Shown here: positions 1-64,000 of the stretch, one piece after another | Position numbering within the stretch: position 1 is the first letter of the stretch | Layout of the letters: each line of letters begins with the position of its first letter | Assembly (NCBI RefSeq): GCF_022024055.1 | Contig: NZ_CP091788.1 | Coordinates: forward strand, 2,914,001 to 2,978,000 | Source of the DNA: Prevotella sp. E2-28 | GTDB taxonomy: Bacteria; Bacteroidota; Bacteroidia; Bacteroidales; Bacteroidaceae | DNA length: 64,000 nucleotides | Reading direction: 5' to 3' | Notes under the pieces: model-generated | What the model was told of the DNA's origin: nothing | The model's input: the letters and a program-made list of their open reading frames with translations, nothing else | Databases searched by the model: none | Made by a program: the position numbers and the translations under genes

Positions 1-3000
1 GTACTCACACTGATGTGCTTGATGACTGCGATAACAGCCAATGCAAGACCTATCACATTGGAGCAAGCCCGACAAAAAGCCTTGCTATTCAAAACACAGA
101 AAGGCGACATACGGCCCATTAAAGCTGTGGTAAACAAGAAACGACTAGCTCCCAGAAGAGCAGGCAGTACGACCAGTTATGATCCCTACTACGTGTTTGA
201 GCACGATAATAACGAAGGCTTCGTCATCGTATCGGGTGACGACCAGACCATTGATGTACTGGGCTATACCGACAACGGAACCTTCGACTACGAGCAACTC
301 CCACCCGCCCTGCAGGATATGCTGAATGGCTACGCTCGCCAAATTGAGAAGATTCAGGCAGGAGCACCAGTACTTAAAGCGCCTGCCACCCATCCAAAAG
401 TAGAAACACTGATGACTACAAAATGGAGCCAAGGCTCTCCTTATAACGATGCATGTCCGCTGGATGGAGGCAAACGTTCAGTAACAGGCTGCGTAGCTAC
501 AGCAATGGCTCAGATTCTGTACTACAACCGCGATAAGTCGGTCACAGAGACACAGGCAGCCATTCCTGCCTATAACACTTGGACAAAGAATATCCATGTG
601 GATGGTATTCCCGCCGGCTCAGCTATCGACTGGAATAACATGAAGGACACCTACGGTTCGGCTACCGATATACAGAAGAAAGCCGTAGCTGATCTTATGC
701 ACTACTGTGGTGTATCAGTACAGATGGACTATACTAACAGTTCATCAGGTGCGCAGTCAAGTGCCGTAGTCAGTGCCATCAAGAATTACTTTGGCTATAG
801 TGCTGACGCCTACCTTTGGGACTACACCAACGATACAGAGGCTGATGCTGTGATGTATGCCGAGATGGAAGCAGGAAGAGCTGTATATGTGAGCGGTGCA
901 AACGCCTCTGTAGGTCATGCCTTCGTATGCGACGGCTATGAAAACAAGCGCTATCACATCAACTGGGGTTGGGGCGGAACTAGTGATGGCTTGTACTATC
1001 TATCCAACCTGACACCAGGCGACGGACAAGGTATTGGCGGTAGCGACGATGGTTACAACTATTACAAGGACTTTCTGATTCACATGGAGCCGAAAGACTA
1101 CCAGAATATGGCGATAAAATTTGAAGATGCCGAGGTAGGAAGAATCTGTATGGCCAACTGGGATGCCGATAAAGACGGGAAACTGACCTACGGTGAAGTA
1201 GCATTGGTTACATCACTTGGCGAGGCTTTCAAGGGCAACACCAACATCAAGCGATTCAATGAACTATACTACTTCACATCGCTCAACACTCTGACAGAAG
1301 ATGCCTTCAACGGATGTACAAACCTGGCTTCAATTCGTTTGCCAAAGGCATTGAAGCATATAGGAGCACGTTCCTTTAAGGATTGCGCCACACTGAGACA
1401 AATCAACCTGCCTACAGGCATTCAGAGCCTTGGCGCTGATGCTTTCAATGGCTGTATGATGATGAACGCCATTGAAATACCCAGTGCCATCACAGCCATT
1501 GAGGACGGTACGTTTAAAGGATGTGCACAGATCACATCTGTAGAATTACCAATCGGTGTCAAGAAGATTGGCAATGAAGCCTTTGCCGGCTGCACACACC
1601 TCAGCACATTTACCATTAGGACCTTCCATCCAAAGGATATCAGTCTTGGCACAGATATCTTTGCCAACGACAACCTCACAGACGCTACGCTCAATGTGAT
1701 GCAGGGCACAAAGAGTTATTTCTCTACAACAACTCAATGGAAAGACTTTGGCAACATCCACGAGATGCGCGAACGCTCTGGTGGACAGTTTGCTGAACTT
1801 GAATCAGGCCAAACATATTATTTATACAATGTGGGCACAGGCAAATATCTGACAAAAGGTGAGGCATGGGGCACACAGGCAATTGTGGGTGATAGTCCCA
1901 TGAGATTCCAGATGTGCCTGCCAACATTAACGCCTGAAGGTATCTATTTCCTTACCTCGCCTGATACAGGTAAGGAAGGTAACTTTCTGTTCCGTACAAC
2001 TACCGACGGCAACGTAGGTAATGGCGTACTGGCAGCCTTCGTAGATGGAACTTTGGCCCTTAATAACGACAACACTCTTGCCAGCACAGGCAATGAAAGA
2101 GGATTTTGGAGAATAGAGCCTGTAGGCGAGAAAATATACACCATCCAGATTCCTTCCACCGATGCCAATTATCAAGAGGGCAAATATTGGGGTGTACAGA
2201 CCGACCATGCCAGCAATGCCGCACAACCCACCTATGGTGTGTATGGCGATGTTGACTATAACACCAACCCTTATAACTGCCAATGGCAACTTGTCATCTA
2301 CGATAAAGCAAAAGAAGAGAACTACAAGCAGGCTGAGATTTTGGCCAACCTGATTAGCACAGCTAAAAAAGAGCAAAAGAAATATACAGAAGAACAGGCT
2401 GTTTACGATAATCTGGAAAGTACCACTGAGCAACTGAAAGCTGCACAGAGCTCTCTACGTAAGAAATTGGGGCTCTTAGACTTTGTTGACGATGTAGCAC
2501 GCGACAGATGTATTCTCTACTTTGATTCAGACGGTGATGGAGAGCTCAGTTACAAAGAAGTTTCAGAACTGACAGACCTTGGATGGCTCTTTGGATTCGC
2601 ATCTTTTACAGACCTGATTTCATTTAATGAACTGCAATACTTCACCAATATTTCAGCGCTCACAGGAAGTTTGTTTAATGGATGTACAAACCTGAAGTCT
2701 GTTATTCTGCCAAAGAAATTGGAAAAGATTTACTATAGGGTATTCTACAACTGTAAGAGCCTTACATCTATCTGTATTCCCGAACGTGTGAATAACATTG
2801 GAGAAAACTGTTTCTACGGCTGTTCTGCTTTGCGCGAGGTAACAGTTGAGAATCCAGACCCATCATCTATCTCACTGGGCACCAATCCCTTTGGAGGCGT
2901 TCCCCTGTCACAATGCACGCTTTACGTACCCTTCGGTTCAAAAGAAGCTTACTCAAAAGCTAATATTTGGAAGAATTTCGGAACCATTGTAGAAGTACGC

Positions 3001-4698
3001 AGTAGTAGCGTAGCACCAAAATTCTCTCCCATCACAACCAACAAGACCGGATACATATACAATATTGGTACACGAAAGATGGTTGCACTGGGCGAGGCAT
3101 ACGGCACACAGTCGGTAGTTGCTAATAGTGGACGCCTATACCAATGGAAAGCGACGGGAAGCAACTATTACCTGTATGATGTCAAGTCAGAGAAAGTTGT
3201 ATTCCGTACTAGCACCGACTCAAAGGTAGGAGACGGTGTAAAGGCCTGCTTCGGAGACGGTAACCTCTCACCAAAAGCTTACTGGAAGGTTGACTCTGTA
3301 GGTGAGAACATCTATTCACTACAGTTGCCTACTTCTGATGCCGACTATATAGAAGGGGAATATCTTGGTATTAATGAAAATCATGCCAGTGAATATGCTA
3401 ATGGTGATTATACCTACGGTCTGTACTGGGATATTGAAGGTGTGACGCCTTATTCACAGTGGGCTTTCATCACTGAAGACGATATGAAGGCTGCAGAAGA
3501 GAACGAGGATATCATAGCTAAGTTGAAGAATATGTTAGCTAGTGCCAAGTTACAGTCTATTGATGTCAGCACTGAGCAAGCTGTTTACGATAATGCCGAG
3601 AGTACAATCATTGACTTAAGGGCAGCCCTCATTTCTGTACGTGAGAAGATGGGACTGATTACCTTCAGTGACACAAATGTAGAAACATTATGTCTAGCTA
3701 ACTGGGATACCAATCTGGATGGCGACCTATCACTTGAAGAGGCTGCTGCCGTTACAGATATCGCCGAGACCTTCCGCGGCATTACCAATATCAAGTACTT
3801 CGAGGAGTTAAAGTATTTCACCTCACTGACCGAAATACCTGATAATGCGTTCCGTACAGCCTCAGCGTTGCAAACCATCTATCTGCCCAAGAGCGTGAAG
3901 AGCATCGGCACCTATGCCTTTACCGCATGTAGCGTATTACGTAATCTGGTCATTCTGAACGACGAGGATTTCATCCCGTTCAACACGGCAGGTTTGACTT
4001 CACAATGTACCGTGTTCCTACCAAAGAACACGCTGGCTTCTTACGAAGCCGACGAGACTTGGGCAACCAGAGTAAAGAGCCTCACAGAATATACAGGAAA
4101 GCCTGTCGTTACAGCAGAAGCAACCCGCATATACGGTCGTAGTGCAGCAAACATCACCTCTATCATCCTAGGAGCTCCTGTAGATGGAGAACCAGAAATG
4201 CATTGTGACCTCATCAGCGTTGCCACTACACCAGCAGGTACTTACCCCATTGAAGTGAGCACAGGCTCTATCGTTACTAAGGGCGTTGAACTACGTAATG
4301 GCGTATTTACTGTAACAAAAGCACCTTTGACTATTACAGCAAAGTCATATACACGTGAACAGGGACAGCCCAATCCAACATTCGAATTAACGTATAAGAC
4401 ATTCCGTAATAAGGAAACGGCTGAGGTCTTTACGAAACAGCCTGTCATCACTTGCGATGCTACTCCCGAGAGTCCTGTTGGCGACTATGACATCATTGTA
4501 TCGGGTGCCGAGGCACAGAACTACGAATTCACCTATGTGAACGGTAAACTGACTATTACTGCCTCAACTGGCATAGCAGAAGTCTCTAATTCCACCTCTC
4601 ACCCCTCACCTCTTTATGATATGCAAGGCCGTAAGGTGAAGACACCACAACGCGGCATCTATATCAATAATAAGAAGAAGGTGATTATCAGGAAATAA
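1..4698 (+). CDS. C10 (streptopain-like) cysteine peptidase with BspA-type leucine-rich repeats, 5' end cut by the window
   Basis: Secreted multidomain surface protease. The frame is open to base 1, and the first residues look like the end of a signal peptide, so the true start lies outside. Numbering from the Met at base 13: an inhibitor-like propeptide, then the C10 core with Cys160 (TGCVATAMAQ), His302 (VGHAFVCDGY) and the NWGWGG block near 317. Downstream are three EF-hand-like Asp loops (about 384, 838, 1232), each followed by LRR_5 repeats, and two copies of a YNxGTxK module between them, so the tail is an internally repeated unit. An MBG-like Ig domain (about 1437-1519) and a short YDMQGRKV..GIYI tail end it. 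That tail is common in Prevotella surface proteins and may be a type IX secretion signal; sprA lies next door. Its 3' end overlaps mutY by 11 bp, tail to tail. Confidence 0.9.
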   Translation, partial: VLTLMCLMTAITANARPITLEQARQKALLFKTQKGDIRPIKAVVNKKRLAPRRAGSTTSYDPYYVFEHDNNEGFVIVSGDDQTIDVLGYTDNGTFDYEQLPPALQDMLNGYARQIEKIQAGAPVLKAPATHPKVETLMTTKWSQGSPYNDACPLDGGKRSVTGCVATAMAQILYYNRDKSVTETQAAIPAYNTWTKNIHVDGIPAGSAIDWNNMKDTYGSATDIQKKAVADLMHYCGVSVQMDYTNSSSGAQSSAVVSAIKNYFGYSADAYLWDYTNDTEADAVMYAEMEAGRAVYVSGANASVGHAFVCDGYENKRYHINWGWGGTSDGLYYLSNLTPGDGQGIGGSDDGYNYYKDFLIHMEPKDYQNMAIKFEDAEVGRICMANWDADKDGKLTYGEVALVTSLGEAFKGNTNIKRFNELYYFTSLNTLTEDAFNGCTNLASIRLPKALKHIGARSFKDCATLRQINLPTGIQSLGADAFNGCMMMNAIEIPSAITAIEDGTFKGCAQITSVELPIGVKKIGNEAFAGCTHLSTFTIRTFHPKDISLGTDIFANDNLTDATLNVMQGTKSYFSTTTQWKDFGNIHEMRERSGGQFAELESGQTYYLYNVGTGKYLTKGEAWGTQAIVGDSPMRFQMCLPTLTPEGIYFLTSPDTGKEGNFLFRTTTDGNVGNGVLAAFVDGTLALNNDNTLASTGNERGFWRIEPVGEKIYTIQIPSTDANYQEGKYWGVQTDHASNAAQPTYGVYGDVDYNTNPYNCQWQLVIYDKAKEENYKQAEILANLISTAKKEQKKYTEEQAVYDNLESTTEQLKAAQSSLRKKLGLLDFVDDVARDRCILYFDSDGDGELSYKEVSELTDLGWLFGFASFTDLISFNELQYFTNISALTGSLFNGCTNLKSVILPKKLEKIYYRVFYNCKSLTSICIPERVNNIGENCFYGCSALREVTVENPDPSSISLGTNPFGGVPLSQCTLYVPFGSKEAYSKANIWKNFGTIVEVRSSSVAPKFSPITTNKTGYIYNIGTRKMVALGEAYGTQSVVANSGRLYQWKATGSNYYLYDVKSEKVVFRTSTDSKVGDGVKACFGDGNLSPKAYWKVDSVGENIYSLQLPTSDADYIEGEYLGINENHASEYANGDYTYGLYWDIEGVTPYSQWAFITEDDMKAAEENEDIIAKLKNMLASAKLQSIDVSTEQAVYDNAESTIIDLRAALISVREKMGLITFSDTNVETLCLANWDTNLDGDLSLEEAAAVTDIAETFRGITNIKYFEELKYFTSLTEIPDNAFRTASALQTIYLPKSVKSIGTYAFTACSVLRNLVILNDEDFIPFNTAGLTSQCTVFLPKNTLASYEADETWATRVKSLTEYTGKPVVTAEATRIYGRSAANITSIILGAPVDGEPEMHCDLISVATTPAGTYPIEVSTGSIVTKGVELRNGVFTVTKAPLTITAKSYTREQGQPNPTFELTYKTFRNKETAEVFTKQPVITCDATPESPVGDYDIIVSGAEAQNYEFTYVNGKLTITASTGIAEVSNSTSHPSPLYDMQGRKVKTPQRGIYINNKKKVIIRK

Positions 4699-5707
4699 GA
4701 TTATCCAATAGAATCTCTACTAAGCGGGGTTTGGCGAAATCGTCAAGCTCCGCTTCTTTTATCCAGAAATAGTCTTCAGGAAGTTGAGGGCGTTCTATTG
4801 GTTCCCACAAATAGAAATCTGCCCAAAGGATACGATGGGTAAGGACGTGTTTGACATTTTTCTTGAGAGGTGAGAGGTAAGTGGTGAGAGGTGAGAGACT
4901 AGACTCTTCCTCAAATAATAGCGGTTCATACAGTCCCTGCCATATATCACCCTTGCCACGACGACGGATGGCTGTCTCACCTTGATAGCGTACATAGACA
5001 TATGTAAGGCGGCGTTCCTTTACCTTCAATGTCTTGAGTTTCACAGGGAGCTGCGCTACCCTGCCCTCTCGGAAAGCCATACATGTTTCCATCAGTGGGC
5101 AATCTGCGCAACGAGGACTTGACGGCGTACATTGTATAGCGCCAAAGTCCATGATAGCCTGATTATAAAGGCCCGCCCCCTGCCCTGCCCTATCAAGGGC
5201 GGGGAGTAATAAGTTCTGAGCCAATAATGCAAATTCCTTCTTACCCTCTGTGGTATTAATAGGCGTGCTGATACCAAAATGACGACTTAGCACACGATAC
5301 ACATTTCCATCAACAACAGCAGCAGGTAGCCCAAAAGCGATGCTTCCTATTGCGGCCGCCGTATAGTCGCCTACCCCTTTCAAACTTTTAATGCCCTCTA
5401 ACGTCGTAGGAAAGCCCCCCATTTCCACAATCTGCTTTGCAGCAAAATGCAGGTTGCGGGCACGTGAGTAATAACCCAATCCTTGCCATTCACGCAGCAC
5501 CTCGTCCTCAGAAGCAGCTGCCAGCAAATCTACTGTAGGCCAACGCCTCATAAAACGTTCCCAATAGTCCCATCCCTGCTTCACTTGCGTCTGCTGCAGA
5601 ATGATTTCCGACAGCCAGATGGCATAAGGATCAGAGGTTTTTCGCCAAGGCAGGTCACGTCCATTCTCATGAAACCATTTTAATAATATGAGGGAAAACT
5701 CGTTCAT
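4688..5707 (-). CDS. mutY: A/G-specific adenine glycosylase MutY
   Basis: Base-excision repair enzyme that removes adenine mispaired with 8-oxoguanine or guanine. Visible: Glu34 in LSEIILQQTQV, the helix-hairpin-helix LKGVGDYTAAAI (109-120), Asp133 in VVDGNVYRVL, and the C-X6-C-X2-C-X5-C [4Fe-4S] site (CTPSSPRCADCPLMETC). The C-terminal NUDIX-like domain is present. The ATG overlaps the sprA stop as ATGA, so the two are probably co-translated. Two stretches look like in-frame insertions of repeat DNA: a GC-rich palindrome (5171-5204) before the Fe-S motif, and CTCTCACC-type repeats (4865-4897) in the linker to the C-terminal domain. Confidence 0.97.
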   Translation of the reverse strand: MNEFSLILLKWFHENGRDLPWRKTSDPYAIWLSEIILQQTQVKQGWDYWERFMRRWPTVDLLAAASEDEVLREWQGLGYYSRARNLHFAAKQIVEMGGFPTTLEGIKSLKGVGDYTAAAIGSIAFGLPAAVVDGNVYRVLSRHFGISTPINTTEGKKEFALLAQNLLLPALDRAGQGAGLYNQAIMDFGAIQCTPSSPRCADCPLMETCMAFREGRVAQLPVKLKTLKVKERRLTYVYVRYQGETAIRRRGKGDIWQGLYEPLLFEEESSLSPLTTYLSPLKKNVKHVLTHRILWADFYLWEPIERPQLPEDYFWIKEAELDDFAKPRLVEILLDNLIS

Positions 5708-8700
5708 CGTGTCAGCGAGAATTTCAGTGAAACTCCAAAGTCCTGTGTGGTAGTGGGATAACTACTACTTGAGAGCAGAGGCGTATTAGTCTGGCGGTCG
5801 TAGTAGGCCGTGAGTGTAAGCATACGCGACAAGGTATAGTCAGCCTGAAGAGAAATCTTCAACGCACTATTTCCGCTACTTGCTGATGACACACCAGAAG
5901 CAATATCGCGGGTGATAGCAGCCTGACGGCGGAACGACACATCGAAACGAGTATTCAAGTCGTGGTTTACACCTTTCTTGTTTGAGGTCTGCGACTTCGT
6001 ATTAGAGTTTTTATTATCATCCTCCTTTTTACCCTTACCACTCTTTGTCTTACGGCTGCCAGAGCCACCGCCAAAGAGTTTGAAGTCACTAATCTTATAG
6101 CCCATACCGATAACCCAGTCCTTAGACTGCGACTCGTTAATCTGTACGCTGGTCATTGAAAGGTTGAGCACACGAGTAGTGCGATACTCCACCTTGCAGG
6201 TCAAGTTATTATTAAATGTCATATCAAGACCCAACAGAGGCGAGAAAGCCTCATTAATACTCACCGTAGAAATATTATAGCGTGAAGAGGGCGTCAGTGA
6301 ACCATCCGTTGCCTGAACATATCCCAGGTCGCCCATATATTCCATCCAAGAACTATACGAAGCATAGGAGCCAACAGAATAGACACTCTTATATGAATGA
6401 TTCAGATTAACACTCTTGAAATGATCACGGAACCAAGGCAACTTAGACAATCCTGCATAACGCACCGTCCAGTTAGGCAACAGGCGAGTAATGACAGGGA
6501 AGATATCGAGTGAACCGCCAGCACCCAGTGTGTAAGTATCCAGGAAAGCAGGAATCAGCACATCTGCACTATACGGATTCACAGGATTTGCGCCCTCTAC
6601 ACCAGAACCAGCATATTGAGCCTGTACACGGTCACGGAAAGCCCCTACCTTACTGCAGAACTCATTAAACGACGGACTGTTATAGCCATTATTAGCATCA
6701 CCCATCCCCTCAAGTGCACTACGTAGTGAGATAGTAGTCATTGTGAAGCTACCGCTATGCGTGGTTGGTGAACCCGCGTACATAAACTGCACACTACGAG
6801 CCTTCGTTGCCGTACGGGTTGCCGTGAGGTCTATCTTCAGGTCACGCATGGGTTCCAACGTAGCACGAAGCTGAAGGTCCTCAGTACCTGACGTCGTAGC
6901 AGGTGTAGCCACACTTTCATTACACAACAGCCAACCATTGTCACGTGCAGTTTCTATATACTCGTCACCAGTAAGACCAAAGGCGAATCCGAGACCTGGT
7001 GCCATCACACTACCTGTACGCTGACCGAAAGCATCACCCACATTAGGCATAAAGCCAGGTAACGTCATAGAATACTGGTTGCGATAACTGAGATTGACCG
7101 TACGCAGCATCATCAAAACACGAGCTGCGTGCTGGGCTGAGTTGTACCACCACTGCTTGTCGAGCGGCTCCTTTGGTGTAACAGACAGTTTTATCTGTTG
7201 TGAGTCAGGTAGCCATACCTTTATCTTGTTTTCATCAACAACTTTCCATTTCACATCAACCTTATGTCCCTTCATATCACGGGCTGACACCATCAGGCGC
7301 TTTGACTTCTTGCCATGCTGCACTACGAACTGGCTGTCAGGCAACAAAGTCACCTCCTTTTGGAATGTATTCTTATTCTTGGGCAGTTCCTTCTCATCCT
7401 TTGTCGCAGCCTTTGCATTATCTTTTGCACCACCCTGTGCTGACTTCGCATCAGCTTTCTTTGGTGTCTTGGGCTTTGCCGTTGTTTTGGCAGGCTGTTT
7501 CTTAAATCGCTCATTCGTTTTCTTCAAGAACGGGAAGTGATTATAGAGCGTCTCCATATTCAGCGAGCCGTTGATATTCAAGTTACGGTTAGTGGATATC
7601 GTGTTTCCTAACGACGTTCCGTCCTCCATATCCGTACCTCGCAACCAAGAATAGTCAGACTTAAATGAAGCATCAGCCTTTACCCAGTCGAATATGGGCA
7701 ACTTATCTATAGGCAACTGATATGACAGAGAGAATGACTGACGATAATCCAGAGGTACACCCCAATGCTTGATACTGCTCCATACAGAGTCTTTCCAAGC
7801 CGTATAACGATCTGGATAGAGGTCCTTATTCACAGGCGTATAAGGCTCTTCAATCTCTGCATGTGTAGCACTCTGGAACGTCATATGCAGATTCTTGGTA
7901 AAGTCCCAACGCAATGAGAAATCACGATTCCACAAGAACTGTGAACTGAACGTAAGTGGCAGATTGGGATCCTCCGTATTCTCCAAATCACGCTCCTGTA
8001 GCTCATAGTAAGTACGCATCAGTTCTGAGTTGAACGAGATGTTCTGCGGCAGATAATTAAAGCCCAGCGCCTTGGGGAAGTTCATCCATTTCGACTTACT
8101 CTTCGACTTCTTAAACGGCTCCCATGTCTTATAAACAGGTGTATAAGAATAGTTCACAGAGCCGCGCCACTGATCCTCATTCTCATAGACCGTTGTCTCA
8201 CCTGTCGTATTACGATGCGAATGACTGTATGAGAACGAGAAGTTTGCTGGATCGAAAGGCATCGGATGACGTTTGTTCTTGATATCCACACGCACATTAC
8301 TCAGCGAAAGATTGCGCGTAGTATGCTTCGTCACAGCGATCGACTCAATAGAATCACGTTCCCGCTGACTACCTGCCGACTCCAGAGCATCATCAAGTTC
8401 CATATCCGTATCCAACGGATTATACTTCGGACTGACTATTTCCTTCGTGTACGAATAATATAGCGGTGCTGAAACCTTAGCCTTATCAGGGAACAGTTTT
8501 CCAAGTTCCAGATTAGCCGTAACGGCATACGATTTCTGAGTATCCGTAGAGCGCTGCAAGACAGTCTCCTCCAATCCGCCGAAGCCATCGGTAACATAAC
8601 GTCCCGTCATGTTCACACTGCCTAAGTCAGACAATTGCACATTCAATGCTCCAGATGCAGCCCATCCTCCCTCGTTATTTGTTTCGCGCAGACGCATCTC

Positions 8701-11700
8701 ATTAACCCAAATCTCACCCGATTTCATCGAACTGCTCAGGTTACGCACACCGATAATCATTGTCTTCACTTCTGCCAGCGAAGGATTACCTACTATACTT
8801 ACCTTATTATTAGGTTTATCCGGGTCGTATTCAGAATACAACTGCGTATAACTTGCCAGTCCTGCAGCACGGGCCTTATTTCTATTTTTCTTCAACGACG
8901 TAAATATGCTCATGTCAATATCGAGCATATTCTCTTCAGGCCAAACCTTTTCGCGGTCACTGGGTACACTCCAACGATAAACGCCCTGTGGTGTGAGCTT
9001 CAGAGGAATCAGGTACTCATAATAGTTGTTCTTGTAGTCGGAACCCAAGCGAATGAACACAGCCAACTGGTTATCTTCCAACTGCGTATTGTTGGGTACC
9101 AAGTGGTTGGCATGTACAAACATCTGCAAGCGCTTATACTGACGCAGATTCAGGTTCGTATTCTTATAAACAGCTTTCGACTCGCCTTGCGACAGGTTCT
9201 TCACCGTCAGACATAGTGCCTGCTCGTTATTCTCTGTAAGCTGCGGCTGACCTGGGTCTGTCACACGACTGATACCAGGAGGCAGCACGTAAGCCACGGG
9301 CTGACGGTCGGTATTTTCCTCCACGTTGACAGCACTCATCTCCAGCGTACCCGTCTCAGCACCTGCTGACGTCTGCAGATTCTGCTTATAACGTCGCCAC
9401 TCACCACGTACAAGGTCCAGACTTCCGAAACGCAACACAATGGGTTCCTCAAAGCCCGTGAGGAACATACGCATGAAACGTATGCTGGTAAAGTCGTTGA
9501 TAGTACCTATCTTAGAGTCATACTCCGTCAATGGAATACGATACTGATACCAACGTACGGTGATGGAGTCACCATTACGCAACTTCGCCTTATAGTCGCG
9601 ATGATCCACGATATGCGAGCCCTCTGAGTTTGCCCCACGGTTGTAGGCCTGCAGCTCATCATCGCTGATGGGGATACGATACTGATAGTAGCGCTCGTAT
9701 TCATTCAGGGTATAGTCCTGATTGATATCCTCCACATCGGGGCCAGTCTTATATGACGTATCATACCCCTCAGTCTGGTTATCACTGGCGGGCGAGTTTC
9801 CTTGCGGATTATTGATACGCTTGTAGCGTTCCAAGATACTGGTCTGCGCAGCATCGAAGTCAGAACCACGATAGTAATGATAGTTATCACCAGCAGGATC
9901 CTGTCGCCAAGCCTGAAGCAGCGAGTCGTTGTGCACCACATTACCTATATTGTTCAGCCAGTCGGCATAGGCGCCAAAAGTCTGTTCCTCCTCATCAGTA
10001 AGTCCGTTCAAGCCTACGTCCTGTTGCTGTCGGGAGCCACTGGTAGTGGCAAAGGCATAGGTCTGCGTAGCCTGTACAGGAATATTACCCCATTGGGTGG
10101 TCTCGAATGCCGAGGTACCGTCAACAGGCATACCACTCTCGTAGAACTTCTTTCCGTCGCGCAGTACATCCTCGCACACCTCACCAAGGTTGATATATAG
10201 CTCACCACTATGACGACTAGCCGTACCCTCCTTACGTGTATAGATAAAGGGGTCGAGGAGCCAGAACTCCACATATTCTATATTAGACTGCTCGAAGTCT
10301 GTGGTCTCAAGTTTACGCATCATACCACCCCATCGCTGTTCAGGATTACGCAAAGTACCGTCGCTGTTATAATCGAGTGTCAGGTTATACGGACCACGTT
10401 CCTGCGGATAGTAAGCCAGGTTGAGTACGGGCAGCGTAGAGACTGCACCATTATAGGTACTCTGGTCGCGGTTTGGATAGAGCTCCTTCACATACACCTC
10501 ACGCACATAATGGTTAGACAACTGGTCGAGGTCGTTCTTAATATGTGAAGGTGTCAAGCTCGACGAGCGACGGGTAAAGATAGGATCTACATTATACCAC
10601 GCCAGCAAAGCACGTCCGTAACCACTACTTACAGTCGTTTTGTCGTTATGGTTGGCAAACATCGTAGGCACACTTGAGAGCACCCATGCCTTAGGATCAC
10701 TTACGTCGCGCAAGTCCTTTGTATTCTCGAAATCGTCAATATACGAGGCATTGTCCTGCGTACCACTGGCATTACCTGCAATGAGTTGGGCAAACTCACC
10801 CGTAAACGTAATCTGTGAGGGCTGTGTCACATGAATCAAGGGCAGTCGGTTAAGCATATTCGTCAACCATTGCGACTCTTGTTTCCAGTTCACATTCAAG
10901 CCCCAGATAGTATTGTTCAAGGGTTCATCACCCATCGTCACTTTCGTGGTCAACGCCTGCTCATTCAGGTGCATCACCGTACCACCAAGTGAGAAGTTCT
11001 TTGTAAAGTCGTACTGCCAGTTCAGTCCCAGCATCGTCTTACGCTGCATTCCGTAGCTGGAATTATCCTCAAGCGACACGCTAACATTGGTACCTGCATC
11101 TATAATGCTCTGGTTCAGGATGGTTACCTCACCCAAAGAATAGTCCACGCTATAATCGCTACCTTCCTGCAGTTCCACGCCACCTGCCACCACCTTTACA
11201 GAACCCTGCGGCACATTATAGGCTCCCAATGAGATCACATTAGCCGAAGTGCCTTTGTACTGACCAGTCATGATAAACTTGTCCTTCTCAGCATTCTGCT
11301 TGGCAATGGTCTTTGTTGAGTCGTAAAGCTGGTCGAAGCAATAAGTATCGGCCAGGTCCAGCATTCCCTTTTGATTCAGGTAATTGCGCAGATATTCGCC
11401 AAAAGGCTCTGCAGCAGGCAAAAAGATGCGTCCGTTATTAATCGTATAGCCCTGCACAAAGTCAAACTGTCCGTTGGAGTGCGCTTTCATATTGGCATCC
11501 AAGCGGTCCAGTCCCATCACTTTCAATAACGTAGTGCTCTTCAGCGACTCCTCTGGCAAATATGACAAGTACGTACCAGTCGTATCACTCTGATATTTAA
11601 TATCCAGACGGAACTTCTCTTTCTCTACTGTCGATGCCAGATAATATACGTTTTTCATCATCAGGCGCCAGTTTGGCTGCATGGGATTGTTTGACGTATT

Positions 11701-13239
11701 CTTCAGAGCCTTCACAAACAGGCATTTATCCGTCTGTGTCAGGTCTGTAGAGAACTCACCCACCTGATAGGTCTGTCCGCCGTAAGTATATTCATAAGCT
11801 ACAGCCAGCACCTGATCGGTCTGCAGTCCTGTCTTCAACGAGATATAGCCCAAGGCCGTGTTAACTGTATATTCACTTGTATTCAATAGGCGTGCACTAG
11901 CCAATTTCTCATAGTCAACACCACCCGTCACGCCATTCATGCCTTCTAATCGTACCGTCACCTGATCTACTGTTCTTGAGGCAGTATCAATCTGCTGCAC
12001 CAGTGTGCTATAGATATCATTGGCCTGATTGCTGGGCACAGGCATACCCATGGCCGACCAGCGAGGATTCTTCAGATAAGAATTCTCACCCAGTTCACCA
12101 AAAGCCACGATGTTTCGAGAATTAGAGGTTGTACCCGATTTATTCGTAATCCACACCTCCACACGGTTTATCTTGATACCAGTGGTAAGGTTTGGCAGGG
12201 TTGACATAGCCTTGTCATAAATCTGACGGAAGAAATGAGACAGGAAGAAGTGGCGATTCTCTTCATAGTCGGCCACGTCTATCTCAAAAGGAGTAGTCTG
12301 CGTACCGCCTTTACTTGACACGCTCTTTGACGTTGATTTCTTCTGTGACACCACCGTTTGCAGTTTCAGTTTACCAAACTGCAAGTCAGTACGTACACCA
12401 AAGAGAGCAGATGCGCCATGCACCAAAGAGTTATTTGAGGGGAAGCTCACATTACCAGCCTCAACAAGCTTGATAATCTCGTCTTCCTTTCCGTCATATT
12501 TCAATTTCAGGTTCTTCGTATCAAAGTCAAAAGTGGCATCGGTGTTATAGTTCAGGTTCATGTTCACCTTGTCGCCCACTTTTCCGTTGACATTCAGGTT
12601 CACCTTTTCATCGAAGTCAAACGAGGTGGTTTTCCTGTTGCGAATAGGCAACGAGGGGTTGTCAATATCCTTCAGCGTAGCACCCACCTTCAGCTCTGCC
12701 GTTCCCTGTGTCTTTACACGCACGCCGCCAGGGCCGAATATCTTCTCGGCAGGTCCTAAGTCGAAATGCATATCTGAGAAATCGAACTTATCCTTACCTT
12801 GTGCTTTTGCGTTCTCTGCATCTTTCGTACGGAAGAACTGCTGACGGGCCTTGCGCTCGCTCCATCGCATATACTCTTCTGGCGTCATTACGATAGGCGC
12901 ATTCAGATAAGAGTCGCCCATCTTAGAACCTATCCTATACAGATTTAGAGAATCGTCATATTCCACCTGCTGCTTCACGTTTTCAGGCATTCGCAGGTCC
13001 AGGGCGCTCGAATCCAGGTCGGCCGTCAAGACAGGTGCTGTTTTCTGTATCTTCCAGCGAGAATGCACCAATGAGTCGGGGATACTCTCATCCTCGACCG
13101 TCAGGGCCTTTGGCTGCGCTTTCGGCTGCACTTTTGGCGCGTTTTTCTTCTCTTTATCGTCATCGTCCTGCTGTGGTATCGCGGCAAACGCCATAGCACC
13201 CAGAATCAGTAATGACAGCAAATATACTAGTCTTTTCAA
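5704..13239 (-). CDS. sprA: Cell-surface protein SprA/Sov, type IX secretion outer-membrane translocon
   Basis: The huge outer-membrane barrel through which type IX secretion substrates leave the cell (SprA in Flavobacterium, Sov in Porphyromonas). 2511 residues, close to the family length. A signal peptide (1 to about 20, ending GAMAFAA) is followed by an acidic Asp/Lys-rich stretch and then many amphipathic strands throughout. Two lysine-rich low-complexity loops stand out: residues about 1913-1951 (KTTAKPKTPKK) and about 2393-2430 (SRKTKSGKGKK), probably exposed loops. It lies between rmuC (upstream, separated by a terminator-like hairpin) and mutY, with which it overlaps by 4 bp. No other type IX secretion component is in the window. 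Likely substrates nearby are the C10 peptidase and the 51.9-kb BspA protein. Confidence 0.95.
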   Translation of the reverse strand: MKRLVYLLSLLILGAMAFAAIPQQDDDDKEKKNAPKVQPKAQPKALTVEDESIPDSLVHSRWKIQKTAPVLTADLDSSALDLRMPENVKQQVEYDDSLNLYRIGSKMGDSYLNAPIVMTPEEYMRWSERKARQQFFRTKDAENAKAQGKDKFDFSDMHFDLGPAEKIFGPGGVRVKTQGTAELKVGATLKDIDNPSLPIRNRKTTSFDFDEKVNLNVNGKVGDKVNMNLNYNTDATFDFDTKNLKLKYDGKEDEIIKLVEAGNVSFPSNNSLVHGASALFGVRTDLQFGKLKLQTVVSQKKSTSKSVSSKGGTQTTPFEIDVADYEENRHFFLSHFFRQIYDKAMSTLPNLTTGIKINRVEVWITNKSGTTSNSRNIVAFGELGENSYLKNPRWSAMGMPVPSNQANDIYSTLVQQIDTASRTVDQVTVRLEGMNGVTGGVDYEKLASARLLNTSEYTVNTALGYISLKTGLQTDQVLAVAYEYTYGGQTYQVGEFSTDLTQTDKCLFVKALKNTSNNPMQPNWRLMMKNVYYLASTVEKEKFRLDIKYQSDTTGTYLSYLPEESLKSTTLLKVMGLDRLDANMKAHSNGQFDFVQGYTINNGRIFLPAAEPFGEYLRNYLNQKGMLDLADTYCFDQLYDSTKTIAKQNAEKDKFIMTGQYKGTSANVISLGAYNVPQGSVKVVAGGVELQEGSDYSVDYSLGEVTILNQSIIDAGTNVSVSLEDNSSYGMQRKTMLGLNWQYDFTKNFSLGGTVMHLNEQALTTKVTMGDEPLNNTIWGLNVNWKQESQWLTNMLNRLPLIHVTQPSQITFTGEFAQLIAGNASGTQDNASYIDDFENTKDLRDVSDPKAWVLSSVPTMFANHNDKTTVSSGYGRALLAWYNVDPIFTRRSSSLTPSHIKNDLDQLSNHYVREVYVKELYPNRDQSTYNGAVSTLPVLNLAYYPQERGPYNLTLDYNSDGTLRNPEQRWGGMMRKLETTDFEQSNIEYVEFWLLDPFIYTRKEGTASRHSGELYINLGEVCEDVLRDGKKFYESGMPVDGTSAFETTQWGNIPVQATQTYAFATTSGSRQQQDVGLNGLTDEEEQTFGAYADWLNNIGNVVHNDSLLQAWRQDPAGDNYHYYRGSDFDAAQTSILERYKRINNPQGNSPASDNQTEGYDTSYKTGPDVEDINQDYTLNEYERYYQYRIPISDDELQAYNRGANSEGSHIVDHRDYKAKLRNGDSITVRWYQYRIPLTEYDSKIGTINDFTSIRFMRMFLTGFEEPIVLRFGSLDLVRGEWRRYKQNLQTSAGAETGTLEMSAVNVEENTDRQPVAYVLPPGISRVTDPGQPQLTENNEQALCLTVKNLSQGESKAVYKNTNLNLRQYKRLQMFVHANHLVPNNTQLEDNQLAVFIRLGSDYKNNYYEYLIPLKLTPQGVYRWSVPSDREKVWPEENMLDIDMSIFTSLKKNRNKARAAGLASYTQLYSEYDPDKPNNKVSIVGNPSLAEVKTMIIGVRNLSSSMKSGEIWVNEMRLRETNNEGGWAASGALNVQLSDLGSVNMTGRYVTDGFGGLEETVLQRSTDTQKSYAVTANLELGKLFPDKAKVSAPLYYSYTKEIVSPKYNPLDTDMELDDALESAGSQRERDSIESIAVTKHTTRNLSLSNVRVDIKNKRHPMPFDPANFSFSYSHSHRNTTGETTVYENEDQWRGSVNYSYTPVYKTWEPFKKSKSKSKWMNFPKALGFNYLPQNISFNSELMRTYYELQERDLENTEDPNLPLTFSSQFLWNRDFSLRWDFTKNLHMTFQSATHAEIEEPYTPVNKDLYPDRYTAWKDSVWSSIKHWGVPLDYRQSFSLSYQLPIDKLPIFDWVKADASFKSDYSWLRGTDMEDGTSLGNTISTNRNLNINGSLNMETLYNHFPFLKKTNERFKKQPAKTTAKPKTPKKADAKSAQGGAKDNAKAATKDEKELPKNKNTFQKEVTLLPDSQFVVQHGKKSKRLMVSARDMKGHKVDVKWKVVDENKIKVWLPDSQQIKLSVTPKEPLDKQWWYNSAQHAARVLMMLRTVNLSYRNQYSMTLPGFMPNVGDAFGQRTGSVMAPGLGFAFGLTGDEYIETARDNGWLLCNESVATPATTSGTEDLQLRATLEPMRDLKIDLTATRTATKARSVQFMYAGSPTTHSGSFTMTTISLRSALEGMGDANNGYNSPSFNEFCSKVGAFRDRVQAQYAGSGVEGANPVNPYSADVLIPAFLDTYTLGAGGSLDIFPVITRLLPNWTVRYAGLSKLPWFRDHFKSVNLNHSYKSVYSVGSYASYSSWMEYMGDLGYVQATDGSLTPSSRYNISTVSINEAFSPLLGLDMTFNNNLTCKVEYRTTRVLNLSMTSVQINESQSKDWVIGMGYKISDFKLFGGGSGSRKTKSGKGKKEDDNKNSNTKSQTSNKKGVNHDLNTRFDVSFRRQAAITRDIASGVSSASSGNSALKISLQADYTLSRMLTLTAYYDRQTNTPLLSSSSYPTTTQDFGVSLKFSLTR

Positions 13240-13275
13240 ACTCGTTCTATCGCATATAATCCTTTTAAATAACGA

Positions 13276-13309
13276 AAAACAGGAGCATTTATTGCATTGC
13301 CCCTGTCTT
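13276..13309 (-). terminator. Probable terminator after rmuC
   Basis: On the minus strand ACAGG..GCA pairs with TGC.CCTGT around an AATAAA-type loop and is followed by TTTTTC. It sits in the 75-bp gap between rmuC and sprA. The stem is imperfect. Confidence 0.5.
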
Positions 13310-13314
13310 ATAGA

Positions 13315-14766
13315 TTAATTTGTGTCAGAAGAGTCTGATTCTAGAAACATGCTGTCGTCCATTTCCGTCAGCGATTTCTTCTTCTTATTTTCCTTGGCTC
13401 CCGCCTTCAGAAGGTTCTTGGCAGCCGTAATAATGCTGGGGCCGGAATCAGCTGTGGTAATCTTCAGCTTGGTCATCTTTTTCAGGGTGTCGTTCATGCT
13501 CGACTCTACGTCCATGAAGCGCAGTCCGAAGTCCTGCACACGGTCTATCACCGTATTGGCAGCATCCATCATGGCCTGCTGGTTGCTCAGCTGGCGCACC
13601 TGTGTCCACATCATCTCCAGCACACGCAGGTTCATATACATGGTTTGTGGGCCAAGTATCATCACGCCCTCATCGTATGCCTCGCGCCATAGCGTGGAAT
13701 CATTCAGTAGCGCTAAGTTCAAGGCACCTTCTATGGGCACATACATGATGGCGAAGTTCAAGCGGTTATAGCCCTCGGGCAGGTATTTGGTGTATTCTTT
13801 TCTAGCCAATCGTTTCACCTGAGCCCTCACGCTGTCGATATGGGCTTTCAGGTAAAGGCTCTTCTCGGGTGTACCGTCCTCTGCATTCATATAGCGCTCG
13901 TAGTCGGTGAGCGACATCTTTGAATCTACCACCACATGACGATTATTGGGGAAATGCAGGATGAAGTCTGGTATCAAGCCCTTGCCGTCGTCGCCCTTCA
14001 GACCCTTTCCGCCTTTGTCTTTCAGCGTTTCCTGCGTATCAAACTGCTCACCTTCCTTCAGTTCCAGGTCTTCAAGAAGCTGTTTCAGTTTCAGCTCGCC
14101 GAAGTTACCCTGCACCTTCACCTCGCCTGTCAGCGCACGTGTCAGTCGGTCGGCCGTCTCGCCGATAGCCTGGCTCTTCTGCATATTGATCTTGATGGTC
14201 TCATCCAGTCTTGTCAGGGCTTCCGTCTGCTGTTCCTTCGTCTTATCGAGCGCCTCCTGCATATCTTTCAGGCTCTTTTGCAGGGGATCTATAATCTTCG
14301 ACACCTGTTCCGTATTGCGTTCACCCAACTCCTCCTGACGTTGTTTCAGCACCTTCTCCGAGGTGGTTTGCATCTGCTCGCGAATCAAATCCATCTGACT
14401 CTTCACCTGCTCCTCGTTCATCTGCTTCAAAGCCGCAATTTGCTTCTCATGGGTTTCCTTCAGGGCAGCAATCTGACCTTCATGAGTTTCCTTTAAAGAA
14501 GCTATCTGACCATCATTCGCTTCTTTCGCCTGTTTGAGTTGTTTCTCAAACGAAGCATTCAAGTCGGCAATCTGCTGTTCGAAGAAGCTCTTCTGAACTT
14601 CCAGTTGACGCTGAGCATTCTCAGCATTCGCTTTCTGCACATCACGCTCAGAAGTGAGCGATGTAATCTTTTCCACATAGCCATTCTTTCCCCGACTACC
14701 CATATAATAGCCCAGGAATGCAGCCAAACCTACTGCCACTATTGTAATGACAAGAATTATTTCCAT
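13315..14766 (-). CDS. rmuC: DNA recombination protein RmuC
   Basis: RmuC family, a membrane-anchored coiled-coil protein with a nuclease-like fold that limits inversion at short inverted repeats. 483 residues: one N-terminal transmembrane helix (about 2-21, ILVITIVAVGLAAFLGYYMG), then a long coiled coil (about 30-200) that includes near-identical ILKETHE-type heptads (about 85-115), then the conserved RmuC domain with DSKMSLTDYERY and VPIEGALNLAL. The start is supported by a promoter 27 bp upstream. It is interesting next to the inverted-repeat element just upstream, but that link is only positional. Confidence 0.93.
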   Translation of the reverse strand: MEIILVITIVAVGLAAFLGYYMGSRGKNGYVEKITSLTSERDVQKANAENAQRQLEVQKSFFEQQIADLNASFEKQLKQAKEANDGQIASLKETHEGQIAALKETHEKQIAALKQMNEEQVKSQMDLIREQMQTTSEKVLKQRQEELGERNTEQVSKIIDPLQKSLKDMQEALDKTKEQQTEALTRLDETIKINMQKSQAIGETADRLTRALTGEVKVQGNFGELKLKQLLEDLELKEGEQFDTQETLKDKGGKGLKGDDGKGLIPDFILHFPNNRHVVVDSKMSLTDYERYMNAEDGTPEKSLYLKAHIDSVRAQVKRLARKEYTKYLPEGYNRLNFAIMYVPIEGALNLALLNDSTLWREAYDEGVMILGPQTMYMNLRVLEMMWTQVRQLSNQQAMMDAANTVIDRVQDFGLRFMDVESSMNDTLKKMTKLKITTADSGPSIITAAKNLLKAGAKENKKKKSLTEMDDSMFLESDSSDTN

Positions 14767-14792
14767 CTGTCGTTAGTATTATATTATCCATG

Positions 14793-14823
14793 CAAATGTA
14801 CAACAAAAAATCCGAATAGCCAA
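14793..14823 (-). promoter_or_regulatory. Promoter of rmuC (Bacteroidetes type)
   Basis: On the minus strand TTGG (14820-14823), 19 nt, then TACATTTG (14793-14800), matching the TTTG/TTGG-N19-TAnnTTTG consensus. Confidence 0.7.
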
Positions 14824-14862
14824 GCGATAGGGAAGATTTCTCCTAAAGAAACGATTTATTTT

Positions 14863-15171
14863 GGGTTTCACCGTCACCGTAATTTATTCATTTACAGCAT
14901 GTTTTGGTGAAGTCCATTTTGAAGCCTCCGAACTTGGCAAGTTATAGATTGCAACTCGACGAGTTTAAGATTGCAACTCGGTGAGTTGGACATCATAACT
15001 CGGCGAGTTAGATGTGCTAACTCTATGACTTATGATTATAACTCTTAGACTTATGAGCGTAACTCTTAGACTTATTTTTCTAACTCTAAGGTTTATTCTA
15101 AAAATAGCGAGCAAAATAAGGCTTCACCACATCTTTTTGGCTCTCATCTATTTATAGAGAATGTGAAACCC
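14863..15171. repeat. Compound element: 50-bp inverted arms enclosing a 21-22-bp tandem array
   Basis: The left arm begins GGGTTTCAC (14863-14871) and ends GGTGAAG (14906-14912). The right arm is its inverted counterpart: CTTCACC (15122-15128) and GTGAAACCC (15163-15171). The spacer between the two conserved blocks is 34 bp in both arms, although spacer sequence is poorly conserved. The AACTC array lies between the arms. No protein gene is credible here. It resembles a MITE-like or regulatory repeat; no target-site duplication is clear. Confidence 0.65.
14953..15102. repeat. Tandem array of seven AACTC..GAGTT units
   Basis: AACTC begins at 14953, 14975, 14997, 15019, 15040, 15061 and 15082, so the periods are 22,22,22,21,21,21 bp, close to two helical turns. 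The first three units are hyphenated palindromes of the AACTCGGTGAGTT type. Later units decay to AACTCTTAGACTT and then AACTCTAAGGTTT. A related three-unit array lies at 57498-57555. It is not a CRISPR: period too short and no unique spacers. Confidence 0.9.
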
Positions 15172-15255
15172 TTTTGCAATGTGTTTTGTTTTTTGTAATT
15201 TCCACATCAAAAGGGTAAAAAAAAAGATTCTTGAGACAAAAACAAAAATAGGTAT

Positions 15256-15285
15256 CAAGGTGACAGGTCTTTGATTCTTTGACAA
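15256..15285. repeat. 30-bp direct repeat, copy 1
   Basis: Exact 30-bp match to 17568-17597, in the same orientation (core GGTGACAGGTCTTTGATTC). The copies bracket the candidate RNA and the VWA gene. The core also occurs in the palindrome at 17641-17703, which marks it as REP-like. Confidence 0.9.
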
Positions 15286-15312
15286 TAAGTGTATACTTTT
15301 TTCTCCGAATCG

Positions 15313-15344
15313 TTTGGAGGTTTGGAGTTTTTTTCATATCTTTG
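15313..15344 (+). promoter_or_regulatory. Promoter of the candidate structured RNA
   Basis: TTTG (15313-15316), 20 nt, then TATCTTTG (15337-15344). Transcription should begin near 15350, with no credible ORF downstream until 15926. Confidence 0.65.
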
Positions 15345-15349
15345 CCCAC

Positions 15350-15701
15350 GACAAAGCAAGTCCCTTTGTGGATAAGTAATGTCAAGACATTGAGGAAATC
15401 CTAAGGCCAACGATGTCATTTGTAGGGCAGGCCAAAGGGAAAGGACGTTTTCGAACGTTACTATCTGTGCAGTCAAACTTCGCAACTTTGAATCTAAGTA
15501 CAGGTGTAATGCAACAGAGCGTCTGCGTGGGTGTATTATATCCCAATGATTCGTTGCTCCTATTAGAAGGTGTAACGGCAAGTTGTATCTATAATACCAC
15601 TCGGCGTGGGCTGGCTTGCGTTGCTTATCCTTACTTAGGGGCAATGCGAAGGCCTGACTGCAGGGATAAGCGCGAAGGAACAAACTCCCACGTCTTTTTT
15701 G
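15350..15701 (+). ncRNA. Candidate structured non-coding RNA, about 350 nt, unidentified
   Basis: It has its own promoter and ends in a T6 tract (15695-15700). Helices seen by eye: ACAAAG 15351-15356/15364-15369; AATGT 15378-15382/15387-15391; ACGTT 15445-15449/15454-15458 closed by a TTCG tetraloop; TATTATA 15534-15540/15590-15596; 15552-15560/15569-15577; TTGCGTTGC 15616-15624/15641-15649; GCTTATCC 15623-15630/15664-15671; and GCGTGGG 15525-15531/CCCACGT 15687-15693 just before the T tract. The last three inner pairings interlock like a pseudoknot or a switch. I could not match RNase P, tmRNA, SRP or 6S RNA landmarks; a 6S-like role for the 3' 180 nt is possible. The remaining 15702-15925 shows nothing definite. 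Confidence 0.5.
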
Positions 15702-15925
15702 TTTCCAGACCTAAACTGAATATTAACGCTATATTGGGGAGTTTAGGAAGCACTTGTATTTAATTGCAGTCATGAACACAACTTGATCGATTCAAGAACT
15801 CTTTTGAACCTTTCTATTGTTTCCCAAACCATAATGGTATCAATGGTGAAGCATAGATTAATAACCACACGTGGCGTTTTCAATTATCTTAATATTTAAT
15901 AATAACCTAACAAATCATTAACAAA

Positions 15926-17461
15926 ATGAAGAAAGCATTTCTATTTGCATTTACGCTATTGTTTAGCGTAATGTGTTATTCACAAAGCGATTGGCGAATT
16001 CATCCTGATGATGCCAAGTACAAAATCTATGGCCAATTTGAAACAAAGTTCCGAAATGGAAAAGTGTTTTACGAACTGACAGAAGTTAATCCTATTGGGT
16101 TTACCTTCGAGAGTATTGACCCAATATACTACGGAGGCAAATCAAAACACGGTGATGTTTATTTTACATTTGACCATGTCACTTATAAAGGGAATCCTGA
16201 TTTAGATAACATTGGATTATTTGTATATAACGAGAGTACCAACAAATGGGACGCAGACTCTGAAACGGAATCAAGACAGGGTACCGATAATGAGACAAAG
16301 GACATGGAAGTGATGCTTGTTTTGGACTGTAGCACTTCATTAAGTGATGCTGCGTTTGTCCAAGCCAAGAATAGTGCCGCATCATTCATTGATGAAATGT
16401 TACGGGAAAGTAGCGCAGGAAACATCCATATTGGTATTATTGGATTCTCATCATGGGAATTAACAAAAGTACGTTCTATAGAGTCACTTACCACGTCGTC
16501 TTCAAAATCCATGAAATATTTCATAGACGGCCTAACTAAAGGTGGTGGCACAGCCCTATTCCGATCGTACGACGAAGCATTCGATATGCTGAGTGCTTAT
16601 TCTAATAATATTGAAAACAACAAATTTGCGGGTAGCGCTATTGTTACATTCACAGACGGTCTGGACAATGGTTCTATAAATGAGAGTAAAGAAATTGGCA
16701 GCAAGAAGAACTATTTCAATTATATAAAAAATAATGTCCTAAAGAAGAGTATTAAAGGGGTTCCATGCCAGTCTTATACTATTTTTCTCCCTGGTGGTGC
16801 TGACGTAAAAGATAAAGCTCGCGAGAACGAAGCCGTAAATGACTTGAAGACACTTGCAAAACAAGACGACCATTATTTCCGTGTTAATAATGCATCTCAA
16901 CTTGAAGCTAAGTTTAAAGATATTGCAAAGAACCTCATAGATAGCTGGAAAATAATCCAATGCTACATCGCTCCTGGCCAAAACGGACGTGTATGCTGGA
17001 CATTCGGCCGGAAAGTGAATACCATTAATGTGCCAAAGAAAAAATCCAATCTTTGGTTAGGAATTGGGATAGAAGGAGGACTTTTAGGTAAATCTCAAAC
17101 GGATGAGGACATGTATTATAGTAAGTATTATGACGAGGAAAGTGAAAGTAAGAATAGTGGATATCTTGCAGCTCGCGTAGATGCAGCATGGCCTCTATCA
17201 AACTCCCTTGCCCTTGGCGGAACATTGGGATTCGGTTCTGGTGAAGAAATAGCACTTAAGGTCGGACCTCTGGCCAAATTCTCATTCAACGAAGGTACAG
17301 CTCTTTTGTTAGGATTAGGCTATCTGTCTTCTAAGAATGGTGCTTTCTATGTGAATGCAGGCTGGAAATTCAAATCGCCTTGGTATATAAACGCCGGACT
17401 TAATCTCGGTGATGGAACAGGATTCAGCATTGGTGTTGGCTACACCATTTTAGGGAAATAG
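15926..17461 (+). CDS. Secreted von Willebrand factor A domain protein with a barrel-like C-terminus
   Basis: Signal peptide (1 to about 20, ending MCYSQ). A beta-rich N-terminal region is followed by a VWA domain (about 128-330) with a complete MIDAS: Asp134 in DCSTS, the Thr in KGGGTALF, Asp244 in FTDGLDNGS. The last ~130 residues alternate Gly/aromatic strands (AARVDAAWPL, GGTLGFGSG, INAGLNLGDG) and end IGVGYTILGK, like a small outer-membrane beta-barrel. It probably exposes or tethers a metal-dependent adhesion domain at the outer membrane. Monocistronic: a terminator follows, and exact 30-bp repeats lie on both sides. No function can be assigned. Confidence 0.85.
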   Translation: MKKAFLFAFTLLFSVMCYSQSDWRIHPDDAKYKIYGQFETKFRNGKVFYELTEVNPIGFTFESIDPIYYGGKSKHGDVYFTFDHVTYKGNPDLDNIGLFVYNESTNKWDADSETESRQGTDNETKDMEVMLVLDCSTSLSDAAFVQAKNSAASFIDEMLRESSAGNIHIGIIGFSSWELTKVRSIESLTTSSSKSMKYFIDGLTKGGGTALFRSYDEAFDMLSAYSNNIENNKFAGSAIVTFTDGLDNGSINESKEIGSKKNYFNYIKNNVLKKSIKGVPCQSYTIFLPGGADVKDKARENEAVNDLKTLAKQDDHYFRVNNASQLEAKFKDIAKNLIDSWKIIQCYIAPGQNGRVCWTFGRKVNTINVPKKKSNLWLGIGIEGGLLGKSQTDEDMYYSKYYDEESESKNSGYLAARVDAAWPLSNSLALGGTLGFGSGEEIALKVGPLAKFSFNEGTALLLGLGYLSSKNGAFYVNAGWKFKSPWYINAGLNLGDGTGFSIGVGYTILGK

Positions 17462-17504
17462 GAACTTCCCTACCACAAAATGGTGGAGATAAAGAATGAT
17501 TCCA

Positions 17505-17545
17505 AAGAGCGTGTCTTTACTTAATGTAGAAACACGCTCTTATTA
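17505..17545 (+). terminator. Terminator of the VWA gene
   Basis: AAGAGCGTGT (17505-17514) pairs perfectly with ACACGCTCTT (17532-17541), followed by an AT-rich run; 44 bp after the stop. Confidence 0.7.
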
Positions 17546-17567
17546 TGAATATGCTTTGAAATGGAAA

Positions 17568-17597
17568 CAAGGTGACAGGTCTTTGATTCTTTGACAA
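17568..17597. repeat. 30-bp direct repeat, copy 2
   Basis: Identical to 15256-15285; see that entry. Confidence 0.9.
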
Positions 17598-17640
17598 CAA
17601 ATGCCAGATTTTAGCGTTACGGAATCTGCCTGAAGATCAC

Positions 17641-17703
17641 GGGGACAGGTCTTTGATTTATTTCACTTGTCAAGAAATCAAAGACCTCTTGATCTGCGTC
17701 CCC
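17641..17703. repeat. REP-like palindrome related to the direct repeats
   Basis: GGGGAC (17641-17646) pairs with GTCCCC (17698-17703), and inside it AGGTCTTTGATTT (17647-17659) pairs perfectly with AAATCAAAGACCT (17675-17687). The inner arm shares its core with the 30-bp direct repeats. It lies between two convergent genes and could also stop transcription from either side. Confidence 0.85.
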
Positions 17704-17732
17704 ATGATTCAGGCTCAAAAGCCTAGCGCCAA

Positions 17733-19292
17733 CTAATTATAATGAATTTTATAGCCTCTGCCTTTACATGCTGTACATTTAGGATGGCCTTCGCAGGCAC
17801 CGCATGTTGAATCCATTCCTAGCCGTACGCCTTTTCCTGTACCTTTACAATAAGTGCAAACCCCAGTACCATTACAGACTCCACACTTTTCATGTCTTTC
17901 TGAAAGTTTTGTGTTATCAGATTCTGAAGATGATGAATTTCTATTATGTGAAGAATAAGATGATGATAAAGAAACATTTGAGTTAGTCGAAGAAGATACT
18001 ATAACATTCGAAGATGAACTGGAGCGGTTCATTGATTGAACCGTTTGTGATATTGACCGATTCACGCTTTGGAAAACTTGTCCCCAAAGTTCAGCGTTTT
18101 GTTGTTGCCTTATAATTCTCTGTTGATGGGCAGCCACTGATGCATCGTAGATTTCATGACAAACGTCTATGAGGCGGATAACTTCACTTCGGACACTTGG
18201 AGCATATTGAAGTAATTTTGCTTCGTCTTTTCTAAAGTTAGGTGCCAACGTAAACCATGGAACAAATTTGTCGCCCCTTCCATTGATGATTGGTGCATAA
18301 TCCCCCAGTTCATAATAGCATCGCATCATTATAGAACATAGAAAAAGTTCTGTCGTGTTATATACACCAATTGTTCCCAGTTGATCAAAATCACAGAAAT
18401 AATGCAAATATTCCAATGCTTTTTTGTAATTCCCTTTTGCATAGGACTCCATTCCTTTTTTTACCCAGACGTTATTAGTGAACTCTAACCTAGCTTGTTT
18501 CTCTGATTCCTCACGGTTACACAATGACAATTGAGGCCTTTTGGCTTTTGCATTGGGAAACACCACCTCCGTTGTCTTATCGGCATTTATGACTTCTATT
18601 TTAGGAAAAAAATAAATCCCTGTTCCCCAATCAGACACAATAGGATCCATAACCTCCGTTCCATCTGCCAAAAAGAACCTACTAACCACCTTTTTTTTCC
18701 CGTTTTCATTAATTGAATATGAAGCCTTAATAAAATTTTTGTCGAAATCATATCGACAATCTATCTTCTCATGATCTTCAATGCTATATCCCAGTTTCTC
18801 TACAGTAAATAGATATGCTCCATCTATCGTCCAAAAGTCTATTTTACCATTCACTTTATCACCAACAATCCCCTTTAGGATACCTCGTACCTCGTCAGAA
18901 GAATCAACATAGGTGTATCTAAATGGCACTATAATGGTACCGTCGCGCCTGATAACCCCTTGTGTATGTGTGTTATAATTATTCAAGGCAAAAAGTCTTG
19001 GCATAAATTCTTTCATCTCTATATAATCAACCTCAGGAAATAACTCATTTCCATCAAGATCTATCGATTTGCCATAAGTATTTTCTATCCAATCACTATG
19101 TAATATACCAGGGCGTCGCCAGCTTTTCATTTTCATTTTTGCCGTCTTGGTCACATCATCTCTTAATTTAAATGCTGCTTTACGATAATTGTCTTGACTC
19201 TTCAGTGGATCTGTAGCAGAAACCGAGAGTGAGAAAGAGCAGCACAACAGAATAGTAACCACAGGAAATAACTTTAAAAATACATTACTCAT
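17733..19292 (-). CDS. Secreted protein with a C-terminal DnaJ-type CXXCXGXG zinc-finger region
   Basis: Signal peptide (1 to about 26, LLCCSFSLSVSA). The middle has WG-repeat-like beta segments (GTIIVPFRYTYVDSS, GKIDFWTIDGAYLF) and a TPR-like stretch (about 290-330, YAKGNYKKALEYL). A serine-rich linker (about 400-455) leads to four cysteine motifs in the last 50 residues: CGVCNGTG, CTYCKGTG, CGACEGHP, CTACKGRG. This matches the DnaJ central zinc-binding repeat, but no J domain exists and the protein is exported. Its role is unknown; binding of unfolded or client proteins outside the cytoplasm is a guess. A possible -7 element TATATTTG lies at 19432-19439 on the minus strand. Confidence 0.8.
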   Translation of the reverse strand: MSNVFLKLFPVVTILLCCSFSLSVSATDPLKSQDNYRKAAFKLRDDVTKTAKMKMKSWRRPGILHSDWIENTYGKSIDLDGNELFPEVDYIEMKEFMPRLFALNNYNTHTQGVIRRDGTIIVPFRYTYVDSSDEVRGILKGIVGDKVNGKIDFWTIDGAYLFTVEKLGYSIEDHEKIDCRYDFDKNFIKASYSINENGKKKVVSRFFLADGTEVMDPIVSDWGTGIYFFPKIEVINADKTTEVVFPNAKAKRPQLSLCNREESEKQARLEFTNNVWVKKGMESYAKGNYKKALEYLHYFCDFDQLGTIGVYNTTELFLCSIMMRCYYELGDYAPIINGRGDKFVPWFTLAPNFRKDEAKLLQYAPSVRSEVIRLIDVCHEIYDASVAAHQQRIIRQQQNAELWGQVFQSVNRSISQTVQSMNRSSSSSNVIVSSSTNSNVSLSSSYSSHNRNSSSSESDNTKLSERHEKCGVCNGTGVCTYCKGTGKGVRLGMDSTCGACEGHPKCTACKGRGYKIHYN

Positions 19293-19612
19293 AATTGTCG
19301 TTTTTAGATTATTGTAAAAATTATTAAATCATAAATCAAGGGGACCGCATGAAGATTCACAATATTTTATCATAGCGTTATATCTCCATATCGTTTTTAG
19401 TTATTCTTACCCACGATTGGCATATCAAGTACAAATATACGAAGAAATTTTGAAAGTAATACGTTTTCTTATGAAAATCTTTTTGAAACTGCACAAAACG
19501 AGCTAAGTGTGCCAATTCTGATAAGAACAGATTTATCTAAAGACAGAGTAGCATAAAAACAGTTACTAAAAAGGCCGTTGCAGATCAAAGGGACAGATTG
19601 ATTTTTAAAGGA
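19293..19612. other. Intergenic region, 320 bp
   Basis: Contains a minus-strand TATATTTG -7 candidate (19432-19439) for the zinc-finger gene and two weak fragments resembling the GGGGACAG repeat core (near 19341 and 19588). Nothing else is supported. Confidence 0.4.
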
Positions 19613-20494
19613 TTATTTGCACAGATACATTTTGTTCTCGTCAAAATCAAAGATAGCAGGCATCGTAAAGAACTTCAGGCCCAAGAAGCCACACTCCTCC
19701 AAGGACTTGAAGGTGGACACACCTACAGAAACGCCCTCGAACATCCTTTTACAGATGGTCAGCTCTTCAGCATAAACACCCTGTGCTATCACCTTTCCCG
19801 TTCTTTTATCGTGTGCATCTTTCAGACGGATCTTTCCATCGCTGAATAATTTCTCAACGCTGGTATTGCATTTATTAAGGAAAAGCAGGGAGGCATTTCC
19901 CATATCCGTAATGAAATTTCCTGTAATGGTTTTTTGATGACCATCAGCAGAAATGGTTAATGAAGTCGAGACTACAGGCATACCAAACTGGTTGTAGGTC
20001 AGGTTCCAAGCCGAGGCATCCCTTGTGAGTTTCTGTAGGGCATCCCTGCTGCAGACGCTGAATTGCGATTTGCCTAGTTCTATCATGACGATAGAACTAT
20101 TGTCCTGAGGATGATGAAGCATCTGGATTGGTATCTTGAGCTCATTGTCATCACTGATTATCTTCACTGGTCCTTCGAAGATAGCATCCCCCATCCGCAG
20201 GCGTGCCTGAGCCGTATATTTTACGTGGCGCAATCCGCTAAGGAACCTGATTTTCTCGTTAGACTCCTTCACATCTAGTTTCAGGGAGTCCTTATGGGCT
20301 TCATAGAATGCCTCACTCATCATCAGACCAGGTATGCCACTCTCAAGCATTAATTTGGCATTCGCCCCGTTCAGGGTTGTCTCACAATAGAAATGCCCAT
20401 GTTCCTGAGTCAACTTGAACACAGACTCCGTTTGGCCCATACAATATTGGCTCAGGAAAAGGAATAGAAACAAGGTGTGATAAAAGCGTTTCAT
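19613..20494 (-). CDS. Secreted retropepsin-like (clan AA) protein lacking the first DTG
   Basis: Signal peptide (1 to about 20, LFLSQYCMGQ). The shape is that of a two-lobe retropepsin-like protein: CETTLNGANAKLMLESGIP where the first Asp-Thr-Gly would be expected, and GNFITDMGNASLLFL where the second D-x-G lies. The first site has Glu-Ser-Gly and the second Asp-Met-Gly, so proteolysis is doubtful; it may be a binding-only relative. Its ATG overlaps the preceding gene's stop as ATGA. It is the last gene of a three-gene minus-strand unit starting at 21817. Confidence 0.65.
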   Translation of the reverse strand: MKRFYHTLFLFLFLSQYCMGQTESVFKLTQEHGHFYCETTLNGANAKLMLESGIPGLMMSEAFYEAHKDSLKLDVKESNEKIRFLSGLRHVKYTAQARLRMGDAIFEGPVKIISDDNELKIPIQMLHHPQDNSSIVMIELGKSQFSVCSRDALQKLTRDASAWNLTYNQFGMPVVSTSLTISADGHQKTITGNFITDMGNASLLFLNKCNTSVEKLFSDGKIRLKDAHDKRTGKVIAQGVYAEELTICKRMFEGVSVGVSTFKSLEECGFLGLKFFTMPAIFDFDENKMYLCK

Positions 20495-20979
20495 CGTGAT
20501 TTCTTTTCATTAAAAAAATGCAGCCGTTCGTTTAGCAGATCGCAGAGTTCATGCTGCTTTATGGTAAGACCATCGGTAGAGAACATTTTGACATAGCCAT
20601 TCCCGTTCTTCAGATGGGCAATCATATTGTCTGTGGGCAAGTTAAATCGCCATAGTCTAGTCGTTTCACATTCAAAGGACTTCACTTCATCAAAACGGAC
20701 TTCCCATTGTCCTCGTCGCTCGTTGACAATGACGCGGTCATCGCTTATCGTCAGATAAGTACGTTTGGGAATCATCAGTATCTTTTTTATGGCCATAAAC
20801 AGAAGGAACACGCAACCCATAAAGCCACCTATGAAAAGGGGCCATGGAATCGATCTGGGATTGATCCCACTTGCCTCCGTTAGGTAAATGACAGGGAAGC
20901 AACAGCAAATAATTAGGAATCCGTTCACATTATAATTTGATATGCCCAGGGCTGGACGCTTAATTAGGATTTCTTCCAT
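20491..20979 (-). CDS. Two-helix membrane protein with a PH-like domain
   Basis: About 162 residues: two transmembrane helices (GFLIICCCFPVIYL and WPLFIGGFMGCVFLLFMAI), then a soluble beta-rich domain (RTYLTISDDRVIVNERRGQWEVRFDEVKSFE) like bacterial PH-like STM3941/YdbT-type domains. I chose the ATG at 20979, 8 nt after the upstream stop; a longer frame to 21009 would overlap the upstream gene by 23 bp. The ATGA overlap with the next gene suggests coupled translation. Role unknown. Confidence 0.7.
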   Translation of the reverse strand: MEEILIKRPALGISNYNVNGFLIICCCFPVIYLTEASGINPRSIPWPLFIGGFMGCVFLLFMAIKKILMIPKRTYLTISDDRVIVNERRGQWEVRFDEVKSFECETTRLWRFNLPTDNMIAHLKNGNGYVKMFSTDGLTIKQHELCDLLNERLHFFNEKKSR

Positions 20980-20986
20980 GACTCTT

Positions 20987-21817
20987 CTATCTGCGATATC
21001 CTGACACATTATGACTGGCGAAGCGGCTCAGCATGGTCTGACCATCCGTGACGCGCTCCAGAATTTTCCAGTCAGTGCGATAGTCTATTTTCTCCTCAAT
21101 GGCGATGCGGTCTTTTGTGAGCCACTTCACGTGCAGTGTCTGGTTATTCAGCTTGTAAGCTTTTTTACCTTCGTACTCCACAGGATTCACCACACCTCCC
21201 TGAAGGCGTGCCACCAATGTAAATGTCTTTGGACTGAAAATATAGAAGAAGTTATAGTATTTGCTGGCCTCATAGTTCTCATGCATCTTTGGCAAAGCCT
21301 TCTTGATATCGCGCAGTTCGTCCACATCACCAAGGATACGCCATGTGCCAAGCAACGGATTCTTTTTGTCAACAACAGGCACGGCAGTAAGCGCATCAAA
21401 AGCCTTACGACCTATCTCAGAGTACTTATTGGCCTCGTACTTTTCTAAACACCAATTATTATCAGGAAAGTATAAATGCCCTCTGCCTGCGTTCCACCAT
21501 TTCAAGGTGAAGTGCTCGGCATTACTATCGTAGATGAGGGTGCTCTTATCATTCTCGTCCTTAGGCTGACTACCAGTATAGTAGAACACACTGTGGTCTG
21601 TATCCTGAATTTGGAATGTGGTGCCTTGCACGTTGACCATCAGTGTCATGCTATCGGTACAGATTTTATATTGGTCGAACGGAGCCTTGATTTCTCCCTG
21701 CTTGCCCGTGAGCGTCATCATCTTGTAGATACCACGTGGATTATCTGTCTGTGCGTTCGATACGATTGGCAGGGATAAACATGCTGCTGCCATCAGCAGT
21801 TTCATAGTTCTGTTCAT
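20987..21817 (-). CDS. Secreted protein of unknown function, possibly lipocalin-like
   Basis: 276 residues with a signal peptide (1 to about 22, AACLSLPIVSNAQ). Two similar beta-rich halves can be seen, opening GIYKMMTLTG and LLGTWRILGDV, which recalls lipocalin-like secreted proteins of Bacteroidetes, but the match is weak. First gene of the three-gene unit 21817-19613; a good promoter lies upstream. Confidence 0.65.
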   Translation of the reverse strand: MNRTMKLLMAAACLSLPIVSNAQTDNPRGIYKMMTLTGKQGEIKAPFDQYKICTDSMTLMVNVQGTTFQIQDTDHSVFYYTGSQPKDENDKSTLIYDSNAEHFTLKWWNAGRGHLYFPDNNWCLEKYEANKYSEIGRKAFDALTAVPVVDKKNPLLGTWRILGDVDELRDIKKALPKMHENYEASKYYNFFYIFSPKTFTLVARLQGGVVNPVEYEGKKAYKLNNQTLHVKWLTKDRIAIEEKIDYRTDWKILERVTDGQTMLSRFASHNVSGYRR

Positions 21818-21894
21818 GATTGTTTAATGATTTGTTCTATCTCCAAAGCATGGTGAATATTTTAGTTATTGTTTTTGTCATCATATTGATGCGA

Positions 21895-21926
21895 CAAAGA
21901 TAGAACAATTATTTCTATCTTCCAAA
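21895..21926 (-). promoter_or_regulatory. Promoter of the 21817-19613 unit
   Basis: Minus strand TTTG (21923-21926), 20 nt, TATCTTTG (21895-21902). Confidence 0.7.
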
Positions 21927-21952
21927 TATTTTACATTTTTTATTGCTGACTT

Positions 21953-21983
21953 CTTGGGGAAGTTCAGAAAACTATTTACCTTT
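21953..21983 (+). promoter_or_regulatory. Promoter of the Sel1 lipoprotein; decides its start
   Basis: TTGG (21953-21956), 19 nt, TACCTTTG (21976-21983). Transcription begins near 21990, so an ATG at 21954 cannot be used and the ATG at 22005 is the start. Confidence 0.7.
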
Positions 21984-22004
21984 GTAGAAAATTACAACGC
22001 ACCC

Positions 22005-22568
22005 ATGTCACGAATCTTTCGACTGTTCCCCATCTCGCTCCTACTAATAGGATGTACGCACCCTTCGCCCCCTGTTGACGAGGTCACTATGGCTTTAGCG
22101 GAGGAAGGGGATGCTACGGCCCAAATAAAAGTAGGATTAGCTTTCGACAAAGAGGAGAACTATGAAGAAGCGGCCCGATGGTACAGAATGGCAGCAGAAC
22201 AGGGAGTGAGCGAGGCACAGAACAATCTAGGGGTGATGTATAAGGACGGGCAGGGCGTCAAACAAGACTTTAAAGAGGCTGCCTACTGGTTCCTTTTGGC
22301 AGCACAGCAAGACAACACCTTGGCACAACTGAACCTCGGTTGGCTTTATCACGCAGGCAAAGGTTTACTTCAGGATGCAGACTCTGCCCGCTATTGGTAT
22401 TCGAAAGCAGCACAAAAGGGACACGCCACTGCCCATCTGAACTTAGGCATCCTCTATTTACAACAGAAGGACACTATTACTGCCATCCATTGTTTGCGGC
22501 AAGCAGCACAGCAAGGCAATGAGGGTGCCTTGCGCATACTTCAGCGAATCAACGGAGACGAAAAATAA
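22005..22568 (+). CDS. Sel1-repeat lipoprotein
   Basis: 187 residues from the ATG at 22005, which follows the promoter and puts a lipoprotein signal (RLFPISLLLIGC) at the N-terminus. Sel1/TPR-like repeats fill the rest: GDATAQIKVGLAF, YRMAAEQGVSEAQNNLGVMY, LLAAQQDNTLAQLNLGWLY, YSKAAQKGHATAHLNLGILY, RQAAQQGNEGAL. Such repeats bind other proteins. The partner is unknown. It runs convergent with the HAD lipoprotein, 12 bp away. Confidence 0.85.
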   Translation: MSRIFRLFPISLLLIGCTHPSPPVDEVTMALAEEGDATAQIKVGLAFDKEENYEEAARWYRMAAEQGVSEAQNNLGVMYKDGQGVKQDFKEAAYWFLLAAQQDNTLAQLNLGWLYHAGKGLLQDADSARYWYSKAAQKGHATAHLNLGILYLQQKDTITAIHCLRQAAQQGNEGALRILQRINGDEK

Positions 22569-22580
22569 AATCATTTCCTG

Positions 22581-23648
22581 CTATTCGGCAGGAAAGGTGA
22601 AATCTACTTTTTGAACGTCGTAGCCGTAAATGGTCTTGAAGTCATTCTTCATAGAAATGATGTGATAACCGGCTTCACGCCATTTAGCCTCACGACTCTC
22701 TGCTTCCTTGAGGTCTGCATGGTCGCGGTCAGCATCATCGGCAACGAGCATGAAGGCTGCTGTGCGGTGCTGTTTGTTGCTCAGACAGTAGTTGTGCATA
22801 GCACAGTCGCCACTGCTATTGCCAAATGAGAGCACGGGCATCTTACCAATCTCCTGAGAAATCTGTAGAACTTTGATGGTCTTCAGGTTCTTGAGAATCA
22901 AGCTATCGGTGCGCACCAAGTATTCCTCTTTTCCCATCGTATAATCTAAGCCAGTCTTGTTTTGATTGTTAGCCATAAGACACACATCCATGCCGATCAC
23001 CCTGTTGGGAGCAATGCCGATAGGCTCCACCAAAGCACGGCAGAGAAAACGATCAGAACCAGAAACTACATAATAAGTAAAGCCATTATCCTTCAGATAA
23101 TCGAAGACCTCAAGCATAGGCTTATAAAAACTCTGACCATAGGTCATATTCTTAAAACCGTTAGCTGGCAGTTTGCAGTAGGCTTTCACATAAGCGTCAA
23201 ACTCAGCAATAGTCATACCAGAATAGGCCTTGGCAGCAGCACGGGCATGAATAAGTTCGAATGTTTTTGGCAGAGCCGTTCCTTTGCGTACGAAATCACG
23301 AATGGCCTGCGCTGCTTCTTTCACGTCTTCAGGTGCCTTGTCTTTGTACGTAGCATCATCGAACACGCGGTATTCCAACATGTTATATTCAAAATAGGTG
23401 GGATAGAGTTCACCTACGAACGTACCATCCATATCGAAAGTAGCAATACGGTCTTCAGGACTGATATAGTTGGGCGACTGTGGATTCGTAACATCCTCTA
23501 CGTATGCCTGCAGAGAATCCAGCGCAGTACATTTGTTCCACGATTGGAAATACTCCTTCTTTGCAGAACTTTCCCCATCATCGCTGCTACAAGCAGTAAA
23601 CATCGTTACCAACACGATGGCAACTAACAAAGATAAATGTTTCTTCAT
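22581..23648 (-). CDS. HAD-superfamily phosphatase lipoprotein
   Basis: Lipoprotein signal with lipobox VTMFTAC. HAD motifs: FDMDGT near residue 70 (nucleophile Asp), VVSGSDRF (motif II), a Lys in the region before VLSFGNSSGDCAM (motif IV acidic pair). The helical cap lies between motifs I and II. It is probably a periplasmic phosphomonoesterase; the substrate is unknown. It follows greA by 45 bp on the same strand. Confidence 0.82.
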   Translation of the reverse strand: MKKHLSLLVAIVLVTMFTACSSDDGESSAKKEYFQSWNKCTALDSLQAYVEDVTNPQSPNYISPEDRIATFDMDGTFVGELYPTYFEYNMLEYRVFDDATYKDKAPEDVKEAAQAIRDFVRKGTALPKTFELIHARAAAKAYSGMTIAEFDAYVKAYCKLPANGFKNMTYGQSFYKPMLEVFDYLKDNGFTYYVVSGSDRFLCRALVEPIGIAPNRVIGMDVCLMANNQNKTGLDYTMGKEEYLVRTDSLILKNLKTIKVLQISQEIGKMPVLSFGNSSGDCAMHNYCLSNKQHRTAAFMLVADDADRDHADLKEAESREAKWREAGYHIISMKNDFKTIYGYDVQKVDFTFPAE

Positions 23649-23650
23649 GA

Positions 23651-23700
23651 GATTATGTTTTAATTGTGATTATGTTTTCGATTGTGATTATGTCTATAGT
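23651..23700. repeat. Three-unit GATTATGT tandem repeat
   Basis: Units begin at 23651, 23668 and 23686 (period 17-18 bp), each GATTATGTTTT..ATTGT-like. The third covers the greA stop codon at 23694-23696. Confidence 0.75.
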
Positions 23701-24158
23701 GTGATGCTTTCTATACGCAACTTCTGCACACCAATAGGCACCTGAACTTCCACCACATCGCCCACCTTTTTATTCAACAAGGCCTGAGCAATAGGCGACT
23801 TAATAGAAATCTTTCCCTCACGGAGATTGGCCTCGTGAGGACTGACGATGGTATAGGTCATACGAGCATTGCGATCAATATTCGTCATTTCCACCTTCGA
23901 GAGCAGTCCTACCTTTTCACTTCCCAGAAGCGACGTATTGATAACACGGGCATTTTCCAAGACCCTCTGCTTAAAGCGAATACGTCCTAAGATTCTGGCC
24001 TGCTCGCGCTTGGCGGCATGATACTCGAAGTTTTCACTGAGGTCGCCCTTATCGCGTGCCTCAGCTATCGCATCGCGCACCTGAGGCAGATCCACACTTT
24101 CCAACTGATGAAGTTCGGCCACGAGCTTGTCGTAGCCTTCCTGTGACATATATTCCAT
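23694..24158 (-). CDS. greA: Transcription elongation factor GreA
   Basis: 154 residues, the usual length. It rescues backtracked RNA polymerase by stimulating transcript cleavage. The N-terminal coiled coil carries the acidic tip (AEARDKGDLSENFEYHAAK), and the C-terminal FKBP-like domain ends with GDVVEVQVPIG. It sits 10 bp after ruvA, so the two form an operon. Its 3' end runs into the GATTATGT repeat. Confidence 0.97.
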   Translation of the reverse strand: MEYMSQEGYDKLVAELHQLESVDLPQVRDAIAEARDKGDLSENFEYHAAKREQARILGRIRFKQRVLENARVINTSLLGSEKVGLLSKVEMTNIDRNARMTYTIVSPHEANLREGKISIKSPIAQALLNKKVGDVVEVQVPIGVQKLRIESITL

Positions 24159-24168
24159 GCTATTTCGA

Positions 24169-24780
24169 CTATTTAATCTGTTTCAATGCCAACTTTACTA
24201 CTTGCTCTACAGGCAATGTGGGCTGGTCTTGCAGGATTTGGACAACAACTTTCTGCGTAGGAGCTGGCGCAAAGCCCAGCATGGTGAGGGCAGCAACGGC
24301 CTCATCACGCACAGCATTATTAACAGGAGCAGCAACACTACCACCTGCAGGAATCTCTTCGGCAATACCGAGAGCCACAATCTTGTCGCGCAAATCAACA
24401 ATGATGCGCTGAGCAGTCATCTTACCGATACCCTTAATGCTCTGAATAAGACGGGCATTACCTGTAGATATTGCAGAACAAAGCTCAGAGACGCTCATGC
24501 CCGAAAGCATCATGCGGGCCGTATTGGCCCCCACCCCACTCACGGTGATGAGCAACTCGAACATCTCACGTTCCTTCTTATTATAGAAGCCATAGAGCAT
24601 ATAAGCATCCTCACGAATGGCTTCATAAACGTAAAGCTTTACTTCCTTTTTGCCCTGAATAGCACTAAACGTGGTAAGCGAAATATTTAGTCCGTAACCC
24701 ACACCCGCAGCCTCAACGGTGGCCATAGCGGGGGTAAGGTCGGTCAATTCGCCCTTGATATATTCTATCATAACTTTCAA
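24169..24780 (-). CDS. ruvA: Holliday junction branch migration protein RuvA
   Basis: 203 residues. RuvA tetramers bind Holliday junctions and load the RuvB motor. The N-terminal OB fold starts [10 protein letters not shown] in essence ([15 protein letters not shown]), the two helix-hairpin-helix motifs are visible ([18 protein letters not shown] and [17 protein letters not shown]), and a C-terminal RuvB-binding domain follows an Ala/Val-rich linker. The start may be the internal Met4. ruvB is not in the window. Confidence 0.96.
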
Positions 24781-24921
24781 TTTTGTATATATACATCCAT
24801 TTTAACGCTCGAACATGTCAATTTATTGTATTTCAAGGGCATGAACTTGCAAATTATCACAAAATGGCAGATTTTAGATAATTTTTACGTCAAAATGTAA
24901 CGCTGTTAAGATAAAAAGCAG

Positions 24922-24929
24922 TACTTTTG
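24922..24929 (+). promoter_or_regulatory. -7 element for ddh
   Basis: TACTTTTG, 43 bp before the ATG. No clear -33 TTTG. Confidence 0.5.
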
Positions 24930-24972
24930 CCGCCACAAACAATTAATGGGACAACAAAAAGCATTATAAAAA

Positions 24973-25872
24973 ATGAAAAAAATCAGAGCAGCCGTCGTTG
25001 GTTACGGCAACATTGGTAAGTATGCACTCGAGGCTCTCGAGGCTGCACCCGACTTTGAAGTAGCAGGTATCGTACGTCGTAATGGCGCAGAAAACAAGCC
25101 TGCCGAACTGGCTCAGTATGAGGTTGTAAAGGATATCAAAGAACTGAAAGACGTTGACGTAGCGATCTTGGCTACCCCTACCCGCTCATGCGAGGAGTAT
25201 GCTAAGCAGATTCTGCCACTGGGCATCAACACCGTTGACTCTTTCGACATTCACGGACTGATTCGTGACTATCGTCGCACACTGATGGATATCAACAAGA
25301 AGACTAACACCGTGAGCGTAATCGCTGCCGGATGGGATCCAGGTTCTGACTCTATCGTACGTACCCTGATGCAGAGCTTGGCACCTAAAGGTCTGAGCTA
25401 CACCAACTTTGGTCCTGGTATGTCAATGGGCCACAGCGTATGCGTACGTTCAAAGGCTGGTGTAAAGAATGCTCTGTCAATGACTATCCCCTTGGGCGAA
25501 GGCATCCATCGTCGTATGGTTTATGTAGAACTCGAAGAAGGCGCTAAGTTGGAAGAGGTAACTGCAGCCATCAAGGCCGATCCTTACTTCGCTAACGATG
25601 AGACTCACGTATTCCAGGTGGAGAGCGTAGATGACGTACGCGATATGGGTCACGGTGTGAACCTCGTTCGCAAAGGTGTATCAGGCAAGACCCAGAACCA
25701 GCGTCTGGAGTTCAACATGAGCATCAACAACCCCGCCCTCACTGGTCAGGTATTGGTGAACGTAGCACGTGCTTCAATGAACCTGCAGCCTGGTTGCTAC
25801 ACCATGATTGAGATTCCTGTTATCGACATGCTGCCTGGCGACCGCGAGGATCTGATTAGCCACTTGGTATAA
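24973..25872 (+). CDS. ddh: meso-Diaminopimelate D-dehydrogenase
   Basis: NADPH-dependent enzyme that makes meso-diaminopimelate in one step from tetrahydrodipicolinate, for lysine and peptidoglycan. 299 residues: Rossmann motif VVGYGNIGKYAL (8-19), VRRNGAE, then AAGWDPGSDSIVRTL and NFGPGMSMGHS typical of the family, and a C-terminal dimerisation domain. Monocistronic, with a strong terminator. Confidence 0.95.
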   Translation: MKKIRAAVVGYGNIGKYALEALEAAPDFEVAGIVRRNGAENKPAELAQYEVVKDIKELKDVDVAILATPTRSCEEYAKQILPLGINTVDSFDIHGLIRDYRRTLMDINKKTNTVSVIAAGWDPGSDSIVRTLMQSLAPKGLSYTNFGPGMSMGHSVCVRSKAGVKNALSMTIPLGEGIHRRMVYVELEEGAKLEEVTAAIKADPYFANDETHVFQVESVDDVRDMGHGVNLVRKGVSGKTQNQRLEFNMSINNPALTGQVLVNVARASMNLQPGCYTMIEIPVIDMLPGDREDLISHLV

Positions 25873-25903
25873 AAAAGGCACTCTTTTTAATAACAAATAC
25901 TTT

Positions 25904-25941
25904 AAAATCTGATAATTCCTAGTGAGTTATCAGATTTTTTT
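25904..25941 (+). terminator. Terminator of ddh overlapping the next promoter
   Basis: AAAATCTGATAA (25904-25915) pairs perfectly with TTATCAGATTTT (25927-25938), with the T run reaching 25941. It abuts the -7 element of the GH28 gene at 25943. Confidence 0.9.
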
Positions 25942-25942
25942 G

Positions 25943-25950
25943 TATTTTTG
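25943..25950 (+). promoter_or_regulatory. -7 element of the GH28 gene; decides its start
   Basis: TATTTTTG. An in-frame ATG at 25922 lies upstream of it, so translation must begin at 25985. Confidence 0.6.
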
Positions 25951-25984
25951 CAAACGAACTAAAACACCACTAAAACGAAATAAA

Positions 25985-27400
25985 ATGAAGAAACAACTTC
26001 TTTCACTAATTGGTATCATTACTGCAATCAGTGCATGGGCTGGAGATTATGCAAAATATTACGAGGCATTACCCACACAGGTAAAAGCGGTAGAGACCGT
26101 CGTGATTCCAAGCAACGAAGTAAAACTGACAGAGGTCGGTGGCATAGGCGACGGCGTAACGCTGTGCACAGAAGCTTTTGAGAAAGGCATCTCGAAACTG
26201 ACGAAGATGGGCGGCGGACGACTCATTGTGCCTCAGGGCGTATGGCTCACAGGGCCTATCATGCTGAAAGACAACATAGAACTGCATCTTGAGAAGAATG
26301 CACTTGTGGTTTTCTCACCTGACAAGTCACTCTTTTTAGACAAGAATCCAAACGCTATTCGTGTGTATCCTTGCATCCGCGCCTCAAAGCGCACCAACAT
26401 AGCCATTACTGGCCAAGGCATACTTGACGGCAACGGACAGCAATGGCGCCCCGTTAAGCGTGGGAAAATGAGTGACGTAGAATGGAATATGTACAAGGAG
26501 ATGGGCGGACAGGTCACAGAGAAAGGAGACCTATGGTATCCCTGGCAGATGAAGAATGGCTATGCGGATATTGCCGACAGTCCTGTAAAACAGGAGGGGA
26601 TGCGTAATGACCTGATACGTCTCACGGATTGTAAGAACATACTCATAGAAGGCGTAACGATTCAGAACTCGCCTCGCTTCCATCTGCATCCTTGCTATTG
26701 CGAGAACGTGATTATCGATGGTGTTACCGTTCGCTCGGAATGGAATGTGCAAAATGGCGACGGCATAGACCTTTCAGACTGTCATCAGGCACTCATCATT
26801 AATTCGACTGTCAGCGTGGGTGACGACGGCATCTGCATGAAGAGCGGTCAGCCTTCAAAGAGTCATGCCATCAGTGGCGTTGAGGATGTCGTCATTCAGG
26901 ACAACACCGTTAATCATGCCCATGGTGGTTTCGTGCTGGGTAGTGAGACAGCAGCAGGCATCCGTCGTTTGATTGTACGTCACAACACGTTCAGCGGTAC
27001 GGATGTTGGTCTGCGATTTAAAAGTGGACTGGGACGTGGTGGTAAAACGGAGGCTCTCTATATCAGCGATATCATGATGAATGATATTGCATCAGAGGCC
27101 ATCATCTTCCAGTGTGACTACGTGAACCGCCATGCTGGAAATGACGAGAATACGCCCGTTTTCACAGAAGCAGAAAAGAAATGGGCGCCCAACTTCCAGA
27201 ACATCCACATCAGCAACGTCATTTGTCGAAGTTGTAAAACGGGTATCAAGGCCAGCGGCATTGAAGGGCTCAACTGCGTTCACGACATATCAATCAACAA
27301 CTGCACTATCGTCTATAACAAAACGGATAAGCAGATAGACGAAAAAAACGCACAGTTGCAATTAAGCAACGTGCGGCTAATTAAAGGCAAGAAGCCTTAA
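25985..27400 (+). CDS. Glycoside hydrolase family 28 (polygalacturonase-like)
   Basis: Secreted pectin-degrading enzyme, 471 residues from the ATG at 25985, where the signal peptide (MKKQLLSLIGIITAISAWA) begins. The right-handed beta-helix carries the GH28 signatures in order: NGDGID with Asp259, GDDGICMKSG with Asp280/Asp281, HAHGGFVLGSE, and RFKSGLGRGG. It most likely cleaves galacturonan or rhamnogalacturonan oligomers in the periplasm; no SusC/D pair or carbohydrate sensor sits beside it, so the exact substrate is open. Convergent with the TonB_C lipoprotein. Confidence 0.93.
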   Translation: MKKQLLSLIGIITAISAWAGDYAKYYEALPTQVKAVETVVIPSNEVKLTEVGGIGDGVTLCTEAFEKGISKLTKMGGGRLIVPQGVWLTGPIMLKDNIELHLEKNALVVFSPDKSLFLDKNPNAIRVYPCIRASKRTNIAITGQGILDGNGQQWRPVKRGKMSDVEWNMYKEMGGQVTEKGDLWYPWQMKNGYADIADSPVKQEGMRNDLIRLTDCKNILIEGVTIQNSPRFHLHPCYCENVIIDGVTVRSEWNVQNGDGIDLSDCHQALIINSTVSVGDDGICMKSGQPSKSHAISGVEDVVIQDNTVNHAHGGFVLGSETAAGIRRLIVRHNTFSGTDVGLRFKSGLGRGGKTEALYISDIMMNDIASEAIIFQCDYVNRHAGNDENTPVFTEAEKKWAPNFQNIHISNVICRSCKTGIKASGIEGLNCVHDISINNCTIVYNKTDKQIDEKNAQLQLSNVRLIKGKKP

Positions 27401-27430
27401 GATAAATGATTGTGTTACAGATTTTGAGAC

Positions 27431-28150
27431 TTACTGCAGACGGAAAGTTACAGGAATAACATATTTAACATCCACTGCCTCACCGCCATCTTGCCCTGGA
27501 GTCCACTTAGGCATAGACTTTACCACTCGGAGGGCCTCGGCATCAAGGAGTTCATTGACAGACTTCTTTAACTCTACATTGGTAACATTACCTTCCTTGT
27601 CTATCAGGACCTCAACCAAGACACGTCCTTCTTCGCCCTTTTCCTCACATTCTTTAGGGTAGTTCAGATTGTCCTGCATAAACTTCACATAGGCCTCAAG
27701 TCCACCTGGGAATTCAGGAAGCTGGTCAACATCATCACGACTACCATCAAGCATGAAATTAACAGGAACTACCATTCTTACACGAACAGCCTCACCAGCT
27801 TCGTTCTGACCAGGAGTCCAGTTATCCATAGCACTAATTACACGTACTGCCTCAGCATCAAGTAATGAGTCAGCAGACTCCTCTACCGTTACATCAGCTA
27901 CAGAACCGTCCTTTTCAATCACGAAACTAACAAGTACGCGTCCCTCCATACCAACTTCTTCTGCCTGTACAGGATATTTAAGATTCTCTGTACAGAATGC
28001 GATGACGCCTTCCATACCACCAGGATACTCAGGCATAACGGCACATGAATCAACTGCTTCTTCTACAGTTTCAGCTGGTTTGTTCTGAGAACACATACTA
28101 AAGCCAAGCATAGCGATGGCTGCAAGTACAAAAATTTTAATCTGTTTCAT
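27431..28150 (-). CDS. Lipoprotein with two TonB C-terminal domains
   Basis: 239 residues with lipobox LGFSMC (Cys20). Two consecutive TonB_C domains, each starting with PEYPGG or PEFPGG and ending with W(T)PGQ...V(V/I)PVxF, cover residues about 37-135 and 143-239. There is no N-terminal inner-membrane helix or proline-rich spacer, so it is not a classical energy-transducing TonB. It is probably a periplasmic-leaflet lipoprotein that contacts TonB boxes or peptidoglycan. A -7 element TACCTTTG lies at 28185-28192 (minus). Confidence 0.85.
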   Translation of the reverse strand: MKQIKIFVLAAIAMLGFSMCSQNKPAETVEEAVDSCAVMPEYPGGMEGVIAFCTENLKYPVQAEEVGMEGRVLVSFVIEKDGSVADVTVEESADSLLDAEAVRVISAMDNWTPGQNEAGEAVRVRMVVPVNFMLDGSRDDVDQLPEFPGGLEAYVKFMQDNLNYPKECEEKGEEGRVLVEVLIDKEGNVTNVELKKSVNELLDAEALRVVKSMPKWTPGQDGGEAVDVKYVIPVTFRLQ

Positions 28151-28276
28151 AATTTATTTTTTTAGTTATTAGAATTATTGACAGCAAAGGTAGATAAAAA
28201 GTTACAATTTACAGTAGAAACGGAGTGTGCAAAACGGTGTGCATTTCTCAATTACCTATCAATCAATAATTTACAA

Positions 28277-29704
28277 CTACAGCATTTTTATCACTTCATC
28301 CCAGTCAGAAGGTTTTCCCTTACGACCAAAAGCCCGTTCGTATAGGCGTCTGCGGGTGGAAGTTATGGCCTCATCACTTCTAATTGTGATACGAGCAATA
28401 TCACTTGGCTTCACATCTATTTTTATCAACAGGCATACATGATAGTCATGAGCTGACAGACGGCAAAGGTCTGCCAAACGCCGTTTGAAGGTAGGATAAG
28501 CCGAAAGTACAGCAGTATGTAGCGCCTCCCAATCATCATCAGTCATCGGTTTATCATCACCACCATTCAACTTCCTACGCAGTCGCTGAATAACATCAGA
28601 CAGCAAAGCGTCTTCACTCACTCGCTGCTGGGCATGACCACTTCTATTCAGATACTCTTCACGCCACTGTCGCATTTTATCTATACGAAACTTCAGAATA
28701 ACTTGTCGTTGTCTATAGACACGCAGCAATAGTAGCAACATCATGATGACAAGCAGACTTGCTATAGTGACACTAATTATCATCTGCCATTGCTGACGGT
28801 TTAGCAAAGAAAGTCGGTCAATCTCACGTCTGGCCCTACGGTCTTGAAAACTGGCATGATGCTGCAACAGCATTTTCGTTGTCTGCTCACTTTTGCGTAT
28901 CAAACCGTTAGTTTCCTCATAGGCATCAAGACTCTGTGAAGCTTCATCATACCGTCCCAATAACAATTGCAGACGAGCCGTATGCAGTTGTCCAAACGCC
29001 CGAACAAAATATGAATGCTTATTCTCCAGTTTTTTATATTGAAAAATGGCATAGTCATAATTCTGCTCTTGTTCAGCCTGCCAACCACGAAATGCTACAT
29101 CCAGCTCTGTGCTTTTTGGGGTCAGACGGTCCATATCATGAACATAGGTCTCAGGCAGTTCCTTCTGCATATTCTGCAATTCATCATAACGAGTATAATA
29201 GTCCATATCCATACGGACACGGATATTATCCTCTGAAGCTGGCATACTCATCATAACTTCCTTCAAGACTGTACGAGCCTGCTCAAATTGTCCGTGACTT
29301 TCATAGGCAAAAGCAATGCTACGCATGGTTTTATGCCAAGAAACCGTATCACGGAGCAGAGAATCCAACCGTGCCGTCTCCCGCAATGAAACGACACATT
29401 CCTCTGGTAAAGCATTACGTAAGAAAAGAAGTCCCTTACGGAAATGTGTCTCACGCAACAACTGGGAATCAGGATGCTCCATCAATATGTCGTAAGCCTC
29501 TTCATAAAGATCAAGAGCCATAACTGCATCACTGTCTTCCATATCTATTGCAGCACTCAGCATACGATTGACCTGATCCGTAGGACATTCTGAACGAGTA
29601 CAAGAAAACACCATGAAGCAGATGACCATCATGTTTATGACGATCATCTGCTTCAGTATTCTTGTTATCATTCTCATTTCTAAGTTAAGTCTATTTATTT
29701 TCAA
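28277..29704 (-). CDS. TPR lipoprotein-type regulator with one transmembrane helix and a C-terminal HTH-like domain
   Basis: 475 residues. N-terminal lipoprotein-like signal (VICFMVFSC, Cys35), TPR helices (about 50-300), a transmembrane helix (about 306-328, MIISVTIASLLVIMMLLLLL), a short coil, then a C-terminal domain resembling a LuxR-type HTH (about 410-455, DIARITIRSDEAITSTRRRLYE). Such Bacteroidetes proteins pass a periplasmic or stress signal to a cytoplasmic DNA-binding end. Starts at Met10 or Met12 (29677, 29671) are equally plausible. It begins 3 bp after the lpd stop, at the end of the glycine-cleavage operon. Confidence 0.75.
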   Translation of the reverse strand: MKINRLNLEMRMITRILKQMIVINMMVICFMVFSCTRSECPTDQVNRMLSAAIDMEDSDAVMALDLYEEAYDILMEHPDSQLLRETHFRKGLLFLRNALPEECVVSLRETARLDSLLRDTVSWHKTMRSIAFAYESHGQFEQARTVLKEVMMSMPASEDNIRVRMDMDYYTRYDELQNMQKELPETYVHDMDRLTPKSTELDVAFRGWQAEQEQNYDYAIFQYKKLENKHSYFVRAFGQLHTARLQLLLGRYDEASQSLDAYEETNGLIRKSEQTTKMLLQHHASFQDRRARREIDRLSLLNRQQWQMIISVTIASLLVIMMLLLLLRVYRQRQVILKFRIDKMRQWREEYLNRSGHAQQRVSEDALLSDVIQRLRRKLNGGDDKPMTDDDWEALHTAVLSAYPTFKRRLADLCRLSAHDYHVCLLIKIDVKPSDIARITIRSDEAITSTRRRLYERAFGRKGKPSDWDEVIKML

Positions 29705-29707
29705 TGG

Positions 29708-30952
29708 CTATTGTTCCGCTGCCGCCAACAGTATTTCACCTAATGTAGGATGGATATGTACCATATCACGGAGTTCTTTAATCGTGGTATTTTTGCACAT
29801 AAGAACGCTGACTTCCTGAATGATATCTGCGGAATGAGCACCGTAGGCGTGACAGCCAAGGATAAAAGATACACCCCCATCCCCACCCTGTGATGGAGAG
29901 GAAACAAACAACTTGAGCATTCCCTCGGTCTCACCCATAGCAAGAGCTTTGCCATTGGCTCGCCAGAAAGCCTTCTTGCATTCGTAAGCAATGCCTTGTT
30001 CCTTTAATTGGTCTTCAGTTGGGCCTACGCAAGCAGCTTCAGGTGTAGTGAATATAGCAGCAGGCATAACGTCGAAACGTATGTTATCTTTCTTACCAAG
30101 AATATGATTCACGGCATGAATGGCTTGCATCTCTGCTGCATGGGCCAGCATCTGCTTGCCATTTACATCGCCAATAGCATAGATGCCATTCACGGTTGTC
30201 TTGAAGTTTTCATCTACAGTAACACCTTTGCGCTCATCGTACTCTATGCCGACGTTGGCAAAGTCGGTCTGCACCCGAGGCTTTCTACCTGTAGCCATCA
30301 AGACTACATCGGCATCGATATCTGCGATATTCTCGACAGCAGTCTTCATCTTGAAGGTAACACCTCTTTTCTCTAAGTACTTGCGCAAGCGCTTGGCAAT
30401 GTCACTATCCAGAGCAGGCAGGCATTCCTTTAAGAATTCTATTACAGTAACTTCTGAGCCAAATTGGTTAAAGACAGAAGCGAACTCCATACCGATAACA
30501 CCAGCACCAATAATAGCTAAGCGCTTGGGCTGGTTTTCAAGGCTAAGCAGACCAGTAGAGTCAACTACACGTGGGTCGTCTTTACCTTTGATGGGCAACC
30601 ACTTGGTTTCAGAGCCTGTTGCAATGATGATGTTATCAGCTGTGTAGTCGCCAACGGTATGAGCATCTGTAAACACCCCTTTCTCACGAACCAACGTGAT
30701 GTTAGGATGCGAGAGTATGCCCTCAACGCCCTGACGAAGCTGACTAACAACAGCAGCCATACGTTCACGAGCTTCCTCAAAAGTGGTGCTATGCACATAG
30801 GTCTTAGTAGGGATACAACCTACATTCAGACATGTACCACCTACCTCAGAGCCTTCGAAGATGACCACCTTCAGGCCTTGCTTGGCAGCATATTCAGCGG
30901 CGCGGTAACCGCCTGGGCCCGCGCCGATGATAATCAAATCAGTTTTGTTCAT
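29708..30952 (-). CDS. lpdA: Dihydrolipoyl dehydrogenase (E3), short form
   Basis: FAD enzyme that reoxidises the dihydrolipoyl arm of GcvH with NAD+. Visible: [13 protein letters not shown] (FAD), the redox disulfide [16 protein letters not shown] site [20 protein letters not shown], and the C-terminal HIHPTLGE. 414 residues is short; about 30 residues after the CxxxxC helix are missing compared with the usual ~450-470. A loop [10 protein letters not shown] (29870-29900) looks like an in-frame insertion of a G-rich hairpin repeat. The gene overlaps gcvPB by 14 bp. Confidence 0.93.
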
Positions 30953-32348
30953 TCTTCAATTGCTTATAAGTAGTTACAGGATGCTTGGCTGCGAGGACAT
31001 CATCAACACGTCCGATAGGCGTAGTGTGTGGTGCACTCTTTACCAGCTCAGGATCATTCTTTGCCTCTTCTGCAATCTTTCGCATCACAGCAATAAATCC
31101 ATCGAGTGTTTCTTTACTCTCATTCTCCGTAGGCTCTATCATCAGAGACTCATGGAAGAGCAACGGGAAATAGATGGTAGGCGCATGATAGCCGTAATCG
31201 AGCAGTCGCTTGGCGACATCCATCGTGGTCACACCTGTGCTCTTATCCTTCAAGCCATCGAACACAAACTCATGACAACACGTAGTATCAATAGGCAACT
31301 CATAGACATCCTTCAAACTCTCCTTGATATAATTGGCATTGAGCACAGCCAAGGGGCCAACTTCTTTCACATGCTCACGACCAAGTGAGAGAATATAAGC
31401 GTACGCACGCATCATCACGCCATAATTACCATGATCGGGAGACACGAATGGGAAACAATCCTGCAATCCCTCACGAACACCAACAGGACCTGCACCAGGA
31501 CCGCCTCCGCCATGAGGCGTTGAGAACGTCTTATGTAGATTAATGTGCATCACATCAAATCCCATATCGCCAGGACGACAAGCGCCAAGCATCGGATTCA
31601 GGTTAGCACCATCATAATACATCAATCCTCCACAGTCGTGGATGAGTTTTGCTATCTCAGGGATACGAGTTTCAAATAGTCCTAGTGTATTGGGATTGGT
31701 CATCATCATAGCAGCAATCTCCTGACCTTGCTCAGCCACGATGCGCTGCAGATCCTCGAAGTCAACCTGACCATTGGCCAATGATTTCACTTCTACAATC
31801 TCTAATCCACATACTGCTGCCGAAGCAGGATTGGTGCCATGGGCACTATCAGGCACAACCACCTTCTTGCGAGCCATATCGCCACGACTGCGATGGTAGT
31901 TGTCGATAGTCATCAGACCAGTCAACTCACCATGAGCACCTGCATAGGGTTTAAAAGTGAAGTGAGCCAAACCAGTAAGTTCGCAGAGCGATTTCTCAAG
32001 CAGCGTCACCAATGCCTGAGCACCCTTTACGGTTGCAGCAGGCTGCTTAGGATGCAGGTTCTGGAACTGTGGCATAGCAGCAACCTCTTCGTTTATCTTA
32101 GGATTGTACTTCATCGTACACGATCCCAGCGGATAGAAGCCCGTATCAACACCAAAGTTATTATTCGACAGATTAGTATAATGGCGCACCACCGTCAATT
32201 CATCACATTCTGGCAACTGCGCATCTTCTGCACGTTTCATCGCAGCTGGTATCTCATAATCGCCAAAATTGTTTTTTGGTAGGCTGTAGCCTTTTCGTCC
32301 CTCGTGAGAGAGTTCGAAAATAAGGTTTCCGTATAATCGATTATTCAT
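30939..32348 (-). CDS. gcvPB: Glycine dehydrogenase (decarboxylating) subunit 2
   Basis: 469 residues, the C-terminal half of P-protein encoded separately. It holds the pyridoxal-phosphate lysine in [18 protein letters not shown]. With GcvPA it decarboxylates glycine and loads the aminomethyl group on lipoyl-GcvH. It lies 18 bp after gcvPA and overlaps lpd. Confidence 0.97.
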
Positions 32349-32366
32349 AATCTCACGTTTAGAACA

Positions 32367-33701
32367 TTAATGTACACCATGAGCCATTGGAAGTATACTG
32401 AGGAATAAGTCGATTTCTTCCTTTGTACGCTTCTCCGTAACAGCCATGAGCAGACTGCCATCACTCATCTTCACACCAGGCAGAATGCCGTTCATAATAT
32501 AGAACGAGATCAGCTCGTCGAGATCCTTATCATAACGAACAAGAAATTCGTTGAAGAAAGGTTTGTCGTAAACAAGAGAGAAATGTCCTGTTGCCAAGAG
32601 TTTGTCGCAGAGATAATGAGCGCCTGCATAAGAAAGCTCTGCAGCCTCCTTCAGCCCTTGTTTGCCCATCAGCGACATATAGATAGTTACGAAGAGCGCC
32701 ATCAGACTCTGATTACTACAGATGTTAGAGGTGGCCTTTTGGCGACGGATATGTTGTTCGCGAGCCTGAAGGGTGAGCACAAAAGCCCGTTGGTCGCGAT
32801 TATCTTTCGTCATACCGACAATACGGCCTGGCATTTTTCTGATCAGCTTCTCTGTACAACACATATACCCTACGTATGGACCACCCCACTGCATGGGAAT
32901 GCCAAGGCTCTGGCCGTCACCCACAGCAATGTCGGCTCCCCACTCACCAGGCGTCTTAAGCACAGCAAGATCGGCAGCTATGCTATTGATAATCAGCAGT
33001 GCCTTGTTGTCGTGACACGCATCGGCAAAGCCTGTAAAGTCCTCCACAATACCTATAGCGTTTGGCTGCCGCACAATGACACCTGCCACACCTCCAGCTG
33101 CAAGTTTCGTCTTGAGATCATCGAAATCTGTCACACCATCCTTCTCGGTAATTGTCTCCAACTCAATGCCTTGATGCAAGGCATAGGTGTCAAGCACCTT
33201 CCTGATATCGGCATTCAAGGTTTCAGACACCAGCACCTTATTCACTTTCTTGCCAGCAGCCACAGCCATCATCATTGCCTCTGCCGTAGCTGTTGTACCA
33301 TCGTACATCGAGGCATTCGAAATATCCATACCTGTGAGTTCTGCCATCATGCTCTGATACTCAAAGATATAATGTAATGTACCTTGAGATATCTCAGCCT
33401 GATATGGCGTATAAGAAGTAAGGAACTCGGAACGCTGCAACAAACTAGGAATCACCGATGGTGTATAGTGATCATAAACACCATAGCCAGCGAAACAAGT
33501 AAGTTGTCGATTCTGCGAACCCAGTCTCTCAAACAACTGGCGCACCTCAATCTCACTCATCTCCGAGGGCAACTGATAATCACCCTTGAAGCGGATGCTC
33601 TCAGGTATCTGGGCGTAGAGTCCATCAAGGTCTTTCACCCCGACTTTCTCCATCATCACCTTCAGATCATCCTGAGTATGCGGAAAATATTTGTAATCCA
33701 T
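32367..33701 (-). CDS. gcvPA: Glycine dehydrogenase (decarboxylating) subunit 1
   Basis: 444 residues, the N-terminal half of P-protein. Conserved blocks SYTPYQAEISQGTLHYIFEYQ, NASMYDGTTATAEA and GDGQSLGIPMQWGGPYVG are visible. Partner of GcvPB; 3 bp after gcvH. Confidence 0.97.
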   Translation of the reverse strand: MDYKYFPHTQDDLKVMMEKVGVKDLDGLYAQIPESIRFKGDYQLPSEMSEIEVRQLFERLGSQNRQLTCFAGYGVYDHYTPSVIPSLLQRSEFLTSYTPYQAEISQGTLHYIFEYQSMMAELTGMDISNASMYDGTTATAEAMMMAVAAGKKVNKVLVSETLNADIRKVLDTYALHQGIELETITEKDGVTDFDDLKTKLAAGGVAGVIVRQPNAIGIVEDFTGFADACHDNKALLIINSIAADLAVLKTPGEWGADIAVGDGQSLGIPMQWGGPYVGYMCCTEKLIRKMPGRIVGMTKDNRDQRAFVLTLQAREQHIRRQKATSNICSNQSLMALFVTIYMSLMGKQGLKEAAELSYAGAHYLCDKLLATGHFSLVYDKPFFNEFLVRYDKDLDELISFYIMNGILPGVKMSDGSLLMAVTEKRTKEEIDLFLSILPMAHGVH

Positions 33702-33704
33702 ATA

Positions 33705-34085
33705 TTATTTCTCGCAGAATTCAGCGTATGCCTTTGCGTCCATCAGATTATCGATTTCCGTCTCATCCGAGAGTTCCACTTTGATAATCCAGTTCTCATA
33801 AGGATCTTGGTTGATGAGTTCCGGCTGATCATCAAGTGCTTCGTTCACCTCGACAACCACACCAGACACAGGTGCTATCAGGTCACTGGCTGCCTTCACA
33901 CTCTCTACGGCACCAAACTCAGAACCAGCCTCCACCTCATCATCAACGTCAGGCATATCTACATACACCACATTGCCCAAAGCGTGCTGTGCATAATCAC
34001 TGATACCAATGTAGCCAATCTTACCTTCTACCTTTACATACTCATGTGACTCACTGTAATAGAGTCCTTCAATTACTTTTGCCAT
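33705..34085 (-). CDS. gcvH: Glycine cleavage system H protein
   Basis: 126 residues. Carrier protein whose lipoyl-lysine is Lys64 (GAVESVKAASDL). It shuttles the aminomethyl group between P, T and L proteins. lplA upstream is the likely lipoylating enzyme. Confidence 0.97.
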   Translation of the reverse strand: MAKVIEGLYYSESHEYVKVEGKIGYIGISDYAQHALGNVVYVDMPDVDDEVEAGSEFGAVESVKAASDLIAPVSGVVVEVNEALDDQPELINQDPYENWIIKVELSDETEIDNLMDAKAYAEFCEK

Positions 34086-34122
34086 TGTTTTTATAGTTTT
34101 TAGATTTATTACTTATTTTCAG

Positions 34123-35232
34123 TTATTTCTTATAGCTTTTCTGATAAAACTGCTTTTTCACCACTTTACCAGGGAATATCTTCTTGCGAATCTGTATCTG
34201 GACTGCAGTATCCAAAGCGGCATACTCAGCATTGACTAACGCCATACAGACGCTCTTATCCACAGAAATGCCATGATAGCCTGTAGTTACCTCACCAATT
34301 GGCTCACCTGCCATATTCAACACGGTATAGCCATGACGAGGAATAGCTTTGTCAAAGAGTTCAATACCCACCAATTTCTTAGCAGGCCCTTCGGCTTTCT
34401 GACGAGCCAGCGCATCCTTGCCAATAAAATCTTCCTTATCAAGTTTCACGAACATACCCAATCCTGCCATAATAGGCGTTATCTCCTCCGTAAGTTCATC
34501 GCCATATAGTGGCAATCCCACTTCGAAGCGTAGCGTGTCGCGACAACCTAATCCACAGGCTTGAACACCATCATCAATTAGTTTATCCCAGCACTGCTGG
34601 ATATATTCGTGTGAGGCATATATCTCGAAGCCGTCCTCGCCTGTGTAGCCTGTTCTGGAGATAATCACTTCACCAACAGTCTTCACTGTATAGAAAGCTA
34701 ATTCGCTACATGGCAAGCCAAGAACCGTTTCCATAATATGCTCGGCTTCAGGCCCCTGCAGAGCTATCTGACCATAATAATCGGAACGGTTCTCCAAGTC
34801 GATGTCAAAACCAGCGGCATGCTGTTGCATCCAAGCCCAATCCTTATCTATATTGGCAGCATTGATAACGAGGAAGAAATCATTCTCGCCCATCTTATAT
34901 ACCAAAAGGTCATCTACTGTTCCACCATTCTCATAGCACATCATGCCGTAGTATATCTTACCCACAGGTGCATTGGCTACATCATTGGTGAAGATATGCT
35001 GCACATAACGCTCGGCATCTGGCCCTTTAACCGTAACCTCGCCCATGTGACTCACATCGAAGAGACCCGCATGTTCACGTACAGCCAAATGCTCTGGTGC
35101 GATACCCGCATACTGATACAGCAACGGCATATCAAACCCACCAAACGACACCATTGTAGCACCTTGTGCCACGTGTCTATCATAAAGACAGGTACGTTTA
35201 TCTCTCCTCACTGGTTCTGTTTTAATTCCCAT
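34123..35232 (-). CDS. gcvT: Aminomethyltransferase (glycine cleavage T protein)
   Basis: 369 residues. Transfers the methylene group from GcvH to tetrahydrofolate, releasing ammonia. Typical GcvT blocks: DVSHMGEVTVKGPDAE, LVVINAANIDKDW (as FFLVINAANIDKDW), SRTGYTGEDGFEIY, CRDTLRFEVGLPLYGDE. The next gene lplA lies 13 bp upstream. Confidence 0.96.
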   Translation of the reverse strand: MGIKTEPVRRDKRTCLYDRHVAQGATMVSFGGFDMPLLYQYAGIAPEHLAVREHAGLFDVSHMGEVTVKGPDAERYVQHIFTNDVANAPVGKIYYGMMCYENGGTVDDLLVYKMGENDFFLVINAANIDKDWAWMQQHAAGFDIDLENRSDYYGQIALQGPEAEHIMETVLGLPCSELAFYTVKTVGEVIISRTGYTGEDGFEIYASHEYIQQCWDKLIDDGVQACGLGCRDTLRFEVGLPLYGDELTEEITPIMAGLGMFVKLDKEDFIGKDALARQKAEGPAKKLVGIELFDKAIPRHGYTVLNMAGEPIGEVTTGYHGISVDKSVCMALVNAEYAALDTAVQIQIRKKIFPGKVVKKQFYQKSYKK

Positions 35233-35245
35233 AGTAAATGATAGT

Positions 35246-35962
35246 TTATGATTTAATTATCAGTTTAACAAAGTCCTTGTCTAAATACGTCTGTTCCAGC
35301 GCCTCTATACCTTTAATCTCATCCTCCGTCAGCACCCACTCGTCGTTGCAGAGTGTACTTCTTACGAACGTTTTGAACTCTTCAAGGCTTTGGGGGATAT
35401 AATCTTTCAGAAAGGTGATACGCTGACGCACGCTTTCTATGCCTTTAGCCTGTAACTTCTCATGACTCGGCGTGATGGCATGAAGCATATGATCCATGTT
35501 CGTATCATAAAGCATGGTGGCATGAACGATACTGCGTCCGGGCAGATGATAGAAGGCAGTACCGCTCACTTTCCTTCCACCTATCATCACGTCGTTATGC
35601 GTGGTACTCGTTGCTTTAACGCCCAGTTTCCTAAGTACCAACAGAAGCATACCTATGAACCTATTGAACGTCAGAGCCACGTCCTCATTGGGGGTCACAA
35701 AGGACATCATCACATTGTCTTGATCGGCATACACACAGCCTCCACCACTCTTACGGCGAAACACTCGTATACCATGTTCACGACAATAGTCGAAGTTCAC
35801 CTCGTTCTCAGCAACCTGATTTCTACCAAAGATAACACTGGGCTCTACCTGCCACATAAAGAAATAATCATCAGCCTCCAAATGGCGGGCAATATACTCC
35901 TCCATAGCAAGATAAAACGATAGTTGTCTTAGGTTTTCGTCCTTTAGGACTACATATTTCAT
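35246..35962 (-). CDS. lplA: Lipoate-protein ligase A family
   Basis: 238 residues. Attaches lipoate (or octanoate) to GcvH. Shows FGRNQVAENEVN, RRKSGGGCVYADQDNV, and GRKVSGTAFYHLPGRSIVHATMLYDTN (in parts), with the conserved Lys in GRKVSGTA. It is the first gene of the glycine-cleavage operon and has a near-perfect promoter. It lacks the C-terminal accessory domain of longer LplA proteins. Confidence 0.92.
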   Translation of the reverse strand: MKYVVLKDENLRQLSFYLAMEEYIARHLEADDYFFMWQVEPSVIFGRNQVAENEVNFDYCREHGIRVFRRKSGGGCVYADQDNVMMSFVTPNEDVALTFNRFIGMLLLVLRKLGVKATSTTHNDVMIGGRKVSGTAFYHLPGRSIVHATMLYDTNMDHMLHAITPSHEKLQAKGIESVRQRITFLKDYIPQSLEEFKTFVRSTLCNDEWVLTEDEIKGIEALEQTYLDKDFVKLIIKS

Positions 35963-35990
35963 ATTGTTATCAGTTCAAGGTTATAGATTC

Positions 35991-36061
35991 GTCGGCAAAA
36001 ATACAAAATAAAGATGACGTAACAAAACATTTCGCCATCTTTTTTTTGCACTTTTGCCGAC
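35991..36061. repeat. Long palindrome overlapping the gcv operon promoter
   Basis: GTCGGCAAAA (35991-36000) pairs with TTTTGCCGAC (36052-36061), and AAGATG (36011-36016) with CATCTT (36036-36041). It lies between pfkA and lplA. It may serve as pfkA terminator or as an operator around the promoter. Confidence 0.7.
35996..36026 (-). promoter_or_regulatory. Promoter of the lplA-gcv-lpd operon
   Basis: Minus strand TTTG (36023-36026), 19 nt, TATTTTTG (35996-36003): exact consensus spacing. Confidence 0.8.
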
Positions 36062-36074
36062 GAGAATCCTAACC

Positions 36075-37061
36075 TTAGATGCTCAGTTCATTGAGCACCG
36101 TAATAAGACGCTTGTCAAAGTGCTTGTCTGTGCGAATGCACTCAGAGAAGGGCACGTAAACAATGTCGTTGTTTCTATAGCCCACCATCACGTTACGCTG
36201 ACCCTGTTTGATAGCCTCAATGGCTCCTACGCCCGTGCTACTAGCCAGAATACGGTCGCGTGCTGAAGGACTACCACCTCGCTGTAAGTGACCAAGGATA
36301 GATACACGCACATCGAACCCAGGGAATTCGTTCTTTACGCGGTCAGCATAGTAGAGGGCACCACATTTAGGACTCTCTGACACAATTACGATGCACGATT
36401 TCTTTGACTTACGGATTCCGCGAGACATAAAGGCAGCCAACTGGTCCACGTCAGTGGCCTCTTCCGGCACAATAGCAGCCTCAGCACCACAGGCAATAGC
36501 ACAGTTCTGAGCCAGGAAACCGGCATCGCGTCCCATCACTTCCACGAAGAAGATACGCTCATGCGAGTTCGCCGTATCACGAATACGGTCCACACACTCC
36601 ATGATGGTGTTCATCGTCGTATCGTAACCAATGGTGGCATCCGTACCGTAGAGGTCATTATCAATGGTTCCAGGCAAGCCGATAACAGGAAAATCGTACT
36701 CTACACCAAAATTCCACGCGCCAGTCAGCGAACCGTTTCCGCCTATCACCACTAGAGCATCGATCTCCTCCTTCTGACACGTCTCATATGCTTTCTGCAT
36801 ACCCTCGGGCGTCATAAATTCCTTGCTGCGAGCCGTCTTCAAAATAGTACCGCCACGAGTAATGATACCACTCACATCCTCTGTGGTCAGCACCTTCACC
36901 TCGTCCTTAATCAATCCGTCGTAACCACGATAGATACCCTTAATCGTAAACCCATTGTAAATACCCGCACGTGTTACTGCACGGATAGCTGCGTTCATTC
37001 CGGGCGAGTCACCGCCCGACGTTAAGATACCGATAGTTTTAATCTTCGTCATGATACTCAT
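36075..37061 (-). CDS. pfkA: 6-phosphofructokinase
   Basis: 328 residues. Phosphorylates fructose 6-phosphate. Blocks: [15 protein letters not shown] (14-28), [26 protein letters not shown] (catalytic Asp), [24 protein letters not shown]. The residue equivalent to E. coli Asp103 is Asn109 here, while the next Gly110 fits the ATP-using type rather than the pyrophosphate type (Asp). Whether Asn is normal for this group needs an alignment. It is divergent from dxs, each with its own promoter. Confidence 0.94.
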
Positions 37062-37105
37062 TTTATGTTATGTTCCTTCTTTTTGTTTGTTATCCTTCGG
37101 GGTGC

Positions 37106-37136
37106 AAAGGTACACAAAAAAGAGCGAACCACAAAG
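37106..37136 (-). promoter_or_regulatory. Promoter of pfkA
   Basis: Minus strand TTTG (37133-37136), 19 nt, TACCTTTG (37106-37113). Confidence 0.8.
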
Positions 37137-37311
37137 GATTAATCCGTTTTTCATTTTACAATTCCCTCATAACTTACGAATTATCATTTAATCATCCCAT
37201 TTCTTAATATCTTTTCCCACTTATTCATATCATTTCGCCTTTCATAATGTCAGGGAAACACAACTAAATCCTTGAAAAAGCATTGTTAAAAGAAAATAAA
37301 ATGCTTTTCTT

Positions 37312-37342
37312 TTTGATATATTCTCAATTCTTTGTATCTTTG
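37312..37342 (+). promoter_or_regulatory. Promoter of dxs
   Basis: TTTG (37312-37315), 19 nt, TATCTTTG (37335-37342). The predicted 5' end (about 37349) is within about 20 nt of the start codon. Confidence 0.8.
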
Positions 37343-37367
37343 TCCCCCAAATGACTATTCTTAAATC

Positions 37368-39251
37368 GTGAAACATAAGGATCTTAAAATACTGAAAACC
37401 ATTGACACACCCAGCCAGTTGCGCCTTATCAAGCAAGATTTGCTGCCACAACTGTGCAAGGAGCTGCGCGAAGACATCATACAGGAGTTGTCAGAGAATC
37501 CTGGTCACCTAGCCTCAAGCCTTGGTGTTGTGGAACTGACTGTTGCCCTGCATTACGTCTTCGACACACCGCAGGATCGTATTGTTTGGGACGTAGGTCA
37601 TCAAGCCTATGGACACAAGATACTGACAGGGCGTCGTGATCAATTCTCAACTAATCGCAAACTACACGGCATACGCCCCTTCCCCACACCTGAGGAAAGC
37701 GAATACGACTCATTCATCTGTGGACATGCCTCAAACAGCATATCTGCAGCACTGGGCATGGCGGTAGCATCCAAGGAAAAATATAATGTTGTAGCTGTCA
37801 TTGGCGATGGCGCCATGAGTGGCGGATTAGCTTTCGAAGGCTTGAACAACGTATCAAGCACCCCCAACGATTTACTTATCGTGCTCAACGACAACGACAT
37901 GTCAATTGACCGCTCTGTGGGCGGTATGAAAGAGTACCTGCTGAATCTTAGCACCAACAAGACCTACAACTCCCTGCGCTACAAGGCCTCTAAATGGTTG
38001 GTTGAACAAGGATTGCTGACAGAAGGCAGGAAGAAGGGCATCATCCGCCTGACCAATGCCTTTAAGAGTGCTATTTCCGAGCAACAGAATGTCTTTGAGG
38101 GCATGAATATCCGCTACTTTGGACCTTACGACGGCCATAACGTCAAGGAACTGGTACGCATTCTCAGACAGTTGAAGGACATGAAAGGTCCTAAGTTGCT
38201 GCATCTTCATACTCAGAAAGGTCACGGTTATGCACCTGCAGAGAACTACAAGCCCGTATGGCATGCTCCTGGAAAGTTCGACCCAGACACTGGCGAGCTG
38301 ATAAAGGGCAACACAGAAGGAATGCCACCCAAATATCAAGATGTTTTTGGCGAGACACTTCTAGAACTGGCTCAGGCTAACCCGAAGATTGTGGGTGTCA
38401 CCCCCGCTATGCCTACGGGTTGCTCTATGAATATACCTATGAAGGTAATGCCCGATAGGATGTTTGACGTGGGTATTGCCGAAGGGCACGCAGTAACATT
38501 TTCTGCTGGTATGGCCAAGGACGGTCTCATCCCATTCTGTAATATATACAGCGCTTTTGCACAGCGTGCATACGACAATATCATACATGACGTGGCCATA
38601 TTGAAACTCCCCGTTGTGCTTTGTTTCGACCGTGCCGGTCTGGTTGGTGAAGACGGTCCTACGCATCATGGCGCCTTTGACATGGCCGCTTTGCGTCCGA
38701 TTCCCAATCTAACGATATCGTCGCCCATGAATGAACATGAGTTACGTAATTTGATGTACACCGCCCAGTTAGAGAATAAAGGTCCTTTCGTGATTCGTTA
38801 TCCACGCGGCAACGGCGTACTTGTTAATTGGCGCTGTCCATTAGAAGAGATTAAAGTAGGTACAGGGCGCAAATTGTGCGATGGCAACGATGTAGCCGTA
38901 CTTACTATCGGTCCGATAGGTAACGATGTCGAAGAGGTTATTACAGATATAGCCAGTACGCCTAATACACCCAGCGTCGCCCATTACGACATGCGTTTCC
39001 TGAAACCTCTCGATGAGGATATCCTTCACGAGGTAGGTCGAAAGTTTAAGCGTATTATCACCATTGAGGATGGTGTACGCAATGGAGGTATGGGCTCGGC
39101 TGTGATGGAATGGATGAGCGACCACGGCTATCAACCACAGATTACCCGCATGGGACTGCCCGATAATTTTGTAGAGCATGGTACTATCAAGCAGTTACGC
39201 GAGATTATCGGACTGGACAATGAAACCATTAAAAAAGAGATACTGAAATGA
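37368..39251 (+). CDS. dxs: 1-deoxy-D-xylulose-5-phosphate synthase
   Basis: Thiamine-diphosphate enzyme, first step of the MEP isoprenoid pathway. 627 residues: HPG-like region [16 protein letters not shown], ThDP/Mg motif [63 protein letters not shown]. The start appears to be GTG at 37368, since no in-frame ATG fits the N-terminus. A six-codon ORF (37351-37371) sits just before it; its TGA overlaps the GTG as GTGA. dxs overlaps trkA by 4 bp (ATGA). Confidence 0.95.
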
Positions 39252-40606
39252 AGGTAGTAATTGCCGGCGCAGGAGCCGTAGGAACCCACCTGTCAAAACT
39301 GCTGTCAACAGAGCATCACGACTGTGTACTTATCGATGACGACGAAGAGCGTCTAGGAGGTATGGACTCAAACTACGACATCATGGCCGTCAATGCGTCG
39401 CCTACCAGTATTAAGGCACTAAAAGATGCGGGCGTAGGATCAGCCGATCTTTTTGTTGGTGTCACCCGCTACGAAAGCCGCAACATCACGGCATGCACTC
39501 TGGCACACGCACTAGGAGCAAAGAAAACCGTAGCACGTATAGACAACTACGAATACCTGTCGCCGCAAAACCTGCCATTCTTCCACGATCTAGGCATCGA
39601 TTCACTGGTTTACCCTGAAGTATTAGCAGCCACTGATATCATCAATGGGCTGAAACTATCGTGGGTACGTCAGCGCTGGGATGTGCACGATGGTGCTCTC
39701 GTACTTCTCGGCATCAAATTGCGTGAGGGCTGCGAAATCCTAAACCAGCCACTGAAAGACCTCTGCGGCCCAGAAGACCCCTATCATATTGTAGCTATCA
39801 AACGAGATGGTGACACCATCATCCCTGGTGGTATGGATGTTTTGCAACTGCAGGATTTGGCTTATTTCATGACTACCAGTGAATATATTCCATACATCCG
39901 CAAAATTGTAGGTAAAGAGCATTACGAGGACGTACACAACGTAATTATCATGGGTGGTGGAAAGACTGCCGTGAGAGCTGCGCTGACGATGCCCGACTAC
40001 ATGAATGCTAAGATTATCGAGATCGACGCAGCCCGCTGCGAACGTCTCAACCAACTGTTGGCCACCAACGATGCCATGGTGATTCATGGCGACGGACGTG
40101 ACTTGGGACTGCTCAACGAGGAAGGCATTAAGCATACGCAGGCCTTCGTAGCACTGACAGGTAATGCCGAGACAAACATCCTGGCCTGTCTGACAGCCAA
40201 GAAACTGGGTGTGCGCAAGACGGTGGCCATGGTCGAAAATCTGGATTATGTCAGTATGGCAGAAGGGCTTGACATCGGCACCATTATCAACAAGAAGACG
40301 GTGGCTGCCAGCCATATCTTCCAAATGATGCTCAAGGCCGATGTCAGGAATATGCGCTCGCTAATGATGGTCGAGGCCGACGTGGCTGAGTTTGTAGCTG
40401 CTGAAGGCTCAAAGGTAACGAAGAAGCCAGTGAAAGACCTCGGACTGCCCTTCGGTATCACCATTGGCGGACTGGTACGCGACGGCAAAGGCATCCTGGT
40501 TAACGGTAATACACAGATAACGCCAGGCGATTCCGTCATGGTGTTCTGTCATAAGCACCAGCTCGACAAAGCAGAGAAATACTTCAAGAAATCGTTGCTT
40601 TGGTAA
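39248..40606 (+). CDS. trkA: Trk potassium uptake protein TrkA
   Basis: 452 residues. Cytoplasmic gating subunit with two RCK units: NAD-binding [13 protein letters not shown] (6-18) with an acidic [10 protein letters not shown] strand, TrkA_C, a second nucleotide-like site ([14 protein letters not shown]), and a final TrkA_C domain. Coupled to dxs by a 4-bp overlap and followed by its channel partner trkH. Confidence 0.96.
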
Positions 40607-40656
40607 AGTTGTTATTTCGACATAACGATATAACGTCATAACAAAAAAAACTCAAA

Positions 40657-42111
40657 TTGATCAACTTCCGCATCATATCAAAGATTCTGGGCTCGCTGCT
40701 TTTCATCGAGGGCTTCTTTATGGCCTGCTGTCTGGCTATGGCATTCTCGTTTCATGAAGACGACGAACTGGCCTTTATGGCATCTACGATATTGACGTTT
40801 GGAGGTGCATTTATTTTCCTGTTTTTTGGACATGAGGCTGAGAACTCCCTGAGTCGTCGCGATGCATACGTGGTGGTGACGCTCACATGGGTGGTGTTCT
40901 CATTCTTCGGGATGTTTCCCTTCCTGATTCACGGCTCATTGAACAATATCACCGATGCCTATTTTGAGACCATGTCAGGTTTCACCACCACGGGAGCCAC
41001 TATCATTGATGATGTAGAGTCATTGCCCCACGGTCTGCTTTTCTGGCGCTCGCTGATGCAATGGATAGGCGGACTGGGAATCGTATTCTTCACCGTAGCG
41101 CTGTTGCCACAGTTGGTTGGCGGTAGCGTAAAGGTGTTTGCTGCTGAAGCTACAGGTCCTATGCGATCAAAGATGCACCCGCGACTATCCACCACAGCGA
41201 AATGGATTTGGAGTATCTACGTATTGCTGACTATCGCCTGCGCGCTCTCGTTCTGGTTGGCTGGTATGGACTGGTTTGACGCAACGAATTACTCTATGTC
41301 CACAACAGCGACAGGCGGATTTTCCACTCATAACGGCACCATATTCTTGGCCTCACCACTCATTGAGTATCTGGCTATTTTGTTTCAATTTCTAGCAGGC
41401 ATCAACTTCACCTTATTATATATGAGCCTGTTCAAATGGAAGATGGGCAGTTTGTTCCGCAACTCGGAGTTCAAGATGTATATCATCACCATCCTTGTAG
41501 CCACGGCATGGATTATGTACCTGCTACTCACACGTTTGGATTACGACCTTGAATCAGCCTTCCGCTCAGCGTTATTCCAAGTAGTATCGTTTATTACTAC
41601 TACAGGCCTGAGTAATACCGATGCTGGTGCTTGGCCTCACTTCACATGGATAATACTGATGTTCCTGATGTTTATGGGTGCCTGTTCTGGCAGTACTACG
41701 GGTGGTTTCAAAAGTATCCGCGTATTGATGATGCTCAAGGTACTACGCAACGAGTTCCGACATATCATTCATCCCAATGCGGTATTGCCCGTGAAGTTGT
41801 CAGGTCAGAGTATTCCACAGAACCGACTAGTCACATTGTTGGCTTTGTTTACCCTCTATGTGATAGCCCTCCTGCTGGTATTCACCGTCATGATAGTCTC
41901 TGGCATTGACATCACCAATGCTGCCACCATCGCCTTAAGCCTCATCAGCAACGTAGGTGCAGGCCTTGATACCAACATGGGAGCACAGATGTCATGGGCT
42001 GACCTTTCCGATGGTATCAAGTGGCTCTGTTCGTTCCTCATGCTCGTAGGCCGTCTTGAAATTGTTGCCGTATTGGTGCTCTTCACTCGTGCATTCTGGA
42101 AAGAGAACTAA
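40657..42111 (+). CDS. trkH: Trk potassium transporter membrane subunit TrkH
   Basis: 484 residues with about ten membrane helices. The pore-loop signatures are visible, for example SGFTTTGATI and STTATGGFSTHNG, FITTTGLSNTD, SNVGAGLDTN. No ATG fits the conserved N-terminus (INFRIISKILGSLLF), so TTG at 40657 is the probable start. It follows trkA by 50 bp. Confidence 0.94.
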   Translation: MINFRIISKILGSLLFIEGFFMACCLAMAFSFHEDDELAFMASTILTFGGAFIFLFFGHEAENSLSRRDAYVVVTLTWVVFSFFGMFPFLIHGSLNNITDAYFETMSGFTTTGATIIDDVESLPHGLLFWRSLMQWIGGLGIVFFTVALLPQLVGGSVKVFAAEATGPMRSKMHPRLSTTAKWIWSIYVLLTIACALSFWLAGMDWFDATNYSMSTTATGGFSTHNGTIFLASPLIEYLAILFQFLAGINFTLLYMSLFKWKMGSLFRNSEFKMYIITILVATAWIMYLLLTRLDYDLESAFRSALFQVVSFITTTGLSNTDAGAWPHFTWIILMFLMFMGACSGSTTGGFKSIRVLMMLKVLRNEFRHIIHPNAVLPVKLSGQSIPQNRLVTLLALFTLYVIALLLVFTVMIVSGIDITNAATIALSLISNVGAGLDTNMGAQMSWADLSDGIKWLCSFLMLVGRLEIVAVLVLFTRAFWKEN

Positions 42112-42137
42112 CTGCTATATATAAATCTACCATAAAG

Positions 42138-42629
42138 ATGAAAAAAACAATCATCCTTTCAATGTTGCTTGCATCCCTTACAATAGGGGCTGCAGCACAA
42201 AATGCAGACAGCACACGTGTCAAAAACGATTCTATAAAAGTATTCATTGACTATGAGTCTCAGCCCCAATTTCGCGGCGGACAAGAGGCATTGAAGAAAT
42301 TCATATCTAAGAACTTAAAATATCCCGATGCGGCAGCCGCATATGATGTCGAAGGTAGTATCATTATGACATTTATCGTCAACGAGGACGGTTCTTTGTC
42401 GGATATCTCTGCACACGACTGCAAAATAGACCGTTTCAATACGACCAAATTTTCACAAGAGACAGAAGCCCGTCAGAAAGAACTGAAGCAGCAGTTTGCC
42501 TTGCTGTTTGCAAAGGAGGGGGCTCGTGTAATTCGGAAAATGCCGAAATGGTCTCCTGCAAAGCGCTACGGAAAGGCCGTACGGGTAAAGATGCACCAGC
42601 CCATCAAATTTATAGACCCCTACAAGTAA
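42138..42629 (+). CDS. Periplasmic protein with one TonB C-terminal domain
   Basis: 163 residues, signal peptide (1-20, SLTIGAAAQ), then a single TonB_C domain (PQFRGGQEALKKFI ... MPKWSPAKRYGKAVRVKMHQPI). There is no membrane anchor or proline spacer, so energy transduction is unlikely. Related in design to the protein at 27431-28150. It lies in a same-strand run between trkH and GH16. Confidence 0.82.
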   Translation: MKKTIILSMLLASLTIGAAAQNADSTRVKNDSIKVFIDYESQPQFRGGQEALKKFISKNLKYPDAAAAYDVEGSIIMTFIVNEDGSLSDISAHDCKIDRFNTTKFSQETEARQKELKQQFALLFAKEGARVIRKMPKWSPAKRYGKAVRVKMHQPIKFIDPYK

Positions 42630-42659
42630 ATATCGTAGGCTTTCAACCATAAATCTCAA

Positions 42660-43511
42660 ATGAAGAGCAAAATCGTTATTGGTATATTATTATTTCTAGG
42701 GGCATTACCTCTAGCTGCTCAAGAGTGGAAGTTAGTGTGGAGTCAGGAATTCAATGAAGAAGGAAGGCCCGACAGCTCCGTCTGGAACTATGAACAGGGC
42801 TTCGTGCGCAATCATGAGGCACAATGGTACCAGCCTGAGAATGCTTATCAAAAAGACGGACTGCTCATCATAGAGGCACGGAAGGAACAAAAGCCCAACC
42901 CCACTTATCGTGAACATAGTCGTCATTGGGGACAACAACGTCCATCAATCGATTATACCTCCGCATGTTTGACCACACAGGGAAAATACAACTTTCTTTA
43001 TGGTCGTTTGGAGGTTTGCGCCCGTATTCCGACAGCGGATGGAGCTTGGCCTGCCATTTGGACATTGGGCAGCGGCATGGAATGGCCATCATGTGGCGAG
43101 ATAGACCTGATGGAGTATTACCGCATAAAGGGTGTTCCCCATATCTTAGCGAACGTGGCATGGGGCAACGACCAACATTATCAGGCCGTATGGAACAGTA
43201 AACGTGTTCCTTATGTCCACTTCACTCAGCGTGACCCTCAATGGGAACAGCACTTCCATGTATGGCGGATGGACTGGGACGAGATAAGCATCCGTCTCTA
43301 TCTAGATGATGAACTGCTCAACGAAGTGCCTCTCAGCACCACTGTCAATGGTAGCATCGGTCAGCACACGAATCCCTTCACCCGTCCGCAATATATTCTT
43401 TTGAACCTTGCTTTAGGTGGCGACAATGGAGGCACGATTGATGATTCAGCCTTCCCCATGCGCTACGAGATAGACTATGTACGCGTGTTTCAACCCGTGA
43501 AGTCTATATAA
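42660..43511 (+). CDS. Glycoside hydrolase family 16 (beta-glucanase/laminarinase-like)
   Basis: 283 residues with a signal peptide (1-20, LFLGALPLAAQ). The GH16 catalytic signature ExDxxE is present as GEIDLMEYY, preceded by AWPAIWTLGSGMEWPSCG and followed by HVWRMDWDEISIRLYLDD and the terminal YEIDYVRVFQ. It should hydrolyse beta-1,3(4)-glucans in the periplasm or outside. No polysaccharide locus surrounds it. Confidence 0.93.
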   Translation: MKSKIVIGILLFLGALPLAAQEWKLVWSQEFNEEGRPDSSVWNYEQGFVRNHEAQWYQPENAYQKDGLLIIEARKEQKPNPTYREHSRHWGQQRPSIDYTSACLTTQGKYNFLYGRLEVCARIPTADGAWPAIWTLGSGMEWPSCGEIDLMEYYRIKGVPHILANVAWGNDQHYQAVWNSKRVPYVHFTQRDPQWEQHFHVWRMDWDEISIRLYLDDELLNEVPLSTTVNGSIGQHTNPFTRPQYILLNLALGGDNGGTIDDSAFPMRYEIDYVRVFQPVKSI

Positions 43512-43549
43512 AAGTGAACTCTAATACATATTAAAATACAAATACACAA

Positions 43550-44863
43550 ATGAAATTCTTATTAAGTTTTCTAGGATTTGATGCCGCTACAATGACCATC
43601 CGTAAGGAAGTCATAGGCGGCATCACAACGTTTCTGACGATGGCCTATATCTTGGCCGTGAATCCAGACATCCTCTCTGCTACTGGCATGGATAAAGGTG
43701 CCGTGTTTACCACTACTTGTATCTCTGCTGTTGTGGGCACTATCGTGATGGCACTCTATGCAAAGTTGCCCTTCGCATTGGCTCCCGGCATGGGTCTCAA
43801 TGCCTTCTTCGCCTTCACGGTGGTACTGACTATGGGCTATTCCTGGCAGTTTGCGCTGACGGCCGTGTTCATTGAGGGTCTTATCTTTATCCTGCTCACC
43901 ATCACAGGTCTACGCAGTTACATCGTCAATGCCATCCCATTGATCTTACGACGTGCCATCAGTCCGGGCATCGGCCTCTTCATCGCCTTCGTTGGCCTGA
44001 AGAGTGCTGGTATCGTAGGTTCTTCTGACGCTACCTTCGTCACGATGGGAAACCTGCACGACCCTGCCGTGCTGCTGGGCATCTTCGGTATCCTGATTAC
44101 TGCTGCCATGTTGGTGAAGAACGTCACAGGCTCTCTGCTTATCGGCATTCTGGTGACCACCATTGTGGGCATCCCCTTGGGTGTCACCCAATACAATGGT
44201 ATCATGTCCACACCACCTTCTATCGAACCCATCCTTTGGCAGTTTGAGTGGCATAACATCCTCTCCGTCGATATGATTATCGTGGTGCTCACCTTCCTGT
44301 TCATCGATATGTTCGACACCATCGGCACCCTCATCGGTGTTTCTAACCGTGCCGGTATGGTAGATGATGATGGCAACGTAAAGAACCTCAACAAGGCCTT
44401 TATGGCCGATGCCGTAGGCACTACCGTGGGTGCCATGCTGGGTACTTCTACCGTGACCACCTATGTGGAGAGTGCATCGGGTGTGAATGCCGGTGGCCGT
44501 TCTGGTCTCACCAGCCTCATCACAGCCCTTTGCTTCGCCGTTGCACTGCTCTTTGCTCCGTTGTTCCTTGCCATCCCTGGTCAGGCTACAGCATCGGCCC
44601 TGGTACTGGTAGGTGTGATGATGATGTACGACATCCGCAAGGTTGATTTCTCTGATTACGTGACGGCTATCCCCTGTTTCGTGTGTATCGTGCTGATGCC
44701 GCTGACCTACAGTATTTCTGACGGTATCCTCATGGGAGTCATCGCCTACGTATTGATTCACCTGCTATCGTTCACCATGAAGGACCGCGACGCGCGCAAC
44801 AATATCAACTGGGGCACCATCCTGCTGGCAGTGCTCTTCATCTGCCGCTACGCGTTCTTATAA
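43550..44863 (+). CDS. NCS2 (AzgA-type) purine permease
   Basis: 437 residues, about 12-13 helices. AzgA/PbuG features: FLTMAYILAVNPDIL, APGMGLNAFFAF, FLFIDMFDTIGTLIGV, TSTVTTYVESASGVNAGGRSGLTS. Likely imports guanine, hypoxanthine or adenine. It is followed after 24 bp by a DUF5020 outer-membrane protein that may supply the outer-membrane step. Confidence 0.9.
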   Translation: MKFLLSFLGFDAATMTIRKEVIGGITTFLTMAYILAVNPDILSATGMDKGAVFTTTCISAVVGTIVMALYAKLPFALAPGMGLNAFFAFTVVLTMGYSWQFALTAVFIEGLIFILLTITGLRSYIVNAIPLILRRAISPGIGLFIAFVGLKSAGIVGSSDATFVTMGNLHDPAVLLGIFGILITAAMLVKNVTGSLLIGILVTTIVGIPLGVTQYNGIMSTPPSIEPILWQFEWHNILSVDMIIVVLTFLFIDMFDTIGTLIGVSNRAGMVDDDGNVKNLNKAFMADAVGTTVGAMLGTSTVTTYVESASGVNAGGRSGLTSLITALCFAVALLFAPLFLAIPGQATASALVLVGVMMMYDIRKVDFSDYVTAIPCFVCIVLMPLTYSISDGILMGVIAYVLIHLLSFTMKDRDARNNINWGTILLAVLFICRYAFL

Positions 44864-44887
44864 TTTAAAATTTAGAATTAAAAAAAT

Positions 44888-45598
44888 ATGAAAAGATTTT
44901 TTACTATTGCGCTGATGGCTGTAGCAGCCCTGAGCGCCAACGCACAAAACATTCAGTTACACTACGACTTCGGTCGCAACATCTACTCTGGCGAGGAAGC
45001 TGGACGCCAGAAAGTGACCGTCACACTTGAGCAGTTCAAAGCCGACGAATGGGGCTCATGGTACTACTTCGTTGACGTGGACATGTCGCGTCATTTCACA
45101 GAGAGTGCCTACACGGAGATCTCTCGCGAGTTCAATTTATGCAAGGAATCTCCCTTCGCTGCCCACGTGGAGTATGATGGTGGACTCTCCAAGAGCGGTA
45201 GCTTCCAACAGGCAGGACTCCTCGGTGCTGCCTACAACGGACACAATGCCGACTTTTCAAAAACATGGTCTGTACAGCTGTTGTACAAGCATTTCTTCAA
45301 GAGCTATAACACCACACATTCTTATGCCAGCGCTCAGCTAACAGGTGTATGGGGCCTGAATTTCCTCGACGACAAGCTGTCATTCGCAGGCTTCATCGAC
45401 TTCTGGCGTGGCGAGAAGGCGAACAATCACGGATGCCTGGTAGTACTCTCAGAGCCTCAGCTGTGGTACAACTTCAACAAGCACTTCAGCGTAGGCACAG
45501 AGTGGGAGTTCTCAAACAACTTCGTCTATAACGCAGATCCTACTAGCGACAAGACGTTCTTCGTCAACCCCACCCTGGCTGTTAAGTGGAACTTCTAA
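44888..45598 (+). CDS. DUF5020 family, probable Tsx-like outer-membrane nucleoside channel
   Basis: 236 residues, signal peptide (1-19, AAVALSANAQ-like) and alternating amphipathic strands ending VNPTLAVKWNF, with a terminal Phe typical of outer-membrane barrels. The pattern resembles Tsx-type nucleoside channels. The position directly after a purine permease supports nucleoside or nucleobase uptake. The function is inferred. Confidence 0.75.
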   Translation: MKRFFTIALMAVAALSANAQNIQLHYDFGRNIYSGEEAGRQKVTVTLEQFKADEWGSWYYFVDVDMSRHFTESAYTEISREFNLCKESPFAAHVEYDGGLSKSGSFQQAGLLGAAYNGHNADFSKTWSVQLLYKHFFKSYNTTHSYASAQLTGVWGLNFLDDKLSFAGFIDFWRGEKANNHGCLVVLSEPQLWYNFNKHFSVGTEWEFSNNFVYNADPTSDKTFFVNPTLAVKWNF

Positions 45599-45612
45599 AT
45601 ACAAGGTCAATA

Positions 45613-45640
45613 AAAAAGAGCATCACGTGATGCTCTTTTT
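45613..45640. terminator. Bidirectional terminator between DUF5020 and the uracil/xanthine permease
   Basis: A perfect palindrome with 14-nt arms (AAAAAGAGCATCAC and its complement), A-rich on one side and T-rich on the other, so it can work on both strands. Confidence 0.9.
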
Positions 45641-45648
45641 TATTATTC

Positions 45649-46986
45649 TTACTGATGCTCTTTTTTCTCTTTGCCGTGAACGCTTTTCACCTTCATGCCT
45701 AACTTACCTGGCAGTACGGCATTGAGCGTCACGCCGACAATAGCAGAAAGGGCCAGACCCGAGAAATGGATGGGACCGATGTTCACGTTATCATCGGCCC
45801 CATATTTTACGCCGATAGCAATAACGAGAATCAGAGCAGCCACAAACACATTACGTGATGAGTTGAAGTCCACGCTGTCCTCCACCAGATTGCGCACACC
45901 CACAGCCGAGATCATACCATAAAGAATCAGACTCACACCACCAATCGTAGCTGCAGGCATCAAGCCTATCAGGCTGGCAAACTTAGGGCAGAACGAGAGT
46001 AGGATGGCAAAGCAGGCAGCCAGACGAATCACGGCTGGGTCGAACACCTTCGTGAGGTTCAGCACGCCTGTGTTCTCACCATACGTGGTATTGGCAGGCG
46101 CACCAAAGAGTGATGCCAGCGCCGTAGCCAGTCCGTCACCCATCAGCGTGCGGTGCAGACCGGGTTCCTTCAAGAAGTCCTTGCCCACGGTAGAAGAGAT
46201 GGCGCACATATCGCCGATATGCTCCATGATAGTAGCAATGGCGATAGGCATGATGGCGATGATGGTAGAAATAAGGAATGTAGTGTCCATATTATCAAAC
46301 ACGGCCAAAGCGGTCTGCTCTCTGCTGAATGGTAGCCCAATCCATGCGGCCTCGCTCAGCGACGAAAAGTCCACCTCACCCATCGCTACGGCTGTCATAT
46401 AGCTGACCACCACACCCAACAGGATAGGAATAATCTTGATGATGCCCTTACCACACACACTGGCAAGAATCACCGTTGCCAGCGCCACGATAGCCAGAGG
46501 CCAGTTGGTGGCACAGTTCTGAATAGCGCTACCTGAGAGCACCAGACCGATAGCTATAATCATTGGGCCTGTGACCAAAGGCGGGAAGAAACGCAACATC
46601 TTCTCGATACCAAACGACTTGATGAGACCTGCCATCACAAAATAACACAGTCCGGCAAAGAACACACCAATGCAGGCATAGTCCAAAGCCAACGTCTCAC
46701 TCATACCCTGCTCCACGCCCAGCGCCTTCACCGACATATAGCCGCCCAGGAAGGCAAACGAGGAGCCCAGGAAGGCTGGCACCTGCAACTTGCTGACAAA
46801 ATGGAAGACCAGTGTGCCGATACCTGCAAAAAGTAGCGTTGACGACACAGACAGACCTGTTAATACAGGCACCAGCACGGTGGCGCCAAACATGGCGAAC
46901 AAGTGTTGAACACCCAAGATAACATACTTAGGCATACCCAGTTTTCTAGCATCGGTGATGCCTTCTTTCTCTGTAATTTGGTTCAT
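45649..46986 (-). CDS. NCS2 uracil/xanthine permease (UraA-like)
   Basis: 445 residues from the ATG at 46986. A longer frame to 47055 would begin upstream of the promoter (47027-47034), so the shorter start is chosen. NCS2 features: LGVQHLFAMFGATVLVPVLTGL, the GSSFAFLGGY loop, ATIMEHIGDMCAIS, GAPANTTYGENTG with the conserved Glu. It is likely a proton-coupled uracil or xanthine importer. Confidence 0.93.
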   Translation of the reverse strand: MNQITEKEGITDARKLGMPKYVILGVQHLFAMFGATVLVPVLTGLSVSSTLLFAGIGTLVFHFVSKLQVPAFLGSSFAFLGGYMSVKALGVEQGMSETLALDYACIGVFFAGLCYFVMAGLIKSFGIEKMLRFFPPLVTGPMIIAIGLVLSGSAIQNCATNWPLAIVALATVILASVCGKGIIKIIPILLGVVVSYMTAVAMGEVDFSSLSEAAWIGLPFSREQTALAVFDNMDTTFLISTIIAIMPIAIATIMEHIGDMCAISSTVGKDFLKEPGLHRTLMGDGLATALASLFGAPANTTYGENTGVLNLTKVFDPAVIRLAACFAILLSFCPKFASLIGLMPAATIGGVSLILYGMISAVGVRNLVEDSVDFNSSRNVFVAALILVIAIGVKYGADDNVNIGPIHFSGLALSAIVGVTLNAVLPGKLGMKVKSVHGKEKKEHQ

Positions 46987-47026
46987 CTGAATTAAAGAAT
47001 TTTTCAGTCTATTGGTTGTTTGCCTG

Positions 47027-47034
47027 CAAAGGTA
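47027..47034 (-). promoter_or_regulatory. -7 element of the uracil/xanthine permease
   Basis: TACCTTTG on the minus strand; a CTTG (47055-47058) lies about 20 nt upstream. Confidence 0.65.
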
Positions 47035-47077
47035 ATCATATAATTGAAAATACACAAGTTAAAAGTGCAAAAAGTGT

Positions 47078-47108
47078 TTTGTGCTTTCGGCTTTTTTATG
47101 TATTTTTG
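47078..47108 (+). promoter_or_regulatory. Promoter of murQ, ending 5 bp before the ATG
   Basis: TTTG (47078-47081), 19 nt, TATTTTTG (47101-47108). The expected transcription start falls on or next to the ATG at 47114. Confidence 0.8.
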
Positions 47109-47113
47109 CGCCG

Positions 47114-47923
47114 ATGAAAACAGAAGCAAAGATTACAGAACAGCCTTCACGCTACGACCACTTGGAAAAGATGTCTGTAGCGGAATTGCTCGGACATATC
47201 AATGATGAGGATATGCTGGTGGCACAGGCCGTACACAAAGCAATGCCGCAGATTCAGGCTTTGGTGGAAGCTATTGAGCCAAGGATGAAACGCAGAGGCC
47301 GACTCTTTTATGTTGGCGCAGGCACCAGCGGACGGCTGGGTGTACTTGATGCCAGCGAACTGCCACCAACCTTCGGCGTATCAGGTGATTGGGTGATAGG
47401 ACTAATTGCTGGTGGCGACAGGGCGTTACGGCATGCTGTAGAAAACGCAGAAGATATTACAGAACAGGGCTGGAAAGATATTGAACCTTTCCTTCCAACA
47501 GCAGACGACACGGTGATAGGTATTGCGGCTTCAGGCACAACACCCTACGTCATAGGGGCTGTCAGCGAAGCAAAGAAGCACGGATTACTCACAGGTTGCA
47601 TCACCAGTAATCCAGAAACGCCCTTGGCTTCTGCTGTTGATTATCCCATAGAAACCATCGTAGGCCCAGAGTTTGTGACAGGTTCCAGCAGAATGAAGAG
47701 CGGAACAGCACAAAAGATGGTGCTCAACATGATTTCCACCACGTTGATGATACGCATGGGACGTGTAGAGGGTAACCGTATGGTGAAGATGCAACTCACA
47801 AATGCCAAGCTCGTAGATCGCGGCACCCGCATGATTCAAGAGTCGCTTGGCATCTCTTATGAAGAAGCAGAACGCCGCCTGCTGGAGGCAGGCAGCGTAG
47901 ATAGCGTTCTAAAAATCAAATAA
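47114..47923 (+). CDS. murQ: N-acetylmuramic acid 6-phosphate etherase
   Basis: 269 residues from 47114; the upstream in-frame ATG at 47081 lies inside the promoter. It cleaves the lactyl ether of MurNAc 6-phosphate in peptidoglycan recycling. SIS-domain signatures: [24 protein letters not shown] (in parts), [36 protein letters not shown]. The promoter leaves almost no leader, so the mRNA may be leaderless. It overlaps ybjQ tail to tail by 8 bp. Confidence 0.93.
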
Positions 47924-48233
47924 CTACAGCTGTACCGCTGGTGGCAACCATCAGCATAGAGCCATTAGCACCAACAGTCTCGTAATCGATGTCAATGCCC
48001 ACGATAGCGTTGGCACCCATAGCCTGAGCACGCTGCATCATCTCACGCATAGATGTTTCCTTTGCCTCCTGAAGCACACGCTCATAACTGGCTGCACGTC
48101 CGCCAACGATATCGCGTATGCCAGCGAAGAAATCCTTTACAAAGTTAGCGCCAATAATGGTTTCACCTGTCACCACACCCTTATATTCGCGGATGGGGTG
48201 ACCTTCAATCTGTGGGGTTGTTGATAGTATCAT
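47916..48233 (-). CDS. YbjQ/UPF0145 family protein
   Basis: 105 residues from the ATG at 48233 ([11 protein letters not shown]); a longer frame to 48293 has no family support. Pentamer-forming family sometimes called heavy-metal-binding, function uncertain. Conserved GEHxI-like [22 protein letters not shown] (in parts), [26 protein letters not shown] truncated near-identical copy lies at 55495-55637. Confidence 0.88.
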
Positions 48234-48336
48234 AATCGTATTCTTAAAAAAGTTTCTATACATTAGACGCACAAAAGATACAAAAAGTTGCAACTAATGC
48301 CAAATATTATAATTAGTTATCATTTTATTATGTTCG

Positions 48337-48367
48337 CAAAGATACGGCCTTTTCCTGAAAGTTCCAA
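48337..48367 (-). promoter_or_regulatory. Promoter of ybjQ
   Basis: Minus strand TTGG (48364-48367), 19 nt, TATCTTTG (48337-48344). Confidence 0.65.
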
Positions 48368-48417
48368 CTTTTTCAAGAAAAAATCAGTAATTCCTTTTCT
48401 TTATCGAAATCTTTTTG

Positions 48418-48425
48418 TATTTTTG
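48418..48425 (+). promoter_or_regulatory. -7 element of the secreted-hydrolase operon
   Basis: TATTTTTG. The -33 box is poor. It gives a leader of about 220 nt. Confidence 0.6.
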
Positions 48426-48442
48426 CAGATGCAATCCGTATG

Positions 48443-48594
48443 GACTGCAAAGACATATTGCTCGTTTCCAACCGAATCGCTACCTCGAAAAGAATCTGAG
48501 CAAATCAATACCTAAGGAGTCGCGCTATAATGGCGTGGGCTTCTCCATAAGGTATTGAGGTTTGTAGCGAACCCGGTTGGATATGGCAGCAGTC
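48443..48594 (+). ncRNA. Candidate structured, possibly pseudoknotted leader RNA
   Basis: By-eye pairings nest over the whole leader: GACTGC 48443-48448 with GCAGTC 48589-48594; CCAACCG 48468-48474 with CGGTTGG 48574-48580; CAATACCT 48506-48513 with AGGTATTG 48550-48557, and inside it GGAG 48516-48519 with CTCC 48543-48546. TTGCTC 48458-48463 with GAGCAA 48498-48503 would cross the second helix and make a pseudoknot. It lies 59 nt before the first gene of the operon, where a riboswitch or other cis-element would sit. I could not assign a known class. Confidence 0.55.
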
Positions 48595-48652
48595 TGCGTA
48601 AAAAAAAGGCCAAGACACCTAAGAACCTTGTTTTAATAATAACATAAAACTA

Positions 48653-50008
48653 ATGAATATGACGAGAAAATCTAAGTGGATGTTGACCACCATCCTGCTT
48701 TGCGGTCAGTTACTGATGGGGTGTTCTAATGACGACAACACCTCGTCATCAGACCACAGAACCTACGAGCTTAACCAGAAAATCACCAACCAACGTGAGT
48801 GCCACGCACTGAAGACGATTGCCAACGATGCGCTGAACCTGAAGTTCAAGCAGATTATCTTTGAATACACCAGCCTCGGTCCTGACCTGAAGACCCCCGT
48901 GCGGCTTACCGGTGTTATCTCAATGAATCCAGCCGTATATAATAAAGAGGAAGCGCCACGAGGTCTGATGCTCTACAACGAGTTCACATGTGCCAAGCAT
49001 CGTGAGCGCACGTCGCAGGACGAGATAGATGACATTGGACTCTACATGAACAAGTACCAGAACCTTATCGCCGTCTCTGCCGACCTCTATGGCTGGACGC
49101 TCACCGAAGATAAGCCGCAGGCCTACTGCTGTCCGGAAATAACCGCTGTGGAGACGATTGATGCCTGGGATGCCGCCATGCGGATACTCAAGGACAAGGG
49201 CTATGCCATCAATGGGCTGCCCACCTTCAACGTGGGCTACAGCAGCGGCGGCTTCTCGGCTATTGCCGTGCAGCGCTATTCCGACGAGTTGCGTGCCAAG
49301 GGGCGTAGCGACCTTGACTGGAAGCTCACCTCGGCAGGTGCCGCACCTTTCAGCATCACCTCTGTTTATAAGAGTAACATCACGGCAGAGACCTCTGGCT
49401 ATGCCTGCTCGTTCCCCCTCGTCGTGGTGGCCTACAAAGAGACCTACAACATGGACTTCGACTATAGAGACGTCTTCGTAGAGCCTCTGGCCAGCAACAT
49501 CCAGAAATGGATTCTTTCCAAGGACTACGGCACATGGGACATCAACAAGTTCATTGCCGGCGGCGACGAGGCCAAGACTAAGGACTGTCCTGTCAACATG
49601 ATTCTCTCCCCCGCAGCCCTTGACACCAGCTCCGCCATCGGACAAAAACTAGCCAAGAAGTTCCGTGAGAACTCACTCTGCGGCGAGGGACAGAACTGGC
49701 AGCCCAATACTAAAACGAAATACTACATCATGCACTCTGCCGGCGACAAGTACATGGACTGGCACGTAGGCCAAGAGATGGCCGATTACCTGAAAGCCCA
49801 CGGCTGCACCGTCGAGACGGAGTTCGGCGACTGGGGCAACCACGTTGACTACGGTCTCTTCCACCACATTGGCGCCACCATGCTCCAGATGGAGAACTTT
49901 ATGCCGGGTACCGAGGAGGCCAAGCAGCAACTGAAGAAAGACCTCATTGACAATGCTGAGGAGCAGATCAAGGACAATGTGTATGAATTTGCCGGTATCT
50001 CGCTATGA
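48653..50008 (+). CDS. Secreted lipase-type alpha/beta hydrolase lipoprotein
   Basis: 451 residues, lipobox QLLMGC, then a Ser/Asp-rich linker. An alpha/beta hydrolase fold like secretory lipases/esterases: nucleophile Ser197 in GYSSGG, an Asp-containing AGDKYMDWHVG segment and a His in GNHVDYGLFHH. Surface-exposed or periplasmic; substrate unknown. First gene of a four-gene unit. The first ATG (48653) and the one at 48659 are both possible. Confidence 0.82.
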   Translation: MNMTRKSKWMLTTILLCGQLLMGCSNDDNTSSSDHRTYELNQKITNQRECHALKTIANDALNLKFKQIIFEYTSLGPDLKTPVRLTGVISMNPAVYNKEEAPRGLMLYNEFTCAKHRERTSQDEIDDIGLYMNKYQNLIAVSADLYGWTLTEDKPQAYCCPEITAVETIDAWDAAMRILKDKGYAINGLPTFNVGYSSGGFSAIAVQRYSDELRAKGRSDLDWKLTSAGAAPFSITSVYKSNITAETSGYACSFPLVVVAYKETYNMDFDYRDVFVEPLASNIQKWILSKDYGTWDINKFIAGGDEAKTKDCPVNMILSPAALDTSSAIGQKLAKKFRENSLCGEGQNWQPNTKTKYYIMHSAGDKYMDWHVGQEMADYLKAHGCTVETEFGDWGNHVDYGLFHHIGATMLQMENFMPGTEEAKQQLKKDLIDNAEEQIKDNVYEFAGISL

Positions 50009-50055
50009 TTCATAAGTAAAACAGACAGATAGAAAACTAAATACCAAAAAACAAG

Positions 50056-51858
50056 ATGAAAAGGATTCTTTCAACAATTATGGGGCTGCTCGTGCTGCTT
50101 GCTGCCAATGCACAGAATGTGACTACTGACGGACTGCATCAGCCCGTGAATGTCAACGACGTTGTGGTGACCAAAGTGGCGTATGCAGTCTTTAGCAGCC
50201 ACGACAGTGTGTATGTGAACCCTCAGACGGGACAAAGCGACACTGTGACGATTGATGACGGCATGGCGACCTACACCCCGGAAGAGTTTGAGGTGAAGAT
50301 GGCTGCCAAACGAGCAGCCATCAAGAAACTGATAGAGCGCGCCAAGGCACGCCACAGCGCACCAGCCATTACGCCCGACCAGGACTGGAATTATGAGGGG
50401 AAACAGGAGCGCTCATCGGCAAAGCTGTATTACTATACCTATCCTTCAGTTGATGCCGACGGAAATCCTGTTCGTCTGTCCGCATTAATGGGAGTGCCCA
50501 TGAACACCGTAGTGGATGATTTTGCGGATATTCTCATGGGCTGGCCCTGGGGCTCATTGCTGATATCAGATATTAAGATCCGCCCCAGTAATGTGGTGAT
50601 TGGCTGTCACGTCACCATCACCAGCAACTGGGAATGTCCCACCTCGTATGAGAGGAATACCAGCATATTGGGGCTTGATAATTTCAGAACCGATACAGGC
50701 ATGATGCTCTTCTATACCCGTTACGACCTGTTACGGCAGCCGTGCTGTCTGGTCATCCTGCCCGACTACGAAGGCTACGGACTGACCAAAGACCGACCGC
50801 ACCCCTACCTCTATCAGGAGCTCACCGCCCGCCAGTGTGTTGATGCAACCCGCTACGGGCTGGCACTCTACCAACAGAAGGTGACCAGCGAAGAAGAGCT
50901 GCCGCTGGACGATGACTGGAAGACCATTTGTGTAGGCTTCTCGCAGGGCGGCTCCGTATCGCTGGCCACGCATAAGTACATTGAGACCAACGACCTCACA
51001 GACGAGCTGCACTTTGCCGGTTCGGTGTGTGGCGACGGGCCTTACAGTCCTGTTGACCATCTGCAGTACTATATGACGGACGATGGTAGCACCACTTACC
51101 CTTTCATAAAGACTTCTCATCGGAAAGAACGCGTCTCAATGCCTATCGTCATGCCGCTCATACTGAAAGGTATGCTCGACAGCAATCCCTATATGCGCCA
51201 GTATGCCATAACCGACTTCCTGACGCAAAACTTCCTCAACACGGGTGTTATTGACTATATCGAAGCAAAGAAGAATCCCGATGCCAAAGACCAGTATAGC
51301 ACGGGCGACGTGAACGAAATGTTCCGTCTAATAAAGGAAACCGGTATTCATAATGGAAAACAGATTCTTCAAAAAGACAGTCTTTTTCCATTTGATGACG
51401 GTGATAATGTTCATGGAAACATGAGGTTTATGCTCACGGAAAAATGCCTAGCGGATTTCAGGCGACTTACCAAGGGTGAGGAGCTCCAGAATGATTTCAT
51501 GAAGGACCTCGTGAAGGCGTTAGAGAGCAACAATCTGACGGTTGGTTGGCGGCCACAGAAGCGCATCGGGTTCTACCATACCACCTACGATACCGTGGTG
51601 CCCTACGTCAATCTGCTCAAATTTATGGAGCGACAGAGCGAACTGACCTATTACTTTGTTAATAAGGACGACAAGCCTTCTGCAAGAGAAGGCGTATATC
51701 CAACGCATACAACGACAGATGAGACGGAGGCCGACGTGATGATTATCGACACGGGCAGTACAGCCGACCACGTGCCTGCCGGTCAGGACTTCTTCTTCTT
51801 TGGCAGCGTCACGTCGCCCGACTATCAACTGATGAAATGGGTGCTTAAAGGTAAATAA
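50056..51858 (+). CDS. Secreted alpha/beta hydrolase
   Basis: 600 residues, signal peptide (1-20, GLLVLLAANAQ). Related in fold to the preceding gene: GVPMNTVVDDFADILMGWP region, GYGLTKDRPHPYL (oxyanion-side), nucleophile Ser296 in VGFSQGGSVS, and a C-terminal TADHVPAG segment with the probable His. It lies 47 bp after the lipase. The pair suggests sequential cleavage of one ester substrate, which is inference. Confidence 0.8.
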   Translation: MKRILSTIMGLLVLLAANAQNVTTDGLHQPVNVNDVVVTKVAYAVFSSHDSVYVNPQTGQSDTVTIDDGMATYTPEEFEVKMAAKRAAIKKLIERAKARHSAPAITPDQDWNYEGKQERSSAKLYYYTYPSVDADGNPVRLSALMGVPMNTVVDDFADILMGWPWGSLLISDIKIRPSNVVIGCHVTITSNWECPTSYERNTSILGLDNFRTDTGMMLFYTRYDLLRQPCCLVILPDYEGYGLTKDRPHPYLYQELTARQCVDATRYGLALYQQKVTSEEELPLDDDWKTICVGFSQGGSVSLATHKYIETNDLTDELHFAGSVCGDGPYSPVDHLQYYMTDDGSTTYPFIKTSHRKERVSMPIVMPLILKGMLDSNPYMRQYAITDFLTQNFLNTGVIDYIEAKKNPDAKDQYSTGDVNEMFRLIKETGIHNGKQILQKDSLFPFDDGDNVHGNMRFMLTEKCLADFRRLTKGEELQNDFMKDLVKALESNNLTVGWRPQKRIGFYHTTYDTVVPYVNLLKFMERQSELTYYFVNKDDKPSAREGVYPTHTTTDETEADVMIIDTGSTADHVPAGQDFFFFGSVTSPDYQLMKWVLKGK

Positions 51859-51868
51859 TAAAAATGAC

Positions 51869-51874
51869 AGGAGG
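51869..51874 (+). promoter_or_regulatory. Shine-Dalgarno site AGGAGG
   Basis: Perfect AGGAGG 8 nt before the ATG at 51883. Most starts in this window have only A-rich upstream sequence. Confidence 0.85.
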
Positions 51875-51882
51875 CAACAACA

Positions 51883-54800
51883 ATGAAAAATTACATACTG
51901 ATACTGTTAGCTATGCTGCTGCCACTTACGGTGTGTGCTGACTACACACAAGGCAGCATCAACGTGACTGTAAACGGCAGTCTGCAAACCGCCGTCGCTC
52001 GAATCGACGGAACTAACCATAAAGTCGTGCTGGGCAATGGATACAACAGTTGTATTCCTTATTGGACAGAGGGGCAACTGACCATACCCGGATCGGTCAA
52101 TATTAGCGACACAGACTACCAGGTCGAAGTAGGACCGGTGGCCTTCCGCCTGTGCAACGGCCTGACAAAAATCACCATTGACGAGGGGGTGCAGACGATT
52201 GGTGACTACGCCTTTGTTGGCTGCTCCTCGGTCACAGAAGTCAACCTTCCTTCCACGCTGACATCCATAGAGCGTGGAGCCTTTGTCAACATGGCTTCGC
52301 TGAAGATCGTAACCAGCAAGGCAACAGCGGCTCCAGCATGGCATCTGAACGACGTGTTTAGTTCTACGGGAACAAAAGAGGGTATGGCCGAAATGGCAGC
52401 GTCGCGTATCTTATACGTGCCGGAAGGAAGTTGCGGCAGTTACCTCAGCACCAAGTACGACGGTTCGGCGCGCGGCTGGGAGACTGTGGGATGGCAGGAG
52501 GCTTTCACGCGTATCTACGAATTGAACGATAACCCGCAGGAGATTACTTCGCTGCAGGACTTGAAAGATTTCCGCGATGCCGTGAACGGTGGCAACCAGT
52601 ATAAAGGCAGCAACAACAAGATGGTGACACTGACCACAGACCTCGACCTGTCAAGCATTGATAACTGGACGCCTATCGGCACTTCGGTACATCCTTTCGA
52701 CGGCGTCTTCAATGGTGGTGGCCATGTCATCAAAAACTTAAATGTTAGTGGAAGCTCAAACTACAACGGTCTGTTCGGGTATGCCAACAAAGCCACCATC
52801 TATAACATGCATCTGCTGAATCCCACGGTGTCCGGTCCTGACTATGTTGGCACTGTGGTTGGGTATGTTGATGGAGATAGCCATATCACTGACATACTGG
52901 TCACCAGTAATTGCTCCGGTAACGATGGCTATACGGCCAAGGCAACGGATGGTAGTGTTGGCGGTATCGTAGGTCGTGCTAATAATGCCACCATTGAGCG
53001 CTGTCTGTTCGATGGATGGGTAAAGGGAACTGGTTGGACAGGCGGTATCATCGGTAATGTAAACACTAACGTGACCATCACCGACTGCTCAGCTTCCGAC
53101 TTTGTACAGAATACGAAAGATTTACTTGCTGAAAAGATACCTTTCACTGGCGGCATTGTTGGTGGTGCCGGTTATGTCACCATTGAGCGCTGTTTTGCGA
53201 GAAACATTCTTAGCCATACAGGAAGCCCATCAACATTTCCTGGCATCATCGTGGGAGGCACAAACAATGTGACGACAAGCACTATCAAGAACTGTGCATA
53301 TTTGGATATAGGAAGATTGTTGATAGGACAGCCTCAAACAGGTAGTAATAATACTTTAACTGATAACCAGGGTTATGAAAACCGATCAGACATGAACCAG
53401 GACAAGACCAAGAGTGTCTTGGGCGAGGACAACTGGTACTACTTCACTGGCAACTATATTGACTATCCTGTTCCTTCCACGCTGAAGGACATGTATCTTG
53501 CCAACTGTATAGACGAGGTGGACGGCGGTTTCACCTATCGTCCGGCAGGTGAAGGCGACGCGAGTTACGAGATTGTGAAATATACGGGCAGTGCCACGAG
53601 CCTCACCATCCCCGACACCTATAACGAAAAGCCCGTCACCGCCATCCTCGACGGAGTGTTCAAGGACAACCCGACGCTGGCGTCCGTCACCATTGGCCGT
53701 AACATTACGTCCATCGGTGCCAGTGCCTTTGAGAACTGCGACGCCTTGACAAGCGTTATCCTGCCTGATGCCGTGACCGACGTTGGCGAGGATGCTTTCG
53801 TAGGCTGTGACGAGCTCACCAGTTTTGCTATCGGTACAGGCTTCGCCAACCATAAGGGCAACTTCCTGGCCTACTGTCCTAAGCTGACCACAATTACCGT
53901 GGCAGACGGTAACACCAATAATTACAGCAGTGTAGATAACGTGCTGATACACAATACAGACTATGGCAGCTATGTCGTAGTCTGCGCTCCAGGCAAGACC
54001 GGCGACTATACGATACCTACAGGAAACCTCACAAACACATACGTATGGATAATGGGCAACTGCTTCGCATCTTGCAATGGACTGACCAGTATCACCTTCC
54101 CCTCAGGCAAGCAATACAAGCTGGACGGTGCAGTGTTCGACGAGGCATACAACCTTCGCTATGTTGATATGTCGAATGTTACTGGCTTCATTAATAATGA
54201 CAGGACTGCTACGACGGTGAACGTCAGCCGTAGCGACACCGACAATTCCTTCTATGGCATGAGCGAGTGTACCATCGTCTATCTGCCTGCTGGAAACAGC
54301 GCAGCTCAGGGCGAGGCGAATGTCGTTATTGGCGGCAATGCCAACAGCATAGAATTGATAGACGGTTGGGACTTCAATCCGCCAGTCACCATCACGACGA
54401 CGGGCGCGGTGTCGCTAAGACGTACGCTCAGAAGCAAGAGCGTTATCTATGCAACAACCGTCACCGACGAAAGCGGCAATCCCGTTTATCCCGATGATGA
54501 CGAAAAGATACCCTTGAAGGATAAAAACGGTAATCTGGTGTATGAAGAGGACGGGGTGACACCGAAGTATCTTCCCAAAATGACATCTGAGGAACGCTTT
54601 GAGGGGCGCGGCTACACGGTTTACCTGCCTTATGCGCTGACACTCACAGCAGAGAACGCCAAGGTCTATGCTCCTACAACGATAGCAACCGACACAGGGG
54701 TGACCACCGTCACCTTCAACGAGGTGCAAGATAAGGAAATGGCTGCCTACACACCATATTATATCGTTGTGGAGGGTAAAGATGCGGTAAAGCTATCCAC

Positions 54801-55206
54801 TACTGACGCCACCACCATAGCGACTCCGCCTACCGAAGAGCCAAGCCAACTGGACGGTTTCATGTTCAAGGGTACCACGGTTAAAATTCCAAACAGTGAT
54901 CTCTACGATGCCGAGAAGCCTACCTATCTGCTACAAAGCGACGACAAGTGGCACAAGGTGCCCTACAACCAGCCAAGGGCATATATCGGTCCTTTCCGTG
55001 CTTACTTCCAGGCTGTTGGCGCAAGTGGTACACGTATCCTTAACATGGCTTTCGGGCAAGATGAGACTACCGCCATCGCCCCCGTGGTCCGTACCATCGA
55101 TGCCGACGGCACAGAGCGCTACTACGACATGAACGGTTGTCAACTCAACGGCAAGCCCCGGAAGGGTATGTACATCCATAACGGTAAAAAACACATTAAC
55201 AAATAG
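51883..55206 (+). CDS. BspA-type leucine-rich repeat and GLUG-motif surface protein
   Basis: 1107 residues, signal peptide (1-19, LLPLTVCA). LRR_5 repeats (about 60-125: GDYAFVGCSSVTEVNLPSTL), a central region with GLUG-like motifs (about 285-430: YNGLFGYANKATIYN, GGIVGRANNATIERC, GGIIGNVNTNVTITDC), more LRR_5 (about 590-760), a beta-rich domain, and a YDMNGCQL..KGMYIHNG tail like that of the C10 peptidase at the window start, possibly a type IX sorting tail. It is probably a surface adhesin. It lies 24 bp after the second hydrolase, with an AGGAGG site. Confidence 0.88.
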   Translation: MKNYILILLAMLLPLTVCADYTQGSINVTVNGSLQTAVARIDGTNHKVVLGNGYNSCIPYWTEGQLTIPGSVNISDTDYQVEVGPVAFRLCNGLTKITIDEGVQTIGDYAFVGCSSVTEVNLPSTLTSIERGAFVNMASLKIVTSKATAAPAWHLNDVFSSTGTKEGMAEMAASRILYVPEGSCGSYLSTKYDGSARGWETVGWQEAFTRIYELNDNPQEITSLQDLKDFRDAVNGGNQYKGSNNKMVTLTTDLDLSSIDNWTPIGTSVHPFDGVFNGGGHVIKNLNVSGSSNYNGLFGYANKATIYNMHLLNPTVSGPDYVGTVVGYVDGDSHITDILVTSNCSGNDGYTAKATDGSVGGIVGRANNATIERCLFDGWVKGTGWTGGIIGNVNTNVTITDCSASDFVQNTKDLLAEKIPFTGGIVGGAGYVTIERCFARNILSHTGSPSTFPGIIVGGTNNVTTSTIKNCAYLDIGRLLIGQPQTGSNNTLTDNQGYENRSDMNQDKTKSVLGEDNWYYFTGNYIDYPVPSTLKDMYLANCIDEVDGGFTYRPAGEGDASYEIVKYTGSATSLTIPDTYNEKPVTAILDGVFKDNPTLASVTIGRNITSIGASAFENCDALTSVILPDAVTDVGEDAFVGCDELTSFAIGTGFANHKGNFLAYCPKLTTITVADGNTNNYSSVDNVLIHNTDYGSYVVVCAPGKTGDYTIPTGNLTNTYVWIMGNCFASCNGLTSITFPSGKQYKLDGAVFDEAYNLRYVDMSNVTGFINNDRTATTVNVSRSDTDNSFYGMSECTIVYLPAGNSAAQGEANVVIGGNANSIELIDGWDFNPPVTITTTGAVSLRRTLRSKSVIYATTVTDESGNPVYPDDDEKIPLKDKNGNLVYEEDGVTPKYLPKMTSEERFEGRGYTVYLPYALTLTAENAKVYAPTTIATDTGVTTVTFNEVQDKEMAAYTPYYIVVEGKDAVKLSTTDATTIATPPTEEPSQLDGFMFKGTTVKIPNSDLYDAEKPTYLLQSDDKWHKVPYNQPRAYIGPFRAYFQAVGASGTRILNMAFGQDETTAIAPVVRTIDADGTERYYDMNGCQLNGKPRKGMYIHNGKKHINK

Positions 55207-55210
55207 GAGG
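55205..55210 (+). promoter_or_regulatory. Shine-Dalgarno site AGGAGG
   Basis: Perfect AGGAGG overlapping the end of the upstream gene, 8 nt before the ATG at 55219; the same spacing as at 51869. Confidence 0.85.
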
Positions 55211-55218
55211 ACACTGCA

Positions 55219-55371
55219 ATGAAGAAATCATACGAAAAGCCCGCCATTTGCGTGGTACAAATACGTTATCAGAACCATTTGCTTGTTGACAGCCAGACTC
55301 AAAGAAAAAGAAAGTTTGTCGATGATGACGATTACGACGACGACGATTGGGATTTCGACGGTGGACAATAA
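55219..55371 (+). CDS. 50-residue peptide with a YxKP-type N-terminus and an acidic tail
   Basis: Too short for a standard gene call, but well supported: AGGAGG at ideal spacing, 12 bp after the BspA gene, and a strong terminator 55 bp on. The protein starts MKKSYEKPAICVVQIR, then NHLLVDSQTQRKRK and an Asp/Trp-rich tail (DDDDYDDDDWDF). Short proteins starting K-x-Y-x-K-P and followed by a hydrophobic segment to an xLL..S site are frequent in Bacteroidales; they look like leader-plus-tail peptides. No modifying enzyme is adjacent. Function unknown. Confidence 0.8.
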   Translation: MKKSYEKPAICVVQIRYQNHLLVDSQTQRKRKFVDDDDYDDDDWDFDGGQ

Positions 55372-55425
55372 TCAGGCAAGCCGCCTATGCTTGCATCAAG
55401 AAATTGTAACGGAGCATCCGTTGCA

Positions 55426-55469
55426 AAACTGCAAAAAGGGCGAATAACGCCCTTTTTGCAGTTTTTTTT
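55426..55469 (+). terminator. Strong terminator ending the hydrolase-BspA operon
   Basis: AAACTGCAAAAAGGGCG (55426-55442) and its perfect 17-nt complement (55448-55464) with a 5-nt loop and a T8 tract. Confidence 0.95.
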
Positions 55470-55494
55470 CAGTAATCTTCACTAACGATGTTAT

Positions 55495-55637
55495 GAAAAT
55501 CAAATGATTACAGCTGTGCCGCTGGTGGCAACCATCAGCATAGAGCCATTAGCACCAACAGTCTCGTAATCAATATCGATGCCCACGATGGCGTTGGCAC
55601 CCATAGCCTGGGCACGCTGCATCATCTCACGCATAGA
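55495..55637 (-). pseudogene. Truncated second copy of the murQ-ybjQ junction
   Basis: About 143 bp matching 47911-48053 with about eight differences. It contains the last ~45 codons of a YbjQ homologue ([20 protein letters not shown] to TAVII, then TGA), and on the other strand the final KIK-stop of a murQ-like frame. Nearly all substitutions are silent; only one residue change (Val to Ile) is seen. The homology stops abruptly at 55637, about 20 bp before the inverted repeat of the VapE element, and the rest of the gene is not found beyond that element. Confidence 0.9.
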
Positions 55638-55654
55638 TAAAAGAGATGTCAATT

Positions 55655-55778
55655 CTGAATAAGCCTCACACCCTCACATTTTTCCAGAAGCTCCAGTGTT
55701 TATCGGGGCTGAGGCGTGTGACCTTTTTTTGAGAAGGGTCACACAAAGGGTCACATCACCCCTCACACGCCGCCTCAA
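55655..55778. repeat. Left inverted repeat of the VapE element
   Basis: Matches the reverse complement of 57369-57476 at about 88% by hand, apart from one 12-nt indel (an extra GGGTCAC repeat here). It contains the hairpin GTGTGACC (55716-55723)/GGGTCACAC (55736-55744) and reaches into the vapE stop codon. Confidence 0.88.
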
Positions 55779-56989
55779 GCCGACTTCTTGGGAACGGCTT
55801 TGTAGAAGGCTACATGACTATGATCCACATATTCATAGCCCAACTCCTTCATTGTTCGTCCCAGATACATGCGGTTCTTCATGCTGACGTCCACAGAACT
55901 GAACTTCTCATGAATGATTTCCAGTATCTGAGCACAACTGATGGACTTCACCTGTTCGCCTTCTTTGGGTTTACGAAAGCATACTTCCACAATCTTTGCC
56001 AGATCTTTTTCGCCCATAAACTCCTGGTTGAGTTGCTGAATACGCGCCACCTCGTCATTGTTAAACCAATAAGGCGCTTTCTGCTCACGCAACTCATAGA
56101 CCACCTGTGCATAGAGCTGCTCATAGTCTATCTCGCCAGAGTTATCGATATACTGACCCTGTGGAATCTGCAGACAGATATAGCGGCGACTACCCGTGAC
56201 GTCCGACAGCGGATGGGGATTATTCGTCGTTGAGACGAACGAGGCAAAGCGGGCGCGGTCTTCCTGCGCGCAGCCATAGATGGGTCGTCCATTTACCTTA
56301 CTCTTAGAGAGTGTCTGCTTCAAGGATGCATGTTGACTGGGACGGATGGCCTCCAACTCATCCAAACATACCAGTAGGTTGTTCGTCAAGGCCATCTCCT
56401 TGTCGAACTTATTCGAGAGGTTCAGATGATCCAGAAAATACTGACGCAGGTGGGCAGGAAGCAGACGCTTGAAGAAGGTGGTCTTACCACATCCCTGAGC
56501 GCCGATAAGCGTAGGTACGACCTCATTTCCATGCAAGGTGTCCATCTGAAGCCAGTGGGCCACCGTAGAGCGGAGCCAGATAGAGAGAAACGCCAACTGC
56601 TCAGAACTGATGCCTGGCAGGCGTGAGAAGAGCTGAGCCACGTGGTTCTGTCCGTCCCACTGTGGCAGATGGTCCAGGTATTCGCGGATAGGGTTATACG
56701 CGCATACCTCTTCAGAATGAATATATTCCACGATGTCCGTCTTGGGATTACTGCCCTCGCAGATATCCTCGCGCTTGGCACGCAGGATGATGCTGTTCAG
56801 GGCCTCCTGAGTCAGCGGACGATAGTCGGATGCCTGACCATCAGCCGACTTCGTGGCGAACTCCACCTTTCCGTTCAGAAGATTACGACGGAAACAGTAG
56901 TTTTCGGTTAGAAACTGTTCTGCGGCAAGCGCAGATACGACAGGAGCATTAAGTGCCCCACCATTGATGAGTACTTCGTTTTTGTTCAT
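55775..56989 (-). CDS. VapE/VirE-family P-loop ATPase, solitary
   Basis: 404 residues. Virulence-associated E family, related to primase-helicase proteins of phages, satellites and mobile elements. Walker A in LIGAQGCGKTTFFKRLLP, Walker B in LLVCLDELEAI, a sensor/arginine region in SRRYICLQI, then a C-terminal domain (about 335-404) of DUF3874 type. The primase-like N-terminal partner found in many VirE proteins is missing. No integrase, capsid or replication gene is nearby. It lies between two long inverted repeats, and its stop codon falls in the left one. Confidence 0.87.
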   Translation of the reverse strand: MNKNEVLINGGALNAPVVSALAAEQFLTENYCFRRNLLNGKVEFATKSADGQASDYRPLTQEALNSIILRAKREDICEGSNPKTDIVEYIHSEEVCAYNPIREYLDHLPQWDGQNHVAQLFSRLPGISSEQLAFLSIWLRSTVAHWLQMDTLHGNEVVPTLIGAQGCGKTTFFKRLLPAHLRQYFLDHLNLSNKFDKEMALTNNLLVCLDELEAIRPSQHASLKQTLSKSKVNGRPIYGCAQEDRARFASFVSTTNNPHPLSDVTGSRRYICLQIPQGQYIDNSGEIDYEQLYAQVVYELREQKAPYWFNNDEVARIQQLNQEFMGEKDLAKIVEVCFRKPKEGEQVKSISCAQILEIIHEKFSSVDVSMKNRMYLGRTMKELGYEYVDHSHVAFYKAVPKKSA

Positions 56990-57368
56990 AAAAAGATTTT
57001 TAATTAGTGTTTTTAAATGGTTTTAAGGTTCCCCGTCTCAGGTTATCCTTTGCAGTTGCACTTGGGTCTCAAATGCAACTGCAAAGATACAAAAAAAATG
57101 GCCGTTTTGCAAGACTTTTCCTTAAAAAGTTGCGATTTCTTGCTGCATTTAACACTTTATTTTGCGAAATAAAAACAGGGATGTGTAAGATCTGAAACTG
57201 TACGCCGTTAGCGGACTCGCAGTCCGAAGCCGGCGGACTCAGAGTCCGCCCCCTACGGACGGGCATTCTGCTTGAATAGTCCTGTTGTGTATCTGTAATT
57301 ATCTTGTTCTTAAAGTACCTATTTTTATTTTAGGTTAACTCTCTTCCAACTTTATTTTAAAACAGGTT
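56990..57368. other. Region upstream of vapE inside the inverted repeats
   Basis: Contains a minus-strand -7 element TATCTTTG (57082-57089) with TTGC 19 nt upstream (57109-57112), and the GC-rich REP pair. No protein gene is supported. Confidence 0.55.
57211..57250. repeat. Pair of GC-rich REP palindromes
   Basis: CGGACTCGCAGTCCG (57212-57226) and GGCGGACTCAGAGTCCGCC (57232-57250), in an otherwise AT-rich stretch. The shared CGGACT core marks a REP-like family. Confidence 0.85.
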
Positions 57369-57476
57369 GAGACGCCGTGTGAGGGTTGATGTGACCCTTC
57401 TCAAAAAAGGGTCACACGCCTCAGCCCCATAAACACTAGGGCTTTCAGAGGAATGTGAGGGGGTGAGGTTTATTTA
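57369..57476. repeat. Right inverted repeat of the VapE element
   Basis: Reverse-complement partner of 55655-55778; keeps the GTGACCC/GGGTCAC hairpin and lacks the 12-nt extra repeat. No target-site duplication is evident outside the two arms. Confidence 0.88.
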
Positions 57477-57497
57477 CTCCTATGTTTTGTAACCGAA

Positions 57498-57555
57498 AAC
57501 TATTGAGTTGAGATGCATAACTCGCTGAGTTGTGACGCATAACTCATTGAGTTGT
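57498..57555. repeat. Second AACTC..GAGTT array (three units)
   Basis: Units at 57498, 57519 and 57541 (21 and 22 bp apart) of the same type as 14953-15102. The last unit supplies the C-terminal codons and TGA stop of the DUF4435 gene. Confidence 0.85.
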
Positions 57556-58548
57556 ATTAGGCTCCAGGAAATCCTCTATATCATTTTGTAATTGCAGGAA
57601 CAGGGGGCACTGCTGATAGCCGATGTTTTTCTTGAGCATAGACTTGACATCCTGCTGTGAGTTTTCGTAACAAGACATCTCGTTGCGCTTTTGTGTGCGA
57701 TGCGCCTGAGAATGGTATATCTCGTTCTGACGTTCCTGACGCAGCAGGTTGCACACCTTGGTCAGGATAGGAGCCACAACGGTATCGAAAAGATGATGCC
57801 CCTGCACATAGAGATAAGTGGTCTGTGGCGTAACACCTAAAGCCAAGATATCGTCCTTCACCCTCAGATAAGCCTCCTTATTATTAGGATACTGACGCTG
57901 CAACTCACGAATCTTGGTACCCACCTTGCGACGAATATTTGCGATAGAGGCTTCTGGATTCTGAACGGTAAAGCCACCTGGCTCTGTGACACGATTGAAA
58001 TCTGACAGAGAGAAGCGTCCGTGATGTCCTGTACGATAAGCCCATACAGACCATACGAAGAGTGGGAAACAAGCCTCACTAAACTGACGGAAATAGTCCG
58101 TGAAATCAAAGATGCGACGGTCGTTAAGGGTCACAGCCACACAGACATCGTGCAGCGAGGGAGCATAGCACTGGTAGTTCTCAATAGCATAGACATAAGT
58201 ATGGAATACGTAAGGGCTATTGATGACGCGGCGCGACTGCTCCGTAGCGCCCTGCATCAGGTAGTCGAAGTCGGCATCTACACAGGCTATCATATCAGGC
58301 CCCACATGCTCGCCAATAAAATTCATCAACACCGATTTCTTGCCTCGCGTCAGGTTTATTTTCGAAGGCAGCATCACCTCGAAATAGCGTTTCTCGTTCT
58401 CAAAACGATTAAGCACGGTACGCCAGAAATAGATATCATCGTAGCTCTCTACATAGGCCACGATTCTACGACGCGCCGTCTTACCCCTCAAGGCATTGGC
58501 AGCTTCGAAGTAACGGCTGTCTATATTATCAATCAGTCGGCTAGCCAT
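57544..58548 (-). CDS. DUF4435 (TOPRIM-like) protein, AriB-like
   Basis: 334 residues. TOPRIM-type signature in order: Glu34 in YVESYDDIYFW, Asp91/Asp93/Asp95 in CVDADFD, and YAIENYQCYAP. DUF4435 proteins paired with an ABC/AAA ATPase form the PARIS phage-defence system (AriB effector nuclease with AriA). The 8-bp overlap with the ATPase gene upstream fits such a two-gene module. Whether this pair acts in defence is inferred. The C-terminus and stop lie in an AACTC repeat. Confidence 0.85.
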   Translation of the reverse strand: MASRLIDNIDSRYFEAANALRGKTARRRIVAYVESYDDIYFWRTVLNRFENEKRYFEVMLPSKINLTRGKKSVLMNFIGEHVGPDMIACVDADFDYLMQGATEQSRRVINSPYVFHTYVYAIENYQCYAPSLHDVCVAVTLNDRRIFDFTDYFRQFSEACFPLFVWSVWAYRTGHHGRFSLSDFNRVTEPGGFTVQNPEASIANIRRKVGTKIRELQRQYPNNKEAYLRVKDDILALGVTPQTTYLYVQGHHLFDTVVAPILTKVCNLLRQERQNEIYHSQAHRTQKRNEMSCYENSQQDVKSMLKKNIGYQQCPLFLQLQNDIEDFLEPNTTQ

Positions 58549-59383
58549 TGACGGTAATCTCGCTCACTTCAGTCACACGGTCTGCCCAGCCATTCATCAC
58601 CACGGCTGGCGAGTGGGTGGTCATAATAATCTGGACGCTGGGATTCAGCTCCACCACCAAATCAATGAGTCGCTTCTGCCATTCCATGTGCAGACTCACT
58701 TCAGGCTCGTCCATAAAGAGCACGTATGGCTGATCGTCCTGCACTAGGGCCGTCAGCAGAATAGCCAGCATCTGCTTTTCTCCGCTGGACAACTGATAAG
58801 GCACCAACATTTCGCCTATCTGCGTGAATCGGATCTCGTTTTCTGTACGGACAATCCGCTTTCCCGTCTCAGCAAAGAGCTCGTCCACCATATCTTGGAA
58901 ACGCGTCTTTTTCTGTGACAATTGCTGGGCCGCATCAGCATGACCTTGCTGCAACTGTTCGATGATTCGATTGCCGATGTTCACCTGGTAATCCAGATAT
59001 TTTCGTTGCAGATTATACAACTGTATATCCAGTAAAGAGCCTCCTCCTACCCCAGCAAGTGCGGTAAGAGCTTGGCGTACGAAACCATCGCTCTCAGTAA
59101 AAGCCTGCGACAGGTTCGAATCGACAGAGCGAATCAAGTCATAGCGAATCCATTTGGCATCCTCTGGTACCACCTCCAGCCTCACACCTTTCAGCATGTG
59201 ACTGGGAAACTCGCCACCAGCAGCCAGTCCCTTTACTACCTTATTTAATATAGTGCTCTTACCCACGCCATTGATACCACTGAGGATATTCACCTGCGAA
59301 TCCAGTTCCCACACGATGTGCTTCTTACCACTCCACAGCGAATCAATCTCAATTTTTTTGATATAATCTGCGTACTTCTGCAT
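58541..59383 (-). CDS. AAA/ABC-type ATPase, AriA-like partner of DUF4435
   Basis: 280 residues. Walker A GINGVGKST (36-44), ABC signature LSSGEKQML, Walker B VLFMDEPEVSLH, His switch TTHSP. SMC/OLD-like AAA_15/AAA_21 family with a short helical insert between. It has no nuclease domain of its own. In PARIS the ATPase senses a phage protein and releases the DUF4435 effector; this protein is shorter than the typical AriA, so it may belong to a related chromosomal family. A weak -7 element TATATTTG lies at 59408-59415 (minus). Confidence 0.85.
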   Translation of the reverse strand: MQKYADYIKKIEIDSLWSGKKHIVWELDSQVNILSGINGVGKSTILNKVVKGLAAGGEFPSHMLKGVRLEVVPEDAKWIRYDLIRSVDSNLSQAFTESDGFVRQALTALAGVGGGSLLDIQLYNLQRKYLDYQVNIGNRIIEQLQQGHADAAQQLSQKKTRFQDMVDELFAETGKRIVRTENEIRFTQIGEMLVPYQLSSGEKQMLAILLTALVQDDQPYVLFMDEPEVSLHMEWQKRLIDLVVELNPSVQIIMTTHSPAVVMNGWADRVTEVSEITVNG

Positions 59384-59522
59384 AGCCTTCAGTTTTTAAT
59401 TATGTCGCAAATATACAACTTTTTTCTTATACGGCCTCTATGAGCACTTGAATTTTTCTCAAAGAAATGTTAAATACCATATATATTATGAATTACAAAT
59501 TTTAAATTATAAATTATTTTAG

Positions 59523-59530
59523 TACCTTTG
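59523..59530 (+). promoter_or_regulatory. -7 element of tRNA-Val
   Basis: TACCTTTG, 20 bp before the mature tRNA; -33 not clear. Confidence 0.55.
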
Positions 59531-59549
59531 CACCCGCTTACGGAAAAAG

Positions 59550-59623
59550 GTCGGCATAGCTCAGTTGGTTAGAGTATCACCTTGACATGGTGGGGGTCCT
59601 TGGTTCGAATCCAAGTGTCGACA
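59550..59623 (+). tRNA. tRNA-Val (anticodon GAC)
   Basis: Full cloverleaf: acceptor GTCGGCA/TGTCGAC, D arm GCTC/GAGT, anticodon loop TTGACAT, T arm CTTGG-TTCGAAT-CCAAG, discriminator A. CCA is not encoded. No integrase or att-like duplication of its 3' end is seen. Confidence 0.97.
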
Positions 59624-59626
59624 CAC

Positions 59627-59661
59627 AAAAAAAGGCAGCCCCGAAGGATTGCCTTTTTTTA
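59627..59661 (+). terminator. Terminator after tRNA-Val
   Basis: AAAAAAGGCA pairs with TGCCTTTTTT around CGAAGG; may also serve the convergent FKBP gene. Confidence 0.8.
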
Positions 59662-59678
59662 TTCTATTTTTCGTTGAA

Positions 59679-60305
59679 TCATCGCCAGGGCTTCATGACC
59701 TCACCTATTGGAGAAATGTCCAGCAGTGTCAGGTCAAATATCAAGACACTATAGCCGGGCACCTTTGTACCACTGCCAGATTCGCCATAACCCAGTTCAT
59801 AAGGGATATAGATACGCCAATAGTCACCTTTGTGCATATGCATCAAAGCTGTTGTGTAGCCTGCAATCAGACCGGACACCTTCTGACGACTGGTATAGGC
59901 CGTTTTTGAGGAATAAGTACCATAAACCGTACCATCGAAAACAAATCCCTTGGAATAGGACTTTGACGGTATGAGGCGGCCTTGATAAACCACGCGTACT
60001 GAGTCAGTAAAGAGTGGAGACTCTGTTCCCTCACCCTTTTCTATTTGCTTCACATACACATAGTCAGAAACAGCTCCCTCCTCGTTCTGGTCGAGTGAAT
60101 ATTTCTTGAAACGTTGCCAACCAGCTTGCTGCATAGAGTCCTCTGCCAGCGCAGTAAGGTACAAATCGTTACGCTCTTTCCAATTAGCGAACTCTTCCTC
60201 TTCTGAAGCCTCTTCGCTGCATGACGTGAATAAAGGTAAAAGGGTAAAAAGGTAAAAAGGTAAAACCTTTACCCAGCCCTTAACCATTATTTTTAAAGCA
60301 TTCAT
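59679..60305 (-). CDS. FKBP-type peptidyl-prolyl isomerase lipoprotein
   Basis: 208 residues (a start at Met7 is also possible). Lipobox LLPLFTSC. The C-terminal FKBP domain shows VRVVYQGRL, FDGTVYGTY, KVSGLIAGYTTALMHMHKGD, WRIYIPYELGYGESG and VLIFDLTLLDI; the active-site pattern is partly altered. Periplasmic folding helper. The signal-peptide coding region is a near-tandem GGTAAAAAGG repeat (60234-60270). Confidence 0.88.
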   Translation of the reverse strand: MNALKIMVKGWVKVLPFYLFTLLPLFTSCSEEASEEEEFANWKERNDLYLTALAEDSMQQAGWQRFKKYSLDQNEEGAVSDYVYVKQIEKGEGTESPLFTDSVRVVYQGRLIPSKSYSKGFVFDGTVYGTYSSKTAYTSRQKVSGLIAGYTTALMHMHKGDYWRIYIPYELGYGESGSGTKVPGYSVLIFDLTLLDISPIGEVMKPWR

Positions 60306-60373
60306 TTTACTATTTTCTTTTAGTCGCTACGCTTTGTAAAAGCGCTAAAGCGAGTCCTTTTTTACCTTTTTCA

Positions 60374-61915
60374 TTACTGAAGCTTTTTCAGTAATGAGGC
60401 AATGCTTACCTTATCCTCAATGATGCTATTCAGGTCACTAATCTTCACACGCTCCTGCTCCATAGTGTCGCGGAAACGCAGAGTTACACAACCGTCATTC
60501 AGCGTATCGTGGTCAACGGTAACACAGTAAGGAGTACCAATGGCATCCTGACGGCGATAACGCTTACCGATAGAATCCTTCTCGTCATACTGACAGGCGA
60601 AGTGATACTTCAGCTGGTCAATGATTTCACGAGCCTTCTCGGGCAGTCCGTCCTTCTTCACCAGTGGCATAACGGCGCACTTCACAGGAGCCAGTGCTGC
60701 AGGCAGGTGCAGTACGGTACGTGTCTCGCCATTCTCCAACTTCTCCTCGTCGAAGGCGTGGCACATAATGCTCAGGAACATGCGATCAACACCAATTGAT
60801 GTCTCGATGACATACGGAGTGTAACTCTCGTTGGTCTGAGGATCGAAGTATTTGATGCTCTTGCCAGAGTACTTCTCATGCTGGCTCAGGTCGAAGTTGG
60901 TACGAGAGTGGATACCCTCAACCTCCTTGAATCCGAATGGCATCTTGAACTCGATATCAGTAGCAGCGTTAGCATAGTGAGCCAGCTTTTCGTGGTCGTG
61001 GAAACGATAGTTCTCAGCACCAAAGCCCAGAGCCTGATGCCACTTCATACGTGTCTCCTTCCACTTGGGGAACCACTCGAGCTCTGTGCCAGGCTGTACG
61101 AAGAACTGCATCTCCATCTGCTCGAACTCACGCATACGGAAGATGAACTGACGGGCAACAATCTCGTTACGGAAAGCCTTACCAATCTGAGCGATTCCGA
61201 AAGGAATCTTCATACGACCGGTCTTCTGAACGTTCAGATAGTTCACGAAGATACCCTGAGCCGTCTCAGGACGCAGGTAAACCTTCATAGAAGCATCAGC
61301 AGAAGCACCCATCTCGGTAGCGAACATCAGGTTGAACTGACGCACGTCGGTCCAGTTCTTAGTACCGCTGATAGGATCTACGATTTCCTCGTCGAGAATA
61401 ATCTGCTTCAAAGCCTCGAGGTCTGGACCCTGCATAGCCTCAGCATAGCGGGCATGCAAAGCGTCGCGCTTTTCCTTTGTCTCTTTCACGCGCTCGCTGG
61501 TCTCCATATACTTAGCCTCATCGAAGCTGTCGCCAAAACGCTTGCGAGCCTTCTCTACCTCTTTCTGAATCTTCTCGTCGTACTTGGCAATCTGATCCTC
61601 AATCAGTACGTCAGCACGATAGCGCTTCTTAGAGTCGCGGTTGTCAATCAAGGGATCATTGAAAGCATCAACGTGACCTGAAGCCTTCCATATAGTGGGG
61701 TGCATAAAGATGGCGCTGTCAATACCCACGATATTCTCGTGAAGCATCGTCATAGCCTTCCACCAATACTGCTTAATGTTATTCTTCAACTCTACACCGT
61801 TCTGACCGTAGTCATAAACAGCTCCTAAACCATCGTAAATCTCACTTGAGGGGAATACGAAACCATACTCTTTACAGTGGCTTACAATCTTCTTAAATAC
61901 ATCTTCTTGTGCCAT
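60374..61915 (-). CDS. glyS: Glycyl-tRNA synthetase (alpha2 type)
   Basis: 513 residues, class II. It charges tRNA-Gly. Motifs: DGLGAVYDYGQNGVELKNNIKQ (N-terminal block, in parts), YLRPETAQGIFVNYLNV, QIGKAFRNEIVARQFIFRMREFEQME, and EVEGIHSRTNFDLSQHEKYSGKS segments, plus a C-terminal anticodon-binding domain. The alpha2 type is the form used in Bacteroidetes. Confidence 0.97.
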   Translation of the reverse strand: MAQEDVFKKIVSHCKEYGFVFPSSEIYDGLGAVYDYGQNGVELKNNIKQYWWKAMTMLHENIVGIDSAIFMHPTIWKASGHVDAFNDPLIDNRDSKKRYRADVLIEDQIAKYDEKIQKEVEKARKRFGDSFDEAKYMETSERVKETKEKRDALHARYAEAMQGPDLEALKQIILDEEIVDPISGTKNWTDVRQFNLMFATEMGASADASMKVYLRPETAQGIFVNYLNVQKTGRMKIPFGIAQIGKAFRNEIVARQFIFRMREFEQMEMQFFVQPGTELEWFPKWKETRMKWHQALGFGAENYRFHDHEKLAHYANAATDIEFKMPFGFKEVEGIHSRTNFDLSQHEKYSGKSIKYFDPQTNESYTPYVIETSIGVDRMFLSIMCHAFDEEKLENGETRTVLHLPAALAPVKCAVMPLVKKDGLPEKAREIIDQLKYHFACQYDEKDSIGKRYRRQDAIGTPYCVTVDHDTLNDGCVTLRFRDTMEQERVKISDLNSIIEDKVSIASLLKKLQ

Positions 61916-61944
61916 AATGCTATTAATTTCTAGAAATTTGCTTG

Positions 61945-61952
61945 CAAAGGTA
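61945..61952 (-). promoter_or_regulatory. -7 element of glyS
   Basis: TACCTTTG on the minus strand, about 30 bp before the ATG. Confidence 0.6.
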
Positions 61953-62027
61953 CAATATTTTGGGGAGTTATAAGGATAATATGGAGTTAAAGGGAGTTAA
62001 AGGACGTTAGTTCTTGCATTTTTTTTG

Positions 62028-62035
62028 TAATTTTG
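62028..62035 (+). promoter_or_regulatory. -7 element of the topoisomerase A-subunit gene
   Basis: TAATTTTG, 27 bp before the ATG at 62062. Confidence 0.55.
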
Positions 62036-62061
62036 CAGCAAACAGAAAACCATAATACACT

Positions 62062-64000
62062 ATGGACGACGAAAAGAAAGACGAAGAATTGATAGAATTG
62101 AACGAAGAAGAGCAGGGTTCCGAAGGACATTCTGACTATAAGCCGGTGAACAGGTTTGACGCTTCAGTGGTGCATCATCTGAGCGGTATGTATCAGAACT
62201 GGTTCTTGGATTATGCCTCGTATGTAATCCTGGAACGTGCCGTGCCTCATATCGAGGACGGTCTGAAACCCGTACAACGCCGTATACTGCACTCTATGAA
62301 GCGCATGGACGACGGACGCTATAACAAAGTGGCCAACATCGTGGGCCACACCATGCAGTTTCACCCTCACGGTGATGCCTCTATTGGTGATGCCTTGGTG
62401 CAGTTAGGTCAGAAAGACCTTCTGGTTGACACGCAGGGTAACTGGGGTAACATTCTTACAGGTGACCGTGCCGCAGCGCCCCGATACATCGAGGCCCGTC
62501 TGTCAAAGTTTGCCTTAGACACCGTTTTCAATCCAAAGACGACGGAATGGCAGCTCTCATACGATGGTCGTAACAAGGAACCAATCACGCTCCCTGTGAA
62601 GTTCCCATTGCTTCTCTCACAGGGTGCAGAAGGTATTGCCGTAGGTCTTTCGTCAAAGATTCTGCCGCATAATTTCTGCGAGATTTGCGATGCCGCCATC
62701 AGTTATCTGCATGGCGAGGAGTTCCATCTCTATCCTGACTTCCAGACTGGTGGTTCTATCGATATATCAAAATATAACGACGGACAGCGAGGCGGCGTTG
62801 TGAAGGTACGCGCTAAGATAGAGAAGCTCGACCAGAAGACGCTCGTCATCCGTGAGTTACCTTTCTCAAAAACGGTTTCCACGCTTTGCGAGAGTATCAC
62901 GAAAGCCATTGAGAAGGGCAAGATAAAGGCTCGCAATGTGACCGACCTGACTTCTGCTGAGGTAGAGATTCAGGTACACTTGGCACCTGGCGTATCGAGC
63001 GACAAGACCATCGATGCCCTCTATGCCTTCACTGATTGTGAGATTAACATCTCGCCCAACTGCTGCGTCATCAAAGACGAAAAACCGCAGTTCCTTACTG
63101 TCAGCGACGTTCTTATCCATAGCGCAGAGCGCACCAAGGATCTCATTCGTCAGGAGTTGGAGATTCGCAAGAATGAGCTTCTGGAGCAGTTCCACTTCTG
63201 TTCGTTGGAGAAAATATTCATTGAAGAGCGTATCTATAAGGACAAAAAATTTGAGGAAGCGCCTAATGTGGATAAGGTCTGCGAACATATTGACAACCGA
63301 CTAACACCTTTCTACCCACAGTTGGTACGCGAGGTGACCAAGGATGACATTCTGCGCCTGCTTGAAATCAAGATGCAGCGCATCCTGAAGTTCAACAAGG
63401 AGAAAGCCGACGAACTGATGGCTCGCATCAAGGCCGAGATTGAGGAGATTGACCGCGACTTAGCCAACCTCACGGAGGTAACTGCCGCTTGGTTCCAGTT
63501 CCTCAAGGACAAATATGGAAAGGATCATCCACGCCTCACTGAGATTCGCAACTTCGACACCATCGAGGCATCAAAGGTGGCCGAAGCCAACCAGAAGCTC
63601 TATATCAATCGCCAGGAAGGATTCGTTGGAACTGGTTTGAAGAAAGATGAATTCGTATGCAACTGCTCAGATATTGACGACATCATTATTTTCTATCGTG
63701 ATGGTAAGTTCAAGGTAGTGCGTGTTGCAGAGAAGCTTTTCGTTGGCAAGAACATCATCTGGCTGGGCGTGTTTAAGAAGAACGATAAGCGCACCATCTA
63801 CAATATGGTGTATCGCGACGGAAAGGCTGGCACCTGCTATATCAAGCGTTTCAACGTAACGGGTATTACCCGCGACCGCGAGGTTGACCTCACGATGGGA
63901 ACTCCAGGCACCCGCGTGCTTTACTTCACAGCCAACCCCAACGGTGAGGCTGAGGTTATCAAGGTGACGCTCGATGCTGCCGTGCTCAACGACCATCCGC
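62062..64000 (+). CDS. Type IIA topoisomerase subunit A (ParC/GyrA-like), 3' end cut by the window
   Basis: 646 complete codons, open at the window end. DNA-cleaving subunit of topoisomerase IV or gyrase. Start ATG at 62062 after a -7 element; an acidic N-terminal tail (DDEKKDEELIELNEEEQ) precedes the core. Core motifs: ASYVILERAVPHIEDGLKPVQRR (in parts), HPHGDASIGDALVQL, catalytic Tyr142 in AAPRYIEARLS, SQGAEGIAVGLS, then the coiled-coil (ELLEQFHFCSLEKIFIEERI region) and the start of a C-terminal beta-propeller. The divergent sequence suits the Bacteroidetes ParC-like paralogue rather than GyrA proper, but this is not certain. Confidence 0.93.
   Translation, partial: MDDEKKDEELIELNEEEQGSEGHSDYKPVNRFDASVVHHLSGMYQNWFLDYASYVILERAVPHIEDGLKPVQRRILHSMKRMDDGRYNKVANIVGHTMQFHPHGDASIGDALVQLGQKDLLVDTQGNWGNILTGDRAAAPRYIEARLSKFALDTVFNPKTTEWQLSYDGRNKEPITLPVKFPLLLSQGAEGIAVGLSSKILPHNFCEICDAAISYLHGEEFHLYPDFQTGGSIDISKYNDGQRGGVVKVRAKIEKLDQKTLVIRELPFSKTVSTLCESITKAIEKGKIKARNVTDLTSAEVEIQVHLAPGVSSDKTIDALYAFTDCEINISPNCCVIKDEKPQFLTVSDVLIHSAERTKDLIRQELEIRKNELLEQFHFCSLEKIFIEERIYKDKKFEEAPNVDKVCEHIDNRLTPFYPQLVREVTKDDILRLLEIKMQRILKFNKEKADELMARIKAEIEEIDRDLANLTEVTAAWFQFLKDKYGKDHPRLTEIRNFDTIEASKVAEANQKLYINRQEGFVGTGLKKDEFVCNCSDIDDIIIFYRDGKFKVVRVAEKLFVGKNIIWLGVFKKNDKRTIYNMVYRDGKAGTCYIKRFNVTGITRDREVDLTMGTPGTRVLYFTANPNGEAEVIKVTLDAAVLNDHP

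Follow-up and report, generated by a model that had tools for sequence, protein, structure and literature searches.

The satellite phage P4 is an 11-kb element with a primase, an integrase and late-gene control. Bacteroidales encode the BT4734/BF3469 family, whose members join a primase-like N-terminus (BT4734_N) to VapE and DUF3874 domains. In SaPIs, iterons lie directly downstream of rep, and the C-terminal domain of the protein is expected to read them, according to the available text of PMC7581432. The BT4734-like primase family is catalogued in PMC5862659, in whose available text 'inverted repeat' has zero occurrences, and PF08800 is named in one table line of the available part of PMC2880560. 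Literature searches, including those on Prevotella/Bacteroid, returned no description of a vapE unit bracketed by inverted arms, and nothing on DUF3874 or DUF6078.

The locus described here shares its domain family and nearest solved structure with SaPI Rep/PriRep1 (VapE) and, as far as the available SaPI text goes, an iteron array directly 3′ of the gene. It differs from a SaPI in having a second, inverted origin-like array upstream, the two arrays bounding the unit, and in lacking a primase domain, an integrase and other island genes. P4 alpha is accompanied by ori and crr, whereas the present unit has a single gene, its two sites forming a matched pair of inverted ends. With the BT4734/BF3469 family, the locus has in common the C-terminal two thirds of the protein and, in some cases, a neighbouring DUF6078 gene; however, the primase-like N-terminus is absent from its clade, and most sampled loci of that family are without an arm pair. 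Insertion sequences and MITEs are alike in their inverted ends and in one demonstrated case of insertion at a new site, but the unit has neither a transposase nor a target duplication, and its end sequence varies with the protein.

The window, meaning the whole 64,000-nucleotide stretch analysed, spans positions 2,914,001–2,978,000 of Prevotella sp. E2-28 contig NZ_CP091788.1. The unit and its surroundings comprise the following features, in window positions.

55494–55638, minus strand: 3′ remnant of a gene that we take to be of the ybjQ/DUF74 type; the unit cuts this gene, which is intact at the empty site in L153.
55658–55778, no strand: right arm, an origin-like iteron array downstream of vapE, delimited by inverted-repeat pairs, end-to-end alignment and the limit of homology.
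55775–56989, minus strand: vapE, 404 aa, an AAA+ helicase-type initiator by its domains (PF05272, PF19263, PF12990).
55778–55999, minus strand: C-terminal winged-helix domain (DUF3874), codons 331–404, the proposed iteron reader.
57048–57086, minus strand: leader hairpin with 17-nt arms, 94% complementary; the corresponding leaders of c299 and c167 are closely similar.
57082–57112, minus strand: promoter-like TTG-N20-TATCTTTG, of Bacteroidota type by its consensus; a near-identical string precedes c299 and c167.
57210–57249, no strand: REP-like palindrome pair, approximately 22 bp apart, from an inverted-repeat search.
57367–57474, no strand: left arm, upstream of vapE, an inverted copy of the right arm delimited on the same basis.

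The original prediction described two arms, at 55655–55778 and 57369–57476, as inverted copies separated by one 12-nt indel. Three inverted pairs were recovered, 55705–55755/57378–57428 (51 nt, 88%), 55658–55707/57425–57474 (50 nt, 80%) and 55746–55778/57367–57399 (33 nt, 91%), and the arms align end to end in inverted orientation with a single 12-nt gap. Their inverted Smith–Waterman score is 117, compared with 26 in direct orientation and 28 for the best of 25 mismatched partners. The arms are thus real, but their exact ends had been placed 2–3 bases away from those found here. As also predicted, the vapE stop codon (55775–55777) falls within an arm, at the inner edge of the right one. Only vapE, its leader and the palindrome pair lie between the arms, further open reading frames being shorter frames that overlap vapE or the leader. 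The ORF list and a domain search leave vapE as the sole gene, in agreement with the predicted lack of an integrase or transposase; a transposase gene, which is characteristic of insertion sequences, is therefore absent between the arms.

The window protein matches PF05272 over residues 106–325 (E 9.3e-35). Across 48 sequences, the Walker A residues G163, Q165, G166, C167, G168, K169 and T171 are invariant and T170 is nearly so. The nearest solved structure, both by sequence (6.8e-12) and by fold, is 7pds, the PriRep1 structure that includes dsDNA; for the window protein, confidence in the predicted structure is low across the AAA core (mean pLDDT 69). The protein also possesses the C-terminal DNA-binding domain by which VapE/PriRep-type helicases are recognised. 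These likenesses suggest that it is a VapE/PriRep-type helicase, for which origin self-loading and helicase activity are predicted. The right arm starts at the stop codon, so that a putative iteron origin lies beside the rep-like gene as in SaPIs and PICIs; of the other traits of such islands, no integrase was found in the unit or among 20 flanking genes of relatives, and no direct repeats at the ends. A comparison of three proteins with NCBIfam assigned none of them to a family. Directly upstream of the unit is a PARIS-like defence pair (57544–59383, minus strand), consisting of DUF4435 (AriB, 6e-68) and AAA_21 (AriA, 5e-54) proteins.

A protein search of the E2-28 genome found about nine vapE copies including that of the window, the others being 64–99% identical and two of them partial, together with six distant copies at 30–37% identity. 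On reading of the flanks, most of the E2-28 copies are each bracketed by a pair of inverted arms, the repeat words differing from copy to copy, and c197 has no clear pair. The window arm sequence has one other strong match in the genome, around a second vapE copy (G000, C1:166901–168405). Strong matches in this genome are thus confined to two places, both around vapE, and neither outcome named beforehand as refuting the prediction was seen: the arms are not unique to this site, nor do they occur at many sites as ordinary terminators unlinked to vapE. The second copy itself has an in-frame loss of residues 151–231, the Walker A region included.

The design extends well beyond the window, whose unit is one of a family of chromosomal units of approximately 1.8 kb each. 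For the relatives, a search of named genomes listed 350 loci, of which the best 80 were used; most are from Prevotella/Prevotellaceae assemblies and, by their titles, many from ruminants. Six with short flanks (L082, L087, L099, L101, L108 and L116) were dropped from the arm count, and the 74 loci with enough flank plus the nine own-genome copies gave 83 elements, in each of which 900 bp upstream was locally aligned with the reverse complement of approximately 700 bp downstream. The median score was 86 within an element, compared with 26 both for the direct orientation and for pairings of different elements, and 74 of the 83 elements scored at least 47. At L094, L121 and L127 the arms lie outside a DUF6078–vapE pair (scores 104–124), which brings the elements bracketed by arms to 77 of 83. 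Six elements are without two clear matching arms: c197, L077, whose arms are of two classes, L097, L106 and L132, with weak but recognisable arms, and L109, with a right arm only. Among 24 further loci of the genus with enough flank, which partly overlap the best-80 set, 22 score at least 46, with shuffled flanks at no more than 32; L055 and L061 fail.

The close family is present in 30 of 100 Prevotella genomes, its own included (E ≤ 1e-100), and in an order-level sample at E ≤ 1e-60 the E2-28 genome stands alone among 295. In the samples searched, the close family is bound to the genus. Of 7999 candidates in a broader protein search, 6767 scored as relatives at E ≤ 1e-10; the few that are labelled are named just VapE, DUF5906 or virulence-associated protein E.

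Each arm contains about five iterons, whose arrangement recurs from unit to unit (> or >>, core, <, >>>). From the outside inwards, the arms of most units start with one or two iterons, followed by a core of approximately 45 nt that is often near GAAACGCCTTTGTACAAAGGGGTTTGAGG, one inverted iteron and about three direct iterons, and in units of the AACAT class the iterons are all direct copies. Same-strand spacing is mostly 11–12 bp, about one helical turn, with 11 bp in 175 and 12 bp in 112 cases of consecutive iterons. In 67 of 74 elements, each of the two arms contains three or more copies of the element's best 8-letter word, compared with 1 of 74 for shuffled arms and 20 of 74 for mismatched arms, the latter figure arising because some units share words. 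The iteron word is the same in both arms of a unit and different between units, and units that co-reside in the E2-28 genome carry different arms. The window copy shows this pattern weakly, its best word having three and two copies, the rest being GGGTCACA-type variants as judged by eye.

An RNA element was considered and rejected, as eight unit loci gave no Rfam family at gathering score and window positions 54500–58800 gave only sub-threshold matches. Folding of the arms into hairpins was likewise set aside: against single-base shuffles, mean z was −2.9 for 58 left arms and −2.4 for 73 controls, and with arms folding just slightly better than flanks, we claim no special foldedness for them.

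Left-arm motif similarity was correlated with protein identity in 25-residue windows across 72 elements. Rho was 0.05–0.21 in every protein window ending at residue 370 or earlier, and rose to 0.29 for residues 361–385, 0.39 for 376–400 and 0.41 for the short last window, 391–404. With the AAA part controlled for, the C-terminal domain had a partial rank correlation of 0.26, a value matched in none of 200 permutations; for the reverse it was 0.09. The iteron word thus tracks the C-terminal winged-helix domain better than it tracks other parts of the protein, and the left arm, in which this was measured, is at the opposite end of the unit from the C-terminal codons. Linkage followed by arm-to-arm conversion could explain part of the coupling, since the C-terminal domain adjoins the right arm, and the pair L100/L107 runs contrary to it, with tails alike (0.91) and arm words unlike (0.33). 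The joint change of dispersed iterons within an arm while the core stays unchanged favours, in our reading, protein binding.

Individual pairs display the same coupling as replacements. The window unit and c299 share the leader (0.95), codons 1–105 (0.98) and codons 106–320 (0.94), whereas the last 74 codons (0.60; shuffled level 0.61), the right arm (0.57; 0.57) and the left arm (0.63; 0.52) are replaced. L063 and L064, from the sister genome, differ by a similar swap, and the two cases may represent one old event, as c299 and L064 have common flanking DNA. L077 resembles an intermediate in such a swap: the tail closest to its own is that of L084, whose iteron class is that of the L077 right arm, and its left arm belongs to another class. 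As a separate observation on the window unit, c299, L063 and L064, paralogues within a genome are about as similar over residues 1–330 as copies from different species, or more so (0.98 and 0.96, compared with 0.95 and 0.94), as if the helicase block had been converted between units.

When the window copy is compared with the second own copy and with L063, a copy from the sister species Prevotella communis E15-14, homology stops where the arms end on their outer side; the two comparison copies have a common right flank and occupy the same locus. At the locus of the window unit, E15-14 is without a unit and has an intact 105-aa ybjQ/DUF74-type gene, relative to which approximately 260 bp of target is missing in the window. 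The intact gene at the empty site and its remnant in the window indicate that the insertion is derived and was accompanied by a target deletion. Comparison of loci with and without the unit, as originally suggested, has thus yielded one clean gain with its empty site. Together with the homology limits and the arms in 77 of 83 elements, it upholds the prediction of a discrete moved cassette carrying a satellite-type replication gene. In some other pairs, homology extends past the arms, over upstream palindrome arrays or the downstream DUF6078 gene, so the moved block of some units may be larger than arm-to-arm.

The arms may also be equalised on movement. When units are compared in pairs, the two arms of one unit resemble each other more than either resembles its counterpart in the other unit in 4 of the 7 pairs whose left flanks are not homologous, compared with 1 of the 17 pairs whose left flanks are; L128/L129, L078/L079 and L071/L074 are the contrary cases among the seven. 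When the region is set by between-unit alignment, the counts become 3 of 7 and 0 of 17. These counts, from a small sample of dependent pairs, hint that one arm templates both on movement.

We propose that the unit is a minimal chromosomal replicon, a 'Rep-origin bracket', that over-replicates and is captured elsewhere, an explanation that we consider probable as a whole and very probable in its Rep-origin part. The unit would function in the manner of SaPI Rep or P4 alpha, except that its single helicase gene is flanked by two origin copies in inverted orientation. The VapE/PriRep-type helicase would bind the approximately five iterons of each arm through its C-terminal winged-helix domain; initiator hexamers would then load on both arms, unwind the DNA and over-replicate the bracketed segment, and host repair might capture the over-replicated copies at other chromosomal sites. 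Binding and replication by the unit's protein are suggested by analogy with the known initiators, and movement free of recombinase by the lack of any sign of one. Capture by host repair would need no recombinase and would leave no target duplication.

Alternatively, the unit could be a transposon passenger: a transposase or integrase from another locus would act on the arms as terminal inverted repeats, and vapE would be carried along as cargo. The inverted ends, the discreteness of the block, its insertion into a gene and the lack of a recombinase gene in the unit itself would all suit such a passenger. Yet target duplications were not detected in 72 elements, the mean longest direct match between 45-nt windows outside the ends (placed to a few bases) being 5.65 within and 5.65 between elements. 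Several helpers would presumably be needed, because co-resident units carry different arms. Against cargo, too, the arm motif follows the VapE tail. Moreover, no integrase or transposase occurred among 20 flanking genes of relatives, out of 71 listed, of which 14 matched Pfam families and six none. We therefore regard a passenger as unlikely. For the related reasons that the arms resemble sites of the unit's own protein and differ between co-resident units, we find the 'non-autonomous' of the original prediction, in the transposase-dependent, MITE sense, unsupported.

The unit could instead be an immobile replication module left by a phage satellite of the PICI/SaPI or P4 type, its copies spread by ordinary recombination. 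The PriRep1 helicase family, iterons beside the gene as in SaPIs, and the presence in the E2-28 genome of longer relatives whose N-terminal domain is of the BT4734 type agree with such a remnant, which we nevertheless judge improbable: the compact design recurs in 30 of 100 Prevotella genomes with differing host neighbours, none of 81 translated copies has an internal stop, and there are two arms rather than one. In addition, the phage, plasmid and IMG/VR collections contained no close relative; where there were matches at all, they were below 60% identity. Very unlikely, in our estimate, is a locus that serves the host, in which VapE and its arms form a regulatory or anti-phage device, for example through phage-triggered over-replication. 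The window unit does adjoin the PARIS-like pair, and a DUF6078 gene is often alongside the unit; however, the 20 flanking genes included no recurrent neighbour, and PADLOC matches for VapE are weak (E 0.019 and 0.035).

Returning to the Rep-origin bracket, it might, more tentatively, define a new class of mobile element, in which a lone AAA+ initiator helicase with neither nuclease nor recombinase moves by replicating the DNA between its own inverted origins, the ends being equalised on movement and read by an exchangeable C-terminal module. We hold this as a possibility rather than an expectation. An exchangeable specificity module would allow families with private end sequences to coexist in one genome. 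If the proposal is true, a mobile replicon can consist, in coding terms, of vapE alone, a gene that has thousands of relatives; the ends and their DNA-reading domains constitute a large natural set of matched initiator–origin pairs, in which the specificity code of VapE-type initiators could be tested directly; and the question is raised of how DNA spreads without a recombinase.

Arms are not a general trait of VapE loci, being absent from most sampled loci of the wider family and of phages and plasmids. Of 20 loci sampled across the wider family, four are bracketed by an arm pair (L252, L255, L265 and L266, L265 being from the same genus) and 16 have no matching pair, 18 of the 20 being from other genera; an arm pair is also present at L168, and 5 of 6 phage or plasmid VapE loci are without arms. 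By eye, several wider-family loci have short repeats downstream of the gene. Among the six distant E2-28 copies, a strong pair is found only at L023/L162, and L164 is weak. At L162, 94% matched 90-nt arms enclose DUF6078 and a 608-aa BT4734_N–VapE–DUF3874 protein. With arms around BT4734-type proteins at L162 and at wider-family loci, the window clade looks like a derived form in which the primase-like domain has been lost and a second arm has become the norm.

The DUF6078 gene lies directly beyond the right arm at L026, L027, L028, L032, L064 and others, and inside the arms at L094, L121, L127 and L134. It is downstream of the unit in at least 26 of 74 named loci and upstream in at least 4 of 74, some contigs ending early. 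It is not an obligate partner, as 17 of 20 DUF6078 loci from other genera have no VapE in the stretch.

The palindromes between the arms, predicted as a REP pair, are present, and their dispersal depends on the form. The exact GCGGACTCNGAGTCCG has copies in the 3.76-Mb genome at four vapE units only, whereas 14 sites in the genome match its sister palindrome when up to one mismatch is allowed, most of them outside vapE units. Arrays of short palindromes also adjoin the left arm on its outside in many units, often with a period of approximately 22 bp (AACTCnnnGAGTT, TTCCCAcgcTGGGAA and others); such arrays occur at 57504–57547 in the window and at L063, c167, c872, c922, L103, L120 and other units.
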